34,034 nt of DNA from positions 1 through 34,034 of the IMG/VR virus record IMGVR_UViG_3300021602_000015. One strand, given 5' to 3'. Every line of letters begins with the position of its first letter. Positions within the stretch are counted from its first letter, which is position 1. Both the position numbers and the translations under genes were made by a program. Positions 1-34,034 of the stretch are shown one piece after another. The notes under the pieces are model-generated. The model was given only the letters and a program-made list of their open reading frames with translations. It searched no databases and was not told the DNA's origin. This stretch comes from a virus.

Positions 1-85
1 CCCATTTTTCCGGATGTGCCTTTAAATCAACCAATACCCAGTCAATGTGTTTGGCATTAGGAAGATGTGACCATTCACTCATCAT
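1..85 (-). CDS. hypothetical phage protein, 3' end cut by the window
   Basis: Only the first ~27 codons are present; they read M(M)SEWSHLPNAKHIDWVL and run off the left edge. Two ATGs lie in tandem (85 and 82); the upstream one overlaps the TGA of the preceding gene (82-84), the ATGA coupling used throughout this operon. Small phage proteins beginning with a 'HLPNAKHID' motif seem familiar from other large phages, but no function is known to me. It is the last visible gene of the operon that starts at the 1005-1033 promoter. Confidence 0.7.
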   Translation of the reverse strand, partial: MMSEWSHLPNAKHIDWVLVDLKAHPEKW

Positions 86-312
86 TCAACTCCGAAGTGT
101 TCTTTAATGTATTCAACTGTAGCACAGTCACCAGGGCCTTCGTGTTGCTCTAAACTATTCACAATATTAGCACATTCCCGCACAATCAACTCTGCGAATT
201 TTTTTGTAAATTGTGCCGGGACATACATTTTACCAATGTCATTGTCAGGGTCTTGTCCGTTTAGCACTTCCCCCAATGCCAGACGGTTAAGTTTTTCAAT
301 TCGCTCGTTCAT
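82..312 (-). CDS. small protein of the 'MNER...HFGVE' paralogue family (copy 1)
   Basis: 76 aa. It begins MNERIEKLN, has the family core KKFAELIVRECANIV at about residues 37-51 and ends EHFGVE. Five further copies lie at 1574, 2148, 2375, 33271 and 33483. The family shares an N-terminal helix, a central (K/E)FAEL(I/L)(V/I)RE motif and a C-terminal HFGVEE tail. No catalytic motif is visible and the function is unknown. The start at 312 overlaps the TGA of the upstream gene (309-311). Confidence 0.85.
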   Translation of the reverse strand: MNERIEKLNRLALGEVLNGQDPDNDIGKMYVPAQFTKKFAELIVRECANIVNSLEQHEGPGDCATVEYIKEHFGVE

Positions 313-464
313 TCTTCCACCTCACAGTAAACAATTCGTTTCCACTTTCCGCCGCGCCAGTCTTCGTATTCTTCCTTGAAAACCCATTTGCCGTCGGTAG
401 TTTCTTCCTGAGTTTCATCGTCAGCGTAGTCGGCTTCCCAATATAACCAGGCAAGTTTCATCAT
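309..464 (-). CDS. small acidic hypothetical protein (51 aa)
   Basis: Reads MMKLAWLYWEADYADDETQEE and ends RIVYCEVEE. The start at 464 overlaps the TGA of the upstream gene (461-463); a second ATG at 461 is the alternative. The stop overlaps the next start. It is rich in Trp/Tyr and acidic residues with no recognisable domain. The ATGA linkage on both sides is the main evidence that it is translated. Confidence 0.75.
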   Translation of the reverse strand: MMKLAWLYWEADYADDETQEETTDGKWVFKEEYEDWRGGKWKRIVYCEVEE

Positions 465-748
465 ACGTCTTCTTCCTCGATAATAGCGTCGGATCGTTTC
501 ATTTGACCAATACGACTAGACTTATTCCAGTCGTACACTTCGCCGTCGGGTGTTTTACCATCTTTGACTTCATCCACTCCGTTTTGACCAACTTGATTTA
601 CATTTTCTGCAGACATAGTAACAAACCGCATACCTTGAAGGCGATACAGTTCGGCATGTCGCAGAGCAGCATTTAAGTCAGTATGTTTAGCACTTGCTGG
701 CTGGTCGTTAGACATTGTCCAATAGACCATATATTCTGTTTTGTTCAT
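461..748 (-). CDS. conserved small phage protein (95 aa), function unknown
   Basis: Reads MNKTEYMVYWTMSNDQPAS; it has a middle 'RFVTMSAENVNQVGQNGVDEV' region and a 'DGKTPDGEVYDW' motif near residue 65. This combination (a small 'YMVYWT...GVDxVxDGKTPDG' protein) is one I associate with phage hypothetical proteins, likely a compact alpha/beta fold. There is no catalytic motif. Start 748 overlaps the TGA of the upstream gene. Confidence 0.85.
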   Translation of the reverse strand: MNKTEYMVYWTMSNDQPASAKHTDLNAALRHAELYRLQGMRFVTMSAENVNQVGQNGVDEVKDGKTPDGEVYDWNKSSRIGQMKRSDAIIEEEDV

Positions 749-999
749 GATACTTTCAACATTTCATTATTTTGGATGTGTAAATCTTCTCGGGTCATTT
801 TAACTATTTTTGTTAGGTCCGGAATTGTCAGCGTCTTAAAAACAGTTATACCTTGTACGGTATTGCTTGCGTCAAGTGTACGCAGGAATACGCCTAAATC
901 CGGCATATTTGCCCGCATATAGATGTCTTGTACTATTGTGTCGCCTGCCCAAGATTCGCCTGACAATAGCTTGACGGTAATCATATAACTGTATATCAT
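745..999 (-). CDS. hypothetical protein, probably leaderless
   Basis: 84 aa, MIYSYMITVKLLSG. The first ATG (999) lies only 5 nt after a TATAAT -10 box with TAGACT 17 nt further up, so the mRNA would begin at or next to this codon. The internal ATG at 984 is the alternative; neither has an SD sequence. No domain is recognised. It is first in the operon running to the left edge of the window. Confidence 0.7.
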   Translation of the reverse strand: MIYSYMITVKLLSGESWAGDTIVQDIYMRANMPDLGVFLRTLDASNTVQGITVFKTLTIPDLTKIVKMTREDLHIQNNEMLKVS

Positions 1000-1004
1000 G
1001 ATGC

Positions 1005-1033
1005 ATTATATACTAATGCACGACCAAAGTCTA
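1005..1033 (-). promoter_or_regulatory. sigma70-type promoter TAGACT-17-TATAAT
   Basis: Drives the operon 999-to-left edge. The -10 ends five bases before ATG 999 (leaderless). The -35 overlaps the stop of the gene at 1031. Confidence 0.75.
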
Positions 1034-1423
1034 GTGGGCGAAGGATTCTACCTCTTCACCTTTAAGGACCATCACAATCTCGTCTGCTTCAGTGTATATT
1101 AAATTCTTACCTTCTAGTATGGTACGACGATTCAAATCCGGTAGTTTTGTCCATTCTTCTACCTTTTCGTAGGACCCCCAGCATATACTCGGTGCCATAT
1201 TAAGAATCCAGACAACTAGATATTTTAGAGCTTGAATAGTATTAGAAGGGTGGGAATGTACTATGGCTCCAGTGCAATCGTTGGCTAATACCGACGTAAA
1301 GAAGCTACCGGGTGAAAATCCGTGAACAAGGTAGTTATACATAACATCAGCGTACTCTTTAGGTACATGATAGCTATCAAAATTTTTATGGATCTTGTAT
1401 TTGCTGTAGTCGGATATATTCAT
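1031..1423 (-). CDS. conserved phage protein with 'GFSPGSFF...LANDCTGA' signature
   Basis: 130 aa from ATG 1423, which overlaps the TGA of the preceding gene; an in-frame ATG at 1444 is less likely. The sequence HGFSPGSFFTSVLANDCTGA followed by HSHPSNTIQALKYLVVWI matches a family I recognise from many phage genomes, always as a protein of unknown function. There is no metal-binding or nucleotide-binding motif beyond HSH. It is the last gene of the long operon starting at 4289, and its stop overlaps the next promoter's -35 (1028-1033). Confidence 0.85.
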   Translation of the reverse strand: MNISDYSKYKIHKNFDSYHVPKEYADVMYNYLVHGFSPGSFFTSVLANDCTGAIVHSHPSNTIQALKYLVVWILNMAPSICWGSYEKVEEWTKLPDLNRRTILEGKNLIYTEADEIVMVLKGEEVESFAH

Positions 1424-1581
1424 TTTTGTTGCCGTCTCTTCCAAAGCAGTTCTTCTAACTCTTGATCATAAACATACGGGTGCAGCCAATACTCATTATC
1501 CTTCATCAATTCATCAGCTTTGGCAAGCCACGCAAGCATAGCCTTTTCGGCATCTGATTGATTGGGTTCGGACTCATTCAA
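1420..1581 (-). CDS. small acidic hypothetical protein (53 aa), TTG start
   Basis: The likely start is TTG at 1581 (reading MNESEPNQSD), preceded by AGGA at suitable spacing and overlapping the TGA of the upstream gene by eight bases. A longer reading from ATG 1620 would overlap that gene by ~47 bases. The product ends YDQELEELLWKRRQQK. No domain recognised. Confidence 0.65.
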   Translation of the reverse strand: MNESEPNQSDAEKAMLAWLAKADELMKDNEYWLHPYVYDQELEELLWKRRQQK

Positions 1582-1789
1582 ATCTTTTCCTAATCTTTTC
1601 CACTTGTTTATTGTAATCATCGATTGCCAAATCACTAACAAAACATTCTTCCGACCAAAATGCTTTCTTGCATTCGGCGATGATTAGTTCGGCGAACTTT
1701 TCCTTACTGAACGCAAGGTATTTGCCGCCCAGTTCATGATCTGTTTCAATCATAGCCTGTTCGGCAAGTTGTTGAATACGCTTGTTCAT
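1574..1789 (-). CDS. 'MNER' paralogue family (copy 2, divergent)
   Basis: 71 aa from ATG 1789 (MNKRIQQLAEQAM), chosen because it aligns with the family start and overlaps the previous stop (1786-1788). The core EKFAELIIAECKKAF is conserved, but the C-terminal HFGVEE tail is replaced by IRKRFE, making this the most diverged copy. Unknown function. Confidence 0.8.
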   Translation of the reverse strand: MNKRIQQLAEQAMIETDHELGGKYLAFSKEKFAELIIAECKKAFWSEECFVSDLAIDDYNKQVEKIRKRFE

Positions 1790-2151
1790 TTCTTCTCCAA
1801 TGCCGAGAGCAATATCTGCCATTTTTCACCGGGTGTGATAGTGCCTTGTGCCATTTCCTTTAGCACTTCGATATGTTCGGTCGGGTGCTTGAAGTAAATA
1901 TTGGCATAAGTACAATCGAAGTCATCATCTTCGTCATAGTCATAAAGTGGGTGTGTAGACATTTCTTCGAACACATCTTCATAGTTTTCACGATTTCCGC
2001 CACCGTTGCGAGTATGCACAACGATGTGAGTTTCTGTCACATAGATATCCCGGTACCTTCCAAAATCCCCTTGGCTCTTACCTAAGACAGTGAATAAGAA
2101 CTCTTTTTGCGAACCATTTTCACCAAATAGCACATTATATAAACCGCTCAT
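1786..2151 (-). CDS. conserved phage protein with 'RNGGGNRE' and acidic 'DEDDDFDCTY' motifs
   Basis: 121 aa. The signature HTRNGGGNRENYEDVFEEM (residues ~47-65) followed by YDYDEDDDFDCTYANIYF is one I recognise from many phage small proteins, always unannotated. The acidic cluster could bind metal or a basic partner; this is inference. Overlaps its neighbours by ATGA on both sides. Confidence 0.88.
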   Translation of the reverse strand: MSGLYNVLFGENGSQKEFLFTVLGKSQGDFGRYRDIYVTETHIVVHTRNGGGNRENYEDVFEEMSTHPLYDYDEDDDFDCTYANIYFKHPTEHIEVLKEMAQGTITPGEKWQILLSALEKK

Positions 2152-2378
2152 TCTTCAACTCCGAAATGTTGCTTTACTGGTTTCATGATTTTATCATATA
2201 CCCATTCAGCAGAGATATTATCATCACCCTGCAATTCATTTTGAATTACGCAGATGCAGTCTCGAACAACGAGTTCTACAATCAGTTCGGCGAACTTCAC
2301 TGGATCCAAAACATCAGTGCCGGCTTCGTTCACCCCTACCAGGGCCTGCCCATAAAGTTCCCAAATTCGTTCATTCAT
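2148..2378 (-). CDS. 'MNER' paralogue family (copy 3)
   Basis: 76 aa, MNERIWELYGQALVG, core VKFAELIVELVVRDC, end KQHFGVEE. It lies directly downstream of copy 4 with a 4-base overlap, consistent with tandem duplication. Function unknown. Confidence 0.88.
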   Translation of the reverse strand: MNERIWELYGQALVGVNEAGTDVLDPVKFAELIVELVVRDCICVIQNELQGDDNISAEWVYDKIMKPVKQHFGVEE

Positions 2379-2590
2379 TCTTCAACTCCGAAATGTTTCA
2401 TAATCACAGTGTCGGGCATTGAAGCAACCTCACCACACTCATTGATGTATTGCTCTACCCGATGTTGACATTCCCGAATAATCAACTCGGCGAACAATTC
2501 CAAGTCAGGTTGAGCAAATGGGATATCATTACCCAGCCTATCATACTTTCTTGTAGCCTGTTCAGCGAGTTCTTTAAATCGTTCATTCAT
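2375..2590 (-). CDS. 'MNER' paralogue family (copy 4)
   Basis: 71 aa, MNERFKELAEQATRK, core LFAELIIRECQHRVEQY, end MKHFGVEE. It forms a tandem pair with copy 3. The shared RECQ/REC cysteine is present in copies 1 and 4 and shifted in copy 3. Function unknown. Confidence 0.88.
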   Translation of the reverse strand: MNERFKELAEQATRKYDRLGNDIPFAQPDLELFAELIIRECQHRVEQYINECGEVASMPDTVIMKHFGVEE

Positions 2591-2592
2591 AC

Positions 2593-3066
2593 TTAACCTG
2601 TAATTTCAGTATAACTATTCTTAAAGATCTTTTCATCGACTACCCACATATCTGTATGATCTTCGCGATTTCGAACAATATAATCGCCCGCCTTGTATCT
2701 TTGGATATTTTTATACTCGCCGAATGTTTCACCCCAGTTGCCTTGTAGGAATCCCGTAAACGATGTCTGTGCAAATTCTACACTGTTTTCCATCTTAGGA
2801 TTACACACCATCCAACCTTCGGGATCAATGGCATCAACTGTGTATTTCGATAAAAGCTTCTTAGCCGATTGTTGCCATGCATCGTTGCTTTCACCGATAC
2901 AGAACATTGCATCAGCATGGACAGGTTCTTTAGCCTCCAATGTGTCAACTAAGAACTTGGACATTACGGTTCGGTCAACCAACAGTGTCACCATTGGCTT
3001 AGCCCGTAGGCCTTTAGTCTTTTTTGCTACACCAAAATACAGTGTGCTTGCATCAAGTAAAATCAT
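2593..3066 (-). CDS. hypothetical phage protein (157 aa)
   Basis: Begins MILLDASTLYFGVAKKTKG; no catalytic motif seen. Start 3066 overlaps the upstream stop. The N-terminal hydrophobic beta-strand followed by charged loops suggests a globular cytoplasmic protein. It sits in the 11-gene operon starting at 4289. Confidence 0.82.
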   Translation of the reverse strand: MILLDASTLYFGVAKKTKGLRAKPMVTLLVDRTVMSKFLVDTLEAKEPVHADAMFCIGESNDAWQQSAKKLLSKYTVDAIDPEGWMVCNPKMENSVEFAQTSFTGFLQGNWGETFGEYKNIQRYKAGDYIVRNREDHTDMWVVDEKIFKNSYTEITG

Positions 3067-3527
3067 GGTTCAATCTCCCCTAGAACTTCTGCTTCTTCCA
3101 ACTGATACCATTCGCCATCAATAATCTTCAGACTGATGTATTTGCCTACCATTCCACCACGCACATAATCACGCCCGCCGTCAATGAAAGTAGAACCGTC
3201 TGTCGATGTGCGATAGTCGTGTCGATAGCGACTATAGATAACTTCGCCGTCGAGTGCAATCACACCATCGATGATACCTTCCACAGCACTTGCGCCGCTT
3301 GTAATATATGTTCCACCATTTTGATAAATTAGTGCGAAGTAGTTCGAATAACCTTCTACCGGAGGCGTTTCCTGGTAATACACATCGCCGCAGTCGTCGC
3401 CGTGCCAGCCGCCACCCGCGGTTCGCAGGCAAAGCTGTCCAACGAATTTAGCCTTATATTTTTCTTCGACTTTTTCGATATTGAACTTAGCATCAGCTCG
3501 TCCATTGTTTACGATAATCTTTTTCAT
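3063..3527 (-). CDS. hypothetical phage protein (154 aa), Gly/Tyr-rich
   Basis: Begins MKKIIVNNGRADAKF. It is rich in glycine, tyrosine and beta-forming residues (GGGWHGDDCGDVYYQE, TYITSGASAVEG). I do not recognise the family. Overlapping ATGA junctions on both sides support translation. No signal peptide or membrane segment. Confidence 0.82.
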   Translation of the reverse strand: MKKIIVNNGRADAKFNIEKVEEKYKAKFVGQLCLRTAGGGWHGDDCGDVYYQETPPVEGYSNYFALIYQNGGTYITSGASAVEGIIDGVIALDGEVIYSRYRHDYRTSTDGSTFIDGGRDYVRGGMVGKYISLKIIDGEWYQLEEAEVLGEIEP

Positions 3528-3706
3528 TTCATTGCCCTTATGCGATTAATTACTTCATTGGCTTCGGAGAAGTTTTCGTCTGCCACATCTTTTTCGTCCC
3601 AGTCTTGTGGTACATATCTCCCCATTGCATCGTTCAACTTTTTGGTCAAACCATCTTTATACTCTTGTGTCCAACTGAAATTATATTTGATTTTATCTGG
3701 GTTCAT
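3524..3706 (-). CDS. small hypothetical protein (60 aa)
   Basis: MNPDKIKYNFSWTQEYKDG, mostly charged and helical, ending RIRAMK. Its TGA overlaps the next ATG. Upstream is a short 23-bp gap with AGAG as a weak SD. No known domain. Confidence 0.75.
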   Translation of the reverse strand: MNPDKIKYNFSWTQEYKDGLTKKLNDAMGRYVPQDWDEKDVADENFSEANEVINRIRAMK

Positions 3707-3729
3707 AGTATTCTCTTGTTATAGCTATT

Positions 3730-3993
3730 TTACAGCAGACCTTTTAAGATAGCAATAGATAACAACTGCTCTGCTTCTTCTTTTGTCTTATATTTCCATT
3801 TATAGAAAGTTGTTACAATACGATCCGGGTAGAGTTCGGCCCCGAATAAGGTCAGTAGTTCTTGATGTATGGTGGTGGATACAAGAGTCTTAAACACAGT
3901 AAGAATGAATTCGGTATGTCCGCCCTTTACTCCTCGAGCAGACTGTATCATATAATTCTTACTAGTCTTTACAGTCTTGGTACGGTGTCTCAC
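3730..3993 (-). CDS. hypothetical protein (87 aa)
   Basis: Reads MRHRTKTVKTSKNYMIQSARG and ends IAILKGLL. Basic N-terminus, then an alternating hydrophobic pattern. Start overlaps the previous stop (ATGA at 3990). Function unknown. Confidence 0.75.
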   Translation of the reverse strand: MRHRTKTVKTSKNYMIQSARGVKGGHTEFILTVFKTLVSTTIHQELLTLFGAELYPDRIVTTFYKWKYKTKEEAEQLLSIAILKGLL

Positions 3994-4289
3994 AGAATTT
4001 CCAATACCTTCAAACTATTGGCTGTGTACCAGATACCGCCCTGACTTTCTGGACGAACGTGTTTTGTGCAGCCTTTAACTTCAACCTTGCACCAAACACG
4101 GCCTTTTTTAGACAAGTGTGGAGCAAGTGGTTCAGCGCAACAGTGCCAGCCGTAGCGGACCTTATAGCCTTTGGTCGGATGGAATTCCGCCATATACTTT
4201 TTACCAACCTCCACCCGAAGTGTAGCATTGATAAACAGCGGACCCAACGACCCATCCTTGCGTTGTTTGAATAGCTTATATGCGATCAT
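3990..4289 (-). CDS. conserved phage protein 'LF..RKDGSLGPLFIN...HPTKG'
   Basis: 99 aa, first gene of an 11-gene overlapping operon. YKLFKQRKDGSLGPLFIN, HPTKGYKVRYGWHCC and a late RPESQGGIWY motif form a signature I recognise from many phages, always as a hypothetical protein. AGGAG lies upstream of ATG 4289 and a TTGACC-17-TATAAT promoter at 4311-4339. Conserved Cys/His (WHCC, VWC, CTKH) could bind zinc; inference. Confidence 0.88.
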   Translation of the reverse strand: MIAYKLFKQRKDGSLGPLFINATLRVEVGKKYMAEFHPTKGYKVRYGWHCCAEPLAPHLSKKGRVWCKVEVKGCTKHVRPESQGGIWYTANSLKVLEIL

Positions 4290-4310
4290 AAAAATATCTC
4301 CTATCTGTCT

Positions 4311-4339
4311 ATTATAACAACATAGGAGATTATGGTCAA
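4311..4339 (-). promoter_or_regulatory. sigma70-type promoter TTGACC-17-TATAAT
   Basis: Precedes the 11-gene operon 4289-1031; leader carries AGGAG. Confidence 0.85.
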
Positions 4340-4351
4340 CTGGAAGTTGAA

Positions 4352-4612
4352 TTAGCCGACAGTGATAAGCCCCTTGGCTTCTTTGATCAACTTGCGGCGT
4401 GCCACTGCCCTCTGCATGTTGGCCTTTGCTTTACCGGGATTGGCAAGATTCCATACTTGCGTATAGATAGCTGCCTTCAGTTTGAATGCTTCCTCGCCCA
4501 TTTCCTTCCTGATCTTCTTGGCATATTTTGCCTTCGAAAGAGTGATACGATTCACCGGGCGAATTTCGCCAGTGCGTGGGCGACCAATTGGATAACCTGT
4601 AGCTTGTGTCAT
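4352..4612 (-). CDS. small basic protein with AT-hook-like GRPR motif
   Basis: 86 aa, very basic. The motif PIGRPRTGEIRP near the N-terminus is the minor-groove AT-hook core (GRPR), followed by a Lys/Arg-rich helical segment. It is a single-gene unit with its own promoter (4639-4667) and AAAGGA SD. Probably a DNA- or RNA-binding protein; a transcriptional role is not shown. Confidence 0.75.
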   Translation of the reverse strand: MTQATGYPIGRPRTGEIRPVNRITLSKAKYAKKIRKEMGEEAFKLKAAIYTQVWNLANPGKAKANMQRAVARRKLIKEAKGLITVG

Positions 4613-4638
4613 GTGGAAAGTCCTTTGTGTAAAATTGT

Positions 4639-4667
4639 ATTATAACATCTTAGATAGATGTAGTCAA
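4639..4667 (-). promoter_or_regulatory. sigma70-type promoter TTGACT-17-TATAAT
   Basis: Drives the basic GRPR protein gene (4352-4612), leader with AAAGGA. Confidence 0.85.
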
Positions 4668-4673
4668 TAAGTA

Positions 4674-4703
4674 CCTAAAAGTATAGGGACCGTAGTCCCT
4701 ATA
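4674..4703 (-). terminator. intrinsic terminator of the AT-hook gene
   Basis: TATAGGGAC-TACG-GTCCCTATA followed by CTTTTA; tail is weak. Confidence 0.65.
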
Positions 4704-4720
4704 TCTTCGTTTGCATCGTC

Positions 4721-5110
4721 TTAGGCTGCAACAGCTTCTGCAACCGGCTCAGTAGCAGCGGGCACTTCGGCCTTCGTTGCATTCTTCGAACCAGCGGGGC
4801 GGCCACGCTTGCCAGTGCCAGCAACCTTGACCTTCTTCGGATCACGACCGAGCGTAGCGGTGCCAGCGGTTTCAGCTTCCTTCTTGAAGGAGTTGTACAT
4901 CGTCGATGCACTGGCGCGTGATACGCTCAGTTCGGTTTCGATGGCGCCCAAAATTGCAGCACGGAATTCCTTGTTGGAAGCGTACAGGCCTTGTGAACGT
5001 TCGTCCATCTTGGCATTGAAGATAGCCTGTGCAAGTGATTTCTTGCTCGGTGCCTTCGGAGCGGCAACAACAGCTTCAACTTCAGTGGTAACAGCGGTAT
5101 CTTTAGTCAT
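4721..5110 (-). CDS. AT-hook-containing DNA-binding protein, histone-like tail
   Basis: 129 aa from ATG 5110, seven bases after the AAAGGAA SD (ATG 5116 is too close to it). The centre is helical (KKSLAQAIFNAKMDERSQGL, SRASASTMYNSFKKE), then a KRGRPAGSKNA AT-hook near residue ~107, and an Ala/Glu/Pro tail. Monocistronic: promoter 5188-5216, hairpin terminator 4674-4703. Phage proteins of this shape are thought to coat DNA or silence host genes; here that is inference. Confidence 0.8.
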   Translation of the reverse strand: MTKDTAVTTEVEAVVAAPKAPSKKSLAQAIFNAKMDERSQGLYASNKEFRAAILGAIETELSVSRASASTMYNSFKKEAETAGTATLGRDPKKVKVAGTGKRGRPAGSKNATKAEVPAATEPVAEAVAA

Positions 5111-5187
5111 TTTCATTTCCTTTGTGTGTGTTTAATTGACTTTACTTACTCTACAGTTAACAAAACCTTTTTTGCTAACATGTCCTT

Positions 5188-5216
5188 ATTATGCAGGAAG
5201 ATTACATTCTTGTCAA
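5188..5216 (-). promoter_or_regulatory. sigma70-type promoter TTGACA-17-CATAAT
   Basis: Drives the AT-hook protein gene; ~70-nt leader. Confidence 0.75.
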
Positions 5217-5458
5217 GCCTCCGTCACAACCATTACTTCAAAATCTGCATCTAAATTTACTTTGATCCAGCGTGATGCCTTATGCATATGGCCTTCGCCT
5301 GCTGGAGCAATAAACAACCAAGGCCCAAATACGCCAGGTGCAAATAGGATGGTATCGGTCTCTGCCAATACAGTCCATTCATTACCGTGTTCGCGCACTC
5401 GGTTCTTACCTTTTTGGGTAATACCCCTTAGCTTGATTTTACTTCCAAGAAGACTCAT
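5213..5458 (-). CDS. hypothetical phage protein (81 aa)
   Basis: MSLLGSKIKLRGITQKGKN. ATG 5458 overlaps the TGA of the gene before it (5455-5457), so the longer in-frame start at 5470 is rejected. Beta-rich small protein with a central GPWLFIAP segment; function unknown. Last gene of the operon from promoter 5902-5929. Confidence 0.8.
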   Translation of the reverse strand: MSLLGSKIKLRGITQKGKNRVREHGNEWTVLAETDTILFAPGVFGPWLFIAPAGEGHMHKASRWIKVNLDADFEVMVVTEA

Positions 5459-5655
5459 GGTGTGGTCCACTCTTTGTGTGGGGATATCTTACTAAAGATG
5501 TCTTCAAATGTTCCTACAACACTGAAACTATTGGTAGTAATAGCAAGATGGATGATACAATTCGCCCAATCCGGCGCAATCTCTTCTACCATTACTACAT
5601 CTTCGGGTTTGATGGCAATTTTTGTGCCCATTACGGTTGTAAATGTGAGTAGCAT
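5455..5655 (-). CDS. hypothetical protein (66 aa)
   Basis: MLLTFTTVMGTKIAIKPED, ending SPHKEWTTP. The N-terminus resembles small beta-barrel proteins. Start shares one base with the TAA of the preceding gene (TAATG). Unknown function. Confidence 0.78.
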   Translation of the reverse strand: MLLTFTTVMGTKIAIKPEDVVMVEEIAPDWANCIIHLAITTNSFSVVGTFEDIFSKISPHKEWTTP

Positions 5656-5882
5656 TATTCGTCCTCGTCTTCCAATGATTCTACCAACGCATCGATTTCG
5701 GCATTGTCGGTCTTAATTTTTCTGTTCACATTAACAGTTGATATCGTCACAGGTCGATAAGGCCAAAGTGGGCAAGAATTGATACTGGTGCAAGCCTCTA
5801 CTTGGAATCTCCATCCACCCTCACTTTTTGGGTCATATATACACATTTTGCACATGTCGTTGATAGCTTTGGTTCTGCTCAT
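5655..5882 (-). CDS. conserved phage Cys-rich protein 'MCKMCIYDP...CPLWPYRP'
   Basis: 75 aa. INDMCKMCIYDPKSEGGWR, a second Cys pair (EACTSINSCPLWPYRPV) and an acidic tail. This short CxxC ... C(x6)C protein is very common in phages of proteobacteria and probably binds zinc; its function is unknown. SD CAGGAG; promoter TTGACA-16-TATAAT at 5902-5929. Confidence 0.88.
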   Translation of the reverse strand: MSRTKAINDMCKMCIYDPKSEGGWRFQVEACTSINSCPLWPYRPVTISTVNVNRKIKTDNAEIDALVESLEDEDE

Positions 5883-5901
5883 ATTAACTCCTGTTGTTTT
5901 T

Positions 5902-5929
5902 ATTATAACAGATGTAGGAAAAATGTCAA
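5902..5929 (-). promoter_or_regulatory. sigma70-type promoter TTGACA-16-TATAAT
   Basis: Drives 5882-5213 operon. Confidence 0.8.
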
Positions 5930-5968
5930 TAGGTATTTATCACAAAGCTCAACTTGATCACGCAAATA

Positions 5969-5976
5969 GATAAATA
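5969..5976 (+). promoter_or_regulatory. late-type promoter GATAAATA (GIY-YIG)
   Basis: 14 bases before ATG 5991, which has AAGGGG. A mirror copy on the minus strand is at 5933-5941. Confidence 0.62.
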
Positions 5977-5990
5977 CAAAAAGGGGAATT

Positions 5991-6875
5991 ATGAAATCAT
6001 ATACATATAGAATAAAATTTATACCTACCGGCGAATACTACTATGGAGTAAGATATGCTAAAGATTGTGATCCATCGGAACTCTGGAAAACTTATTTCAC
6101 GTCTTCGTTGATTGTGAGAAATCTCATAAGACAATATGGAAAAGAACTGTTTCATGTAGAGATAAGAAAGATATTTGACACCCCCGATAAAGCTATAGCA
6201 TGGGAAAGTAAAGTAAACAAATATACGAGGAAATGGCCTAATTACTTAAATAGAACAGATGCTAAATCTATAGGGAATGAGTTTGGTAAGAAGGGCGGCC
6301 TTATAGGTGGACACGAAGCATATGAAAGACAGGTAGGAATACATTCGCCAGAATGGGCACCCAATAAATCAAAATATGGAAAAATAGGCGGCCAGGCATC
6401 CGTAGATAAACAGGTCGGACTCCATGACCCGACTAAACCCTGGCTAAACTCGCCGTCTAAGATGTTAAATATGAGAAACGGGCACCTAAAGGGCGGCCAG
6501 AAGACGGGATCTATGCCTTGGTGGAATAATGGTATAACGGATACTAAATCACCCACGTGCCCCGGTCAAGGCTGGTCACCGGGTATGATATCCAGAGGAC
6601 ATTATTGGAACAACGGTACAGAGCAGAAAATTTGCTTCGAATGTCCCGGGGAGGGCTGGGTATCAGGCGGGATAGGAAAGACGGTGACTGGTCGGATTTG
6701 GTGGACCAATGGTATCGATCAAAGAATGGAATTTAGCAGTCCCGGCCCCGAGTGGGCCAGAGGTAAATTACCCGGATCATCTAATTGGTGGACAAATGGG
6801 GTCATACAGCTAAGACAAAAAGAGTATCCGGGAGAAGGTTGGTCAAAAGGTATGTTAAAGAAATCATTTATTTAA
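5991..6875 (+). CDS. GIY-YIG homing-type endonuclease with four C-terminal WWTNG repeats
   Basis: 294 aa on the strand opposite its neighbours. The N-terminal YTYRIKFIPTGEYYYGVRYA is a GIY-YIG variant; the nuclease domain covers about residues 1-90. A 'KIGGQASVDKQVG' linker follows, then four repeats (from about residue 175) with consensus (W/Y)W(T/N)NG...PGxGW..G, a likely DNA-recognition array. Late-type promoter GATAAATAC at 5969 and AAGGGG SD precede it. Its last 12 bases overlap the convergent gene at 6864. Free-standing (no intron seen). Confidence 0.85.
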   Translation: MKSYTYRIKFIPTGEYYYGVRYAKDCDPSELWKTYFTSSLIVRNLIRQYGKELFHVEIRKIFDTPDKAIAWESKVNKYTRKWPNYLNRTDAKSIGNEFGKKGGLIGGHEAYERQVGIHSPEWAPNKSKYGKIGGQASVDKQVGLHDPTKPWLNSPSKMLNMRNGHLKGGQKTGSMPWWNNGITDTKSPTCPGQGWSPGMISRGHYWNNGTEQKICFECPGEGWVSGGIGKTVTGRIWWTNGIDQRMEFSSPGPEWARGKLPGSSNWWTNGVIQLRQKEYPGEGWSKGMLKKSFI

Positions 6876-7241
6876 CCGTTTCCACGATGGATAAAAAGTA
6901 GGACCCACATCCATAGAAACGTAATCTTCTCCCTGCATGTCTTTTTCACCATACTTTATATTTCGTACAGAATTAGCACTGAAGCCAATAATCTGAAGAC
7001 CTTTCTTAAATTCTTTCATCCACAACTTATCTGTACAGATAAGGCCGTGGCCATCCACATTCCAGGAGCCCTGTGTGAACCCGTGTGGCTCGTAGTATGC
7101 ACGAAGTTCACCAGTGAAGGGATCTTCGGGATAGTATTTTAGGCTCGAGTATCCAATTTCGAGTTTGGTAATAAGGACCTCTCGCACTTCTTGCGACCAA
7201 AGACCTTTACCATTTGTGAGTGTAACAATATTAGTTTTCAT
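6864..7241 (-). CDS. hypothetical phage protein (125 aa)
   Basis: MKTNIVTLTNGKGLWSQEV; a central YYEPHGFTQGSWNVDGHGLI stretch and C-terminal VGPTFYPSWKRLNK. Not recognised. Overlaps the upstream stop by ATGA and converges on the GIY-YIG gene with a 12-base overlap. Last gene of the operon from the 7973 promoter. Confidence 0.78.
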   Translation of the reverse strand: MKTNIVTLTNGKGLWSQEVREVLITKLEIGYSSLKYYPEDPFTGELRAYYEPHGFTQGSWNVDGHGLICTDKLWMKEFKKGLQIIGFSANSVRNIKYGEKDMQGEDYVSMDVGPTFYPSWKRLNK

Positions 7242-7558
7242 ATTTGTTTGATAGACCTCTTCGAAACACGATACCCCATCCTTGCCGCCAAGTCCTTCAG
7301 CAAGGCAAGATTGACATCGCCGACCTGCTGGTCGCGATTCCAGTGCGTATATGCTACAGGCCTTCCACCATATCCGTCCAATACCGCTAATGTTTGTGTA
7401 TCAGCATGAACTTGTTCAACAATCTGCCCGTATTGAAAGTTTTCAAATCCGTATGATGCCGATGATGCCGACTCCCAAATCTTGCGACCTAGTTCGGCGT
7501 CTTTTTCCCATACGTGGGCAAGATCGTTTGATAATACAACTACAGTTCGAAAGCCCAT
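7238..7558 (-). CDS. hypothetical phage protein (106 aa)
   Basis: MGFRTVVVLSNDLAHVWEKDAELG; GYGGRPVAYTHWNRDQ in the second half. This 'VVVLSNDxxHxxEKDPELG' pattern recurs in large phages; no function known. One base separates it from the preceding stop. Confidence 0.82.
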   Translation of the reverse strand: MGFRTVVVLSNDLAHVWEKDAELGRKIWESASSASYGFENFQYGQIVEQVHADTQTLAVLDGYGGRPVAYTHWNRDQQVGDVNLALLKDLAARMGYRVSKRSIKQI

Positions 7559-7559
7559 G

Positions 7560-7766
7560 TCAGCCTACCTTTCCTACATATTCCGCTCTCATATACCAGT
7601 CCGGAACTGTGGTTGCTGTGTTGTATTTGGCATTGTATGCACGAGCATATTCTTTTGCTTCGGGCCCATTATCGAAATAGATTGTTTCATCAATCTTGGA
7701 ACCCCATCCACGTTCGCTTTCGATAATATCTACACGGAAAGCTGTGTTAAGTTGAACTCTTGCCAT
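7560..7766 (-). CDS. conserved small phage protein '...YNAKYN...PDWYMRAEY'
   Basis: 68 aa. The ending EYARAYNAKYNTATTVPDWYM is a pattern I associate with a widespread family of small phage proteins. AGGAG lies seven bases upstream of ATG 7766. Function unknown; second gene of the 7947 operon. Confidence 0.82.
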   Translation of the reverse strand: MARVQLNTAFRVDIIESERGWGSKIDETIYFDNGPEAKEYARAYNAKYNTATTVPDWYMRAEYVGKVG

Positions 7767-7776
7767 ATCTTACTCC

Positions 7777-7947
7777 TTATTTTACTATTTCGATTTGGAT
7801 ACACCGTGAACGGGCACCGCTATCTTTAGCCATTTCCTGCATACGTTGACAACTAGCTAGGTCAGCCACAGGCGGGGAATAACTGAGCTGATTACCATTG
7901 TATCCACCCGAAGTGATGAGCACCCAGACTAAGAAGATCGATTTCAT
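7777..7947 (-). CDS. small exported or periplasmic protein (56 aa)
   Basis: MKSIFLVWVLITSGGYNGN: a short lysine plus hydrophobic core looks like a signal peptide or N-terminal anchor; then a Cys-containing mature part (ASCQRMQEMAKDSGARSRC) with two cysteines. Start 7947 follows an AAGGAAG SD and the 7973-8000 promoter. A longer in-frame reading to 8160 passes through a strong terminator hairpin and is rejected. Confidence 0.75.
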   Translation of the reverse strand: MKSIFLVWVLITSGGYNGNQLSYSPPVADLASCQRMQEMAKDSGARSRCIQIEIVK

Positions 7948-7972
7948 TTTGCTTCCTTGTTGCAATACACTC

Positions 7973-8000
7973 ATTATAACATAATGCAGCATAAGAGCAA
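7973..8000 (-). promoter_or_regulatory. promoter, weak -35 (TTGCTC-16-TATAAT)
   Basis: Drives 7947-6864. Follows the 8014-8046 terminator closely. Confidence 0.6.
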
Positions 8001-8013
8001 TAGGATATGCACT

Positions 8014-8046
8014 CAAAAGAAAAGCCCGGGAAAAGGTCCCAGGCTT
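8014..8046 (-). terminator. intrinsic terminator of the hammerhead RNA unit
   Basis: Ten-bp stem AAGCCTGGGA/TCCCGGGCTT (one G.U), tail TTTTC. Confidence 0.82.
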
Positions 8047-8414
8047 CAATGTCTTTATCACTGACGGCACCAAGAATCCCCGGAACCGCTCTTCGCCACG
8101 CACCTTCAATGTTCCGTTAGATCGTTTAGATCCAACTTCCCTCCAGTGTTCTCGCAGCAACCTACTTCTATCATTTTCTATATATATGACATTATTATTT
8201 CCTCCACAGGATAATAATAAGTGGCCGGGGTTCTACCCCTACTCTATTAGTTTATCGTTTAGCATCCTTTGAATATATCCCCTTCGCAGATGGATAGTCC
8301 GCAAGTTACCTTTGGCCCTTATTTCTAATCCCATCTGGACAATTCCTATCACTGGTTAATAGGCTGTGGAGAGAGGATTTGTGTAGCGTACCGGTACCAT
8401 TGTTCCTAACACAA
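8014..8414 (-). ncRNA. structured RNA released by the hammerhead, ending at a terminator
   Basis: About 400 nt without convincing protein-coding content. Inverted repeats: CAGATGG/CCATCTG (8287-8337), a GGGG-TAGAA-CCCC hairpin (8226-8238 region), and ATTATTAT/ATAATAAT (8191-8218) that encloses GGAGG ahead of an ATG with only four codons. It ends at a 10-bp stem followed by TTTTC (8022-8046). Its 5' end would be set by ribozyme cleavage. Function unknown. Confidence 0.65.
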
Positions 8415-8529
8415 TACCATAAGACGAGAAGTCCCATCTTAGTCTCAACCGTGTACGTCCGGCGAGTTAAAAAGTTCCCTACGCTCCTCAAGTCTTACAG
8501 TTTCGTCCTTCCGGACTCATCAGTTGTGT
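8409..8529 (-). ncRNA. hammerhead self-cleaving ribozyme, type I, with 66-nt stem III loop
   Basis: All conserved core bases are present: CTGATGA (8523-8517), stem II GTCC-GGAA-GGAC (8516-8505), GAAA (8504-8501). Stem I pairs ACACAA (8529-8524) with TTGTGT (8414-8409). Stem III pairs ACTGTAAGAC (8501-8492) with GTCTTATGGT (8425-8416), ten pairs including two G.U. Predicted cleavage follows the GUA triplet, between 8415 and 8414. Stem III closes a 66-nt loop instead of the usual short one. A TATAAATA late promoter lies 15 bases upstream. Confidence 0.9.
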
Positions 8530-8535
8530 AATAAT

Positions 8536-8790
8536 TTACGAAGTATTTATATCACAAATATGAATAATATCATTTTCCTTTTCGTATGCTCTTGCCTCAT
8601 TCACATAATCTGATCTAGCTGGGTCCGACATTATTTCTTTAAGAAATAGTTCGAACATACTTTCATCATGAAAAATATGTATGTTAGTAAAGACCAAACC
8701 ATCATCTGATAAAGAGACGGAGCGAAAAAGCAAATATGAGCAATTCTTTATAAAATCCTTCATATTTCTAATTTTTGAATCTTCTGCCAC
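8536..8790 (-). CDS. hypothetical protein between two structured RNAs
   Basis: 84 aa from GTG 8790, or 75 aa from ATG 8763 (MKDFIKNCSYLLFRSVS); neither has an ideally spaced SD (GGGAGG abuts the GTG). Contains a central IHIFHDESMFELFLKEIM. No domain recognised. Its last codons contain the perfect late promoter that drives the hammerhead RNA. A late-type GATAAATA box lies upstream at 8855-8862. Confidence 0.6.
   Translation of the reverse strand: MAEDSKIRNMKDFIKNCSYLLFRSVSLSDDGLVFTNIHIFHDESMFELFLKEIMSDPARSDYVNEARAYEKENDIIHICDINTS
8544..8551 (-). promoter_or_regulatory. T4-type late promoter TATAAATA (hammerhead RNA)
   Basis: Exact T4 late consensus. Predicted +1 near 8538, about nine bases before hammerhead stem I. 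Embedded in the last codons of the gene at 8536. Confidence 0.78.
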
Positions 8791-8854
8791 CTCCCAAAAA
8801 AAGGTATATCTTTAGATGATCTAATTGAAGTTATAGTATCCGTCAGCATACCAT

Positions 8855-8862
8855 TATTTATC
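8855..8862 (-). promoter_or_regulatory. late-type promoter GATAAATA
   Basis: Between the T-loop RNA and the gene at 8536. Confidence 0.5.
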
Positions 8863-8880
8863 TTACATTTATATCAACTA

Positions 8881-9383
8881 CCCTTGCTCCGGTCTTGAAC
8901 CGGACACCGAATGGTCACTAAGGCATGCTTGCAGGACCCGATGACAAAACTCATTCAATGCATCCCCATTTCAAGAGTGTATCAAAAATTCCTAAGGGGA
9001 CTCGAAACCCCAAACTGATATATTAAAAGAATACCAGCGCAGCCGTTTAAGACGCAGGATGCAGGCCCACTGTCTCATACAGGAACTTATAGAAACAAGC
9101 TAAAAGGTGAAATAACACTACGGTGTCCTAAGTCAGCGAACCAACATTAGAACCAAACCGGGCCAGGGGACACCTCTCTAGCTGCAACAAGACTTGATAG
9201 ATTACACTTGCAGGTGGTGCTCTTTCTCGTCAGCTTGCTTCTATAAATACCCGCTCAACAACTATCGACGATGTAGCGGATTCGAACCGCTGGACGGGAA
9301 AGTATTGCTTCAACGACAAGCACTCTACCGTTCTATTCGTTATCAATCATAAACCACTCGATCAACGCCGTTTAACTCTCTAT
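8881..9383 (-). ncRNA. ~500-nt structured RNA with T-loop hairpins
   Basis: Gene-free stretch under a TTGACC-17-TATAAT promoter. Helices: TGCTT-GTCGTTG-AAGCA, AGCGG-TTCGAAT-CCGCT (T-loop), GGTGTCC/GGACACC (9123-9173), AAGTTCCT/AGGAATTT with one G.U, CTGGTA/TATCAG with G.U, ACTC/GAGT plus AATG/CATT (8945-8980), TCCGG-TTCAAGA-CCGGA (T-loop, 8889-8905). No full tRNA cloverleaf can be folded. The G.U pairs fix the strand as minus. Unknown role; could be a GOLLD/ROOL-type phage RNA. Confidence 0.65.
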
Positions 9384-9389
9384 GTGTTA

Positions 9390-9418
9390 ATTATATTGCC
9401 TTTACTGCTTGTGGTCAA
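9390..9418 (-). promoter_or_regulatory. sigma70-type promoter TTGACC-17-TATAAT for the T-loop RNA
   Basis: The -35 overlaps the HD-gene stop. No gene follows for ~600 bases, so it transcribes the structured RNA at 8881-9383. Confidence 0.8.
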
Positions 9419-10008
9419 CCTTCTGTCTTGCAGTATCTTTCTATGTTTGCCCTTGCCTGTTGCTCCCACCTTTCCCGAGCATAATCTGTATGGTAGATAA
9501 ACTCGCGGCAGGTTAGAAACTGCTTCAGGAAGGCAGCACTTTGTTGTTGATGTTTTTCATAGGAGCCACCATTCTCGTCAATAATGTTTATTTGATTCTG
9601 GATAAAGTCTTCGTATGGAAGACAGAGTGAAAAGAGATCAGCATCAAGCAAGGTTCCCAGATCGCCCCCGAAGTCACTTATAGACCACTTATTGCTCAGA
9701 TGGATTTCTATACTTGTATATAGAATCAGCTGTGCAGCCTTATCCACCACGACCATATTATCGGGTGTCAGGCTACGCCCTGTTAAGAGAAGTGCAGCAG
9801 CAGAGCATCGTTCGTTAGCATCGGATCCAGCACCCGGAATATAGATTGCATCGTGCCAGTATGCTGCCAAAATCAGTTCAGGTGATGCTTTCTCATCAAT
9901 AACCTGAACACCCTTCGCAACATTAAGAGCGTGGCCCCAATTATGGTAATGACGGTCTGTCCAGTTGATATCATACCATGCCTGTGCAGCAGTAGCAAGG
10001 TCTTTCAT
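9415..10008 (-). CDS. HD-domain phosphohydrolase
   Basis: 197 aa. Motifs: RHYHNWGHALNV (residues 19-30, His ligands), AAYWHDAIY (H52-D53, the HD pair), then a SDANERCSA stretch and LLDADLF (~124-130, last Asp). This is the pattern of predicted metal-dependent HD phosphohydrolases, which act on nucleotides or phosphate esters; the substrate is unknown. Start overlaps the ligase stop by four bases, so a nucleotide-metabolism or DNA-repair role is plausible. Its stop codon overlaps the -35 of the next promoter. Confidence 0.85.
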   Translation of the reverse strand: MKDLATAAQAWYDINWTDRHYHNWGHALNVAKGVQVIDEKASPELILAAYWHDAIYIPGAGSDANERCSAAALLLTGRSLTPDNMVVVDKAAQLILYTSIEIHLSNKWSISDFGGDLGTLLDADLFSLCLPYEDFIQNQINIIDENGGSYEKHQQQSAAFLKQFLTCREFIYHTDYARERWEQQARANIERYCKTEG

Positions 10009-11402
10009 TCTTCAATCTCTACCTTTTCTGTCTTAATAGCAGCAGCAAATTGCGCTTCAATCTGAACGAAGCTATCAGCTACTGTCTTGTCATCCCGAGC
10101 CTCAACCAAACGCGGGAGGAACAACGAATGTTTCTTTCCTGCCTTAGTGGAATACATAATGCCATTTGACCGAATAGTAACAATGCTATTCATCCACTCT
10201 GCGCGATTGTTATGTATTTTGTTTCGCAAGTCATCCGGAATCCCCGAAGCGTTAACCTCAAGTAGACCGCAGCTACTCTGACAAATAAGAGAGCCAAACA
10301 AGTGTGCAAACTTGTTTTTACCCACAGTAAACCCTATTACTTCGAGCTCGACATCGACTACTTCCTTCTGCTTTACTTGATCCTTGCTTGTACCGTCTTT
10401 CCAGATTGCGTGCCGGCTCTTGCAAACTGTGCCTTCTAGCTTACGCTTACGGGCATCACGATAATGTGCCAATCCTTCGTCGGGTGAATAAACAATCTTT
10501 GTCTCAATCAACTGGATCTGAATAACATCGGTTCCTTGCAAGACGGGTTGCATTACTTGTTTTTCGAGCGACGTGAAACGTTCGTGATAAGGAATATTAT
10601 ATTTGCCCTTTGAAACAAAAGCCTGCAAAGGAATCTGATCCCAGCAATCAAAAACGACAATCTCACCTTCACCAAGCGATCCACCTTTGGAAACAGAATT
10701 CAAAATCCCATTTCCAATTTGGCGTTCCAACATCACACCGTTACGATACACCGTAAGTTCACCATGTGTGCTCGTTCCGTGTGTAAATGTTTTCGCAGCA
10801 TAATCTTCAATGCCAAGCGCATCCTGAGGCATTACCGTACCGCCACGTGAGGTGATCTGAACAAATCCATCCTTGCTTACATTCACATAAGCAAACATTC
10901 CGTCTGCTTTGATTTGTGAATACACGCCTTCGGAATAGTCCCACTCTTCCATATTAGAGGATTCGGGCAAAGAGCAGCGCATATAAGGAGTGACAGGAAT
11001 TTCGTAATCCTTGTTTACACCTTTGACAGCTTTGTTTACTGTGGATTCACTAAATCCAGAACCCAAGTCTTTGATAAGAATCTTGCGATACCAACCATTC
11101 CACTCGTCGTTGGTTGCATGACCCATGTAGTATTCGATCGATGTGGATGCGGCCCCTCCAGTAATCTCTCTCTTAATCAAAGCTTCAGCAAGGACAGAGA
11201 AAGTTTTGAAGGATAACCCGGGCCCGTCCGTCCCAGTTCGGATCGGCACCTTTTTCACACCAAAGGTGTCGATGTTATCCAGCGCATAGCGCAGTCCGGC
11301 AAAGAATTCAGAATTGTCTGCCTTAGCCTCTCGTTCAATGACTCCTTGTTTGAAGAGTTTGCCATTGTCGGATGCAATTTCTGTAAGTAGTTGGTGTGTC
11401 AT
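10005..11402 (-). CDS. ATP-dependent DNA ligase (phage type)
   Basis: 465 aa. The nucleotidyl-transfer motif I is QIKADG (K165 as the adenylated lysine, D167, G168), then SRGG (186-189), HGELTVY (motif III, E215), EGTVCKSR (motif IV, 323-330) and VKQKEVVDVELEV (motif V region, 343-355). A ~150-residue N-terminal region precedes the catalytic core, and an OB-like C-terminal part follows. It seals nicks in phage DNA. Second gene of the operon from the promoter at 11845; stop overlaps the HD gene. Confidence 0.93.
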   Translation of the reverse strand: MTHQLLTEIASDNGKLFKQGVIEREAKADNSEFFAGLRYALDNIDTFGVKKVPIRTGTDGPGLSFKTFSVLAEALIKREITGGAASTSIEYYMGHATNDEWNGWYRKILIKDLGSGFSESTVNKAVKGVNKDYEIPVTPYMRCSLPESSNMEEWDYSEGVYSQIKADGMFAYVNVSKDGFVQITSRGGTVMPQDALGIEDYAAKTFTHGTSTHGELTVYRNGVMLERQIGNGILNSVSKGGSLGEGEIVVFDCWDQIPLQAFVSKGKYNIPYHERFTSLEKQVMQPVLQGTDVIQIQLIETKIVYSPDEGLAHYRDARKRKLEGTVCKSRHAIWKDGTSKDQVKQKEVVDVELEVIGFTVGKNKFAHLFGSLICQSSCGLLEVNASGIPDDLRNKIHNNRAEWMNSIVTIRSNGIMYSTKAGKKHSLFLPRLVEARDDKTVADSFVQIEAQFAAAIKTEKVEIEE

Positions 11403-11403
11403 A

Positions 11404-11838
11404 TTAAACCTTTAGATATGCGATGTGTTCTTTGATTGCGTGTTTTTGGTAGGATGTCAACTTATCCCATACCGTATCTGCAACAATGCGACGATCATTG
11501 TATTCGTCATGTGCTTTCTTAAGATCTTTTAGATTTCGTTCAAGGGACTCGAGTTGCCATTCTTCTGTATCATATGTGACAACCTCATCAATATAGATTT
11601 TATTTGTATGATCTTCACACCTGAATAAAACCGAAGGCCCTGTATCTGTTAAACCTACCTGAGCCGATACGCCGAGATGACAAGCCAACTCCTGAGCTTC
11701 CATTAACCGCTTTGGGATGGTTGCTTTATACATCTCGATCAGCGCGGCGCTATTTAGTTCGTATAGTCTACGGGTCTCCGCTTCCTGAGCTATTCGTGCG
11801 GCCTTACGCCCGGAAGGATCAATTACTTTTGTTGCCAT
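11404..11838 (-). CDS. hypothetical protein (144 aa), leaderless, upstream of ligase
   Basis: MATKVIDPSGRKAARIAQEAETRR, with a coiled-coil-like C-terminal half. The ATG at 11838 lies only six bases after TATAAT of a perfect TTGACA-17-TATAAT promoter, so the predicted transcript begins at the start codon and no SD can be used. First gene of the ligase-HD operon. Family not recognised. Confidence 0.82.
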   Translation of the reverse strand: MATKVIDPSGRKAARIAQEAETRRLYELNSAALIEMYKATIPKRLMEAQELACHLGVSAQVGLTDTGPSVLFRCEDHTNKIYIDEVVTYDTEEWQLESLERNLKDLKKAHDEYNDRRIVADTVWDKLTSYQKHAIKEHIAYLKV

Positions 11839-11844
11839 GTATGT

Positions 11845-11873
11845 ATTATAGTTAGATTACATTAAGATGTCAA
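11845..11873 (-). promoter_or_regulatory. perfect sigma70 promoter TTGACA-17-TATAAT (ligase operon)
   Basis: The -10 ends six bases before ATG 11838; +1 predicted at the start codon. Confidence 0.88.
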
Positions 11874-12078
11874 CTGATAGTATCTCCAACCCGAGTCGTT
11901 TAATTTCAGCAATGTCCTTATCGCTGTACTTGTCTTCGTCGAACCAACCATAATAGCCTTGATGGGTAACTTCGTCATCCATCCAGCGGTCCATACTACC
12001 ATCGTCGAATACTCTGAAGCATCCCTCATCAGTATCGACATATGCAATTTTTTCTACATATTTGCTGTGAACTATCAT
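11857..12078 (-). CDS. small acidic hypothetical protein (73 aa)
   Basis: MIVHSKYVEKIAYVDTDEG, then FDDGSMDRWMDDE and GYYGWFDEDKYSDKD. Strongly acidic; could be a decoy or metal-binding protein but nothing specific is visible. ATGA overlap with the preceding gene. Confidence 0.75.
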   Translation of the reverse strand: MIVHSKYVEKIAYVDTDEGCFRVFDDGSMDRWMDDEVTHQGYYGWFDEDKYSDKDIAEIKRLGLEILSVDILM

Positions 12079-12281
12079 TTTACCTTTCTTGGTTTAGGGA
12101 AATAGCCTTCGGCAAGGTCGTCGGTGATAGAATTCATAAATCGAGTCATACTTTCGATATCACCGTGTGCCTGGAAAAATTTCTTCTTAGCACCATCGGC
12201 AAACCGTGTAACAGTGATATGAAGATACTTATCGATGTCTTCAGTAACTTCAAAATCAAACAGTGTCATCAATTTTTGCAT
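12075..12281 (-). CDS. hypothetical protein (68 aa)
   Basis: MQKLMTLFDFEVTEDIDKY, ending GYFPKPRKVK. ATG 12281 has AAAGG six bases upstream, inside the end of the HNH gene (26-base overlap). Unknown function. Confidence 0.75.
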   Translation of the reverse strand: MQKLMTLFDFEVTEDIDKYLHITVTRFADGAKKKFFQAHGDIESMTRFMNSITDDLAEGYFPKPRKVK

Positions 12282-12708
12282 TTTCAGCCTTTAGTTTTCT
12301 AAGTCTCAAAACTTCTTTTGTTTCGCCCTTACTCTTCTTACCATTGCAGGGAGAACACATAAGTTGAGAGTTGGACAGATTATCTGCGCCTCCCAATGCC
12401 CTTGCAAGCTTATGGTCGTGTGTAAACAACACCTCTTCGCCATCGCGCACACCATATAGGTTAAGATGCCACGAATCCTGCCCGGGCGACTGTTCCACTG
12501 CGAAGAACTTTCCTTCCAATTCGCAGCATACACATTTCATTCCTTTAGATACTGCACGAGCAAATGTTTTCATTCGCAGAGAAGATACACCCACCCATAT
12601 ACCGGATGGTAATTGGATACGAGCACGCCTTTCATTCCAGTGTACTCTTACATCGGGTATGATTTCGGCAATCGGTATTACTTCGGAACGGAGATATCTT
12701 TGTGTCAT
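12256..12708 (-). CDS. HNH endonuclease (small, two CxxC zinc pairs)
   Basis: 150 aa. CVCC (about 59-62), then VLFTHDHKLARALGG (H-D-H, about 93-107), NLSNSQLMCSPCNGKKS: the classical HNH core with zinc cysteines. It may be a homing enzyme or a nicking nuclease; no intron is seen. ATG lies 5 nt after TATAAT (promoter 12714-12741), implying a leaderless mRNA. Followed by two small genes. Confidence 0.85.
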   Translation of the reverse strand: MTQRYLRSEVIPIAEIIPDVRVHWNERRARIQLPSGIWVGVSSLRMKTFARAVSKGMKCVCCELEGKFFAVEQSPGQDSWHLNLYGVRDGEEVLFTHDHKLARALGGADNLSNSQLMCSPCNGKKSKGETKEVLRLRKLKAENAKIDDTV

Positions 12709-12713
12709 ATTGT

Positions 12714-12741
12714 ATTATAGCACAAAATATAGAAAAGACAA
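12714..12741 (-). promoter_or_regulatory. promoter TTGTCT-16-TATAAT (HNH operon)
   Basis: The -10 ends five bases before ATG 12708; leaderless. Confidence 0.7.
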
Positions 12742-12748
12742 ATAGGTA

Positions 12749-12786
12749 GCAGTCGCGAATGAAAAATTGTTAATCATTCCACTGCC
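12749..12786 (-). repeat. GGCAGT hairpin repeat, copy A
   Basis: GGCAGTGG, inner stem AATGA/TCATT, then TCGCGACTGC. Same design as copies B and C. Lies between the small acidic gene (12874) and the HNH promoter, i.e. at the 3' end of the upstream transcript. Confidence 0.6.
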
Positions 12787-12814
12787 TGTGCTTTGGTTCT
12801 TATGGGTTTAGGAT

Positions 12815-12873
12815 GCTATTTTATAGCAGACGCCCGTAATCCTTTCGGATACCTGCCCTCACACCTTCGTCTG
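12815..12873 (-). ncRNA. hairpin after the acidic-protein gene (GAAA tetraloop)
   Basis: CAGACG/CGTCTG (12827-12873) encloses GTATCC-GAAA-GGATTAC; a second hairpin GCTAT-AAA-ATAGC follows. It starts at the stop codon of the gene at 12874. Possibly a 3'-end stabiliser; no T-run. Confidence 0.5.
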
Positions 12874-13074
12874 TTATCGATCGCCTTCGAATGCGGCCTC
12901 CGCCGCCATTACTAAATTGTCATAACCGATGTCATACAATTCGGCAGGATCTAATTCATTCAGCTCTTCTTCTGTCATATCAAGTCCGTCGTCCCAGCAA
13001 CCTTCTGTAGCATAGAAGCCATCATCCATGTCGCCTTCAACTACAACGCTATTCCAATCAACTTCTTTACTCAT
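12874..13074 (-). CDS. small acidic protein (66 aa) downstream of the ornate RNA
   Basis: MSKEVDWNSVVVEGDMDDGF, with a dense run of Asp/Glu (DGLDMTEEELNELDPAELYD). AGGAG lies six bases upstream of ATG 13074. There is no promoter of its own, so it is probably carried on the tRNA-Leu/ncRNA transcript. Directly followed by the 12827-12873 hairpin. Confidence 0.78.
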   Translation of the reverse strand: MSKEVDWNSVVVEGDMDDGFYATEGCWDDGLDMTEEELNELDPAELYDIGYDNLVMAAEAAFEGDR

Positions 13075-13089
13075 GGTTCACTCCTGTGT

Positions 13090-13621
13090 ATCATATTGAA
13101 ATACACTGGCAATACTGAGGAGCCAGTTCCGCAGGCAAATACGAGTTCTCGTAGATGAATGCACCTGGAGCCATTTTCAAACCAATATACTTCAATATGA
13201 TCACAAATAAAAGTGTTCTGGCGACTCCACCACAAAGTCCCAGAACCGGGCTATTAATCCATTCATCTAATATCTGTCACGTTTGGCCAAATTAGAAATG
13301 ACCTACGATTTTTCCAGGCTCCCCCACAAGGGGACTATGAGGCTGATCGTATGCGTACCCGGCAACTATGGTCTCTTGCCTAACCCACTTCACATAACGG
13401 AAAAGTGTACTCCGGGTTGCTGGTCTAGTCAACAATGCATCTTAGCAAGCATCGTAATTCGTTTTAATGCTAAAACCTATTGCTAGGCTAATCCTTAGCC
13501 TGGAGAGCTTCGCCCTACAGTCACCGGACCCACATACTAGACAAAACTCTTAATTGCGATACTGTGCTTCATCCTGATCAAGGCCTATACACAGTGGTGC
13601 TCCCGTCTTTCAACATCGCAA
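13090..13621 (-). ncRNA. ~530-nt ornate RNA 3' of tRNA-Leu
   Basis: Stems include TTGCGAT/ATCGCAA (13621-13554), ACTGTG/CACAGT inside it, AGGCTAA-GGA-TTAGCCT, GTTTTA-GCAT-TAAAAC within TAGCAA/TTGCTA, ACCCGG/CCGGGT, CCCC-TTGT-GGGG, GTTCTGG/CCAGAAC with GACT/AGTC, and a 20-bp terminal helix (13090-13109 with 13182-13201; 17 Watson-Crick, three G.U only on the minus strand). Starts 3 nt after the tRNA CCA. Possible GOLLD or ROOL relative, or new. Confidence 0.78.
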
Positions 13622-13624
13622 ACT

Positions 13625-13707
13625 TGGTGCGGGGAACGGGACTCGAACCCGTACGCACAAGGCAATAGATTTTAAGTCTATCATGGCTACCATTACATCA
13701 TCCCCGC
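13625..13707 (-). tRNA. tRNA-Leu (anticodon TAA)
   Basis: Perfect 7-bp acceptor (GCGGGGA/TCCCCGC), anticodon arm ATAGA-CTTAAAA-TCTAT (TAA), class II variable region, T-arm ACGGG-TTCGAGT-CCCGT and an encoded CCA. Promoter TTGCTG-17-TATAAT (13725-13753) is inside the HNH gene end. Three nucleotides after the CCA begins the ornate RNA. Confidence 0.95.
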
Positions 13708-13712
13708 GTTTA

Positions 13713-14153
13713 CTAATCTATCTTATTATACTTGGCTTTTACAGCCTCAGCAATCTTCCTTTTATGCTCATCGGATTTGGGTTTGCCTTTATTTCCTGCA
13801 CCATTTGTATTTCCTGAAGCTTTTCTGGAATTCATTCTACATGCTTCTTCATACCCAACCTTTTCTACCTGTCTGTCCCACGGACTCTTCCACGTACCGA
13901 ATTTAGTACCGTCCTCTACTATGTTTTCTCTGTCTGTCCCCCAATAAAGGTGTTTTGGTTCGGAGCATTTTTCATTACCGCAAGCATGGCACAATAATAT
14001 TCTGCCTGAAGGTATATCGGAACCCATAAATTGGGCCAATACACCCTTATGATTTGTAGAATTGCCACCACGCTCTAAACAAGGCAACGACAGCTGAATA
14101 TAGGCCTGACGTTCTTGTTTAGATAAGAGTATATATTCTTTTAATTGTATCAT
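13713..14153 (-). CDS. HNH homing-type endonuclease with C-terminal NUMOD3-like motif
   Basis: 146 aa. LLCHACGNEKCSEPKHLYWG (about residues 54-73) followed by TDRENIVEDG gives the His-Cys/HNH core. KGKPKSDEHKRKIAEAVKAK at the C-terminus is a NUMOD3-type DNA-binding motif. ATG 14153 lies five bases after the late promoter GATAAATA, inside an 11-bp hairpin. The 3' end holds the -35 region of the tRNA-Leu promoter. Confidence 0.82.
   Translation of the reverse strand: MIQLKEYILLSKQERQAYIQLSLPCLERGGNSTNHKGVLAQFMGSDIPSGRILLCHACGNEKCSEPKHLYWGTDRENIVEDGTKFGTWKSPWDRQVEKVGYEEACRMNSRKASGNTNGAGNKGKPKSDEHKRKIAEAVKAKYNKID
13725..13753 (-). promoter_or_regulatory. promoter TTGCTG-17-TATAAT (tRNA-Leu / ornate RNA)
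   Basis: Its -35 is within the HNH coding end. Confidence 0.65.
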
Positions 14154-14178
14154 GCATGTATTTATCTAAACACATGCA
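14153..14178 (-). repeat. 11-bp inverted repeat over late promoter and HNH start
   Basis: TGCATGTGTTT-AGAT-AAATACATGCA on the minus strand, ten Watson-Crick pairs and one G.U that forms only in the mRNA sense. Confidence 0.8.
14159..14166 (-). promoter_or_regulatory. late-type promoter GATAAATA within hairpin (HNH)
   Basis: Five bases before ATG 14153, inside an 11-bp inverted repeat. Confidence 0.65.
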
Positions 14179-14201
14179 AATACCGTGTCTTTGCGATTAC
14201 C

Positions 14202-14519
14202 TTAATAAAGACCGTATCCGTCCATTTCTTCTTGCAGCGCATCGGCAACACATTCCTTTACACGCAATGGATCTGTAATCACAACTTCACGTACCTTATT
14301 TGCGATTGAATCGCGACCATTAAGATAAGCAATCAGTCGACCAGATGCAATCGAGCGTCCTACCTTCTTATTGAATACATCGGTTGTATTACAACGGGCG
14401 ACGGAAACAAGCACTTTATTGTTATCAGCAGGCAGAATGGCAATTGTAGCACCGCCACGCGAACTCTTTTCCAATTCCGTGTTGAAATACCGATAATGCA
14501 TAAATTCGAGCTTATTCAT
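14202..14519 (-). CDS. hypothetical phage protein (105 aa)
   Basis: Start MNKLEFMHYRYFNTELEKSS at 14519 is chosen for the AAAGGA SD eight bases before it; an upstream in-frame ATG (14585) lies within the -35 box. Central GRSIASGRLIAYLNGRDS and C-terminal DALQEEMDGYGLY. Unknown function. Promoter TTGACA-17-TAAAAT at 14557-14585. Confidence 0.78.
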   Translation of the reverse strand: MNKLEFMHYRYFNTELEKSSRGGATIAILPADNNKVLVSVARCNTTDVFNKKVGRSIASGRLIAYLNGRDSIANKVREVVITDPLRVKECVADALQEEMDGYGLY

Positions 14520-14556
14520 TGTGTTCCTTTGTATGTTAAAGCGTTTATAAGTATTA

Positions 14557-14585
14557 ATTTTACAGTAATGCAAGCGGTCTGTCAA
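14557..14585 (-). promoter_or_regulatory. promoter TTGACA-17-TAAAAT
   Basis: Drives the gene at 14202; lies at the SleB stop. Confidence 0.75.
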
Positions 14586-15120
14586 CTATCTTTTCCTTTG
14601 GTCTGTAAAATTTATGATTGTCTATAACTGTTACTACCTCAAATTGTTTTGACCACTTAGGATACTTATATCCTTTTGCCTTCATTACCTTATCGGCAAG
14701 GTAAAATGTTGCACCGTTGGTCGGATCGGGCACGATTCGTTGTGCAACATTGTGCGCCACTCGCAATGCCTTCTCCCAACTTTGCTTGTCGATTTCATTC
14801 TTATGTTTAGGTATTTTATTCGGACTAACTGCTATACTCCTAAGTGTGGCGTTATTATTAAATACGCTATATTGCTTGGGCTGCAATACAACCTGGCATA
14901 ATGTCCGTTTAACAGCCCTATTTAAGGCAGTGTATGCCACAGCTACCTGACCACGTTCTGGCTCGCTGCGAGCTTCACCATATATAGCAGTAGCTAGACA
15001 TTTGATTTGCTTCATATCGACCTTAGCTACTTTAGAAGTATGATGTGGTTTAAGACACATTGTCGGCTGGCCAAAACCTAATGTAGTAGGTATTAACGCA
15101 AGTAGGAGTAATTGCTTCAT
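14560..15120 (-). CDS. exported SleB-family cell-wall hydrolase
   Basis: 186 aa with an N-terminal signal-like segment (MKQLLLLALIPTTLGFGQPT). The SleB/lytic signature: CLATAIYGEARSEPERGQVA (E49 as candidate acid), VAYTALNRAV, PKQYSVF, NGATFY and a terminal DNHKFYRP. It would cut peptidoglycan in the periplasm. ATG is seven bases after TATAAT of promoter 15128-15156, so the AGGAAG that precedes it would not be transcribed. Could serve lysis or superinfection control; inference. Confidence 0.87.
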   Translation of the reverse strand: MKQLLLLALIPTTLGFGQPTMCLKPHHTSKVAKVDMKQIKCLATAIYGEARSEPERGQVAVAYTALNRAVKRTLCQVVLQPKQYSVFNNNATLRSIAVSPNKIPKHKNEIDKQSWEKALRVAHNVAQRIVPDPTNGATFYLADKVMKAKGYKYPKWSKQFEVVTVIDNHKFYRPKEKIVDRPLALL

Positions 15121-15127
15121 ACTTCCT

Positions 15128-15156
15128 ATTATATGTTAAACAGGAGTATGAGTCAA
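15128..15156 (-). promoter_or_regulatory. sigma70-type promoter TTGACT-17-TATAAT (SleB)
   Basis: The -10 ends seven bases before ATG 15120. Confidence 0.85.
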
Positions 15157-15173
15157 CAGGAATTAGAATAAGC

Positions 15174-15236
15174 GGCAGTCACGAAAAGTAGTGCCGAACC
15201 AGAACACAATCCGGTCGAGATGCTTTTCTACTGTCT
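15174..15236 (-). repeat. GGCAGT hairpin repeat, copy C
   Basis: ACAGTAGAAAAG ... CTTTTCGTGACTGCC with the same outer CAGT/ACTG and 3' GTG/CGCG bulge; an inner CCGGA/TTCTGG hairpin. Immediately upstream of the SleB promoter. Confidence 0.5.
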
Positions 15237-15332
15237 GTTCCGACATGTATTAGGAACCTTTATAAGAAGTTTACAGCCCTTTCGGGATTGGCTCCACTTA
15301 TGCTGTGGTGAGCATTCTTATATTAAAAAATT

Positions 15333-15381
15333 GGCAGTCGCGAAAGTAACGATCTTTAACTATCTTGATACTACCACTGCC
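15333..15381 (-). repeat. GGCAGT hairpin repeat, copy B
   Basis: GGCAGTGGTAGTA...TACTTTCGCGACTGCC followed by AATTTTTT. The T-run suggests it also works as the terminator of tRNA-Met. Confidence 0.6.
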
Positions 15382-15419
15382 GGTAATGTTTCTTGACTAT
15401 CCACATCACCTTTTAAAAA

Positions 15420-15503
15420 TGGTAGGCCGGGTGGGAGTCTAACCCACGATCAACGGTCAACGGTTTATGAGACCGCTGCTTTAGGACACTAAGCTACCAG
15501 CCT
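15420..15503 (-). tRNA. tRNA-Met-type (anticodon CAT) with duplicated variable loop
   Basis: Acceptor AGGCTGG/CCGGCCT, anticodon loop CTCATAA (CAT), encoded CCA. The heptamer ACCGTTG occurs twice in tandem at the end of the anticodon stem, stretching the variable loop to 12 nt; removing one copy gives the usual 5-nt loop. The T-loop is TTAGACT rather than TTCGANT. Could be elongator Met or a tRNA-Ile2 (lysidine) type. Confidence 0.82.
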
Positions 15504-15508
15504 AAATT

Positions 15509-15700
15509 TTATTTCTTAGTTTTTCTAGGATCGTCGTCGATCAAACCCTGTGTAAGCAATGCATCGCATACACCATTCATGATGATCCACAATTTCCAGT
15601 CGGTAGCACCACCTTGCTTGACCATTTCTTTCAATTGTTTGTTTGTTTCCTGCAATTCTTCAAGAATTGCATCCAGTATTTCTTCTTTACTCTTAGCCAT
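15509..15700 (-). CDS. hypothetical protein (63 aa) with coiled-coil N-terminus
   Basis: MAKSKEEILDAILEELQETN gives a heptad-like helix, then DWKLWIIMNGVCDALLTQG. Located just upstream of tRNA-Met and probably cotranscribed with it. Unknown function. Confidence 0.75.
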   Translation of the reverse strand: MAKSKEEILDAILEELQETNKQLKEMVKQGGATDWKLWIIMNGVCDALLTQGLIDDDPRKTKK

Positions 15701-15724
15701 TATATCGCCTTTGTTTGTTATTTA

Positions 15725-15997
15725 CTATTTCTTAAACCAAATCTTTGCAATCGCGGTAGCAACTATTAGTGATAAATGGTTGCTACAGAGAACATTTTCG
15801 CGTCGTGCAATCTTCGAAACTTCGTGGCTAAGATAATACCTAACCCAGCTCAACAGACCTTTCGCCTTAGCAAAACTGTCGTGTACATCTTTTCTGCTGT
15901 TAAATTCCGCATCACATATTTCGAATAATGTATCAACTGCCCCTATCTCAGAGTTCATACAATGATACAAATCGATATGATTTCTAGGAGACAGCAT
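15725..15997 (-). CDS. hypothetical protein (90 aa)
   Basis: MLSPRNHIDLYHCMNSEIGA; ATG 15997 overlaps the previous TAA (TAATG). An internal ATG 39 bases downstream is the alternative. Hydrophobic C-terminus (HLSLIVATAIAKIWFKK) may contact the membrane. Unknown function. Confidence 0.7.
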   Translation of the reverse strand: MLSPRNHIDLYHCMNSEIGAVDTLFEICDAEFNSRKDVHDSFAKAKGLLSWVRYYLSHEVSKIARRENVLCSNHLSLIVATAIAKIWFKK

Positions 15998-16299
15998 TAT
16001 TTGGCCAAACTAATGAAATGTCGCGGTGTTTTGAACTCTGCATCACCTTTTGCTCGCCATTGCGCCGGTGTCTGAGCTACCTTGGCAATCTTTGCGGCTG
16101 GCTTAACCATTTCGCGATTGATATACCATGTAAGCATTTTGGCCTTAACTTGGTCTGCTACACTTCCATATTCGGGATCGTGGCTAAATCTAATAGGCGA
16201 ATCCGCCCATGCATTGCGCTTCATGAAGGAGGCTACTGCCTTCCGATGCAATTTATTGGCAGGATCGAAAGTAGTTGTATTCATTTTATGTAGAATCAT
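15997..16299 (-). CDS. hypothetical protein (100 aa)
   Basis: MILHKMNTTTFDPANKLHRK, basic throughout. AGGAA precedes ATG 16299. Driven by TTGACT-17-TATAAT at 16350-16378, which lies within the 3' end of the endonuclease gene upstream. Unknown function. Confidence 0.75.
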   Translation of the reverse strand: MILHKMNTTTFDPANKLHRKAVASFMKRNAWADSPIRFSHDPEYGSVADQVKAKMLTWYINREMVKPAAKIAKVAQTPAQWRAKGDAEFKTPRHFISLAK

Positions 16300-16300
16300 T

Positions 16301-16939
16301 TCATTTCCTATGTGGCGTAAAATTTTTACAATCTGTATCTGTTGTTAATATTATAAGATTTTTAAGTTGATCAGTCAAGCAATCCAACTTATCTTTTTGT
16401 GCCCTTATGGCATATGGATTTTTTGGGTCCAAATATATATCATAATCCTCTAAATAAAAATCTGGAAAATAATTGTGATATACTCCGTTCTTATCTACCC
16501 ATTTAATCGGCTTTGGTCTTATCCAGTTTATATTTACTTCATCTAATCTTATTGCTAATATTTCTTCCCATGCCGAATCGAGTTTAACTATCGTGCCATC
16601 TTTCTTTTTATATTCTCTTATAGACCGAATCAGTCTCCTATGTGGAGATGCTAATGCGACTTCACGAAGTTTTTCTTTTGTTTCTGCGGAGTGTTTAGGT
16701 CCGGATTTGCCTCGCCGATTAAGATTTGACTTATCATATTTTCCGTTTTCGTGAGCTTTCTTAATAGATACTTTTCGTTTTTCCCTTGCCGCTGCTGTTT
16801 GCATCTGACTTGTATTTGCAGCCAGTTTATATTCGCTAAGTTTAGGGTTTTTAAGGCACCATCTTGTATGATTTCTTACATCTACAGACCCGTCAAATAA
16901 TATGCCACACCATTTACAATCTATTCTTTTTATATACAT
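16301..16939 (-). CDS. homing-type endonuclease: zinc finger, NUMOD3, PD-(D/E)xK-like core
   Basis: 212 aa from ATG 16939, six bases after AAAGGA (the upstream ATG lies against tRNA-Arg). Order: C8xxC11...H24xxxC28 finger, GPKHSAETKEKLREVAL NUMOD3-like helix (~residue 77), then a C-terminal domain with a conserved Glu (SAWEEILAI), NYFPDFYLEDYDIYLDPKN and RAQKDKLDCL, as in EDxHD/Vsr-like phage homing nucleases. It starts 12 bases after tRNA-Arg and shares its transcript. Inserted nuclease, no intron seen. Confidence 0.8.
   Translation of the reverse strand: MYIKRIDCKWCGILFDGSVDVRNHTRWCLKNPKLSEYKLAANTSQMQTAAAREKRKVSIKKAHENGKYDKSNLNRRGKSGPKHSAETKEKLREVALASPHRRLIRSIREYKKKDGTIVKLDSAWEEILAIRLDEVNINWIRPKPIKWVDKNGVYHNYFPDFYLEDYDIYLDPKNPYAIRAQKDKLDCLTDQLKNLIILTTDTDCKNFTPHRK
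16350..16378 (-). promoter_or_regulatory. sigma70-type promoter TTGACT-17-TATAAT inside endonuclease 3' end
   Basis: Drives 16299-15725 and possibly tRNA-Met. Confidence 0.78.
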
Positions 16940-16951
16940 AATATATCCTTT

Positions 16952-17028
16952 TGGTATCACCTACTGGATTCGAACCAGTGACCCCGAAATTAGAAGTTTC
17001 GTGCTCTATCCAACTGAGCTAAGGTGAT
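16952..17028 (-). tRNA. tRNA-Arg (anticodon TCT)
   Basis: Acceptor ATCACCT/AGGTGAT, D-arm TAGCTCAGTTGG, anticodon arm CGAAA-CTTCTAA-TTTCG (TCT), T-arm CACTGG-TTCGAAT-CCAGT, encoded CCA. It is followed after 12 bases by the zinc-finger endonuclease. Late promoter GATAAATA at 17040-17047 sits just upstream. Confidence 0.95.
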
Positions 17029-17039
17029 GCTGTATGATG

Positions 17040-17047
17040 TATTTATC
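17040..17047 (-). promoter_or_regulatory. late-type promoter GATAAATA (tRNA-Arg)
   Basis: Eleven bases upstream of the tRNA 5' end. Confidence 0.6.
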
Positions 17048-17095
17048 TATATAACTAAGGTTACTGTTCTGTCCGTTGATCTAATACCAGAAGTG

Positions 17096-17197
17096 TCAGA
17101 ACTTCGACAACATTGGTATCACAGTAAGTGCAATAAACTGCCAGTTAGCCTTGATACTTTCAATAATAAATTCTACTATATATTCTATCGTCTTCAT
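17096..17197 (-). CDS. 33-residue hydrophobic microprotein
   Basis: Reads MKTIEYIVEFIIESIKANWQ and ends MLSKF; too short for ordinary gene callers. AAGGA lies five bases before ATG 17197, and a perfect TTGACA-17-TATAAT promoter (17222-17250) ends ~25 bases upstream. The pattern of hydrophobic and charged residues fits an amphipathic or membrane helix. First gene of the tRNA-Arg transcript. Function unknown. Confidence 0.55.
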   Translation of the reverse strand: MKTIEYIVEFIIESIKANWQFIALTVIPMLSKF

Positions 17198-17221
17198 ATA
17201 GTCCTTTGTTGCTATGTATTT

Positions 17222-17250
17222 ATTATATATAGATTAAGGCTCTGTGTCAA
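17222..17250 (-). promoter_or_regulatory. perfect sigma70 promoter TTGACA-17-TATAAT
   Basis: Drives the 33-aa microprotein, tRNA-Arg and endonuclease. A late-type AATAAATA overlaps its -10. Confidence 0.85.
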
Positions 17251-17476
17251 TGTCTTTCCAAATATGCAATTCACACATACCATGCTCGGTCCATCCCGAG
17301 TATGCTCGACCTTCCAGCCCGATGCATATGAATCCTTTTGGTACACTACAAACACAGCCTTTATGATTTTCACTACCCACTGTGGTACAATGAAGGTAAT
17401 CTGTAAGACGAAACTTACAATTACAACAACATCGTCCTGCCGAACTCTCGGGCCAGCCTTGAAAACATTTAGTCAT
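17234..17476 (-). CDS. Cys-rich small phage protein, likely zinc-binding
   Basis: 80 aa. C4, GRCCCNCKFRL (C16-C18, C20), HC (C30), GCVCSVPKGFICIG and HGMCELH: a CCxC/H arrangement of a small zinc-ribbon type seen in phage proteins of unknown role. Starts at 17476, no promoter close upstream except the read-through from the 17825 unit; terminator 17494-17519 lies immediately upstream of it. Confidence 0.75.
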   Translation of the reverse strand: MTKCFQGWPESSAGRCCCNCKFRLTDYLHCTTVGSENHKGCVCSVPKGFICIGLEGRAYSGWTEHGMCELHIWKDIDTEP

Positions 17477-17493
17477 TTTAGTCTACAGGATAT

Positions 17494-17519
17494 TAAAAAA
17501 GGGCCCAAGGACCCTTTTT
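17494..17519 (-). terminator. intrinsic terminator of the exported lysine-rich gene
   Basis: AAAAAGGG(T)CC-TTG-GGCCCTTTTTT; can act in both directions. Confidence 0.8.
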
Positions 17520-17534
17520 ACTGTTTAGCTGATA

Positions 17535-17744
17535 TTACTTAGCAGCTGAAGCAGGGGCGGCCTTCTTTGCTGCAACTTTCTTTGCAGCAACTTTCTTTGC
17601 TGGCTTCTTAGCAACTACAGTCTTTGTAGCTGCTGGTGCTGCTGCTGGCGCAACGGCTGGTGCTGCTGCTGGCGCAACGGCTGGTGCTGCTGCAAAGGCG
17701 CTGAATGCAAATGCGGCAACGATAAGGGCGATAACATGTTTCAT
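17535..17744 (-). CDS. exported Ala/Pro- and Lys-rich protein (69 aa)
   Basis: A clear signal peptide MKHVIALIVAAFAFSAFAAA, then AP repeats (APAVAPAAAPAVAPAAAP) and a lysine tail of KKVAAKK repeats. The DNA has an in-frame direct repeat of about 24 bases. The tail resembles histone H1-like and HU C-termini, yet the signal peptide would place it in the periplasm. AAAAGGA SD, promoter 17825-17853 with an ~80-nt leader, terminator 17494-17519. Function unknown. Confidence 0.8.
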   Translation of the reverse strand: MKHVIALIVAAFAFSAFAAAPAVAPAAAPAVAPAAAPAATKTVVAKKPAKKVAAKKVAAKKAAPASAAK

Positions 17745-17824
17745 AATTTTCCTTTTAAAACGTGAATTACTATTTACAATCTTTATCCGGCAACCTAGCC
17801 GAAGATTGGGTGATTTAAGTTATT

Positions 17825-17853
17825 ATTGTATTATCTTTGACAATTTTTGTCAA
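17825..17853 (-). promoter_or_regulatory. promoter TTGACA-17-TACAAT
   Basis: Drives the exported lysine-rich protein; ~80-nt leader. Confidence 0.7.
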
Positions 17854-17865
17854 CTAATCCTTTTA

Positions 17866-18216
17866 TTAATGCAAAATATGTGGTTCGGAAGCATCGGCTT
17901 TTTCTATTATATGATTAATTGCTTCATTCATCATATCACGCATCTTACACTCGTTACGAATGATCATTCGGATAATATTTCTGCAATGTTCGACTGAGAT
18001 ATCCTGTACTTGAAGCATTTCACCGGCCTCTGTGAACCAAATCTCTTCGGGAAATACTTTACCGTCTTGAGAAATGTAGGTCTTATGTTCCTGCCATTGC
18101 ACTAGATAGCCTGCGCTACTCGGAAGTTCCTTAATGTCGATTGCATATTTGCCCTCAGCCATCAAAGGTACCAAAAACACTTCAAGTTCTTCAGCAGTTC
18201 TAATAATTTTATTCAT
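17866..18216 (-). CDS. hypothetical protein (116 aa)
   Basis: MNKIIRTAEELEVFLVPLMA from ATG 18216, which overlaps the upstream TGA (18213-18215). GYLVQWQEHKTYISQDGKVF and FTEAGEMLQVQDIS in the middle. Last gene of the Lar operon. Unknown function. Confidence 0.78.
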   Translation of the reverse strand: MNKIIRTAEELEVFLVPLMAEGKYAIDIKELPSSAGYLVQWQEHKTYISQDGKVFPEEIWFTEAGEMLQVQDISVEHCRNIIRMIIRNECKMRDMMNEAINHIIEKADASEPHILH

Positions 18217-18470
18217 TTCAACATCTTCCAATCTGGCTGATTCAGCCGTTCATCAATAAGTGCCGCTTCGCCAATTGGACGAAGGTGCAGCACCACTTTA
18301 ATCTCGTCTCGCCCTGTATTAAATCGTTGACTGTCGTCCATACGATTGAAACCGGTGTGCGTCAGCACGAAGTTAGGAAACAGTTCCTCACACATTCGGT
18401 TCATATGAACCTTCAGCCGTTCGTGTGTCATCTTCGCCGATTCGTCTTTATACCAAGTCGGTCCGTTCAT
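18213..18470 (-). CDS. hypothetical protein (85 aa)
   Basis: MNGPTWYKDESAKMTHERLK from ATG 18470, which overlaps the upstream TGA. Contains KVVLHLRPIGEAALIDERLN. No domain recognised. Part of the chain of 4-base overlaps in the Lar operon. Confidence 0.76.
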   Translation of the reverse strand: MNGPTWYKDESAKMTHERLKVHMNRMCEELFPNFVLTHTGFNRMDDSQRFNTGRDEIKVVLHLRPIGEAALIDERLNQPDWKMLK

Positions 18471-18784
18471 TTTGGGTTCCACAGTTTAGCAAATTTCAAT
18501 ACATTCGGGACCTGATCAGGTTCATACGGCAAGACAACTGCACATGCCTTTTCGCCGTTCATTGTATGATTCTCATGTCCAAGATGCACATCGGGGAGTT
18601 GCTTAATTTTTTCAAACTCTTTCTTGTTAACCCGAAGGACACACTTGCGAAACGATTCGGTCAGCCACTTTTTATAACGGTCGTTCTCGCAAAATACTAG
18701 GTGTGCAGCCAATACTGAATGAGCCACTAGCGTGGGTGTCATGTAATCTGGAAACTCGTCTAGCACAGCAATATACAGTTTCAC
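18467..18784 (-). CDS. conserved phage protein, possible peptidyl-tRNA hydrolase II-like fold
   Basis: 105 aa, GTG start at 18784 with GAGG seven bases upstream and a GTGA overlap. MKLYIAVLDEFPDYMTPTLV, AHSVLAAHLVF, RKCVLRVNKKEFEKI and HENHTMNGEKACAVVLP form a conserved phage family. The order of short strands and the AHSVL...KCVLRV pattern recall PTH2 peptidyl-tRNA hydrolases, but the resemblance is weak; treat the function as unknown. The presence of phage tRNAs makes the idea attractive. Confidence 0.7.
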   Translation of the reverse strand: MKLYIAVLDEFPDYMTPTLVAHSVLAAHLVFCENDRYKKWLTESFRKCVLRVNKKEFEKIKQLPDVHLGHENHTMNGEKACAVVLPYEPDQVPNVLKFAKLWNPK

Positions 18785-18834
18785 GCCGAATCCTCGACCG
18801 ACTGGCCGTCAAGTTTGTCAATAAGTTCACTCAT
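18781..18834 (-). CDS. possible 17-residue microprotein (MSELIDKLDGQSVEDSA)
   Basis: A mini-ORF that closes the gap between Lar and the next gene: its ATG (18834) overlaps the Lar end and its TGA overlaps the following GTG. It may exist chiefly for translational coupling. No SD of its own, so confidence is low. Confidence 0.35.
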   Translation of the reverse strand: MSELIDKLDGQSVEDSA

Positions 18835-19069
18835 TTCGTGTATTCCATTTTAGAATTGCTTCCTCTTTAGAGTCACCGGATATTTCGCACCCGCATCCAC
18901 CGGAGGTCGTGGGACAATTAAAACTCCAACACCACTGCTCTTTAGGCACTTCTCTAAATGAGTGATATGATCTACCAAAATCATTATCCTTCCAGCCAGT
19001 ACCGCTTGGATATAGTGTGTCTCCATCATCGAGATCAACTTTGTGACCGCAAAACGGGCAAGGTTTCAT
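18827..19069 (-). CDS. Lar-like restriction alleviation protein
   Basis: 80 aa from ATG 19069 (MKPCPFCGHKVDL). CPFCG near the N-terminus, a second Cys cluster (WSFNCPTTSGGCGCEISGD) and the final EEAILKWNTRNE are the hallmarks of the Lar family, which modulates type I restriction-modification and is common in phages. A longer reading from TTG 19096 is rejected. Likely an early anti-restriction factor; third gene after promoter 19282. Confidence 0.85.
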   Translation of the reverse strand: MKPCPFCGHKVDLDDGDTLYPSGTGWKDNDFGRSYHSFREVPKEQWCWSFNCPTTSGGCGCEISGDSKEEAILKWNTRNE

Positions 19070-19149
19070 TTTACTACTTTCATAATTTGCCAGCAATTAC
19101 TTGTTCCTTCCATACCATCATAGTGGCCCTCGCTATCAACTCTTTTCAT
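19066..19149 (-). CDS. possible 27-residue microprotein
   Basis: Reads MKRVDSEGHYDGMEGTSNCW and ends IMKVVK. Its ATG lies inside the end of the upstream gene and its TGA overlaps the Lar ATG (19067-19069), giving ATGA coupling. Not recognised. Confidence 0.4.
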   Translation of the reverse strand: MKRVDSEGHYDGMEGTSNCWQIMKVVK

Positions 19150-19276
19150 CTTGGCGCTCTTTTGAATCTCTTTTCTGAGCTTGCCGTTCAGACTTCCAGA
19201 AAATACGCTTCCAATCCCTCAGATGCTTCCACCACTGTGGGGAAGGTGTGAGCTGACCTTGTCTTTTTTGTGCCAT
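19136..19276 (-). CDS. small basic phage protein (46 aa), leaderless
   Basis: MAQKRQGQLTPSPQWWKHLR, then DWKRIFWKSERQAQKR. The 'WWKHLR...KRxFWKxERQA' pattern is one I recognise from small phage proteins without a function. ATG 19276 is five bases after TATAAT of a perfect TTGACA-17-TATAAT promoter (19282-19310). First gene of the seven-member Lar operon. Confidence 0.75.
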   Translation of the reverse strand: MAQKRQGQLTPSPQWWKHLRDWKRIFWKSERQAQKRDSKERQDEKS

Positions 19277-19281
19277 AGTGT

Positions 19282-19310
19282 ATTATATTTGTAATTAGGT
19301 TTATTGTCAA
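19282..19310 (-). promoter_or_regulatory. perfect sigma70 promoter TTGACA-17-TATAAT (Lar operon)
   Basis: The -10 ends five bases before ATG 19276. Confidence 0.88.
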
Positions 19311-19513
19311 TGCCCGAATTTAGCATTATTGAATTTAGCTAAGGCCACCTCTACCAGAATCGCTATGTCGCTCGCCGGCAAACTATCTGTTTCTTTCCAT
19401 AGTTGGCTAGTTTCATCCCACATGTGAATGCCACCGAGATTATCGACTTTGAAGAATCCAAAATTAGTGTGAACCATTACGAATTGAAAGAGAGTTGCTT
19501 TATGTATCTGCAC
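19307..19513 (-). CDS. hypothetical protein (68 aa) coupled to GGDEF gene
   Basis: Start GTG 19513, with GAGGTG upstream inside the GGDEF gene end (14-base overlap); reads MQIHKATLFQFVMVHTNFGF. The middle DNLGGIHMWDETSQLWKE is unrecognised. A longer reading to 19660 lies fully inside GGDEF and is rejected. May work with the cyclase; inference from coupling only. Confidence 0.65.
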   Translation of the reverse strand: MQIHKATLFQFVMVHTNFGFFKVDNLGGIHMWDETSQLWKETDSLPASDIAILVEVALAKFNNAKFGH

Positions 19514-20186
19514 TATACACCTCTTTCTCGGGTATTCCGTTAAATATGCTAATGCCGGATTTCTTAGCATAATACATCGCACAATCGGCCTGGGACATAA
19601 GTGTCGAATAATCTTCGCCGTGAATCGGGTAAGTAGTAACGCCAATACTAACACCAACATTTAAGTTGATCCCATCAATCTGCATAGATTCTTCGACATG
19701 TTTTATCAGATCGATATATTCTATATCGGATAATTCTCCGTTAATTAATGCAACAAATTCGTCGCCACCCAGTCTTGCTGCAATGTCGGTAGGCCTCAAT
19801 GAATGTAGAAATCGTGTAGCAATAATTTTTAATACTTCGTCGCCCATGCGGTGTCCGTAGGTATCATTTATGCTTTTGAATTTGCATAAATCCATTAACA
19901 CTAGTTGAAATTTATCTCCTCGCTTAATAAATTTCTTAAATTCCTTATTAAAGGAACTTCGATTGAATAACCTTGTGAGTGAGTCATATCTTGCATGAGT
20001 AACTATTTCGGACCACTCGAAATATTGCAAGACAATGGGGGTGAATACTAAACATGCTACCACAGCTTCGAGTAGATGTTCGAAAATATATGGTAGTAAG
20101 ACTAGTCCGTGTGTGATATGGACGATAGAAATACATCCGATGAATGCCAGCCATAATACTATGGCATGAATGATATTAGCTCTCAT
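19500..20186 (-). CDS. membrane-anchored GGDEF diguanylate cyclase
   Basis: 228 aa. Two hydrophobic segments (about 8-24 and 36-54) precede the catalytic domain: YDSLTRLFNRSSF (67-79), MDLCKFKSINDTYGHRMGDE (98-117), RPTD (131-134, the product-inhibition RxxD site), then RLGGDEF with GGDEF at 140-144, and VGVSIGVTTYPIHG. Metal Asp99 and Glu143 are present; the usual second Asp of the DxD is Cys101. The enzyme should make cyclic di-GMP from GTP at the inner membrane. The ATG is four bases after a late promoter AATAAATA. Confidence 0.92.
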   Translation of the reverse strand: MRANIIHAIVLWLAFIGCISIVHITHGLVLLPYIFEHLLEAVVACLVFTPIVLQYFEWSEIVTHARYDSLTRLFNRSSFNKEFKKFIKRGDKFQLVLMDLCKFKSINDTYGHRMGDEVLKIIATRFLHSLRPTDIAARLGGDEFVALINGELSDIEYIDLIKHVEESMQIDGINLNVGVSIGVTTYPIHGEDYSTLMSQADCAMYYAKKSGISIFNGIPEKEVYSADT

Positions 20187-20190
20187 TTAA

Positions 20191-20198
20191 TATTTATT
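20191..20198 (-). promoter_or_regulatory. late-type promoter AATAAATA (GGDEF gene)
   Basis: Four bases before ATG 20186. Confidence 0.55.
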
Positions 20199-20401
20199 TA
20201 ACGACCAATAATTTTAACACGAGATAGGTGTGCTCGGGCACCCACCAATTCAATCTCTATCTGATCAAGTGCCTTTACAAAATGCCCACGCATATGTTTT
20301 TCGTGTGTTAGCTTTCTAACTTGATTGCCTAACGACTTAACGGAATCCAATGCTTCTTGCGTTAATCGAAATACTTCCTCTGCCTTTTCGAGTTCAGTCA
20401 T
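20198..20401 (-). CDS. hypothetical helical protein (67 aa)
   Basis: MTELEKAEEVFRLTQEALDS from ATG 20401; coiled-coil-like. The start overlaps the previous stop by eight bases. A longer reading from 20443 is less likely. Its stop region contains the late promoter of the GGDEF gene. Confidence 0.72.
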   Translation of the reverse strand: MTELEKAEEVFRLTQEALDSVKSLGNQVRKLTHEKHMRGHFVKALDQIEIELVGARAHLSRVKIIGR

Positions 20402-20579
20402 TTTGAAATTCTCTATCTCTTGCTTGATCAGCAAGCCAGTCACTATATGCAGCCCAACGTTCTGGGATTGGATTACCGCCTACATCGTAACGTCCGCTGG
20501 CAGAAATATTCCCTCTTGCATCGTAATATTCGTCATCATATTCGTCATCAAGCTCTAAAGCTTCAATTTGTTTTCTCAT
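20394..20579 (-). CDS. small acidic protein (61 aa)
   Basis: MRKQIEALELDDEYDDEYYD, then GRYDVGGNPIPERWAAYSDW. Short D/E/Y-rich stretch. No known domain. CAGGAG is upstream of ATG 20579. Confidence 0.72.
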   Translation of the reverse strand: MRKQIEALELDDEYDDEYYDARGNISASGRYDVGGNPIPERWAAYSDWLADQARDREFQND

Positions 20580-20596
20580 ATTGACTCCTGTAAAGT

Positions 20597-21115
20597 TTAT
20601 TCTTCAGCTAACTTAGGCACTCCAGTAGGTACCGGGTCGACATACGGCTCAGACTCTGCGTGTCTTTCGCGATGATGCCTTTCGCATAATGTCTTAGTCC
20701 AACCGTCGCTGCGTGGCTCACCCGGTGCACCGCACATTTCACATACTCGGAAAGACATAGATTCGGCAAAATCTATATAATTATGCACTTCGTCTGATGC
20801 ACCATTGACATAAAATCGCAACCCACCAAACTTTTCTTTGACTTGCATAATAGTGGGGAGATCTTCTAATGCATCTGCTACTTCCTTTTCGAGTTTAGGA
20901 ATGTATTCGGGATCACCCGAAGGAGTTGGACACTCTAATGCAAATTTTAGTCGTCTCTTAGCACTTTCTACCCTGTGTGATATTAAACTACATAAGGTAT
21001 CAATTATGCCTGTCCATCCTATCTCTACGCCGAAATAATCGACATTAGCTTTTTCGTATAGGTCGGGCCAGCGTTTGGCTAAATCTTCGAAGTGTTGATC
21101 AATATCTGGAGTCAT
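20597..21115 (-). CDS. conserved phage/bacterial protein with 'QVKEKFGGLRFYV' and zinc-ribbon tail
   Basis: 172 aa. TIMQVKEKFGGLRFYVNGAS (about 108-127) and RVCEMCGAPGEPRSDGWTKT with LCERHH (about 143-166): a familiar phage/prophage hypothetical family with a C-terminal Cys4/His cluster. Function unknown. ATG 21115 follows a TAGACT-17-TAAAAT promoter by six bases, so leaderless. Confidence 0.85.
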   Translation of the reverse strand: MTPDIDQHFEDLAKRWPDLYEKANVDYFGVEIGWTGIIDTLCSLISHRVESAKRRLKFALECPTPSGDPEYIPKLEKEVADALEDLPTIMQVKEKFGGLRFYVNGASDEVHNYIDFAESMSFRVCEMCGAPGEPRSDGWTKTLCERHHRERHAESEPYVDPVPTGVPKLAEE

Positions 21116-21121
21116 ATTATT

Positions 21122-21150
21122 ATTTTAATGCCTTTTTATGTAACAGTCTA
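21122..21150 (-). promoter_or_regulatory. promoter TAGACT-17-TAAAAT
   Basis: Six bases before ATG 21115. Confidence 0.65.
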
Positions 21151-21242
21151 TACCTTCATACGCTTATATGCGCGAATTTTGTGCGCGATTTTGGTGCAGG
21201 TTTCCTATTTTAAAATCTAAATCTCAAATTTAAATCTGAGAT

Positions 21243-21485
21243 TCAAATCTCGGATTCATAATCGCCGAGCCTACTTTCATTACAATGCAGACGACTTATT
21301 CTCTCTGCTGTTGCTGCAAGGCGAACGAATAGTAGCTCGTATTTTGATAAGGATACAATATATCCTAATTTATTCTCTATATTATTTTTAACAATTGATT
21401 CTATCTTCATGTTTGCTCTGCTAAGAAAGCTGTGTAATTCTTTTTCTTGGTCGTGTGTTATGTCTATTCTATATTTATTTCTCAT
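21243..21485 (-). CDS. hypothetical protein (80 aa)
   Basis: MRNKYRIDITHDQEKELHSF; helical, ending RLGDYESEI. ATGA overlap with the previous gene. Last gene of the D,D-peptidase operon. Unknown function. Confidence 0.75.
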   Translation of the reverse strand: MRNKYRIDITHDQEKELHSFLSRANMKIESIVKNNIENKLGYIVSLSKYELLFVRLAATAERISRLHCNESRLGDYESEI

Positions 21486-21835
21486 CGTAACTGGATTCCT
21501 TTTAGTTTTTCAGCCAGCACGTTAGGGTCTGTTAAGTCTTCACTACCAGTATGTACCGTAATCTTAATCGTATGCTGATCATTTATTCGTTTTTCTTCTG
21601 CTAATTCTTCTTCGGTACGTTCACGTCGAATCTTTACAGTCTTCATACCTAATCGGAATGTCAGTGCAGATTCCGGATCCATATCTATAATAGTCTGCCT
21701 ATTTGATGTCCGTAAATTTTCAGTGTCGACTGGATGAATTTCTTCTACCACACTGTATTCGTCGTCATCCAATCTTCCTAAGATTCTACGGAATTTAGTT
21801 TCTTCTTCAGCATCTATTGTAAATGTATATTTCAT
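21482..21835 (-). CDS. hypothetical protein (117 aa)
   Basis: MKYTFTIDAEEETKFRRILG; a two-strand, charged protein with a long Glu/Arg-rich middle (RRERTEEELAEEKRINDQH). Unknown family. ATGA overlaps on both sides. Confidence 0.77.
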   Translation of the reverse strand: MKYTFTIDAEEETKFRRILGRLDDDEYSVVEEIHPVDTENLRTSNRQTIIDMDPESALTFRLGMKTVKIRRERTEEELAEEKRINDQHTIKITVHTGSEDLTDPNVLAEKLKGIQLR

Positions 21836-22071
21836 GTTATTTCCTGTTCGTTATTAACTATGCCCATTATAGGACAAGACAATTTTAGTGCAACCAAGTC
21901 ATTCCTGGTTGCTTTTATCGAATACATTGCTGTCAGTATTCCTTCACCGGGGTGATCGTGCCCTGGCAAAAGATCGTAAGATATTGCCTTGTGAATTATA
22001 TCATTAGCAATCAAATATTCCTCTAGCACTGTCAAATCTTCAAATTTTATTCTAACAAATGATCCACTCAT
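21832..22071 (-). CDS. hypothetical protein (79 aa)
   Basis: MSGSFVRIKFEDLTVLEEYL, PGHDHPGEGILTAMYSIKAT. ATGA overlap with its neighbours. No known domain. Confidence 0.75.
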   Translation of the reverse strand: MSGSFVRIKFEDLTVLEEYLIANDIIHKAISYDLLPGHDHPGEGILTAMYSIKATRNDLVALKLSCPIMGIVNNEQEIT

Positions 22072-22286
22072 ACCATGTGATCCCTGAAAGTTCCTGCGGG
22101 GTATTTTAATTTAAGAAGTATTTCTAATTCCTCATCTTCCACACAAAATACAAACTGTGTAAGTGGCCCTACTCCTCTGGGATCTATTTCTATTTTTCTA
22201 AATATAGGCACTCCTACCTCTTCTTTTAACCATTTTTCTTTCATCTGCGCTATTGACGAGATGCATGTATAAGACATAATTCGCAT
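22068..22286 (-). CDS. hypothetical protein (72 aa)
   Basis: MRIMSYTCISSIAQMKEKWL, ending RDHMV. The start shares a base with the TAA of the D,D-peptidase gene (TAATG). Unknown function. Confidence 0.72.
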   Translation of the reverse strand: MRIMSYTCISSIAQMKEKWLKEEVGVPIFRKIEIDPRGVGPLTQFVFCVEDEELEILLKLKYPAGTFRDHMV

Positions 22287-23047
22287 TATACACCCTTTAT
22301 TAGCTGTAGCATATCGGGAATTCTAGTATGCGAATTCTTACTTCCTAACAATACATATATTCGTTTTCCTACATCAGAATTTAATATCATCACAAGACAG
22401 CCGCCCGCTGGATTAGTAAATCCAGTTTTAGAAAGATGTATATCGAAACTCGATGTCAACGGATTTGTATTGTGCAGTTTAATCAATCTCTTACTTGTCC
22501 GTATTTCGGCATTAGGTCGACCCGATATTTCACTAATTGTGTTATTTAACGTAGCTACCATTAACAATTTCAATAAATCATGTGCTGTGCTAACATTACC
22601 TTTATCTAATCCGGTGGGTTCTTGATATCGTGTGCTTGTCATCCCTAACTCTGCTGCCTTATCATTCATTCTCTCTACACAAGATGGCAAGTTGATACAT
22701 AATATCTGTGCTGCGAAATTATCCGATCTAACAAGTGCCAGGGTCAATAATTCACGTCTGGACAGGTTATGTGTTGTCCTCGGTATACTACTTTGTACTT
22801 GCCGCTTATTGGGTATAGATAAATCTTCAGTCAAGTCTTGTTCGGACGAAAGAAGCGCCACCATTAATTTACTGATACTTGCTATAGGACGTATTGTATC
22901 GCCGTCTTGTTCTTTTAATATTGTACCATCCTCCGTAGCCACAATATAACTTTTCGAACTAAAGGGTATTACTCGATGATTACCTTTGGCTTCGGCAGTG
23001 CTTATTAAGAGCACAGATGCACATATAGCTAGAATAAGAGTCTTCAT
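22286..23047 (-). CDS. exported D-alanyl-D-alanine carboxypeptidase/endopeptidase (S11-type PBP)
   Basis: 253 aa. Signal peptide MKTLILAICASVLLISTAEA, then the penicillin-binding motifs SISK (57-60, nucleophile Ser57), SDN (108-110) and KTG (207-209), with PASISKLM-like context and NPAGG. Shorter than typical cellular enzymes (PbpG-like size); no C-terminal anchor. It would trim or cut stem-peptide crosslinks in the periplasm. ATG six bases after TATAAT of a perfect promoter (23054-23082); leader of a five-gene operon. Rare in phages. Confidence 0.92.
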   Translation of the reverse strand: MKTLILAICASVLLISTAEAKGNHRVIPFSSKSYIVATEDGTILKEQDGDTIRPIASISKLMVALLSSEQDLTEDLSIPNKRQVQSSIPRTTHNLSRRELLTLALVRSDNFAAQILCINLPSCVERMNDKAAELGMTSTRYQEPTGLDKGNVSTAHDLLKLLMVATLNNTISEISGRPNAEIRTSKRLIKLHNTNPLTSSFDIHLSKTGFTNPAGGCLVMILNSDVGKRIYVLLGSKNSHTRIPDMLQLIKGV

Positions 23048-23053
23048 CTCTTT

Positions 23054-23082
23054 ATTATACTATATATGTTGTTTAATGTCAA
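23054..23082 (-). promoter_or_regulatory. perfect sigma70 promoter TTGACA-17-TATAAT (D,D-peptidase operon)
   Basis: The -10 ends six bases before ATG 23047. Confidence 0.88.
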
Positions 23083-23462
23083 CCTGTGTTTAGGCCTACT
23101 GCCGGTGCTGTCCATAATGGTCCTACAGAGGTTGGGCCGTATGTTACGACAGGGAAAGATATGGTACTACCATCATTTATTTGGAAACTAATGCGGCCTC
23201 CTCGATCAGTAATATCTAACAGATTATCTGTCACCTTAACCATACAGGTACCTATCGTATCGTCTACAGGAATAAATTGTCGGGTTTCAAATATCACACT
23301 TGCACGATTTTCGGGATACCAATTAAAGGAAACAATATTACTTAATTCGGATCCTACTACTTTAAAATAACTAGGAACTCCACTTGTTATAACTATGGCT
23401 ACTAAGCCGGAACCTGCAAATGGGCTGGTCGGTAATGCTTGAACTTCATCTATGGTTGTCAT
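23079..23462 (-). CDS. hypothetical protein (127 aa)
   Basis: MTTIDEVQALPTSPFAGSGL; beta-rich with Ser/Thr/Gly content (RQFIPVDDTIGTCMVKVTDN, GRISFQINDGST), perhaps a small virion or fibre-like decoration. ATG 23462 lies four bases after the late promoter GATAAATA, with no SD in between, so a late, leaderless mRNA is likely. Family not recognised. Confidence 0.75.
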   Translation of the reverse strand: MTTIDEVQALPTSPFAGSGLVAIVITSGVPSYFKVVGSELSNIVSFNWYPENRASVIFETRQFIPVDDTIGTCMVKVTDNLLDITDRGGRISFQINDGSTISFPVVTYGPTSVGPLWTAPAVGLNTG

Positions 23463-23466
23463 CCAC

Positions 23467-23474
23467 TATTTATC
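23467..23474 (-). promoter_or_regulatory. late-type promoter GATAAATA
   Basis: Four bases before ATG 23462. Confidence 0.62.
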
Positions 23475-23732
23475 TTATCGCCGATACTTATTTTTAAGGT
23501 CGTTAGAAATATAGGATATTCTCATATGCTCTGCAAAATATGAATCGCGTAATTTTATAATAGATGCATATGAAGAATTAATTTTACCCCACACTGTCGC
23601 CTGGCCGCTTTCTATATCAGTAAAAAGATGTACAATTTCAAACTCATCCTTATCTAATGCATGAACTTTTTCTAGTAAAATAGACCCGCCGTTTACATCA
23701 GACAAGAATTCTACTAATATCAGTTCGTTCAT
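23475..23732 (-). CDS. hypothetical protein (85 aa)
   Basis: MNELILVEFLSDVNGGSILL, ending SNDLKNKYRR. ATGA overlap with the preceding gene. Small alpha/beta protein, unknown function. Confidence 0.72.
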   Translation of the reverse strand: MNELILVEFLSDVNGGSILLEKVHALDKDEFEIVHLFTDIESGQATVWGKINSSYASIIKLRDSYFAEHMRISYISNDLKNKYRR

Positions 23733-24019
23733 ACATTAACTGATTTCTTAAATGTAATTTGTATCAGTAAAGGTTTCGGTTTAGTACAATAAGGTTTATA
23801 CAATTCTTCTTCCACATAGAAAGATTCTACGCCCAACACTTCTATAGCACTGGAGCACGTTATTTCTTTATTAAGATGGATATTGAGATATACATGATCA
23901 GCATCTATTTCTTTATCCACAGAGTTAATTGCATCTTCGGCTGATATAAAATAATCAGGCGGAAAACTTTCTATAACCAGAATAAAAATAACCAGAATAC
24001 TTACAATTAAATATTTCAC
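23729..24019 (-). CDS. small exported or membrane-anchored protein (96 aa), GTG start
   Basis: GTG 24019 (reading MKYLIVSILVIFILVIESFP) sits six bases after AAGGA; the ATG at 24025 is directly adjacent to that SD. A strong N-terminal hydrophobic helix is followed by a 'HLNKEITCSS...KPYC' region with two Cys. Promoter TTGATT-17-TATAAT at 24043-24071. Unknown function. Confidence 0.72.
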   Translation of the reverse strand: MKYLIVSILVIFILVIESFPPDYFISAEDAINSVDKEIDADHVYLNIHLNKEITCSSAIEVLGVESFYVEEELYKPYCTKPKPLLIQITFKKSVNV

Positions 24020-24042
24020 CGACATTCCTTGATATTGAACAT

Positions 24043-24071
24043 ATTATAGTATATAATATTATTTTAATCAA
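24043..24071 (-). promoter_or_regulatory. promoter TTGATT-17-TATAAT
   Basis: Drives 24019 and 23732 genes. Confidence 0.7.
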
Positions 24072-24080
24072 CAGAAGTAA

Positions 24081-24088
24081 GATAAATA
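24081..24088 (+). promoter_or_regulatory. late-type promoter GATAAATA (glycosyltransferase-like)
   Basis: 23 bases before ATG 24112. Confidence 0.58.
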
Positions 24089-24111
24089 AGTGCATACTTA
24101 ACGGAACTCAG

Positions 24112-25179
24112 ATGAGACAGAATGTATATATAATTTATGATAAGCAGACAGAATATGTTTGTGACAAGATTTGCGAAAAATTAGAAGTAGATGGTAAATT
24201 CATGTCTGAAAATTCCGAATTAACGACCGAACTTTTAGTATCGATAGCAAAAAATTGTAGCAGCAGATACTTCTATATTATTAAAACAGATAAAGAGCTT
24301 ATATTCGATAAATTTGATTTTTCGTATGTACCTAAGGTCATAAAATGGGACAGAAATTATATTCATGTATGGAATAACGATACATCTGTGAGATTATATG
24401 ATTCTGTCGAAGTATTAGACGAACCCGAAATATTTAACGACACTGCACTAAAGAATGGTACAATTAAGATTAAAAATATTGCCGATAAGATATACACATA
24501 TCCGTATTTTGATATAATATTTTTAAGTTATGACGAAGAGTATAGCGATGCAAACTATAAGAAGTTACTAGACAGATTTCCTAGGGCAAAAAGATTACAT
24601 GGCGTAAAAGGTATTCTAAAGGCTCATAAGATGGCAGCTCGTTTAGCGGAAACTGATATGTTTTATATTGTCGATGCCGATGCTGAGATTGTACCTACAT
24701 TCGATTTTTCATACCAACCACAGTCACTTGATAGACAATCTGTGCATGTTTGGCATTCGAGTAACCCTGTTAATGATTTAGAATATGGATATGGCGGTGT
24801 AAAATTATTTCCCACCCTTGCATTAATAAGATATATTGGTTCACCTATAGATTTCACAACCACCGTATCTAATAGTCTTGTTGTTAAAGAAGAAGTTAGC
24901 AATATAACAAAATTTAACACTGATCCTTTCTCGGCCTGGAGAAGTGGTTTTAGAGAGTGCGTAAAATTAGCATCTAAGATAATACCTAATCATAATAATG
25001 AAGAAACGGAACACAGATTAGACACATGGTGTACGAAGGGTGGTGATAGAGAATTTGGAGAATTTACCATAATGGGCGCTTTAGATGGTGCTGCCTATGG
25101 TAAACAATTTAGTAATCAGCCCAGTAAGATTAGGATGATAAACGACTTTGAATGGTTAGAAGAAAGATTTAGTGCTTAA
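24112..25179 (+). CDS. glycosyltransferase-like phage protein (GT2-type fold)
   Basis: 355 aa. The second half has DIIFLSYDEEYSDANYKKLL, RFPRAKRLHGVKGILKAHKM, FYIVDADAEI (DxD-like metal site), HVWHSSNPVNDLEYGYGGVK and a late AWRSGFRECVKLASK. This is the 'YDExxADxNY...HGVKGIxxAH...DADxEI' phage family annotated as glycosyltransferase-like in T4-related phages; the acceptor is unknown. The first ~115 residues look like a half repeat (KLIFDKFDFSYVP and FDFSYQPQSLDR). Late promoter GATAAATA at 24081; converges with the next gene by four bases. Confidence 0.82.
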   Translation: MRQNVYIIYDKQTEYVCDKICEKLEVDGKFMSENSELTTELLVSIAKNCSSRYFYIIKTDKELIFDKFDFSYVPKVIKWDRNYIHVWNNDTSVRLYDSVEVLDEPEIFNDTALKNGTIKIKNIADKIYTYPYFDIIFLSYDEEYSDANYKKLLDRFPRAKRLHGVKGILKAHKMAARLAETDMFYIVDADAEIVPTFDFSYQPQSLDRQSVHVWHSSNPVNDLEYGYGGVKLFPTLALIRYIGSPIDFTTTVSNSLVVKEEVSNITKFNTDPFSAWRSGFRECVKLASKIIPNHNNEETEHRLDTWCTKGGDREFGEFTIMGALDGAAYGKQFSNQPSKIRMINDFEWLEERFSA

Positions 25180-25511
25180 CAGTAACTACCTAAGTACCTT
25201 TCTACTGTAGTATTAATATCGTCTTCTAACTTATCTGCCTTTATAAAGATTTCTATATCTTTCATTTGTTTAAAGGGATGATCTAGCATATTGCATAATG
25301 CAGATTTATCTATCAGGACAGAATTAAGTAAATCCTCTCCTGTCAATTCTACTATATTTCCATCTGTATAGAGTACAAGAATCTGATCTATATATTCTAA
25401 TGGAATTTCTTTAGCATCTATCTCCCTGACTATACGATCGAATACAGATGGTTTACTTGTTCTACTAATAGCCTTATTAATACTAAAGCTTGTCACTGTT
25501 TTCTTTGCCAT
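25176..25511 (-). CDS. hypothetical phage protein (111 aa)
   Basis: MAKKTVTSFSINKAISRTSK with a basic N-terminus and a helical rest (IDQILVLYTDGNIVELTGED). GGGAG SD, late promoter TATAAATA at 25530-25537. T4-like virion-module hypotheticals have similar size; no certain match. Convergent with the glycosyltransferase-like gene. Confidence 0.75.
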   Translation of the reverse strand: MAKKTVTSFSINKAISRTSKPSVFDRIVREIDAKEIPLEYIDQILVLYTDGNIVELTGEDLLNSVLIDKSALCNMLDHPFKQMKDIEIFIKADKLEDDINTTVERYLGSYC

Positions 25512-25529
25512 ATTATCTCCCGTATAGTA

Positions 25530-25537
25530 TATTTATA
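25530..25537 (-). promoter_or_regulatory. T4-type late promoter TATAAATA
   Basis: Upstream of the gene at 25176, which has a GGGAG SD. Confidence 0.7.
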
Positions 25538-25565
25538 CAAAAATAGGTCGAATGATCGACCTATT
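25537..25565 (-). terminator. intrinsic terminator after gene 25585
   Basis: AATAGGTCGA-TCAT-TCGACCTATT then TTTG. Confidence 0.82.
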
Positions 25566-25584
25566 ACTTGATGGGATAATATTA

Positions 25585-26310
25585 TTATCTAGCAGCATCT
25601 CTCTTTAATTTTGCCGCAACTTTGGTGCTAATTGCAGAATCCACCTTATCTACTTTGGCCGCTGCTGCTTTAGCTCTGTCACGTTCTCTACGCTTAACCT
25701 TTTGTTCTTCTAGCTTTACAGCCTTTACATCTACCGGTAAAGCTGGTCTTCCTTTGCCTGGTCGAGAGCTAGGGTCAAGTGAGTAAGCCTCTTCCCGCTT
25801 TGCTGCTGCGTCTTTCTCCAGTAATTCTGCCTGAAGAAGCAGACCTTTAGCAATTGCTGATGTATCCATACCTGGAACTGCCGGCATTGTAGGAAGTACA
25901 ACAGGCTCAACTACTTGCTGGCCTGCTTGTTTGGCCATATATTCATCGACCTTCTTATCAATTGTTGCATTAATAAGGGCTAAAGGAACCATATGACCAG
26001 GTAAAGGTATCATTGTGATATTAGATACAGGCTCCTTCCTTAAGAATCCACGTTGATGCAATGCAGTTAAACAATTCTGCCCGTCTGGGAATGTTCTTCG
26101 ATTCAGAACTTCATAAAACTCATTTGTTTCAGCTGCTTCCTTGCTGTTAGCACACTGTATCATGTAATCATGATAACTATCGGGAATACGCTCTGTTTCC
26201 ACAATTAAACAATTAGATTCGTCGTTTGGTAGTTTTCTAAATACAACTGCAACTCGCACACCTGTATTATTCAATGTCCCTACATGCTTTTTTAAATTTT
26301 CCAATCCCAT
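25585..26310 (-). CDS. conserved T4-like phage protein (241 aa)
   Basis: MGLENLKKHVGTLNNTGVRV, AVVFRKLPNDESNCLIVETE, QNCLTALHQRGFLRKEPVSN. A lysine/arginine/alanine coiled tail follows (KVKRRERDRAKAAAAKVDK). I recognise this as a hypothetical family of large T4-like phages. The N-terminal half looks globular, the C-terminus disordered. Terminator 25537-25565 follows. Confidence 0.83.
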   Translation of the reverse strand: MGLENLKKHVGTLNNTGVRVAVVFRKLPNDESNCLIVETERIPDSYHDYMIQCANSKEAAETNEFYEVLNRRTFPDGQNCLTALHQRGFLRKEPVSNITMIPLPGHMVPLALINATIDKKVDEYMAKQAGQQVVEPVVLPTMPAVPGMDTSAIAKGLLLQAELLEKDAAAKREEAYSLDPSSRPGKGRPALPVDVKAVKLEEQKVKRRERDRAKAAAAKVDKVDSAISTKVAAKLKRDAAR

Positions 26311-26314
26311 TCTA

Positions 26315-26917
26315 TTACTCCTTTATTGCTTCCCAATTCTGAAAAGACTTTACTTTTTTACTGCATCGCTGATATATAGCAGATGTTCCTATTTTATAAA
26401 ATTCGGAAGCATCCTCTATTCTGTTAAATGTTCCGTCTGGCGTGATAATTTTGTAGACCTTTGTTTTCGGATTCTTAATACCCAGCTTACCGTTTGGCTT
26501 GCCCGCCTTAGCCCTGCTCATATTTGCCTTAGCATCCTCGGATTTTTTCCTACCAATAGATGACGCCGACAAGTTATGTTTATGTTCTTCTGTGAATTTA
26601 CGACTGGCACCTTTCGTGCCTTCTCCACCGTTAGTTAGATTAAGTAAAGATCCCTGCCCCAAATCTTTTCTTCCGAATTTTGCAATTAACTCTTCTTCGA
26701 GCAATAATGCAAGTTCTTCATCTAATCCAGAATAAATACCAATAATTGGCTTTATGTTGTTTTTCTTCATAAAGTTTAATCGTTGGGTAAAAGGGTGCAT
26801 ACCTTTTCTATAATTGTGTCGCCATACTCGATTTTTATTACCTTTGCCCGCATATATAGGTTCATTATTCCTCGAAGGATCGTAATATATGTATGCATAG
26901 AATAAATCAGGATTCAT
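26315..26917 (-). CDS. GIY-YIG homing-type endonuclease with NUMOD3 and NUMOD1-like repeats
   Basis: 200 aa. FYAYIYYDPSRNNEPIYAGK (residues 6-25, GIY-YIG variant) and later conserved Glu EEELIAKFG. Two helix motifs (RKFTEEHKHNLSASSIGR, KSEDAKANMSRAKAGKPN) are NUMOD3-like; the C-terminal TKVYKIITPDGTFNRIEDAS resembles NUMOD1/IENR DNA-binding modules. It sits between two T4-like conserved genes with gaps of 4 and 1 bases, as expected for a free-standing homing nuclease. Confidence 0.87.
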   Translation of the reverse strand: MNPDLFYAYIYYDPSRNNEPIYAGKGNKNRVWRHNYRKGMHPFTQRLNFMKKNNIKPIIGIYSGLDEELALLLEEELIAKFGRKDLGQGSLLNLTNGGEGTKGASRKFTEEHKHNLSASSIGRKKSEDAKANMSRAKAGKPNGKLGIKNPKTKVYKIITPDGTFNRIEDASEFYKIGTSAIYQRCSKKVKSFQNWEAIKE

Positions 26918-26918
26918 A

Positions 26919-27179
26919 TTATTTTGCTGCTTCTTTTTTCTTTTCTTCGTTCTCTACCCAGGCAAGAAAGCCTGTGAGCTTGTTAAATGCTGTACCTATA
27001 TCAGCCAACTCAACCGCCTGAAATGCTCCCCTTCGAGATGCCAAATCAATAATTCGGGCAAGTAGTTGAAGGTCGTTTACTGTTAGCTGCACCGGCTGCG
27101 GCTCTTTTTCGGGTAATTGTAATGAATCAGCGGGTAATCCCGACAGTGTTTTTTGTGATAATTTATCAGCATTTACCAT
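26919..27179 (-). CDS. conserved T4-like phage protein 'LTVNDLQLLARIIDLASRRGAF'
   Basis: 86 aa from ATG 27179, with GGAGA five bases upstream. LTVNDLQLLARIIDLASRRG and AFQAVELADIGTAFNKLTGF form a recognisable signature of T4-like phages (including marine ones), always hypothetical. Helical. Late promoter at 27224-27231 with a 9-bp perfect inverted repeat just downstream. Confidence 0.83.
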   Translation of the reverse strand: MVNADKLSQKTLSGLPADSLQLPEKEPQPVQLTVNDLQLLARIIDLASRRGAFQAVELADIGTAFNKLTGFLAWVENEEKKKEAAK

Positions 27180-27197
27180 TATTGTCTCCATAAAATT

Positions 27198-27223
27198 AAA
27201 TACATACTATTCTATATGTATTT
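27198..27223 (-). repeat. perfect 9-bp inverted repeat AAATACATA/TATGTATTT
   Basis: Eight-base loop. Lies directly downstream of the late promoter in the leader of the gene at 26919. Confidence 0.7.
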
Positions 27224-27231
27224 TATTTATC
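27224..27231 (-). promoter_or_regulatory. late-type promoter GATAAATA
   Basis: Upstream of the T4-like gene at 26919; a 9-bp inverted repeat adjoins it. Confidence 0.6.
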
Positions 27232-27273
27232 TATTCGTGCAAGAAAATGGTATTTTATTGGACGAAAAGTCAT

Positions 27274-27300
27274 TAAAAAAGGACCCGAAGGTCCCTTTTT
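27274..27300 (-). terminator. intrinsic terminator of the HNH gene 27299
   Basis: AAAAAGGGACC-TTCG-GGTCCTTTTTT, overlapping the stop codon. Confidence 0.88.
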
Positions 27301-27883
27301 AAGTGGCATGCCCTGTGGGCTGCGGTAGAACGGTAACTAAATGTTCCGGCCAGTCCACGTAAAATTTCCATTCTGCATCCCTAATATGTAAGGGTAAGGT
27401 CTTACGCTTTGCAAGAATTTCGTAGTATGTGGGCTTAACTGGCTTCTTTTTGGGCACAATAGTATGGTCGTCTCCCTTATCGCTATTACAAGCCTTGCAG
27501 GATGTACATACATTAGTCCAAGTAGTCTTTCCACCTTGCGAACGCGGTACCACATGGTCGAGTGTTAAGTCGACAAATTTTACCTTACCACCCCGATCTT
27601 TACACCGGCTGGTTGTTTGCAATTGGCAGGTAAAATCGTCACGAAGGTACACATTAGCACGGCTGTACTTTAAAGTTTTAGCCCACTTAATTTGCTCTGT
27701 CATGATAATGATAGAAGGGATAGGCATATCCAAGTATTGCGATCTTGCTGTCCAGCTATCGTATGACTTCAACACCTTAACTTTGTCGGTGAAAACTAAC
27801 CTCATAGCGACTTGCCAGCTCACAACAGAGAGCGGGATAAGCGATAATGGTTGCCCAGAGGCATTTAAAAGTAAGGTATCCAT
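27299..27883 (-). CDS. HNH endonuclease (bacterial-type, zinc-binding)
   Basis: 194 aa. LLLNASGQPLSLIPLSVVSW, NVYLRDDFTCQLQTTSRCKD, LTLDHVVPRSQGGKTTWTN (D-H...N) and VCTSCKACNSDKGD fit the HNH family found in bacteria and T4-like phages. The first zinc pair has seven residues between cysteines rather than the usual two. Promoter TTGACA-17-TATAAT 27924-27952, terminator 27274-27300. Confidence 0.9.
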   Translation of the reverse strand: MDTLLLNASGQPLSLIPLSVVSWQVAMRLVFTDKVKVLKSYDSWTARSQYLDMPIPSIIIMTEQIKWAKTLKYSRANVYLRDDFTCQLQTTSRCKDRGGKVKFVDLTLDHVVPRSQGGKTTWTNVCTSCKACNSDKGDDHTIVPKKKPVKPTYYEILAKRKTLPLHIRDAEWKFYVDWPEHLVTVLPQPTGHAT

Positions 27884-27923
27884 GATATTATTAATTTATA
27901 GGATCATTGTGACCCATTTGTAC

Positions 27924-27952
27924 ATTATACCGCAGTATAAAGTAATTGTCAA
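27924..27952 (-). promoter_or_regulatory. perfect sigma70 promoter TTGACA-17-TATAAT (HNH)
   Basis: About 40-nt leader without a clear SD before ATG 27883. Confidence 0.85.
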
Positions 27953-27958
27953 CTCGTC

Positions 27959-28219
27959 TTAAGCAACAAACTCGACATAGTGTTGTAGTTCGGATGGGAC
28001 ACCTTTTAATCTAAGTGCCACAGCATCTTCTCTTCTATCAAAATCCACTATATATGTTTCTTCGACAATACGTGGAGTCACGGTTGTTCTTTCGAGCCTG
28101 TAACTAACTTCATTATTACAAGAATCGTCTATCCATGCTTTAAAGAAAATATCTAAAAGAGGATGTTTATTTAAAGATTCAGGATTTTTAAGCTTGAATA
28201 ATAATGAGGTCGATGACAT
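27959..28219 (-). CDS. hypothetical protein (86 aa) with hairpin-buried start
   Basis: MSSTSLLFKLKNPESLNKHP; middle DSCNNEVSYRLERTTVTPRI. No known domain. ATG 28219 lies in one arm of a perfect 12-bp inverted repeat with a late promoter in the apex, with no SD. Expression should be restricted to the late phase, as in T4 genes with the same design; inference. Confidence 0.76.
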   Translation of the reverse strand: MSSTSLLFKLKNPESLNKHPLLDIFFKAWIDDSCNNEVSYRLERTTVTPRIVEETYIVDFDRREDAVALRLKGVPSELQHYVEFVA

Positions 28220-28246
28220 TAAAAGTATTTATCTATACTTTTAATG
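28217..28246 (-). repeat. perfect 12-bp inverted repeat over start codon and late promoter
   Basis: CATTAAAAGTAT / ATACTTTTAATG with a 6-base apex; the right arm ends in ATG 28219. Confidence 0.85.
28226..28233 (-). promoter_or_regulatory. late-type promoter GATAAATA within hairpin
   Basis: Six bases before ATG 28219, at the apex of a 12-bp inverted repeat. Confidence 0.68.
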
Positions 28247-28262
28247 TTTGATGAAATTACTG

Positions 28263-28511
28263 TTACAGTAGGGGTGTTTTCAGAGGAGTTTTTGTTCCAA
28301 CAGGACAAAATGTTTCATCGACCAATACGACGATAGGGACAATAATTGTTTCTGAAAACACGATTGCCAAGAATGTATTCCATACACTTAGTTTATAGAC
28401 AAGCTCTGGATTCTTATCATCGGCAATACCAATACATTGACCAAACTGAGTGGTAGACGTGCATCCAGAAAGCATGATGGCTGCTAATAGAATAACGATA
28501 AATTTTTTCAT
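28263..28511 (-). CDS. small lipoprotein (82 aa)
   Basis: ATG 28511, one base after the VWA gene stop; AGGAAA upstream. MKKFIVILLAAIMLSGCTST has a lipobox (LSGC, Cys17). A second hydrophobic stretch (FLAIVFSETIIVPIVVLVDE) spans a possible membrane helix. Lysis-associated or exclusion function possible; not shown. An in-frame ATG at 28553 is rejected. Confidence 0.8.
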   Translation of the reverse strand: MKKFIVILLAAIMLSGCTSTTQFGQCIGIADDKNPELVYKLSVWNTFLAIVFSETIIVPIVVLVDETFCPVGTKTPLKTPLL

Positions 28512-28512
28512 T

Positions 28513-29715
28513 TTATTTTTTCCTGTTTTGTGGTGAATGCCTATCGGGCTCATACCAAGCTGTCATACCGAACGGCCCAACCAATTTGCGACCGGGGTCT
28601 CCATGAATAAGAAAGAGTGTATCGCAATAATCCGGATCTCCCCAAGATCCGCATGGATATCCGTCAGTCATCATAATGAATCTTTCGGGACAGATACCTT
28701 TCCCCTTCATGAACTTCCAATTACACATGAAATCGGTACCACCGCCGCCCTTGATTTCATATGTATCGATATCATCGAGCGTATCCGGAGTAAATTTGGC
28801 ATATCCGTATACCTTAGTATCGAAGCACCAGACCTCTAATTCAAAGTCCATAAATTGTTGCATGATACCTTTTGTTTCTGACAACAGGTCACGCAACATA
28901 TCATCACTCATAGATCCCGAGCAGTCAATAGATACAGCGGCAGTAACCCTGAAATCGTTCTTTGTAGCGGGCAAATAAATACCGCTTGCCTGCATCTTAC
29001 GCGAGCAACGATCCCAAGTAAAGTCTGCCTTTACCATAGACTGCAATTTCATATTAAGGATCTCTCTCCAATCCATTTGCGGCTCGACCAGGTCCTTCAA
29101 CAAGCGTCTAACACCTGCCGGTGTATGTCCAGCGCCTGCTGCCTTAGCCGCTTGCATAACAGCATTACGAATTTCATCTGACAGAACACGTTGTTCTTCT
29201 TCTGTCATCGGCTCACCTTTGCCATCGCCCGGTTCCAAGTGAATATCAAACTCGGGCCAATTGGAGTTAGGATCCTTAAGAAGCAGTTCATACACTTCTT
29301 CGGTGAACATACCCTTGTACTTTTTATCAAAACATGCTGTCACCCCAGATGTTTTTGGATTAGGCAAAACGCCGATATGATGTTCGTCCAATTCTGCATT
29401 AATGACATAGTCGGCAGCAGCATTCCACATCTTAGGTTTGCGGCTACCACGACGACTCATGTGGTCATATACGCAGTGTTCTACTTCGTGTCCTACCAGG
29501 AAGATGCACTCGGGTCGATCGAGCTTGCTAATGAAGTCTCTGTTGTAATAGAAATATCTACCATCCGTACCCGCAGTTTTGCACCACGGCTCGTCCGTAG
29601 CATCTCTTAAAATCAATCGTGTTGCAAGTGTTCCCCAGAATGGTTGCTGGAGAAGTAATGAGATTCGAGCCCTTGTCAATTGTTCCAAAACTGCTTCGGC
29701 ACTATTGTTAATCAT
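28513..29715 (-). CDS. VWA-like protein with N-terminal HExxH metallopeptidase domain
   Basis: 400 aa. LVGHEVEHCVYDH (H76-E77-x-x-H80) is a zinc-metallopeptidase motif typical of the DUF2201 N-terminal domain; the C-terminal VWA-like domain has a MIDAS site SIDCSGSMSDD (D263, S265, S267) and a later MMTDG. Phage and bacterial homologues pair with MoxR-family AAA+ ATPases, as here (MoxR gene upstream). Role in host takeover or virion assembly unknown. Own promoter 29736-29764; AAAGGA SD. Confidence 0.9.
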   Translation of the reverse strand: MINNSAEAVLEQLTRARISLLLQQPFWGTLATRLILRDATDEPWCKTAGTDGRYFYYNRDFISKLDRPECIFLVGHEVEHCVYDHMSRRGSRKPKMWNAAADYVINAELDEHHIGVLPNPKTSGVTACFDKKYKGMFTEEVYELLLKDPNSNWPEFDIHLEPGDGKGEPMTEEEQRVLSDEIRNAVMQAAKAAGAGHTPAGVRRLLKDLVEPQMDWREILNMKLQSMVKADFTWDRCSRKMQASGIYLPATKNDFRVTAAVSIDCSGSMSDDMLRDLLSETKGIMQQFMDFELEVWCFDTKVYGYAKFTPDTLDDIDTYEIKGGGGTDFMCNWKFMKGKGICPERFIMMTDGYPCGSWGDPDYCDTLFLIHGDPGRKLVGPFGMTAWYEPDRHSPQNRKK

Positions 29716-29735
29716 TTAATTCCTTTGTTGTATGT

Positions 29736-29764
29736 ATTATACATTTATACAGTTAAACAGTCAA
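29736..29764 (-). promoter_or_regulatory. sigma70-type promoter TTGACT-17-TATAAT (VWA)
   Basis: Follows the MoxR terminator by a few bases, giving the VWA gene separate control. Confidence 0.83.
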
Positions 29765-29768
29765 GTGG

Positions 29769-29792
29769 AAAAGGCCCTTGCGGGCCTTTTTT
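29769..29792 (-). terminator. intrinsic terminator of the MoxR gene
   Basis: AAAAAGGCCC-GCAA-GGGCCTTTT, ending at the stop codon. Confidence 0.88.
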
Positions 29793-30885
29793 AATCTTCC
29801 AGGATGTATTTACCGTATTTTTCTTGGAATGTCTTGAACGTCTTCAGTTGCCGGTGACGAATAGGCAGGTTGTAATCACGCAGTGCAGTCTTAGCACCGA
29901 GCACAATCATCTCTGTCTGGAAATTGCTCATCATGTATGCAAAAAAGTGATCGATGCACTCATGCCATGTGTCCATAGTGAACCCATCTTCTTTTGCATT
30001 AGCCTTCGCAACCCATTCGTTCAGTGTGTAACACATAGAAATAGTCAGCGAATACATTGCGCTCAAGTCCTTAACATTAAGAGCCTTTTCCTTACCCATC
30101 AGCACATCTTCCGACTTAGGCATGCGAGCCGAAATCTTTCTGTGAGCACTAAATTCTGTTGCCAAGCCATCTCCGACAGTGCCAGCAACCAATGCCGTAT
30201 TCATCGACTCAGGAATATCATCGCTAATCAGTTGCGAAACGAATACCCAAGTACGCGGGGTAGCGAATGCCTTGTCCGGGCTCTTGCTGTCGAAGTTAAA
30301 CAATTTTTGTTTGTGATGCGACAAGAAACCTACCACGTCTGGGTGGATGCGGTTAGCGATTGCCCATTTTTGCCAATCTTCAAAGTTGGCCGCCATTTCC
30401 ATGTGAACCAAACGATTAGCCAACGGACTTGGCATACGATATGTCACACCCTTGTCGCTATCCCTATTCCCTGCACAGACGATAGATACACCTTTTGGCA
30501 AGTGATATTCGCCGACGCGCCGATTAAGAATAAGCTGATATGCAGCAGCTTGAACGCTGGGTGGCGCAGCATTGATTTCGTCTAAGAAGAGAATGGCATT
30601 TGCCATATATGTGTCGGTAGGCAAGTCAGCAGGCTGTGCCCACTTCATTGTCTTTGTTTCGGGATCGAAGTACGGAATACCTTTAATATCGGTAGGTTCC
30701 AACAACAGCAGACGCATATCAATCACAGGGCGATTAGTTTCTTCGCCGATCTCTGCAATCAATTCCGATTTACCAATACCGGGCGGCCCCCAAATCATTG
30801 CAGGGCGACCTACCTTCATACAACGAGTAAGAAGGGTGCGTACATCACGTGGACGTTCGACGCGGGAGGTATCAAGTGTAGCCAT
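29791..30885 (-). CDS. MoxR-family AAA+ ATPase
   Basis: 364 aa. Walker A GPPGIGKS (33-40), Walker B ILFLDEIN (98-105), sensor-type VCAGNRDSDKG and the following SPLANRLVH. MoxR-like ATPases act with VWA proteins as chaperones or remodelling complexes; the downstream neighbour is such a partner. A perfect TTGACA-17-TATAAT promoter (30926-30954) and TTGGAGA SD drive it; a strong terminator (29769-29792) follows. Confidence 0.93.
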   Translation of the reverse strand: MATLDTSRVERPRDVRTLLTRCMKVGRPAMIWGPPGIGKSELIAEIGEETNRPVIDMRLLLLEPTDIKGIPYFDPETKTMKWAQPADLPTDTYMANAILFLDEINAAPPSVQAAAYQLILNRRVGEYHLPKGVSIVCAGNRDSDKGVTYRMPSPLANRLVHMEMAANFEDWQKWAIANRIHPDVVGFLSHHKQKLFNFDSKSPDKAFATPRTWVFVSQLISDDIPESMNTALVAGTVGDGLATEFSAHRKISARMPKSEDVLMGKEKALNVKDLSAMYSLTISMCYTLNEWVAKANAKEDGFTMDTWHECIDHFFAYMMSNFQTEMIVLGAKTALRDYNLPIRHRQLKTFKTFQEKYGKYILED

Positions 30886-30925
30886 TTAAATTATTCTCCA
30901 AGGGTTAAAAAGTTGCTATCTGTAT

Positions 30926-30954
30926 ATTATACGTTTATTGGCGGTATGTGTCAA
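30926..30954 (-). promoter_or_regulatory. perfect sigma70 promoter TTGACA-17-TATAAT (MoxR)
   Basis: Overlaps the stop of the gene at 30951. Confidence 0.87.
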
Positions 30955-31178
30955 TTGGCTATTTTACGTCTCTTCAATGTAGAATTATAAACATCTTGGT
31001 AATGTCTAATATCATTTAGATCCCTTTGAGACATAAATCCGCATCTTGGCCAACTCATACGGTAGGGTGCGTTAGTTGGTCGATTGGTAGAAAGAGCAGA
31101 ATTAGCATCGCTTACAGGCGTAGTAATCTGCCTGCCAAGATTTTCCATATAGGGAATTTGATTATATATTCTCTTCAT
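30951..31178 (-). CDS. hypothetical basic protein (75 aa)
   Basis: MKRIYNQIPYMENLGRQITT from ATG 31178, which overlaps the TGA of the WGR-like gene (ATGA). Longer readings would sit inside the upstream gene. Basic, ends KRRKIAN. Its stop region contains the -35 of the MoxR promoter. Function unknown. Confidence 0.7.
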   Translation of the reverse strand: MKRIYNQIPYMENLGRQITTPVSDANSALSTNRPTNAPYRMSWPRCGFMSQRDLNDIRHYQDVYNSTLKRRKIAN

Positions 31179-31507
31179 TTTACGTGGCCTGCTAATAATT
31201 CCATAATCAATTTGCCTTCCATATCTTCTTTGAAGGTTGGCCAAATTTGGTAGAGTCTATCTTCAGTGATAGGCACATAGCCTTTCTTGCGTTTGGCATT
31301 AACGAGCTTGTCCAATTCATACCCGGTGACGTCGGCCTTAAACTGCATAGCTTTGCCTCTAGCTGCCCAAAATTTAGCACAATTCCAGCCGTCACGCTTG
31401 GTCGCCCACTTGTGTGCATTGGGCGTCGGCCGATACAAATATCCCCAGATTTTGTCATGATTATCTTCATTGCACCAGCCAATAAATCCATAATCGATAT
31501 TTGACAT
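31175..31507 (-). CDS. WGR-like domain protein (110 aa)
   Basis: IDYGFIGWCNEDNHDKIWGY, NCAKFWAARGKAMQFKADVT, KLVNAKRKKGYVPITEDRLY. The 'WG...WGxRG...F......L...KxxKGY' order resembles small WGR-type domains found in DNA-repair proteins and phages. The match is weak and stands on pattern only. GAGGA SD; TAGACA-17-TATAAT promoter at 31534-31562, overlapping the divergent GIY-YIG start. Confidence 0.68.
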   Translation of the reverse strand: MSNIDYGFIGWCNEDNHDKIWGYLYRPTPNAHKWATKRDGWNCAKFWAARGKAMQFKADVTGYELDKLVNAKRKKGYVPITEDRLYQIWPTFKEDMEGKLIMELLAGHVK

Positions 31508-31523
31508 TAGTTATCCTCTAAGT

Positions 31524-31531
31524 AATAAATA
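31524..31531 (+). promoter_or_regulatory. late-type promoter AATAAATA (GIY-YIG)
   Basis: 24 bases before ATG 31556. Confidence 0.45.
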
Positions 31532-31533
31532 CA

Positions 31534-31562
31534 ATTATATATTAAAATATACTATATGTCTA
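31534..31562 (-). promoter_or_regulatory. promoter TAGACA-17-TATAAT
   Basis: Drives the WGR-like gene; overlaps the divergent GIY-YIG start. Confidence 0.7.
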
Positions 31563-32179
31563 CCTTCTTGCCCACTTATCTCTATATAAAACAACATAAT
31601 ATAACCGGATTAAAATATTTCGGAAAGACAGTAAAATCTGACCCAGTTAAGTATAACGGATCGGGCCACTACTGGAAATTACACATAAAAGAGCACGGAA
31701 GAGATATATCAACTGTATGGTATACTTTATTCACAGATGAATTATCACTCACAGAATATGCATTAAATTTTTCGATGGAAAATAATATTGCCGAATCAGC
31801 AGATTGGGCAAATCTTAAACCAGAGAATGGACTAGACGGCGGATGTGTAGGAACTCACAGATCGGAATCTACAAAACAAAAATTATCGATAGCCAATAAA
31901 GGCAAGAAGCAATCAGATGAAACGATACAGAAAAGAGCAAAATCTAATACAGGAAAGATACACGGCCCTATTACAAAAGAAACTCGTGAAAAGATAAAAG
32001 AAGCACGAAAATTACAAACTATGAAACCACACTCGGATGAAACAAAGGCAAAAATGCGTCATCCTCATGGAAAACAAATATCTTGCCATTGTATTAAATG
32101 CAGACAAGAAATAGGTGTATCGAATATAAGAAAGCATTTCGGTAGTACGAAGTGCCATTCGCATATTAAAAGTATTTGA
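31556..32179 (+). CDS. GIY-YIG homing-type endonuclease with NUMOD3 and zinc finger
   Basis: 207 aa. TYLYIKQHNITGLKYFGKTV (GIY-YIG variant), YNGSGHYWKLHIKEHG, several NUMOD3-like helices (HRSESTKQKLSIANKGKK, KETREKIKEARK, HSDETKAKMRHPHG) and a C-terminal finger ISC-HCIKCRQ...KHFGSTKC. Encoded opposite to its neighbours, between the WGR-like and macro-domain genes. No clear SD; an AATAAATA late-type element sits at 31524. Confidence 0.82.
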   Translation: MSTFLPTYLYIKQHNITGLKYFGKTVKSDPVKYNGSGHYWKLHIKEHGRDISTVWYTLFTDELSLTEYALNFSMENNIAESADWANLKPENGLDGGCVGTHRSESTKQKLSIANKGKKQSDETIQKRAKSNTGKIHGPITKETREKIKEARKLQTMKPHSDETKAKMRHPHGKQISCHCIKCRQEIGVSNIRKHFGSTKCHSHIKSI

Positions 32180-32183
32180 TAGG

Positions 32184-32657
32184 TTATTTCTCTGGCATCT
32201 TACCATCAATCAACCAAACATAGGTAGGATATGTTACCGTCTCTTCAATAATGGCAGAAATAATATTCCAATTGCCGCCACCTAATCCGGCGCCAATTAA
32301 AGGAATATGTAATTCGGATACAACACCGACACCTTCCAGGAATGGCGCGGCATTGTTGATTTGTTCGAAGCAAGTCTGTATTGCATCATAGCTACAGTTT
32401 CTAGTAGGCATGCCAAATCCGTCCTGAGTAATTGCATTCCATATGACAAGCTCAGTGGTAGGACAGAATGGATATGCAAAACCTAGATCAAGTCCTTCCT
32501 CTTCATGAATAGTAACATAATCGGTATACGCTCCGGGATATTTCCTTTTTACTGCTAGGGCAACACCGGAACCCATAACACCCTGTGCATTGCATCCGTG
32601 AACAATATGACCGGATGTCACATCAAGTAAATTACCAGTTCTATAAATAAGTTTCAT
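32184..32657 (-). CDS. macro-domain (ADP-ribose binding/hydrolase) protein
   Basis: 157 aa. Complete small macro domain: GNLLDVTSGHIVHGCNAQGV (N23 near the distal ribose), MGSGVALAVKRKYPGAY, and a C-terminal IPLIGAGLGGGNW loop. Such domains bind or hydrolyse ADP-ribose esters and amides. In a phage this could reverse ADP-ribosylation by host defence or recycle NAD-derived signals; inference. Confidence 0.92.
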   Translation of the reverse strand: MKLIYRTGNLLDVTSGHIVHGCNAQGVMGSGVALAVKRKYPGAYTDYVTIHEEEGLDLGFAYPFCPTTELVIWNAITQDGFGMPTRNCSYDAIQTCFEQINNAAPFLEGVGVVSELHIPLIGAGLGGGNWNIISAIIEETVTYPTYVWLIDGKMPEK

Positions 32658-32953
32658 TAAATACTCCGTGTAGTTTGATGTCGAAAATTGTTTTCCCAGA
32701 CTGATCCGGATAATGGTTTAAATTTGGGATAGTATGAATCATGTAAGTCGATAAGAGCATCAATTGCCATCACTGCATCAAATGGGAATCCTTGTCGGTC
32801 AGGTCGGTCAGTAACTGTTAGACTAGTCAATAAATCTCTACCTTCCTTATATCCCCAATATAAACGCAATTTATGTTGTATATGCGGAAATTTTTCCAAA
32901 CGTTCAATCAGAGCCATTACTTCCTCGTCTTGATTTTTGATTGGATCTACCAT
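32657..32953 (-). CDS. conserved phage protein 'LIERLEKFPHIQHKLRLYWG'
   Basis: 98 aa. LIERLEKFPHIQHKLRLYWG, LTSLTVTDRPDRQGFPFDAV and HDSYYPKF form a signature I recognise from other phages; function unknown. Start: second ATG (32953) is four bases from a late-type AATAAATA, as at 20186 and 23462; first ATG at 32956 is possible. Its stop shares a base with the macro gene start (TAATG). Confidence 0.82.
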   Translation of the reverse strand: MVDPIKNQDEEVMALIERLEKFPHIQHKLRLYWGYKEGRDLLTSLTVTDRPDRQGFPFDAVMAIDALIDLHDSYYPKFKPLSGSVWENNFRHQTTRSI

Positions 32954-32957
32954 CATA

Positions 32958-32965
32958 TATTTATT
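32958..32965 (-). promoter_or_regulatory. late-type promoter AATAAATA
   Basis: Four bases before ATG 32953; overlaps the upstream gene's stop. Confidence 0.5.
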
Positions 32966-33137
32966 GTTGCTTCAATAATTTACTTATATCACGCAATTGG
33001 TTGATTTCATTTGCTGCCTCTTCCAGCAAGTCTGCAATACGATCAGGTTTGTTTTCCTGAACACTCTTCCTGCCCGGAATCTGCCGGCGGATGCGGGCGC
33101 GTTCCCTCAGACGATATACAAGGTCTTGTTTGTTCAT
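32961..33137 (-). CDS. small helical protein (58 aa)
   Basis: MNKQDLVYRLRERARIRRQI, then RIADLLEEAANEINQLRDIS: an Arg-rich start and a coiled-coil end typical of a recurring small phage protein. ATGA overlap with the upstream gene (33134-33137). Function unknown. Confidence 0.75.
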   Translation of the reverse strand: MNKQDLVYRLRERARIRRQIPGRKSVQENKPDRIADLLEEAANEINQLRDISKLLKQQ

Positions 33138-33274
33138 TTCATTAGCTCGTCTATTTCAATATCTGAATATCCTTCAGACTTCAACTCTGCTATTGCTTCG
33201 ATTTGACTATCTCGTATAAGTTCAATAGTTTGAATGGCCAAATCATACGGGCAGTAAAATACTTGTTCGTTCAT
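33134..33274 (-). CDS. small acidic protein (46 aa)
   Basis: MNEQVFYCPYDLAIQTIELI, ending DIEIDELMK. Begins MNEQ but lacks the FAEL core, so it is only loosely like the MNER family. Overlaps its neighbours by ATGA. Function unknown. Confidence 0.7.
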   Translation of the reverse strand: MNEQVFYCPYDLAIQTIELIRDSQIEAIAELKSEGYSDIEIDELMK

Positions 33275-33486
33275 TCTTCGTCTCCATAGTGTTCAATCAC
33301 CGCATTAGCAACAACACGGTATAGGTCAGCGGACATATTATTTGCCACGACCTGCATTGTTTCTCTTATTAGCAACTCGGCGAATTTTTCTGGATCATCA
33401 ATGGTGTATTGTGGCCAAGTGTGCTGATTGCCACTATTATAATGTCCGCCAGCCTGTGACCAAAGTTCTTTAATTCGTTCGTTCAT
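33271..33486 (-). CDS. 'MNER' paralogue family (copy 5)
   Basis: 71 aa, MNERIKELWSQAGGHYNSGN, core EKFAELLIRETMQVV, end EHYGDEE. Tandem with copy 6. Function unknown. Confidence 0.87.
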   Translation of the reverse strand: MNERIKELWSQAGGHYNSGNQHTWPQYTIDDPEKFAELLIRETMQVVANNMSADLYRVVANAVIEHYGDEE

Positions 33487-33722
33487 TCTTTAACTCCGAA
33501 ATGTTGTTTAATCAAATCTGTTCTAACAGCCTCGATGGCCAAATCCCAGCCATTGCTCTCACCGAGCCATTTAACCTGCCCTAAGTCATTGATAATATCC
33601 CGAACAATCAACTTGGCGAACTTTTCCGAATAAACTTCCATAAAGGATGATAAAGCCTCCGGGGTTCCTTGACCGGCATTGTTATACGCCTTTAATGCAA
33701 GTTCTTTAAGTCGTTCGTTCAT
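33483..33722 (-). CDS. 'MNER' paralogue family (copy 6)
   Basis: 79 aa from ATG 33722 (MNERLKELALKAYNN), core EKFAKLIVRDIINDL, end KQHFGVKE. An upstream in-frame reading (33737) is rejected because the family start is MNER. Overlaps the preceding gene by 17 bases. Function unknown. Confidence 0.85.
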   Translation of the reverse strand: MNERLKELALKAYNNAGQGTPEALSSFMEVYSEKFAKLIVRDIINDLGQVKWLGESNGWDLAIEAVRTDLIKQHFGVKE

Positions 33723-33921
33723 GCTTCTGCTCCACACCTTCTGGATTTAATAGTTGAAAACAAACATACTCCTGGCAATCGCTGCCAGGATCTCTTTTTT
33801 CTTTATGCAGGCGACACCAACCATCGCCAGTGTAGCGACCTTCGGCGTCACCGTTGAAGTTGTAGTAAGCACAGTGGTCACAGCAAGTAAACCCCGGGGC
33901 ACAATCAGGACAGAGTTTCAT
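33706..33921 (-). CDS. small Cys-rich phage protein (71 aa), likely zinc-binding
   Basis: MKLCPDCAPGFTCCDHCAYY, then GDGWCRLHKEKRDPGSDCQE and YVCF: four CxxC/CxxH-like sites. Phage proteins of this type are unannotated. Two adjacent genes (33483, 33923) are in the same operon. Confidence 0.78.
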   Translation of the reverse strand: MKLCPDCAPGFTCCDHCAYYNFNGDAEGRYTGDGWCRLHKEKRDPGSDCQEYVCFQLLNPEGVEQKHERTT

Positions 33922-33922
33922 G

Positions 33923-34012
33923 TTAACCTACAATCAAAGAGGTTATCACCAACACCAAAAATATCAGGGCAATCATACCACCGATCATAGTAATAAAAGT
34001 TCTTAGTTTCAT
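33923..34012 (-). CDS. 29-residue membrane microprotein
   Basis: Reads MKLRTFITMIGGMIALIFLV and ends ITSLIVG: positive N-terminus plus one hydrophobic helix. GGAGA lies six bases before ATG 34012. An alternative open frame through the same DNA enters from the right edge and would end with TGA overlapping the next ATG; the two cannot be separated here. Confidence 0.5.
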   Translation of the reverse strand: MKLRTFITMIGGMIALIFLVLVITSLIVG

Positions 34013-34034
34013 CAATCTTCTCCGCAGTTACAAT

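Follow-up and report, generated by a model that had tools for sequence, protein, structure and literature searches.

We found that a viral DNA stretch of 34,034 nucleotides (IMG/VR record IMGVR_UViG_3300021602_000015, positions 1 to 34,034; the record is a fragment, and the whole stretch is called the window) carries a type I hammerhead ribozyme on its minus strand, directly ahead of a conserved RNA segment. The ribozyme is probably functional, acting in cis to mature a phage stable-RNA transcript.

How would such a transcript be made and processed? From the computed features, namely the promoter and terminator sequences, the hammerhead architecture with its compensatory conservation, and the structured RNA that follows it (Table 1), we infer the following course. 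Most initiation by RNA polymerase would take place at the sigma-70-type promoter (9418-9390), with a possible further, late start at the TATAAATA box, and one transcript would run through the tRNA-like elements, the hammerhead and the conserved structured RNA to the terminator (8047-8021). The hammerhead would then fold and cut between 8415 and 8414. The upstream RNAs would be split off carrying a 2',3'-cyclic phosphate, and the downstream structured RNA would gain a precise 5'-hydroxyl end at 8414. Finally, the 3' strand of stem I would re-pair within the product, forming helix P1.

Table 1. Minus-strand features of the window at the hammerhead locus.
Feature	Position	Strand	Details or basis
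sigma-70-type promoter TTGACC-17-TATAAT	9390..9418	-	precedes both the tRNA-like zone and the hammerhead
Three tRNA-like elements	8880..9369 (about 9369-9266, 9087-8987, 8978-8880)	-	between promoter and hammerhead
TATAAATA, late-promoter-like box	8551-8544	-	14 bases before stem I
Type I hammerhead ribozyme	8409..8529	-	architecture scan, fold, covariation; model R1 score 94.4 bits
Stem I, ACACAA / TTGTGT	8529-8524 / 8414-8409	-	6 bp
CTGATGA core	8523-8517	-	
Stem II, GTCC-GGAA-GGAC	8516-8505	-	4 bp
GAA	8504-8502	-	GAAA core when 8501 is included (8504-8501)
Stem III, ACTGTAAGAC / GTCTTATGGT	8501-8492 / 8425-8416	-	10 bp, A15.1-U16.1 included
Stem III apical part, 66 nt	8426..8491	-	upper helix 8487-8484 / 8431-8428, covarying
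Predicted cleavage site	between A8415 and T8414	-	hammerhead rule; invariant TATTGTGT in 8/8 sequences
Predicted 3' product, structured non-coding RNA, ~390 nt	8021..8414	-	conserved in relatives; covarying hairpin
Candidate helix P1 at product 5' end	8379..8414	-	TTGTGT 8414-8409 (stem I 3' strand, used again) paired with ACACAA 8384-8379
Conserved block GGTAACT-hairpin-GGRGATATATYCAAAG	8266..8310	-	alignments, strongly conserved
Hairpin D2, CC[A/G]C-stem, invariant bulged U near base	8189..8224	-	covariation
Intrinsic terminator GAAGCCTGGGACCTTTTCCCGGGCTTT and T-rich tail	8021..8047	-	

Architecture of the hammerhead

Every base of the catalytic core (CUGAUGA ... GAAA) is present and is unchanged across the eight sequences compared below. 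The three helices join at the core and the structure is open at stem I, which is the type I layout. The A15.1-U16.1 pair is formed by A8501 and U8416, and the GUA triplet ends at A17 (8415). In hammerheads, the cut follows H17 of the NUH triplet, here GUA. An earlier sequence-only reading of this DNA had described a complete type I hammerhead cutting between 8415 and 8414, and our analysis agrees on both points: the core bases, the three stems and the GUA triplet were all found on the minus strand at 8529-8409, and the predicted cut falls at the same position. The window hammerhead is thus genuine, its sequence architecture being confirmed. The stem II loop is of the GNAA type in most family members, and the 6-bp stem I shows neither loop nor bulge. 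Contact between loops I and II speeds natural hammerheads; with a loop-free stem I of 6 bp, such a contact is not evident from the window sequence.

Could this arrangement have arisen by chance? A mechanical search found the full architecture once in the window, compared with none in 60 single-base-shuffled windows and none in 150 windows simulated by a first-order Markov model. Furthermore, the minimum-energy fold of the segment 8529-8409 is exactly the hammerhead, with pair probabilities of 0.63-1.0. When the transcript is lengthened to 8375 or 8180, the minimum-energy fold differs and the hammerhead is lost, and therefore folding and cutting would be needed during transcription. A search with the Rfam hammerhead models, named as a check in the earlier reading, fell short at 22.5 bits against a gathering score of 48.5. 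Because these models also fail on other clear, textbook-like phage hammerheads that we scanned, the shortfall is uninformative and no biological criterion.

Conservation and covariation in relatives

The DNA ligase gene adjoining the hammerhead locus was used as bait, and 30 IMG/VR loci were recovered. Wherever the ligase was at least 60% identical and the contig long enough, a hammerhead was found at the same place, the copy in L013 being interrupted. There, a homing endonuclease gene (phrog_655, E 6.7e-39; L013 positions 11673-12162) splits the hammerhead just after stem II. Eight distinct sequences were compared (the window, L010, L012, L011, L014, L017, L018 and L021), and all eight hammerheads sit downstream of the DNA ligase gene. 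A covariance model built from these sequences recovers the same loci when run on whole records; among the more distant ligase relatives, it gives no match except one unrelated-looking hammerhead in G006. One further locus (L040) matched a pattern but lacks the hammerhead and was rejected as a member. A family pattern fitted only to members with a shorter stem III had no match in bacterial genomes, and the cultured phage collection contained no homologue of the locus, the weak L021 matches in cultured phages falling in the terminator end of L021.

Two-sided changes were observed in 12 of the 24 pairs across the eight sequences, and none of 500 shuffles scored as high. The proportion of paired alignment cells was 97.4%, and it fell to 39–50% when the partner was slid by 1–3 columns. 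Stem III, the most variable helix, shows compensatory changes in 8 of its 10 pairs, and in its upper helix both sides changed in three of four pairs with 100% of the cells paired. Most of the covariation evidence comes from stem III, since stem I hardly changes at all and stem II is close to invariant as well.

These data also bear on whether the hammerhead is a decayed or mobile-element-derived sequence that has no present role. The locus does accept insertions, as seen from the endonuclease gene in L013 and from an 84-aa open reading frame in the window; however, the changes in stem III are compensatory and the core bases are invariant, and we see only an extremely slim chance that the hammerhead is such a relic.

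Promoters and the upstream zone

Which promoter would serve the locus? The earlier reading had placed the ribozyme behind a perfect phage late promoter. The TATAAATA box does exist as a sequence, but it occurs in the window at chance frequency (4 copies vs. 3.99 expected). Five of the eight members (the window, L010, L012, L017 and L021) have a late-type box that ends 4–14 bases ahead of stem I; it is missing from the other three (L011, L014 and L018). On the other hand, the window has 12 copies of the motif TTGACN-17-TATAAT, compared with 0.07 expected, and every copy is on the minus strand. In seven of the eight members, a near-consensus sigma-70 promoter lies 410–900 bases upstream of the hammerhead, and the equivalents of the 9418-9390 promoter in six other members match at 11–12 of 12. 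A sigma-70-type transcript is favoured because this promoter class is so over-represented and so regularly upstream, while TATAAATA is at chance level.

In relative G001, a capsid gene of the gp23 type and a weak gp55-like match (E 3.7e-5) were found, which make a T4-type late system in these phages plausible; no gp55-type late sigma factor was found within the window fragment. Given the G001 genes and the boxes in five members, late expression from a second start is possible. The same observations would fit a late-expressed RNA gene, in which transcription has a T4-type late start at TATAAATA and the hammerhead, lying at the very start of the RNA, removes itself. However, the chance frequency of the box, its absence from three members and the sigma-70 promoters upstream of seven make this reading unlikely, and we keep to a transcript that starts mainly at 9418-9390.

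Such a transcript would include the three tRNA-like elements. By eye, these have acceptor-like and T-arm-like pairing and an unusual D-arm region, and related sequence is found in family members; neither ARAGORN nor Rfam identified any of the three. The 84-aa open reading frame (8790-8536, minus strand) lies between this zone and the hammerhead and belongs to no known family. It is absent from the close relatives L010 and L012 and looks like a recent insertion. L011, L013, L014 and L018 share another conserved element around CCCACCCAAGAAG ... GCGGGCATG, apparently structured, which either abuts the hammerhead on its upstream side or lies a short way upstream. Its flanking stem covaries by eye, and no credible Rfam match was obtained in L011 or L018.

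The downstream structured RNA

The segment between the cut and the terminator is taken to be a structured non-coding RNA, judging from its conservation and pairing. In hairpin D2, 53 of 56 cells are paired over the eight sequences, with compensatory changes, and none of 20,000 column shuffles reached this value. A terminator-like hairpin followed by a T-run was also matched in L010, L012, L011, L014 and L021. For P1, each of the eight sequences offers a possible ACACAA-like partner at a distance of 17–36 nt from the cut, every instance being weak on its own (shuffle p 0.003–0.2). For phage hammerheads in general, P1 was not supported, as 7 of 101 products had p < 0.05, which is about chance. 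A pseudoknot between a conserved UAUCC loop and GGAUA fits the window and L014 only and was dropped. No credible match to the downstream RNA of the window, L011 or L018 was found among 4227 Rfam families. RNAalifold, applied to the MAFFT alignment, returned no consensus fold for the whole downstream RNA, and our claims are therefore restricted to single hairpins.

The proposal of a dedicated RNA gene, made in the sequence-only reading, is a fair one, since the hammerhead lies in an RNA-rich zone and the conserved structured RNA behind it has a terminator of its own. The interval given for that gene was too small, as the gene extends to about 8021.

Might the hammerhead instead act on an mRNA leader, processing or regulating it, which is probably what many hammerheads of phages and prophages do? 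Hammerheads flanking phage genes have been described (Perreault et al. 2011, PMC3088659), and many of the other phage hammerheads found here are followed closely by a ribosome-binding site and a start codon. In this locus, however, the next downstream unit is the conserved structured RNA, then the terminator, with a gene at about 7947 beyond it, and one-base indels among close relatives argue against coding sequence in the region. A leader function is thus very improbable here, and maturation of a stable RNA is the reading that we retain.

Hammerheads at tRNA 5' ends in other phage contigs

Hammerheads that cut at the 5' end of a stable RNA are also predicted elsewhere. We searched unrelated viral contigs with a pattern that required a T-loop-like motif downstream and left the exact cut offset free. 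For tRNA-Tyr in L135, L150, L152, L240 and L437, the predicted cut coincides with the tRNA start called by ARAGORN, and in a second L152 hammerhead and the L436 hammerhead, tRNA-Tyr sequence begins straight at the predicted cut. In L190, the cut would fall a single base ahead of the tRNA-Gly start given by ARAGORN. The G006 hammerhead (L129), which the covariance model had matched, is likewise predicted to cut one base ahead of the ARAGORN start of tRNA-His, i.e., before G-1, the base characteristic of tRNA-His, and the acceptor 5' strand of this tRNA doubles as the 3' strand of stem I. In the other tRNA-linked cases too, the acceptor 5' strand of the tRNA forms part of stem I. The scans demanded particular stem II and T-loop letters, and there are at least as many such cases as those listed.

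Most of the other phage hammerheads found precede protein genes. Some viral contigs (L051, L076, L084, L097, L098, L101, L112 and similar) hold two or three short hammerheads hundreds of bases apart, and some of these hammerheads end just before a start codon. With the tRNA-directed pattern, no hammerhead cutting at a tRNA was seen among the loci listed for bacterial genomes. A literature search that covered a minority of subscription papers and no preprints did not turn up any account of hammerheads placed at the 5' ends of tRNAs. The tRNA-linked hammerheads would provide a precedent for 5'-end maturation of a stable RNA by the window hammerhead.

Meaning and comparison with known systems

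Phage hammerheads have been known since 2011, and, to our knowledge, their purpose has mostly been unclear. The locus described here offers one of them a concrete job, which would be to form the 5' end of a conserved phage RNA not described so far. The ribozyme class itself is already known; what is unusual is the conserved, undescribed structured RNA predicted as its product and the likely role in stable-RNA maturation. More broadly, hammerheads may serve phages as a built-in substitute for RNase P. Placed directly upstream of a stable RNA, such a ribozyme would create the mature 5' end in one cut, its stem I would use the 5' strand of the terminal helix of that RNA, and, once cleavage had taken place, this helix would displace stem I. 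On this view, the tRNAs (Tyr, His and Gly) and the window RNA would be two outcomes of one principle, a proposal that we consider evenly poised between right and wrong. If the tRNA cases hold, they would represent RNase P-independent 5' maturation that is encoded in the transcript itself.

How does the locus compare with described systems? Type I hammerheads were reported in phages and prophages by Perreault et al. 2011 (PMC3088659), and in haloviruses HF1/HF2 a hammerhead coincides with a transcript 5' end that has been mapped (PMC3088659). The window hammerhead shares with the Perreault et al. set the catalytic core, the three-stem junction, the NUH triplet and the phage context. It differs in that its predicted product is a structured non-coding RNA rather than an mRNA, and in its long structured stem III apex, its GUA triplet and its sub-threshold Rfam score. 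Similar to T4-type late promoters (PMC2988020), TATAAATA is an 8-base TATA box shortly upstream of an RNA; unlike them, it occurs at chance frequency, and the conserved promoter of the locus is sigma-70-type in appearance.

The HDV-like theta ribozymes, which lie beside phage tRNAs and were proposed to mature them (Kienbeck et al. 2024, PMC10879173), provide the nearest parallel to the tRNA-linked hammerheads of the other contigs, as both are small self-cleaving ribozymes with a cleavage site, in the hammerheads a predicted one, at a phage tRNA. The window hammerhead, in contrast, precedes a structured RNA that is not a tRNA. Theta ribozymes are of a different class and act at the tRNA 3' end, whereas the hammerheads of the other contigs are predicted to cut at the 5' end, where they would complement the theta ribozymes.

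Follow-up and report, generated by a model that had tools for sequence, protein, structure and literature searches.

A conserved long stem III in a predicted type I hammerhead within a large phage non-coding RNA

What does a phage hammerhead ribozyme do with 66 additional nucleotides at the end of stem III? The question is raised by a 34,034-nt stretch of viral DNA (positions 1 to 34,034 of IMG/VR record IMGVR_UViG_3300021602_000015; hereafter the window). The original prediction, made from the letters of this stretch, described a type I hammerhead whose 10-bp stem III is capped by a 66-nt segment, and proposed that this segment could be a regulatory domain, a ligand sensor or a cargo excised with the ribozyme. 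We compared the hammerhead, its stem III and the RNA that carries them across homologous loci.

The hammerhead and its homologues

The hammerhead is made up of the following elements, listed in the order of the transcribed strand.

8409-8529, minus strand: complete type I hammerhead, stem I to stem I, with the core CUGAUGA/GAAA/GUA and three stems
8529-8524 (ACACAA) and 8414-8409 (UUGUGU), minus strand: stem I
8523-8517, minus strand: CUGAUGA core
8516-8505, minus strand: stem II, GUCC-GGAA-GGAC, with the GNRA tetraloop GGAA
8504-8502, minus strand: GAA core
8501-8492, minus strand: 5' strand of stem IIIa, ACUGUAAGAC, pairing with 8416-8425
8425-8416, minus strand: 3' strand of stem IIIa, GUCUUAUGGU, pairing with 8492-8501
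8415, minus strand: A8415, the predicted cleavage-site nucleotide, in the triplet GUA; the cut is expected between it and 8414

Homologues were sought by protein neighbours and conserved DNA words, and six that bear the hammerhead, window included, were compared. Three of the six are closely related to one another (window, L121 and L124); L126 and L136 form a second group, and L261/L287 a third. A distant blastn search found no relatives in annotated phages, barring a 43-nt chance match; no annotated-phage relatives of the neighbouring phosphohydrolase were found, and an 18-mer scan of prokaryote species genomes gave three chance matches only. The window also encodes an ATPase (29791-30885) that is 55% identical to those of PA5oct-like Pseudomonas jumbo phages; this likeness, together with the 210-kb length of the L124 contig, suggests a jumbo phage.

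The order of the strands in the sequence places both ends of the hammerhead at stem I. The CUGAUGA and GAAA core with its A15.1-U16.1 pair is present in 6/6 homologues, as is the GUA triplet, which conforms to NUH. A core pattern that left stem II free matched the window once, with 0 mismatches, against a chance expectation of 0.18 matches in the window at up to two mismatches; the three stems are not counted in this comparison. When a 141-nt segment is folded, its minimum free energy (MFE) structure is that of the hammerhead, and about six more pairs lengthen stem III; the energy itself is unexceptional (z = -0.93), and for L124 and L136 the MFE folds are competing ones. Because Rfam hammerhead models score 22.5-28 bits, under the gathering score of 48.5, the identification is carried by inspection of the core and by covariation. 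In the trimmed alignment of the six homologues, 99.3% of hammerhead pair cells are formed and seven pairs are altered on both sides; 0/500 shuffles matched the covariation score, and none attained the pairing percentage either. Covariation falls in stems II and III, and stem I is paired and invariant. Stem IIIa has 10-11 bp in the homologues, with pairing kept at every variable position. The predicted type I hammerhead with a 10-bp stem III was thus borne out, with core and stems intact and covariation in all six homologues. On these sequence comparisons, the anatomy of the hammerhead, and that of the large RNA described below, is well supported, and we infer that the predicted ribozyme would cleave itself.

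The stem III insert

The insert was correctly placed by the original prediction to the nucleotide; its strand, then unstated, is the minus strand. It is built as follows.

8491-8426, minus strand: insert, 66 nt (33-71 nt across homologues)
8491-8490, minus strand: UU bulge
8489 and 8426, minus strand: G8489-C8426 pair
8488-8484 and 8431-8427, minus strand: stem IIIb, 5 bp, covarying in the six homologues
8483-8432, minus strand: variable cap (18-56 nt in homologues)

That natural type I hammerheads usually have a short stem III also agrees with what we found in phages: among the matches listed by a pattern survey of viral contigs, a biased sample since the patterns favoured particular stem II or stem I letters, the 165 unique type I hammerheads have a median distance from CGAAAC to the cleavage site of 14 nt (90th percentile 26 nt), versus 84 nt in the window.

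Beyond stem IIIa, the insert measures 66 nt in the window, 71 in L121, 68 in L124, 42 in both L126 and L136, and 33 in L261/L287. Its base is constant in form: a 2-nt bulge (UU, but UC in L124) is followed by a G-C pair, in most cases by a single bulged nucleotide, and then by five pairs. These five pairs contain the GAGG/CTTC extension noted earlier; it was confirmed, and the homologues conserve it as stem IIIb. The versions of this helix are AGGAG/CUUCU, AGAAG/CUUCU, UGGAG/CUUCU (one mismatch), AGGAU/AUCCU, AGGAU/AUUCU and AGUGU/ACACU, so that three of the five pairs change and pairing is nevertheless kept, a pattern to be expected if the helix is needed as a helix. The cap differs in length and sequence. 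All caps start with a variant of GUUnGGGA, the remainder differing between groups, and the shortest, in L261, has 18 nt.

This division between base and cap bears on whether the insert is simply tolerated. Since stem III is directed away from the active site, insertions there might be accepted without having any function, and segments of 30-110 nt do occur in stem III of the unrelated phage hammerheads L110, L112, L041 and L071. The maintenance of stem IIIb by compensatory change in six homologues is unexpected for neutral sequence, however, and we regard a neutral expansion as improbable. Had homologues carried random, unstructured inserts of variable sequence, the idea of a functional insert would have suffered; the variability was indeed found in the cap, whereas the base has conserved pairing.

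The inner hairpin that was proposed within the insert, GCG(T)AG/CTCGC, fared less well: it can be drawn in the window, but its A-U pair is lost in L121 and L124 and covariation is absent. An alternative cap hairpin, CUCGCCG/CGGUUGAG, which also appears in the MFE structure, keeps 95% of its pairs with one compensatory change. Through L121, three close sequences hint that this second hairpin may be somewhat better supported.

A natural aptazyme, in which the insert would bind a metabolite or a protein and switch cleavage, is mechanically possible, and it has been suggested that control may act through large hammerhead loops (PMC3088659). The cap argues against a ligand sensor, as its 18-56 nt show no clear common core beyond GUUnGGGA, and Rfam scans report no riboswitch family there; we therefore consider such a sensor very unlikely. 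The proposed regulatory domain may hold only if the term is taken loosely, for an arm that gives structure or protection; the sensor sense is unsupported.

Excision of the insert as cargo is the least credible of these proposals, to the point of being nearly negligible. Genes flanked by clustered hammerheads are known from other phages (PMC3088659; also contigs L253, L259, L262, L263, L266 and L270), but with one type I cut the insert stays on the 5' product, so its excision is impossible without a second cleavage site that escaped recognition. A single hammerhead matched in each of the six records searched that bear one, and a single one in the window. A retrozyme-like unit flanked by two hammerheads was rejected on the same count. 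As a separate observation, the six contigs just named and L107, L108 and L088 contain two to five hammerheads spaced hundreds to two thousand nucleotides apart, a layout that could release the intervening RNA segments. The long stem III itself looks like a structural handle, neither a sensor nor a cargo.

A large non-coding RNA around the hammerhead

The hammerhead forms part of a modular phage non-coding RNA, about 1.0-1.4 kb long and also on the minus strand, whose other landmarks in the window are these.

9390-9418, minus strand: sigma-70-type promoter of the large RNA, TTGACC-17-TATAAT (11/12 match)
8985-9088, minus strand: tRNA-like domain 1, an acceptor-like helix and a T-arm-like hairpin (94% of pairs)
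8880-8978, minus strand: tRNA-like domain 2, a 7-bp acceptor-like helix and a 5-bp T-arm with a UUCAAGA loop (97.5% of pairs)
8536-8790, minus strand: small ORF of 84 aa, between domain 2 and the hammerhead
8050-8408, minus strand: 3' domain of the large RNA, alignable in six homologues, the body of the predicted 3' cleavage product
8021-8047, minus strand: intrinsic terminator hairpin of the large RNA

The promoter layout (TTGAC[ACG], 17 nt, TATAAT or a close variant) recurs at 8/8 loci. A hairpin with a T-run stands at the place equivalent to the terminator in L121, L124 and L126, and L136 and L287 have a hairpin-like end, as judged by eye. From 8790 to 9415 the window has no ORF that reaches 60 aa. 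L126 shares a block of about 227 nt at 98% identity, compared with 69% for the neighbouring protein. Judged from its sequence, this DNA is evidently conserved as RNA.

Eight pairs of domain 1 and six of domain 2 are altered on both sides, and in L136 domain 1 is precisely missing. Towards its 5' end the large RNA has a variable part (9265-9375) that resembles a decayed tRNA: AGCGG-UUCGAAU-CCGCU is a T-arm, and UGCUU-GUCGUUG-AAGCA may be an anticodon-like arm; neither ARAGORN nor Rfam calls this tRNA.

Modular variation is most visible in the slot between domain 2 and the hammerhead. Its ORF in the window has no PHROG match; given a frameshift at a T7 run, it would extend upstream (MLTDTITSIRSSKDIPFF...) to a length of about 107 aa. 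It is missing from L121 and L124, unrelated small ORFs occupy the slot in L138 (44 aa) and L287 (59 aa), and a different structured segment is found there in L126, L136, L138 and L140. The ORF-bearing segment that is missing in L121 (8545-8876) is flanked by a 10-bp direct repeat, TGATATAAAT. The L287 ORF is Cys/His-rich (CKHRYVFDSKCGHHTDSYKCVLCGRIMKYHWGGG); on the reverse strand, it covers the stretch from about 190 to about 10 nt upstream of the hammerhead. In L140, an HNH-type ORF (11660-12163; MNYQQIYDKLINRAKNRIIPEQFERHHIIPDHF...) starts inside the hammerhead, directly after the core CGA, and is apparently a homing endonuclease gene inserted in the ribozyme; the contig stops before the other junction. 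L138 retains the core of the large RNA and has no hammerhead match, from which it follows that the ribozyme is not essential to the large RNA everywhere.

Known large RNAs were considered and rejected as the identity of this transcript: Rfam covariance models for GOLLD, ROOL, OLE, HEARO and tmRNA gave no match up to E-values of 5-10 in the window, L121 and L126, with the sole exception of a 12-bit cyano_tmRNA match to a T-arm. A scan of L287 returned nothing at the gathering score, and no description was found in the literature searched, the coverage of which was incomplete. The large RNA thus appears previously uncatalogued and has no Rfam family, and the ribozyme itself is a variant of known hammerheads.

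Stem I, the long stem III and a proposed fate of the RNA

The 3' strand of stem I, UUGUGU (8409-8414), is invariant in the six homologues, in which the other stems vary. It has a second potential partner in the 3' domain.

8379-8384, minus strand: ACACAA, second possible partner for the 3' strand of stem I (6 bp in every homologue, G-U pairs counted)

This partner lies 27-30 nt downstream in 6/6 homologues and is the sole 6-bp partner of UUGUGU within 40 nt. It occurs as ACACAA, as ACAUAA in L126 and as GCACAA in L136 and L287, and all the changed versions pair. The predicted pair probability of the partner helix is about 0.5-0.99 in five of the six and 0.1 in L287, where it is a minor conformer. 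The alternative pairing is a property of these sequences. By our own estimate, about one third of sequences would have a 6-bp partner, G-U allowed, within about 30 nt by chance, so that its conservation is suggestive only, and the case rests on its position and on the pairing of the three changed versions. A need for UUGUGU to serve two helices may explain why stem I is invariant, and the sequences suggest an exchange of strands by the stem I 3' strand after cleavage. A short product hairpin at the cut site (AUUGU/ACAAU), also present in the homologues, was rejected as a candidate: since 30% of other hammerheads and 29% of shuffles have a 4-bp version of it, it says little.

These elements can be joined in a mechanism to which we give an even chance: the hammerhead divides the large RNA, the long stem III shields the end of the 5' product, and strand exchange blocks religation. 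Cleavage would yield a 5' part, with the tRNA-like domains and sometimes a small ORF, and the 3' domain. At its 3' end the 5' product would carry the long stem III and, one nucleotide past the helix, a 2',3'-cyclic phosphate. The 3' exonucleases RNase R and PNPase need a single-stranded tail, and a flush terminal hairpin of this kind would shield the 5' product from 3' exonucleases. Once freed, UUGUGU would pair anew with ACACAA, some 30 nt downstream, and would thereby draw the product apart and block religation. Such end protection by stem III would explain why the long helix is kept as the cap drifts. Cleavage, end protection by stem III and strand exchange are all steps that we infer.

The main rival of this protective hairpin is a scaffold within a folded particle, and the two could coexist. 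Here the UU bulge, stem IIIb and the GGGA-bearing cap would dock on the large RNA or bind a protein, thereby placing or tuning the ribozyme. The UU bulge and G-C pair conserved between stems IIIa and IIIb, and the cap start resembling GUUnGGGA that recurs in all homologues, are consistent with it. Loop II adds to this: it is a GNRA loop (GGAA, GCAA or GUAA) in 6/6 homologues and also in the fragment from L140, versus 4/157 other phage hammerheads, and GNRA is a typical docking loop. A receptor that would give loop II a tertiary contact with stem I was not found, although the loop is conserved; nor was a receptor found for the scaffold, and the cap, which depends on the clade, shrinks to 18 nt in L261. 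We consider the scaffold rather unlikely as the explanation of the insert.

The nearest known relative of the ribozyme is the type I hammerhead of phages and bacteria (Perreault et al. 2011, PMC3088659), with which it shares the core, three stems, open stem I, NUH triplet and phage origin. It differs from it in the 33-71 nt stem III insert with a conserved stem IIIb, the GNRA loop II, a stem I strand complementary to a downstream site, and a large non-coding RNA as host. The discontinuous hammerhead of mammalian Clec2 mRNAs likewise has a very large insert in one stem; as described in PMC6155905, it is a type III hammerhead with the insert in helix I, whereas here a type I hammerhead has it in stem III, with a covarying stem. 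Theta ribozymes, according to PMC10879173, also combine a small self-cleaving ribozyme with tRNA or tRNA-like units in phages, but they have an HDV-like fold and real suppressor tRNAs, in contrast to the hammerhead and tRNA-like domains found here. GOLLD and ROOL (PMC12286853) resemble our RNA as large structured phage RNAs with a tRNA link and both conserved and variable parts, and their function is unknown; unlike them, the present RNA is unmatched in Rfam and contains a hammerhead and tRNA-like domains. Homo-oligomeric cages are a trait of GOLLD and ROOL.

Tentatively, and with slightly less than even confidence, we propose that this is a new modular large phage RNA, composed of tRNA-like domains, an ORF slot and a hammerhead, in which cleavage would be coupled to refolding of the 3' part through stem I. 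The purpose of phage-borne hammerheads is an open question (PMC6155905), and the hammerhead described here is given a defined comparative context, a conserved large RNA that would be cut in two. As it lacks an Rfam entry and its tRNA-like domains covary, the large RNA may represent one more family in the small set of giant phage RNAs, whose function is unknown.
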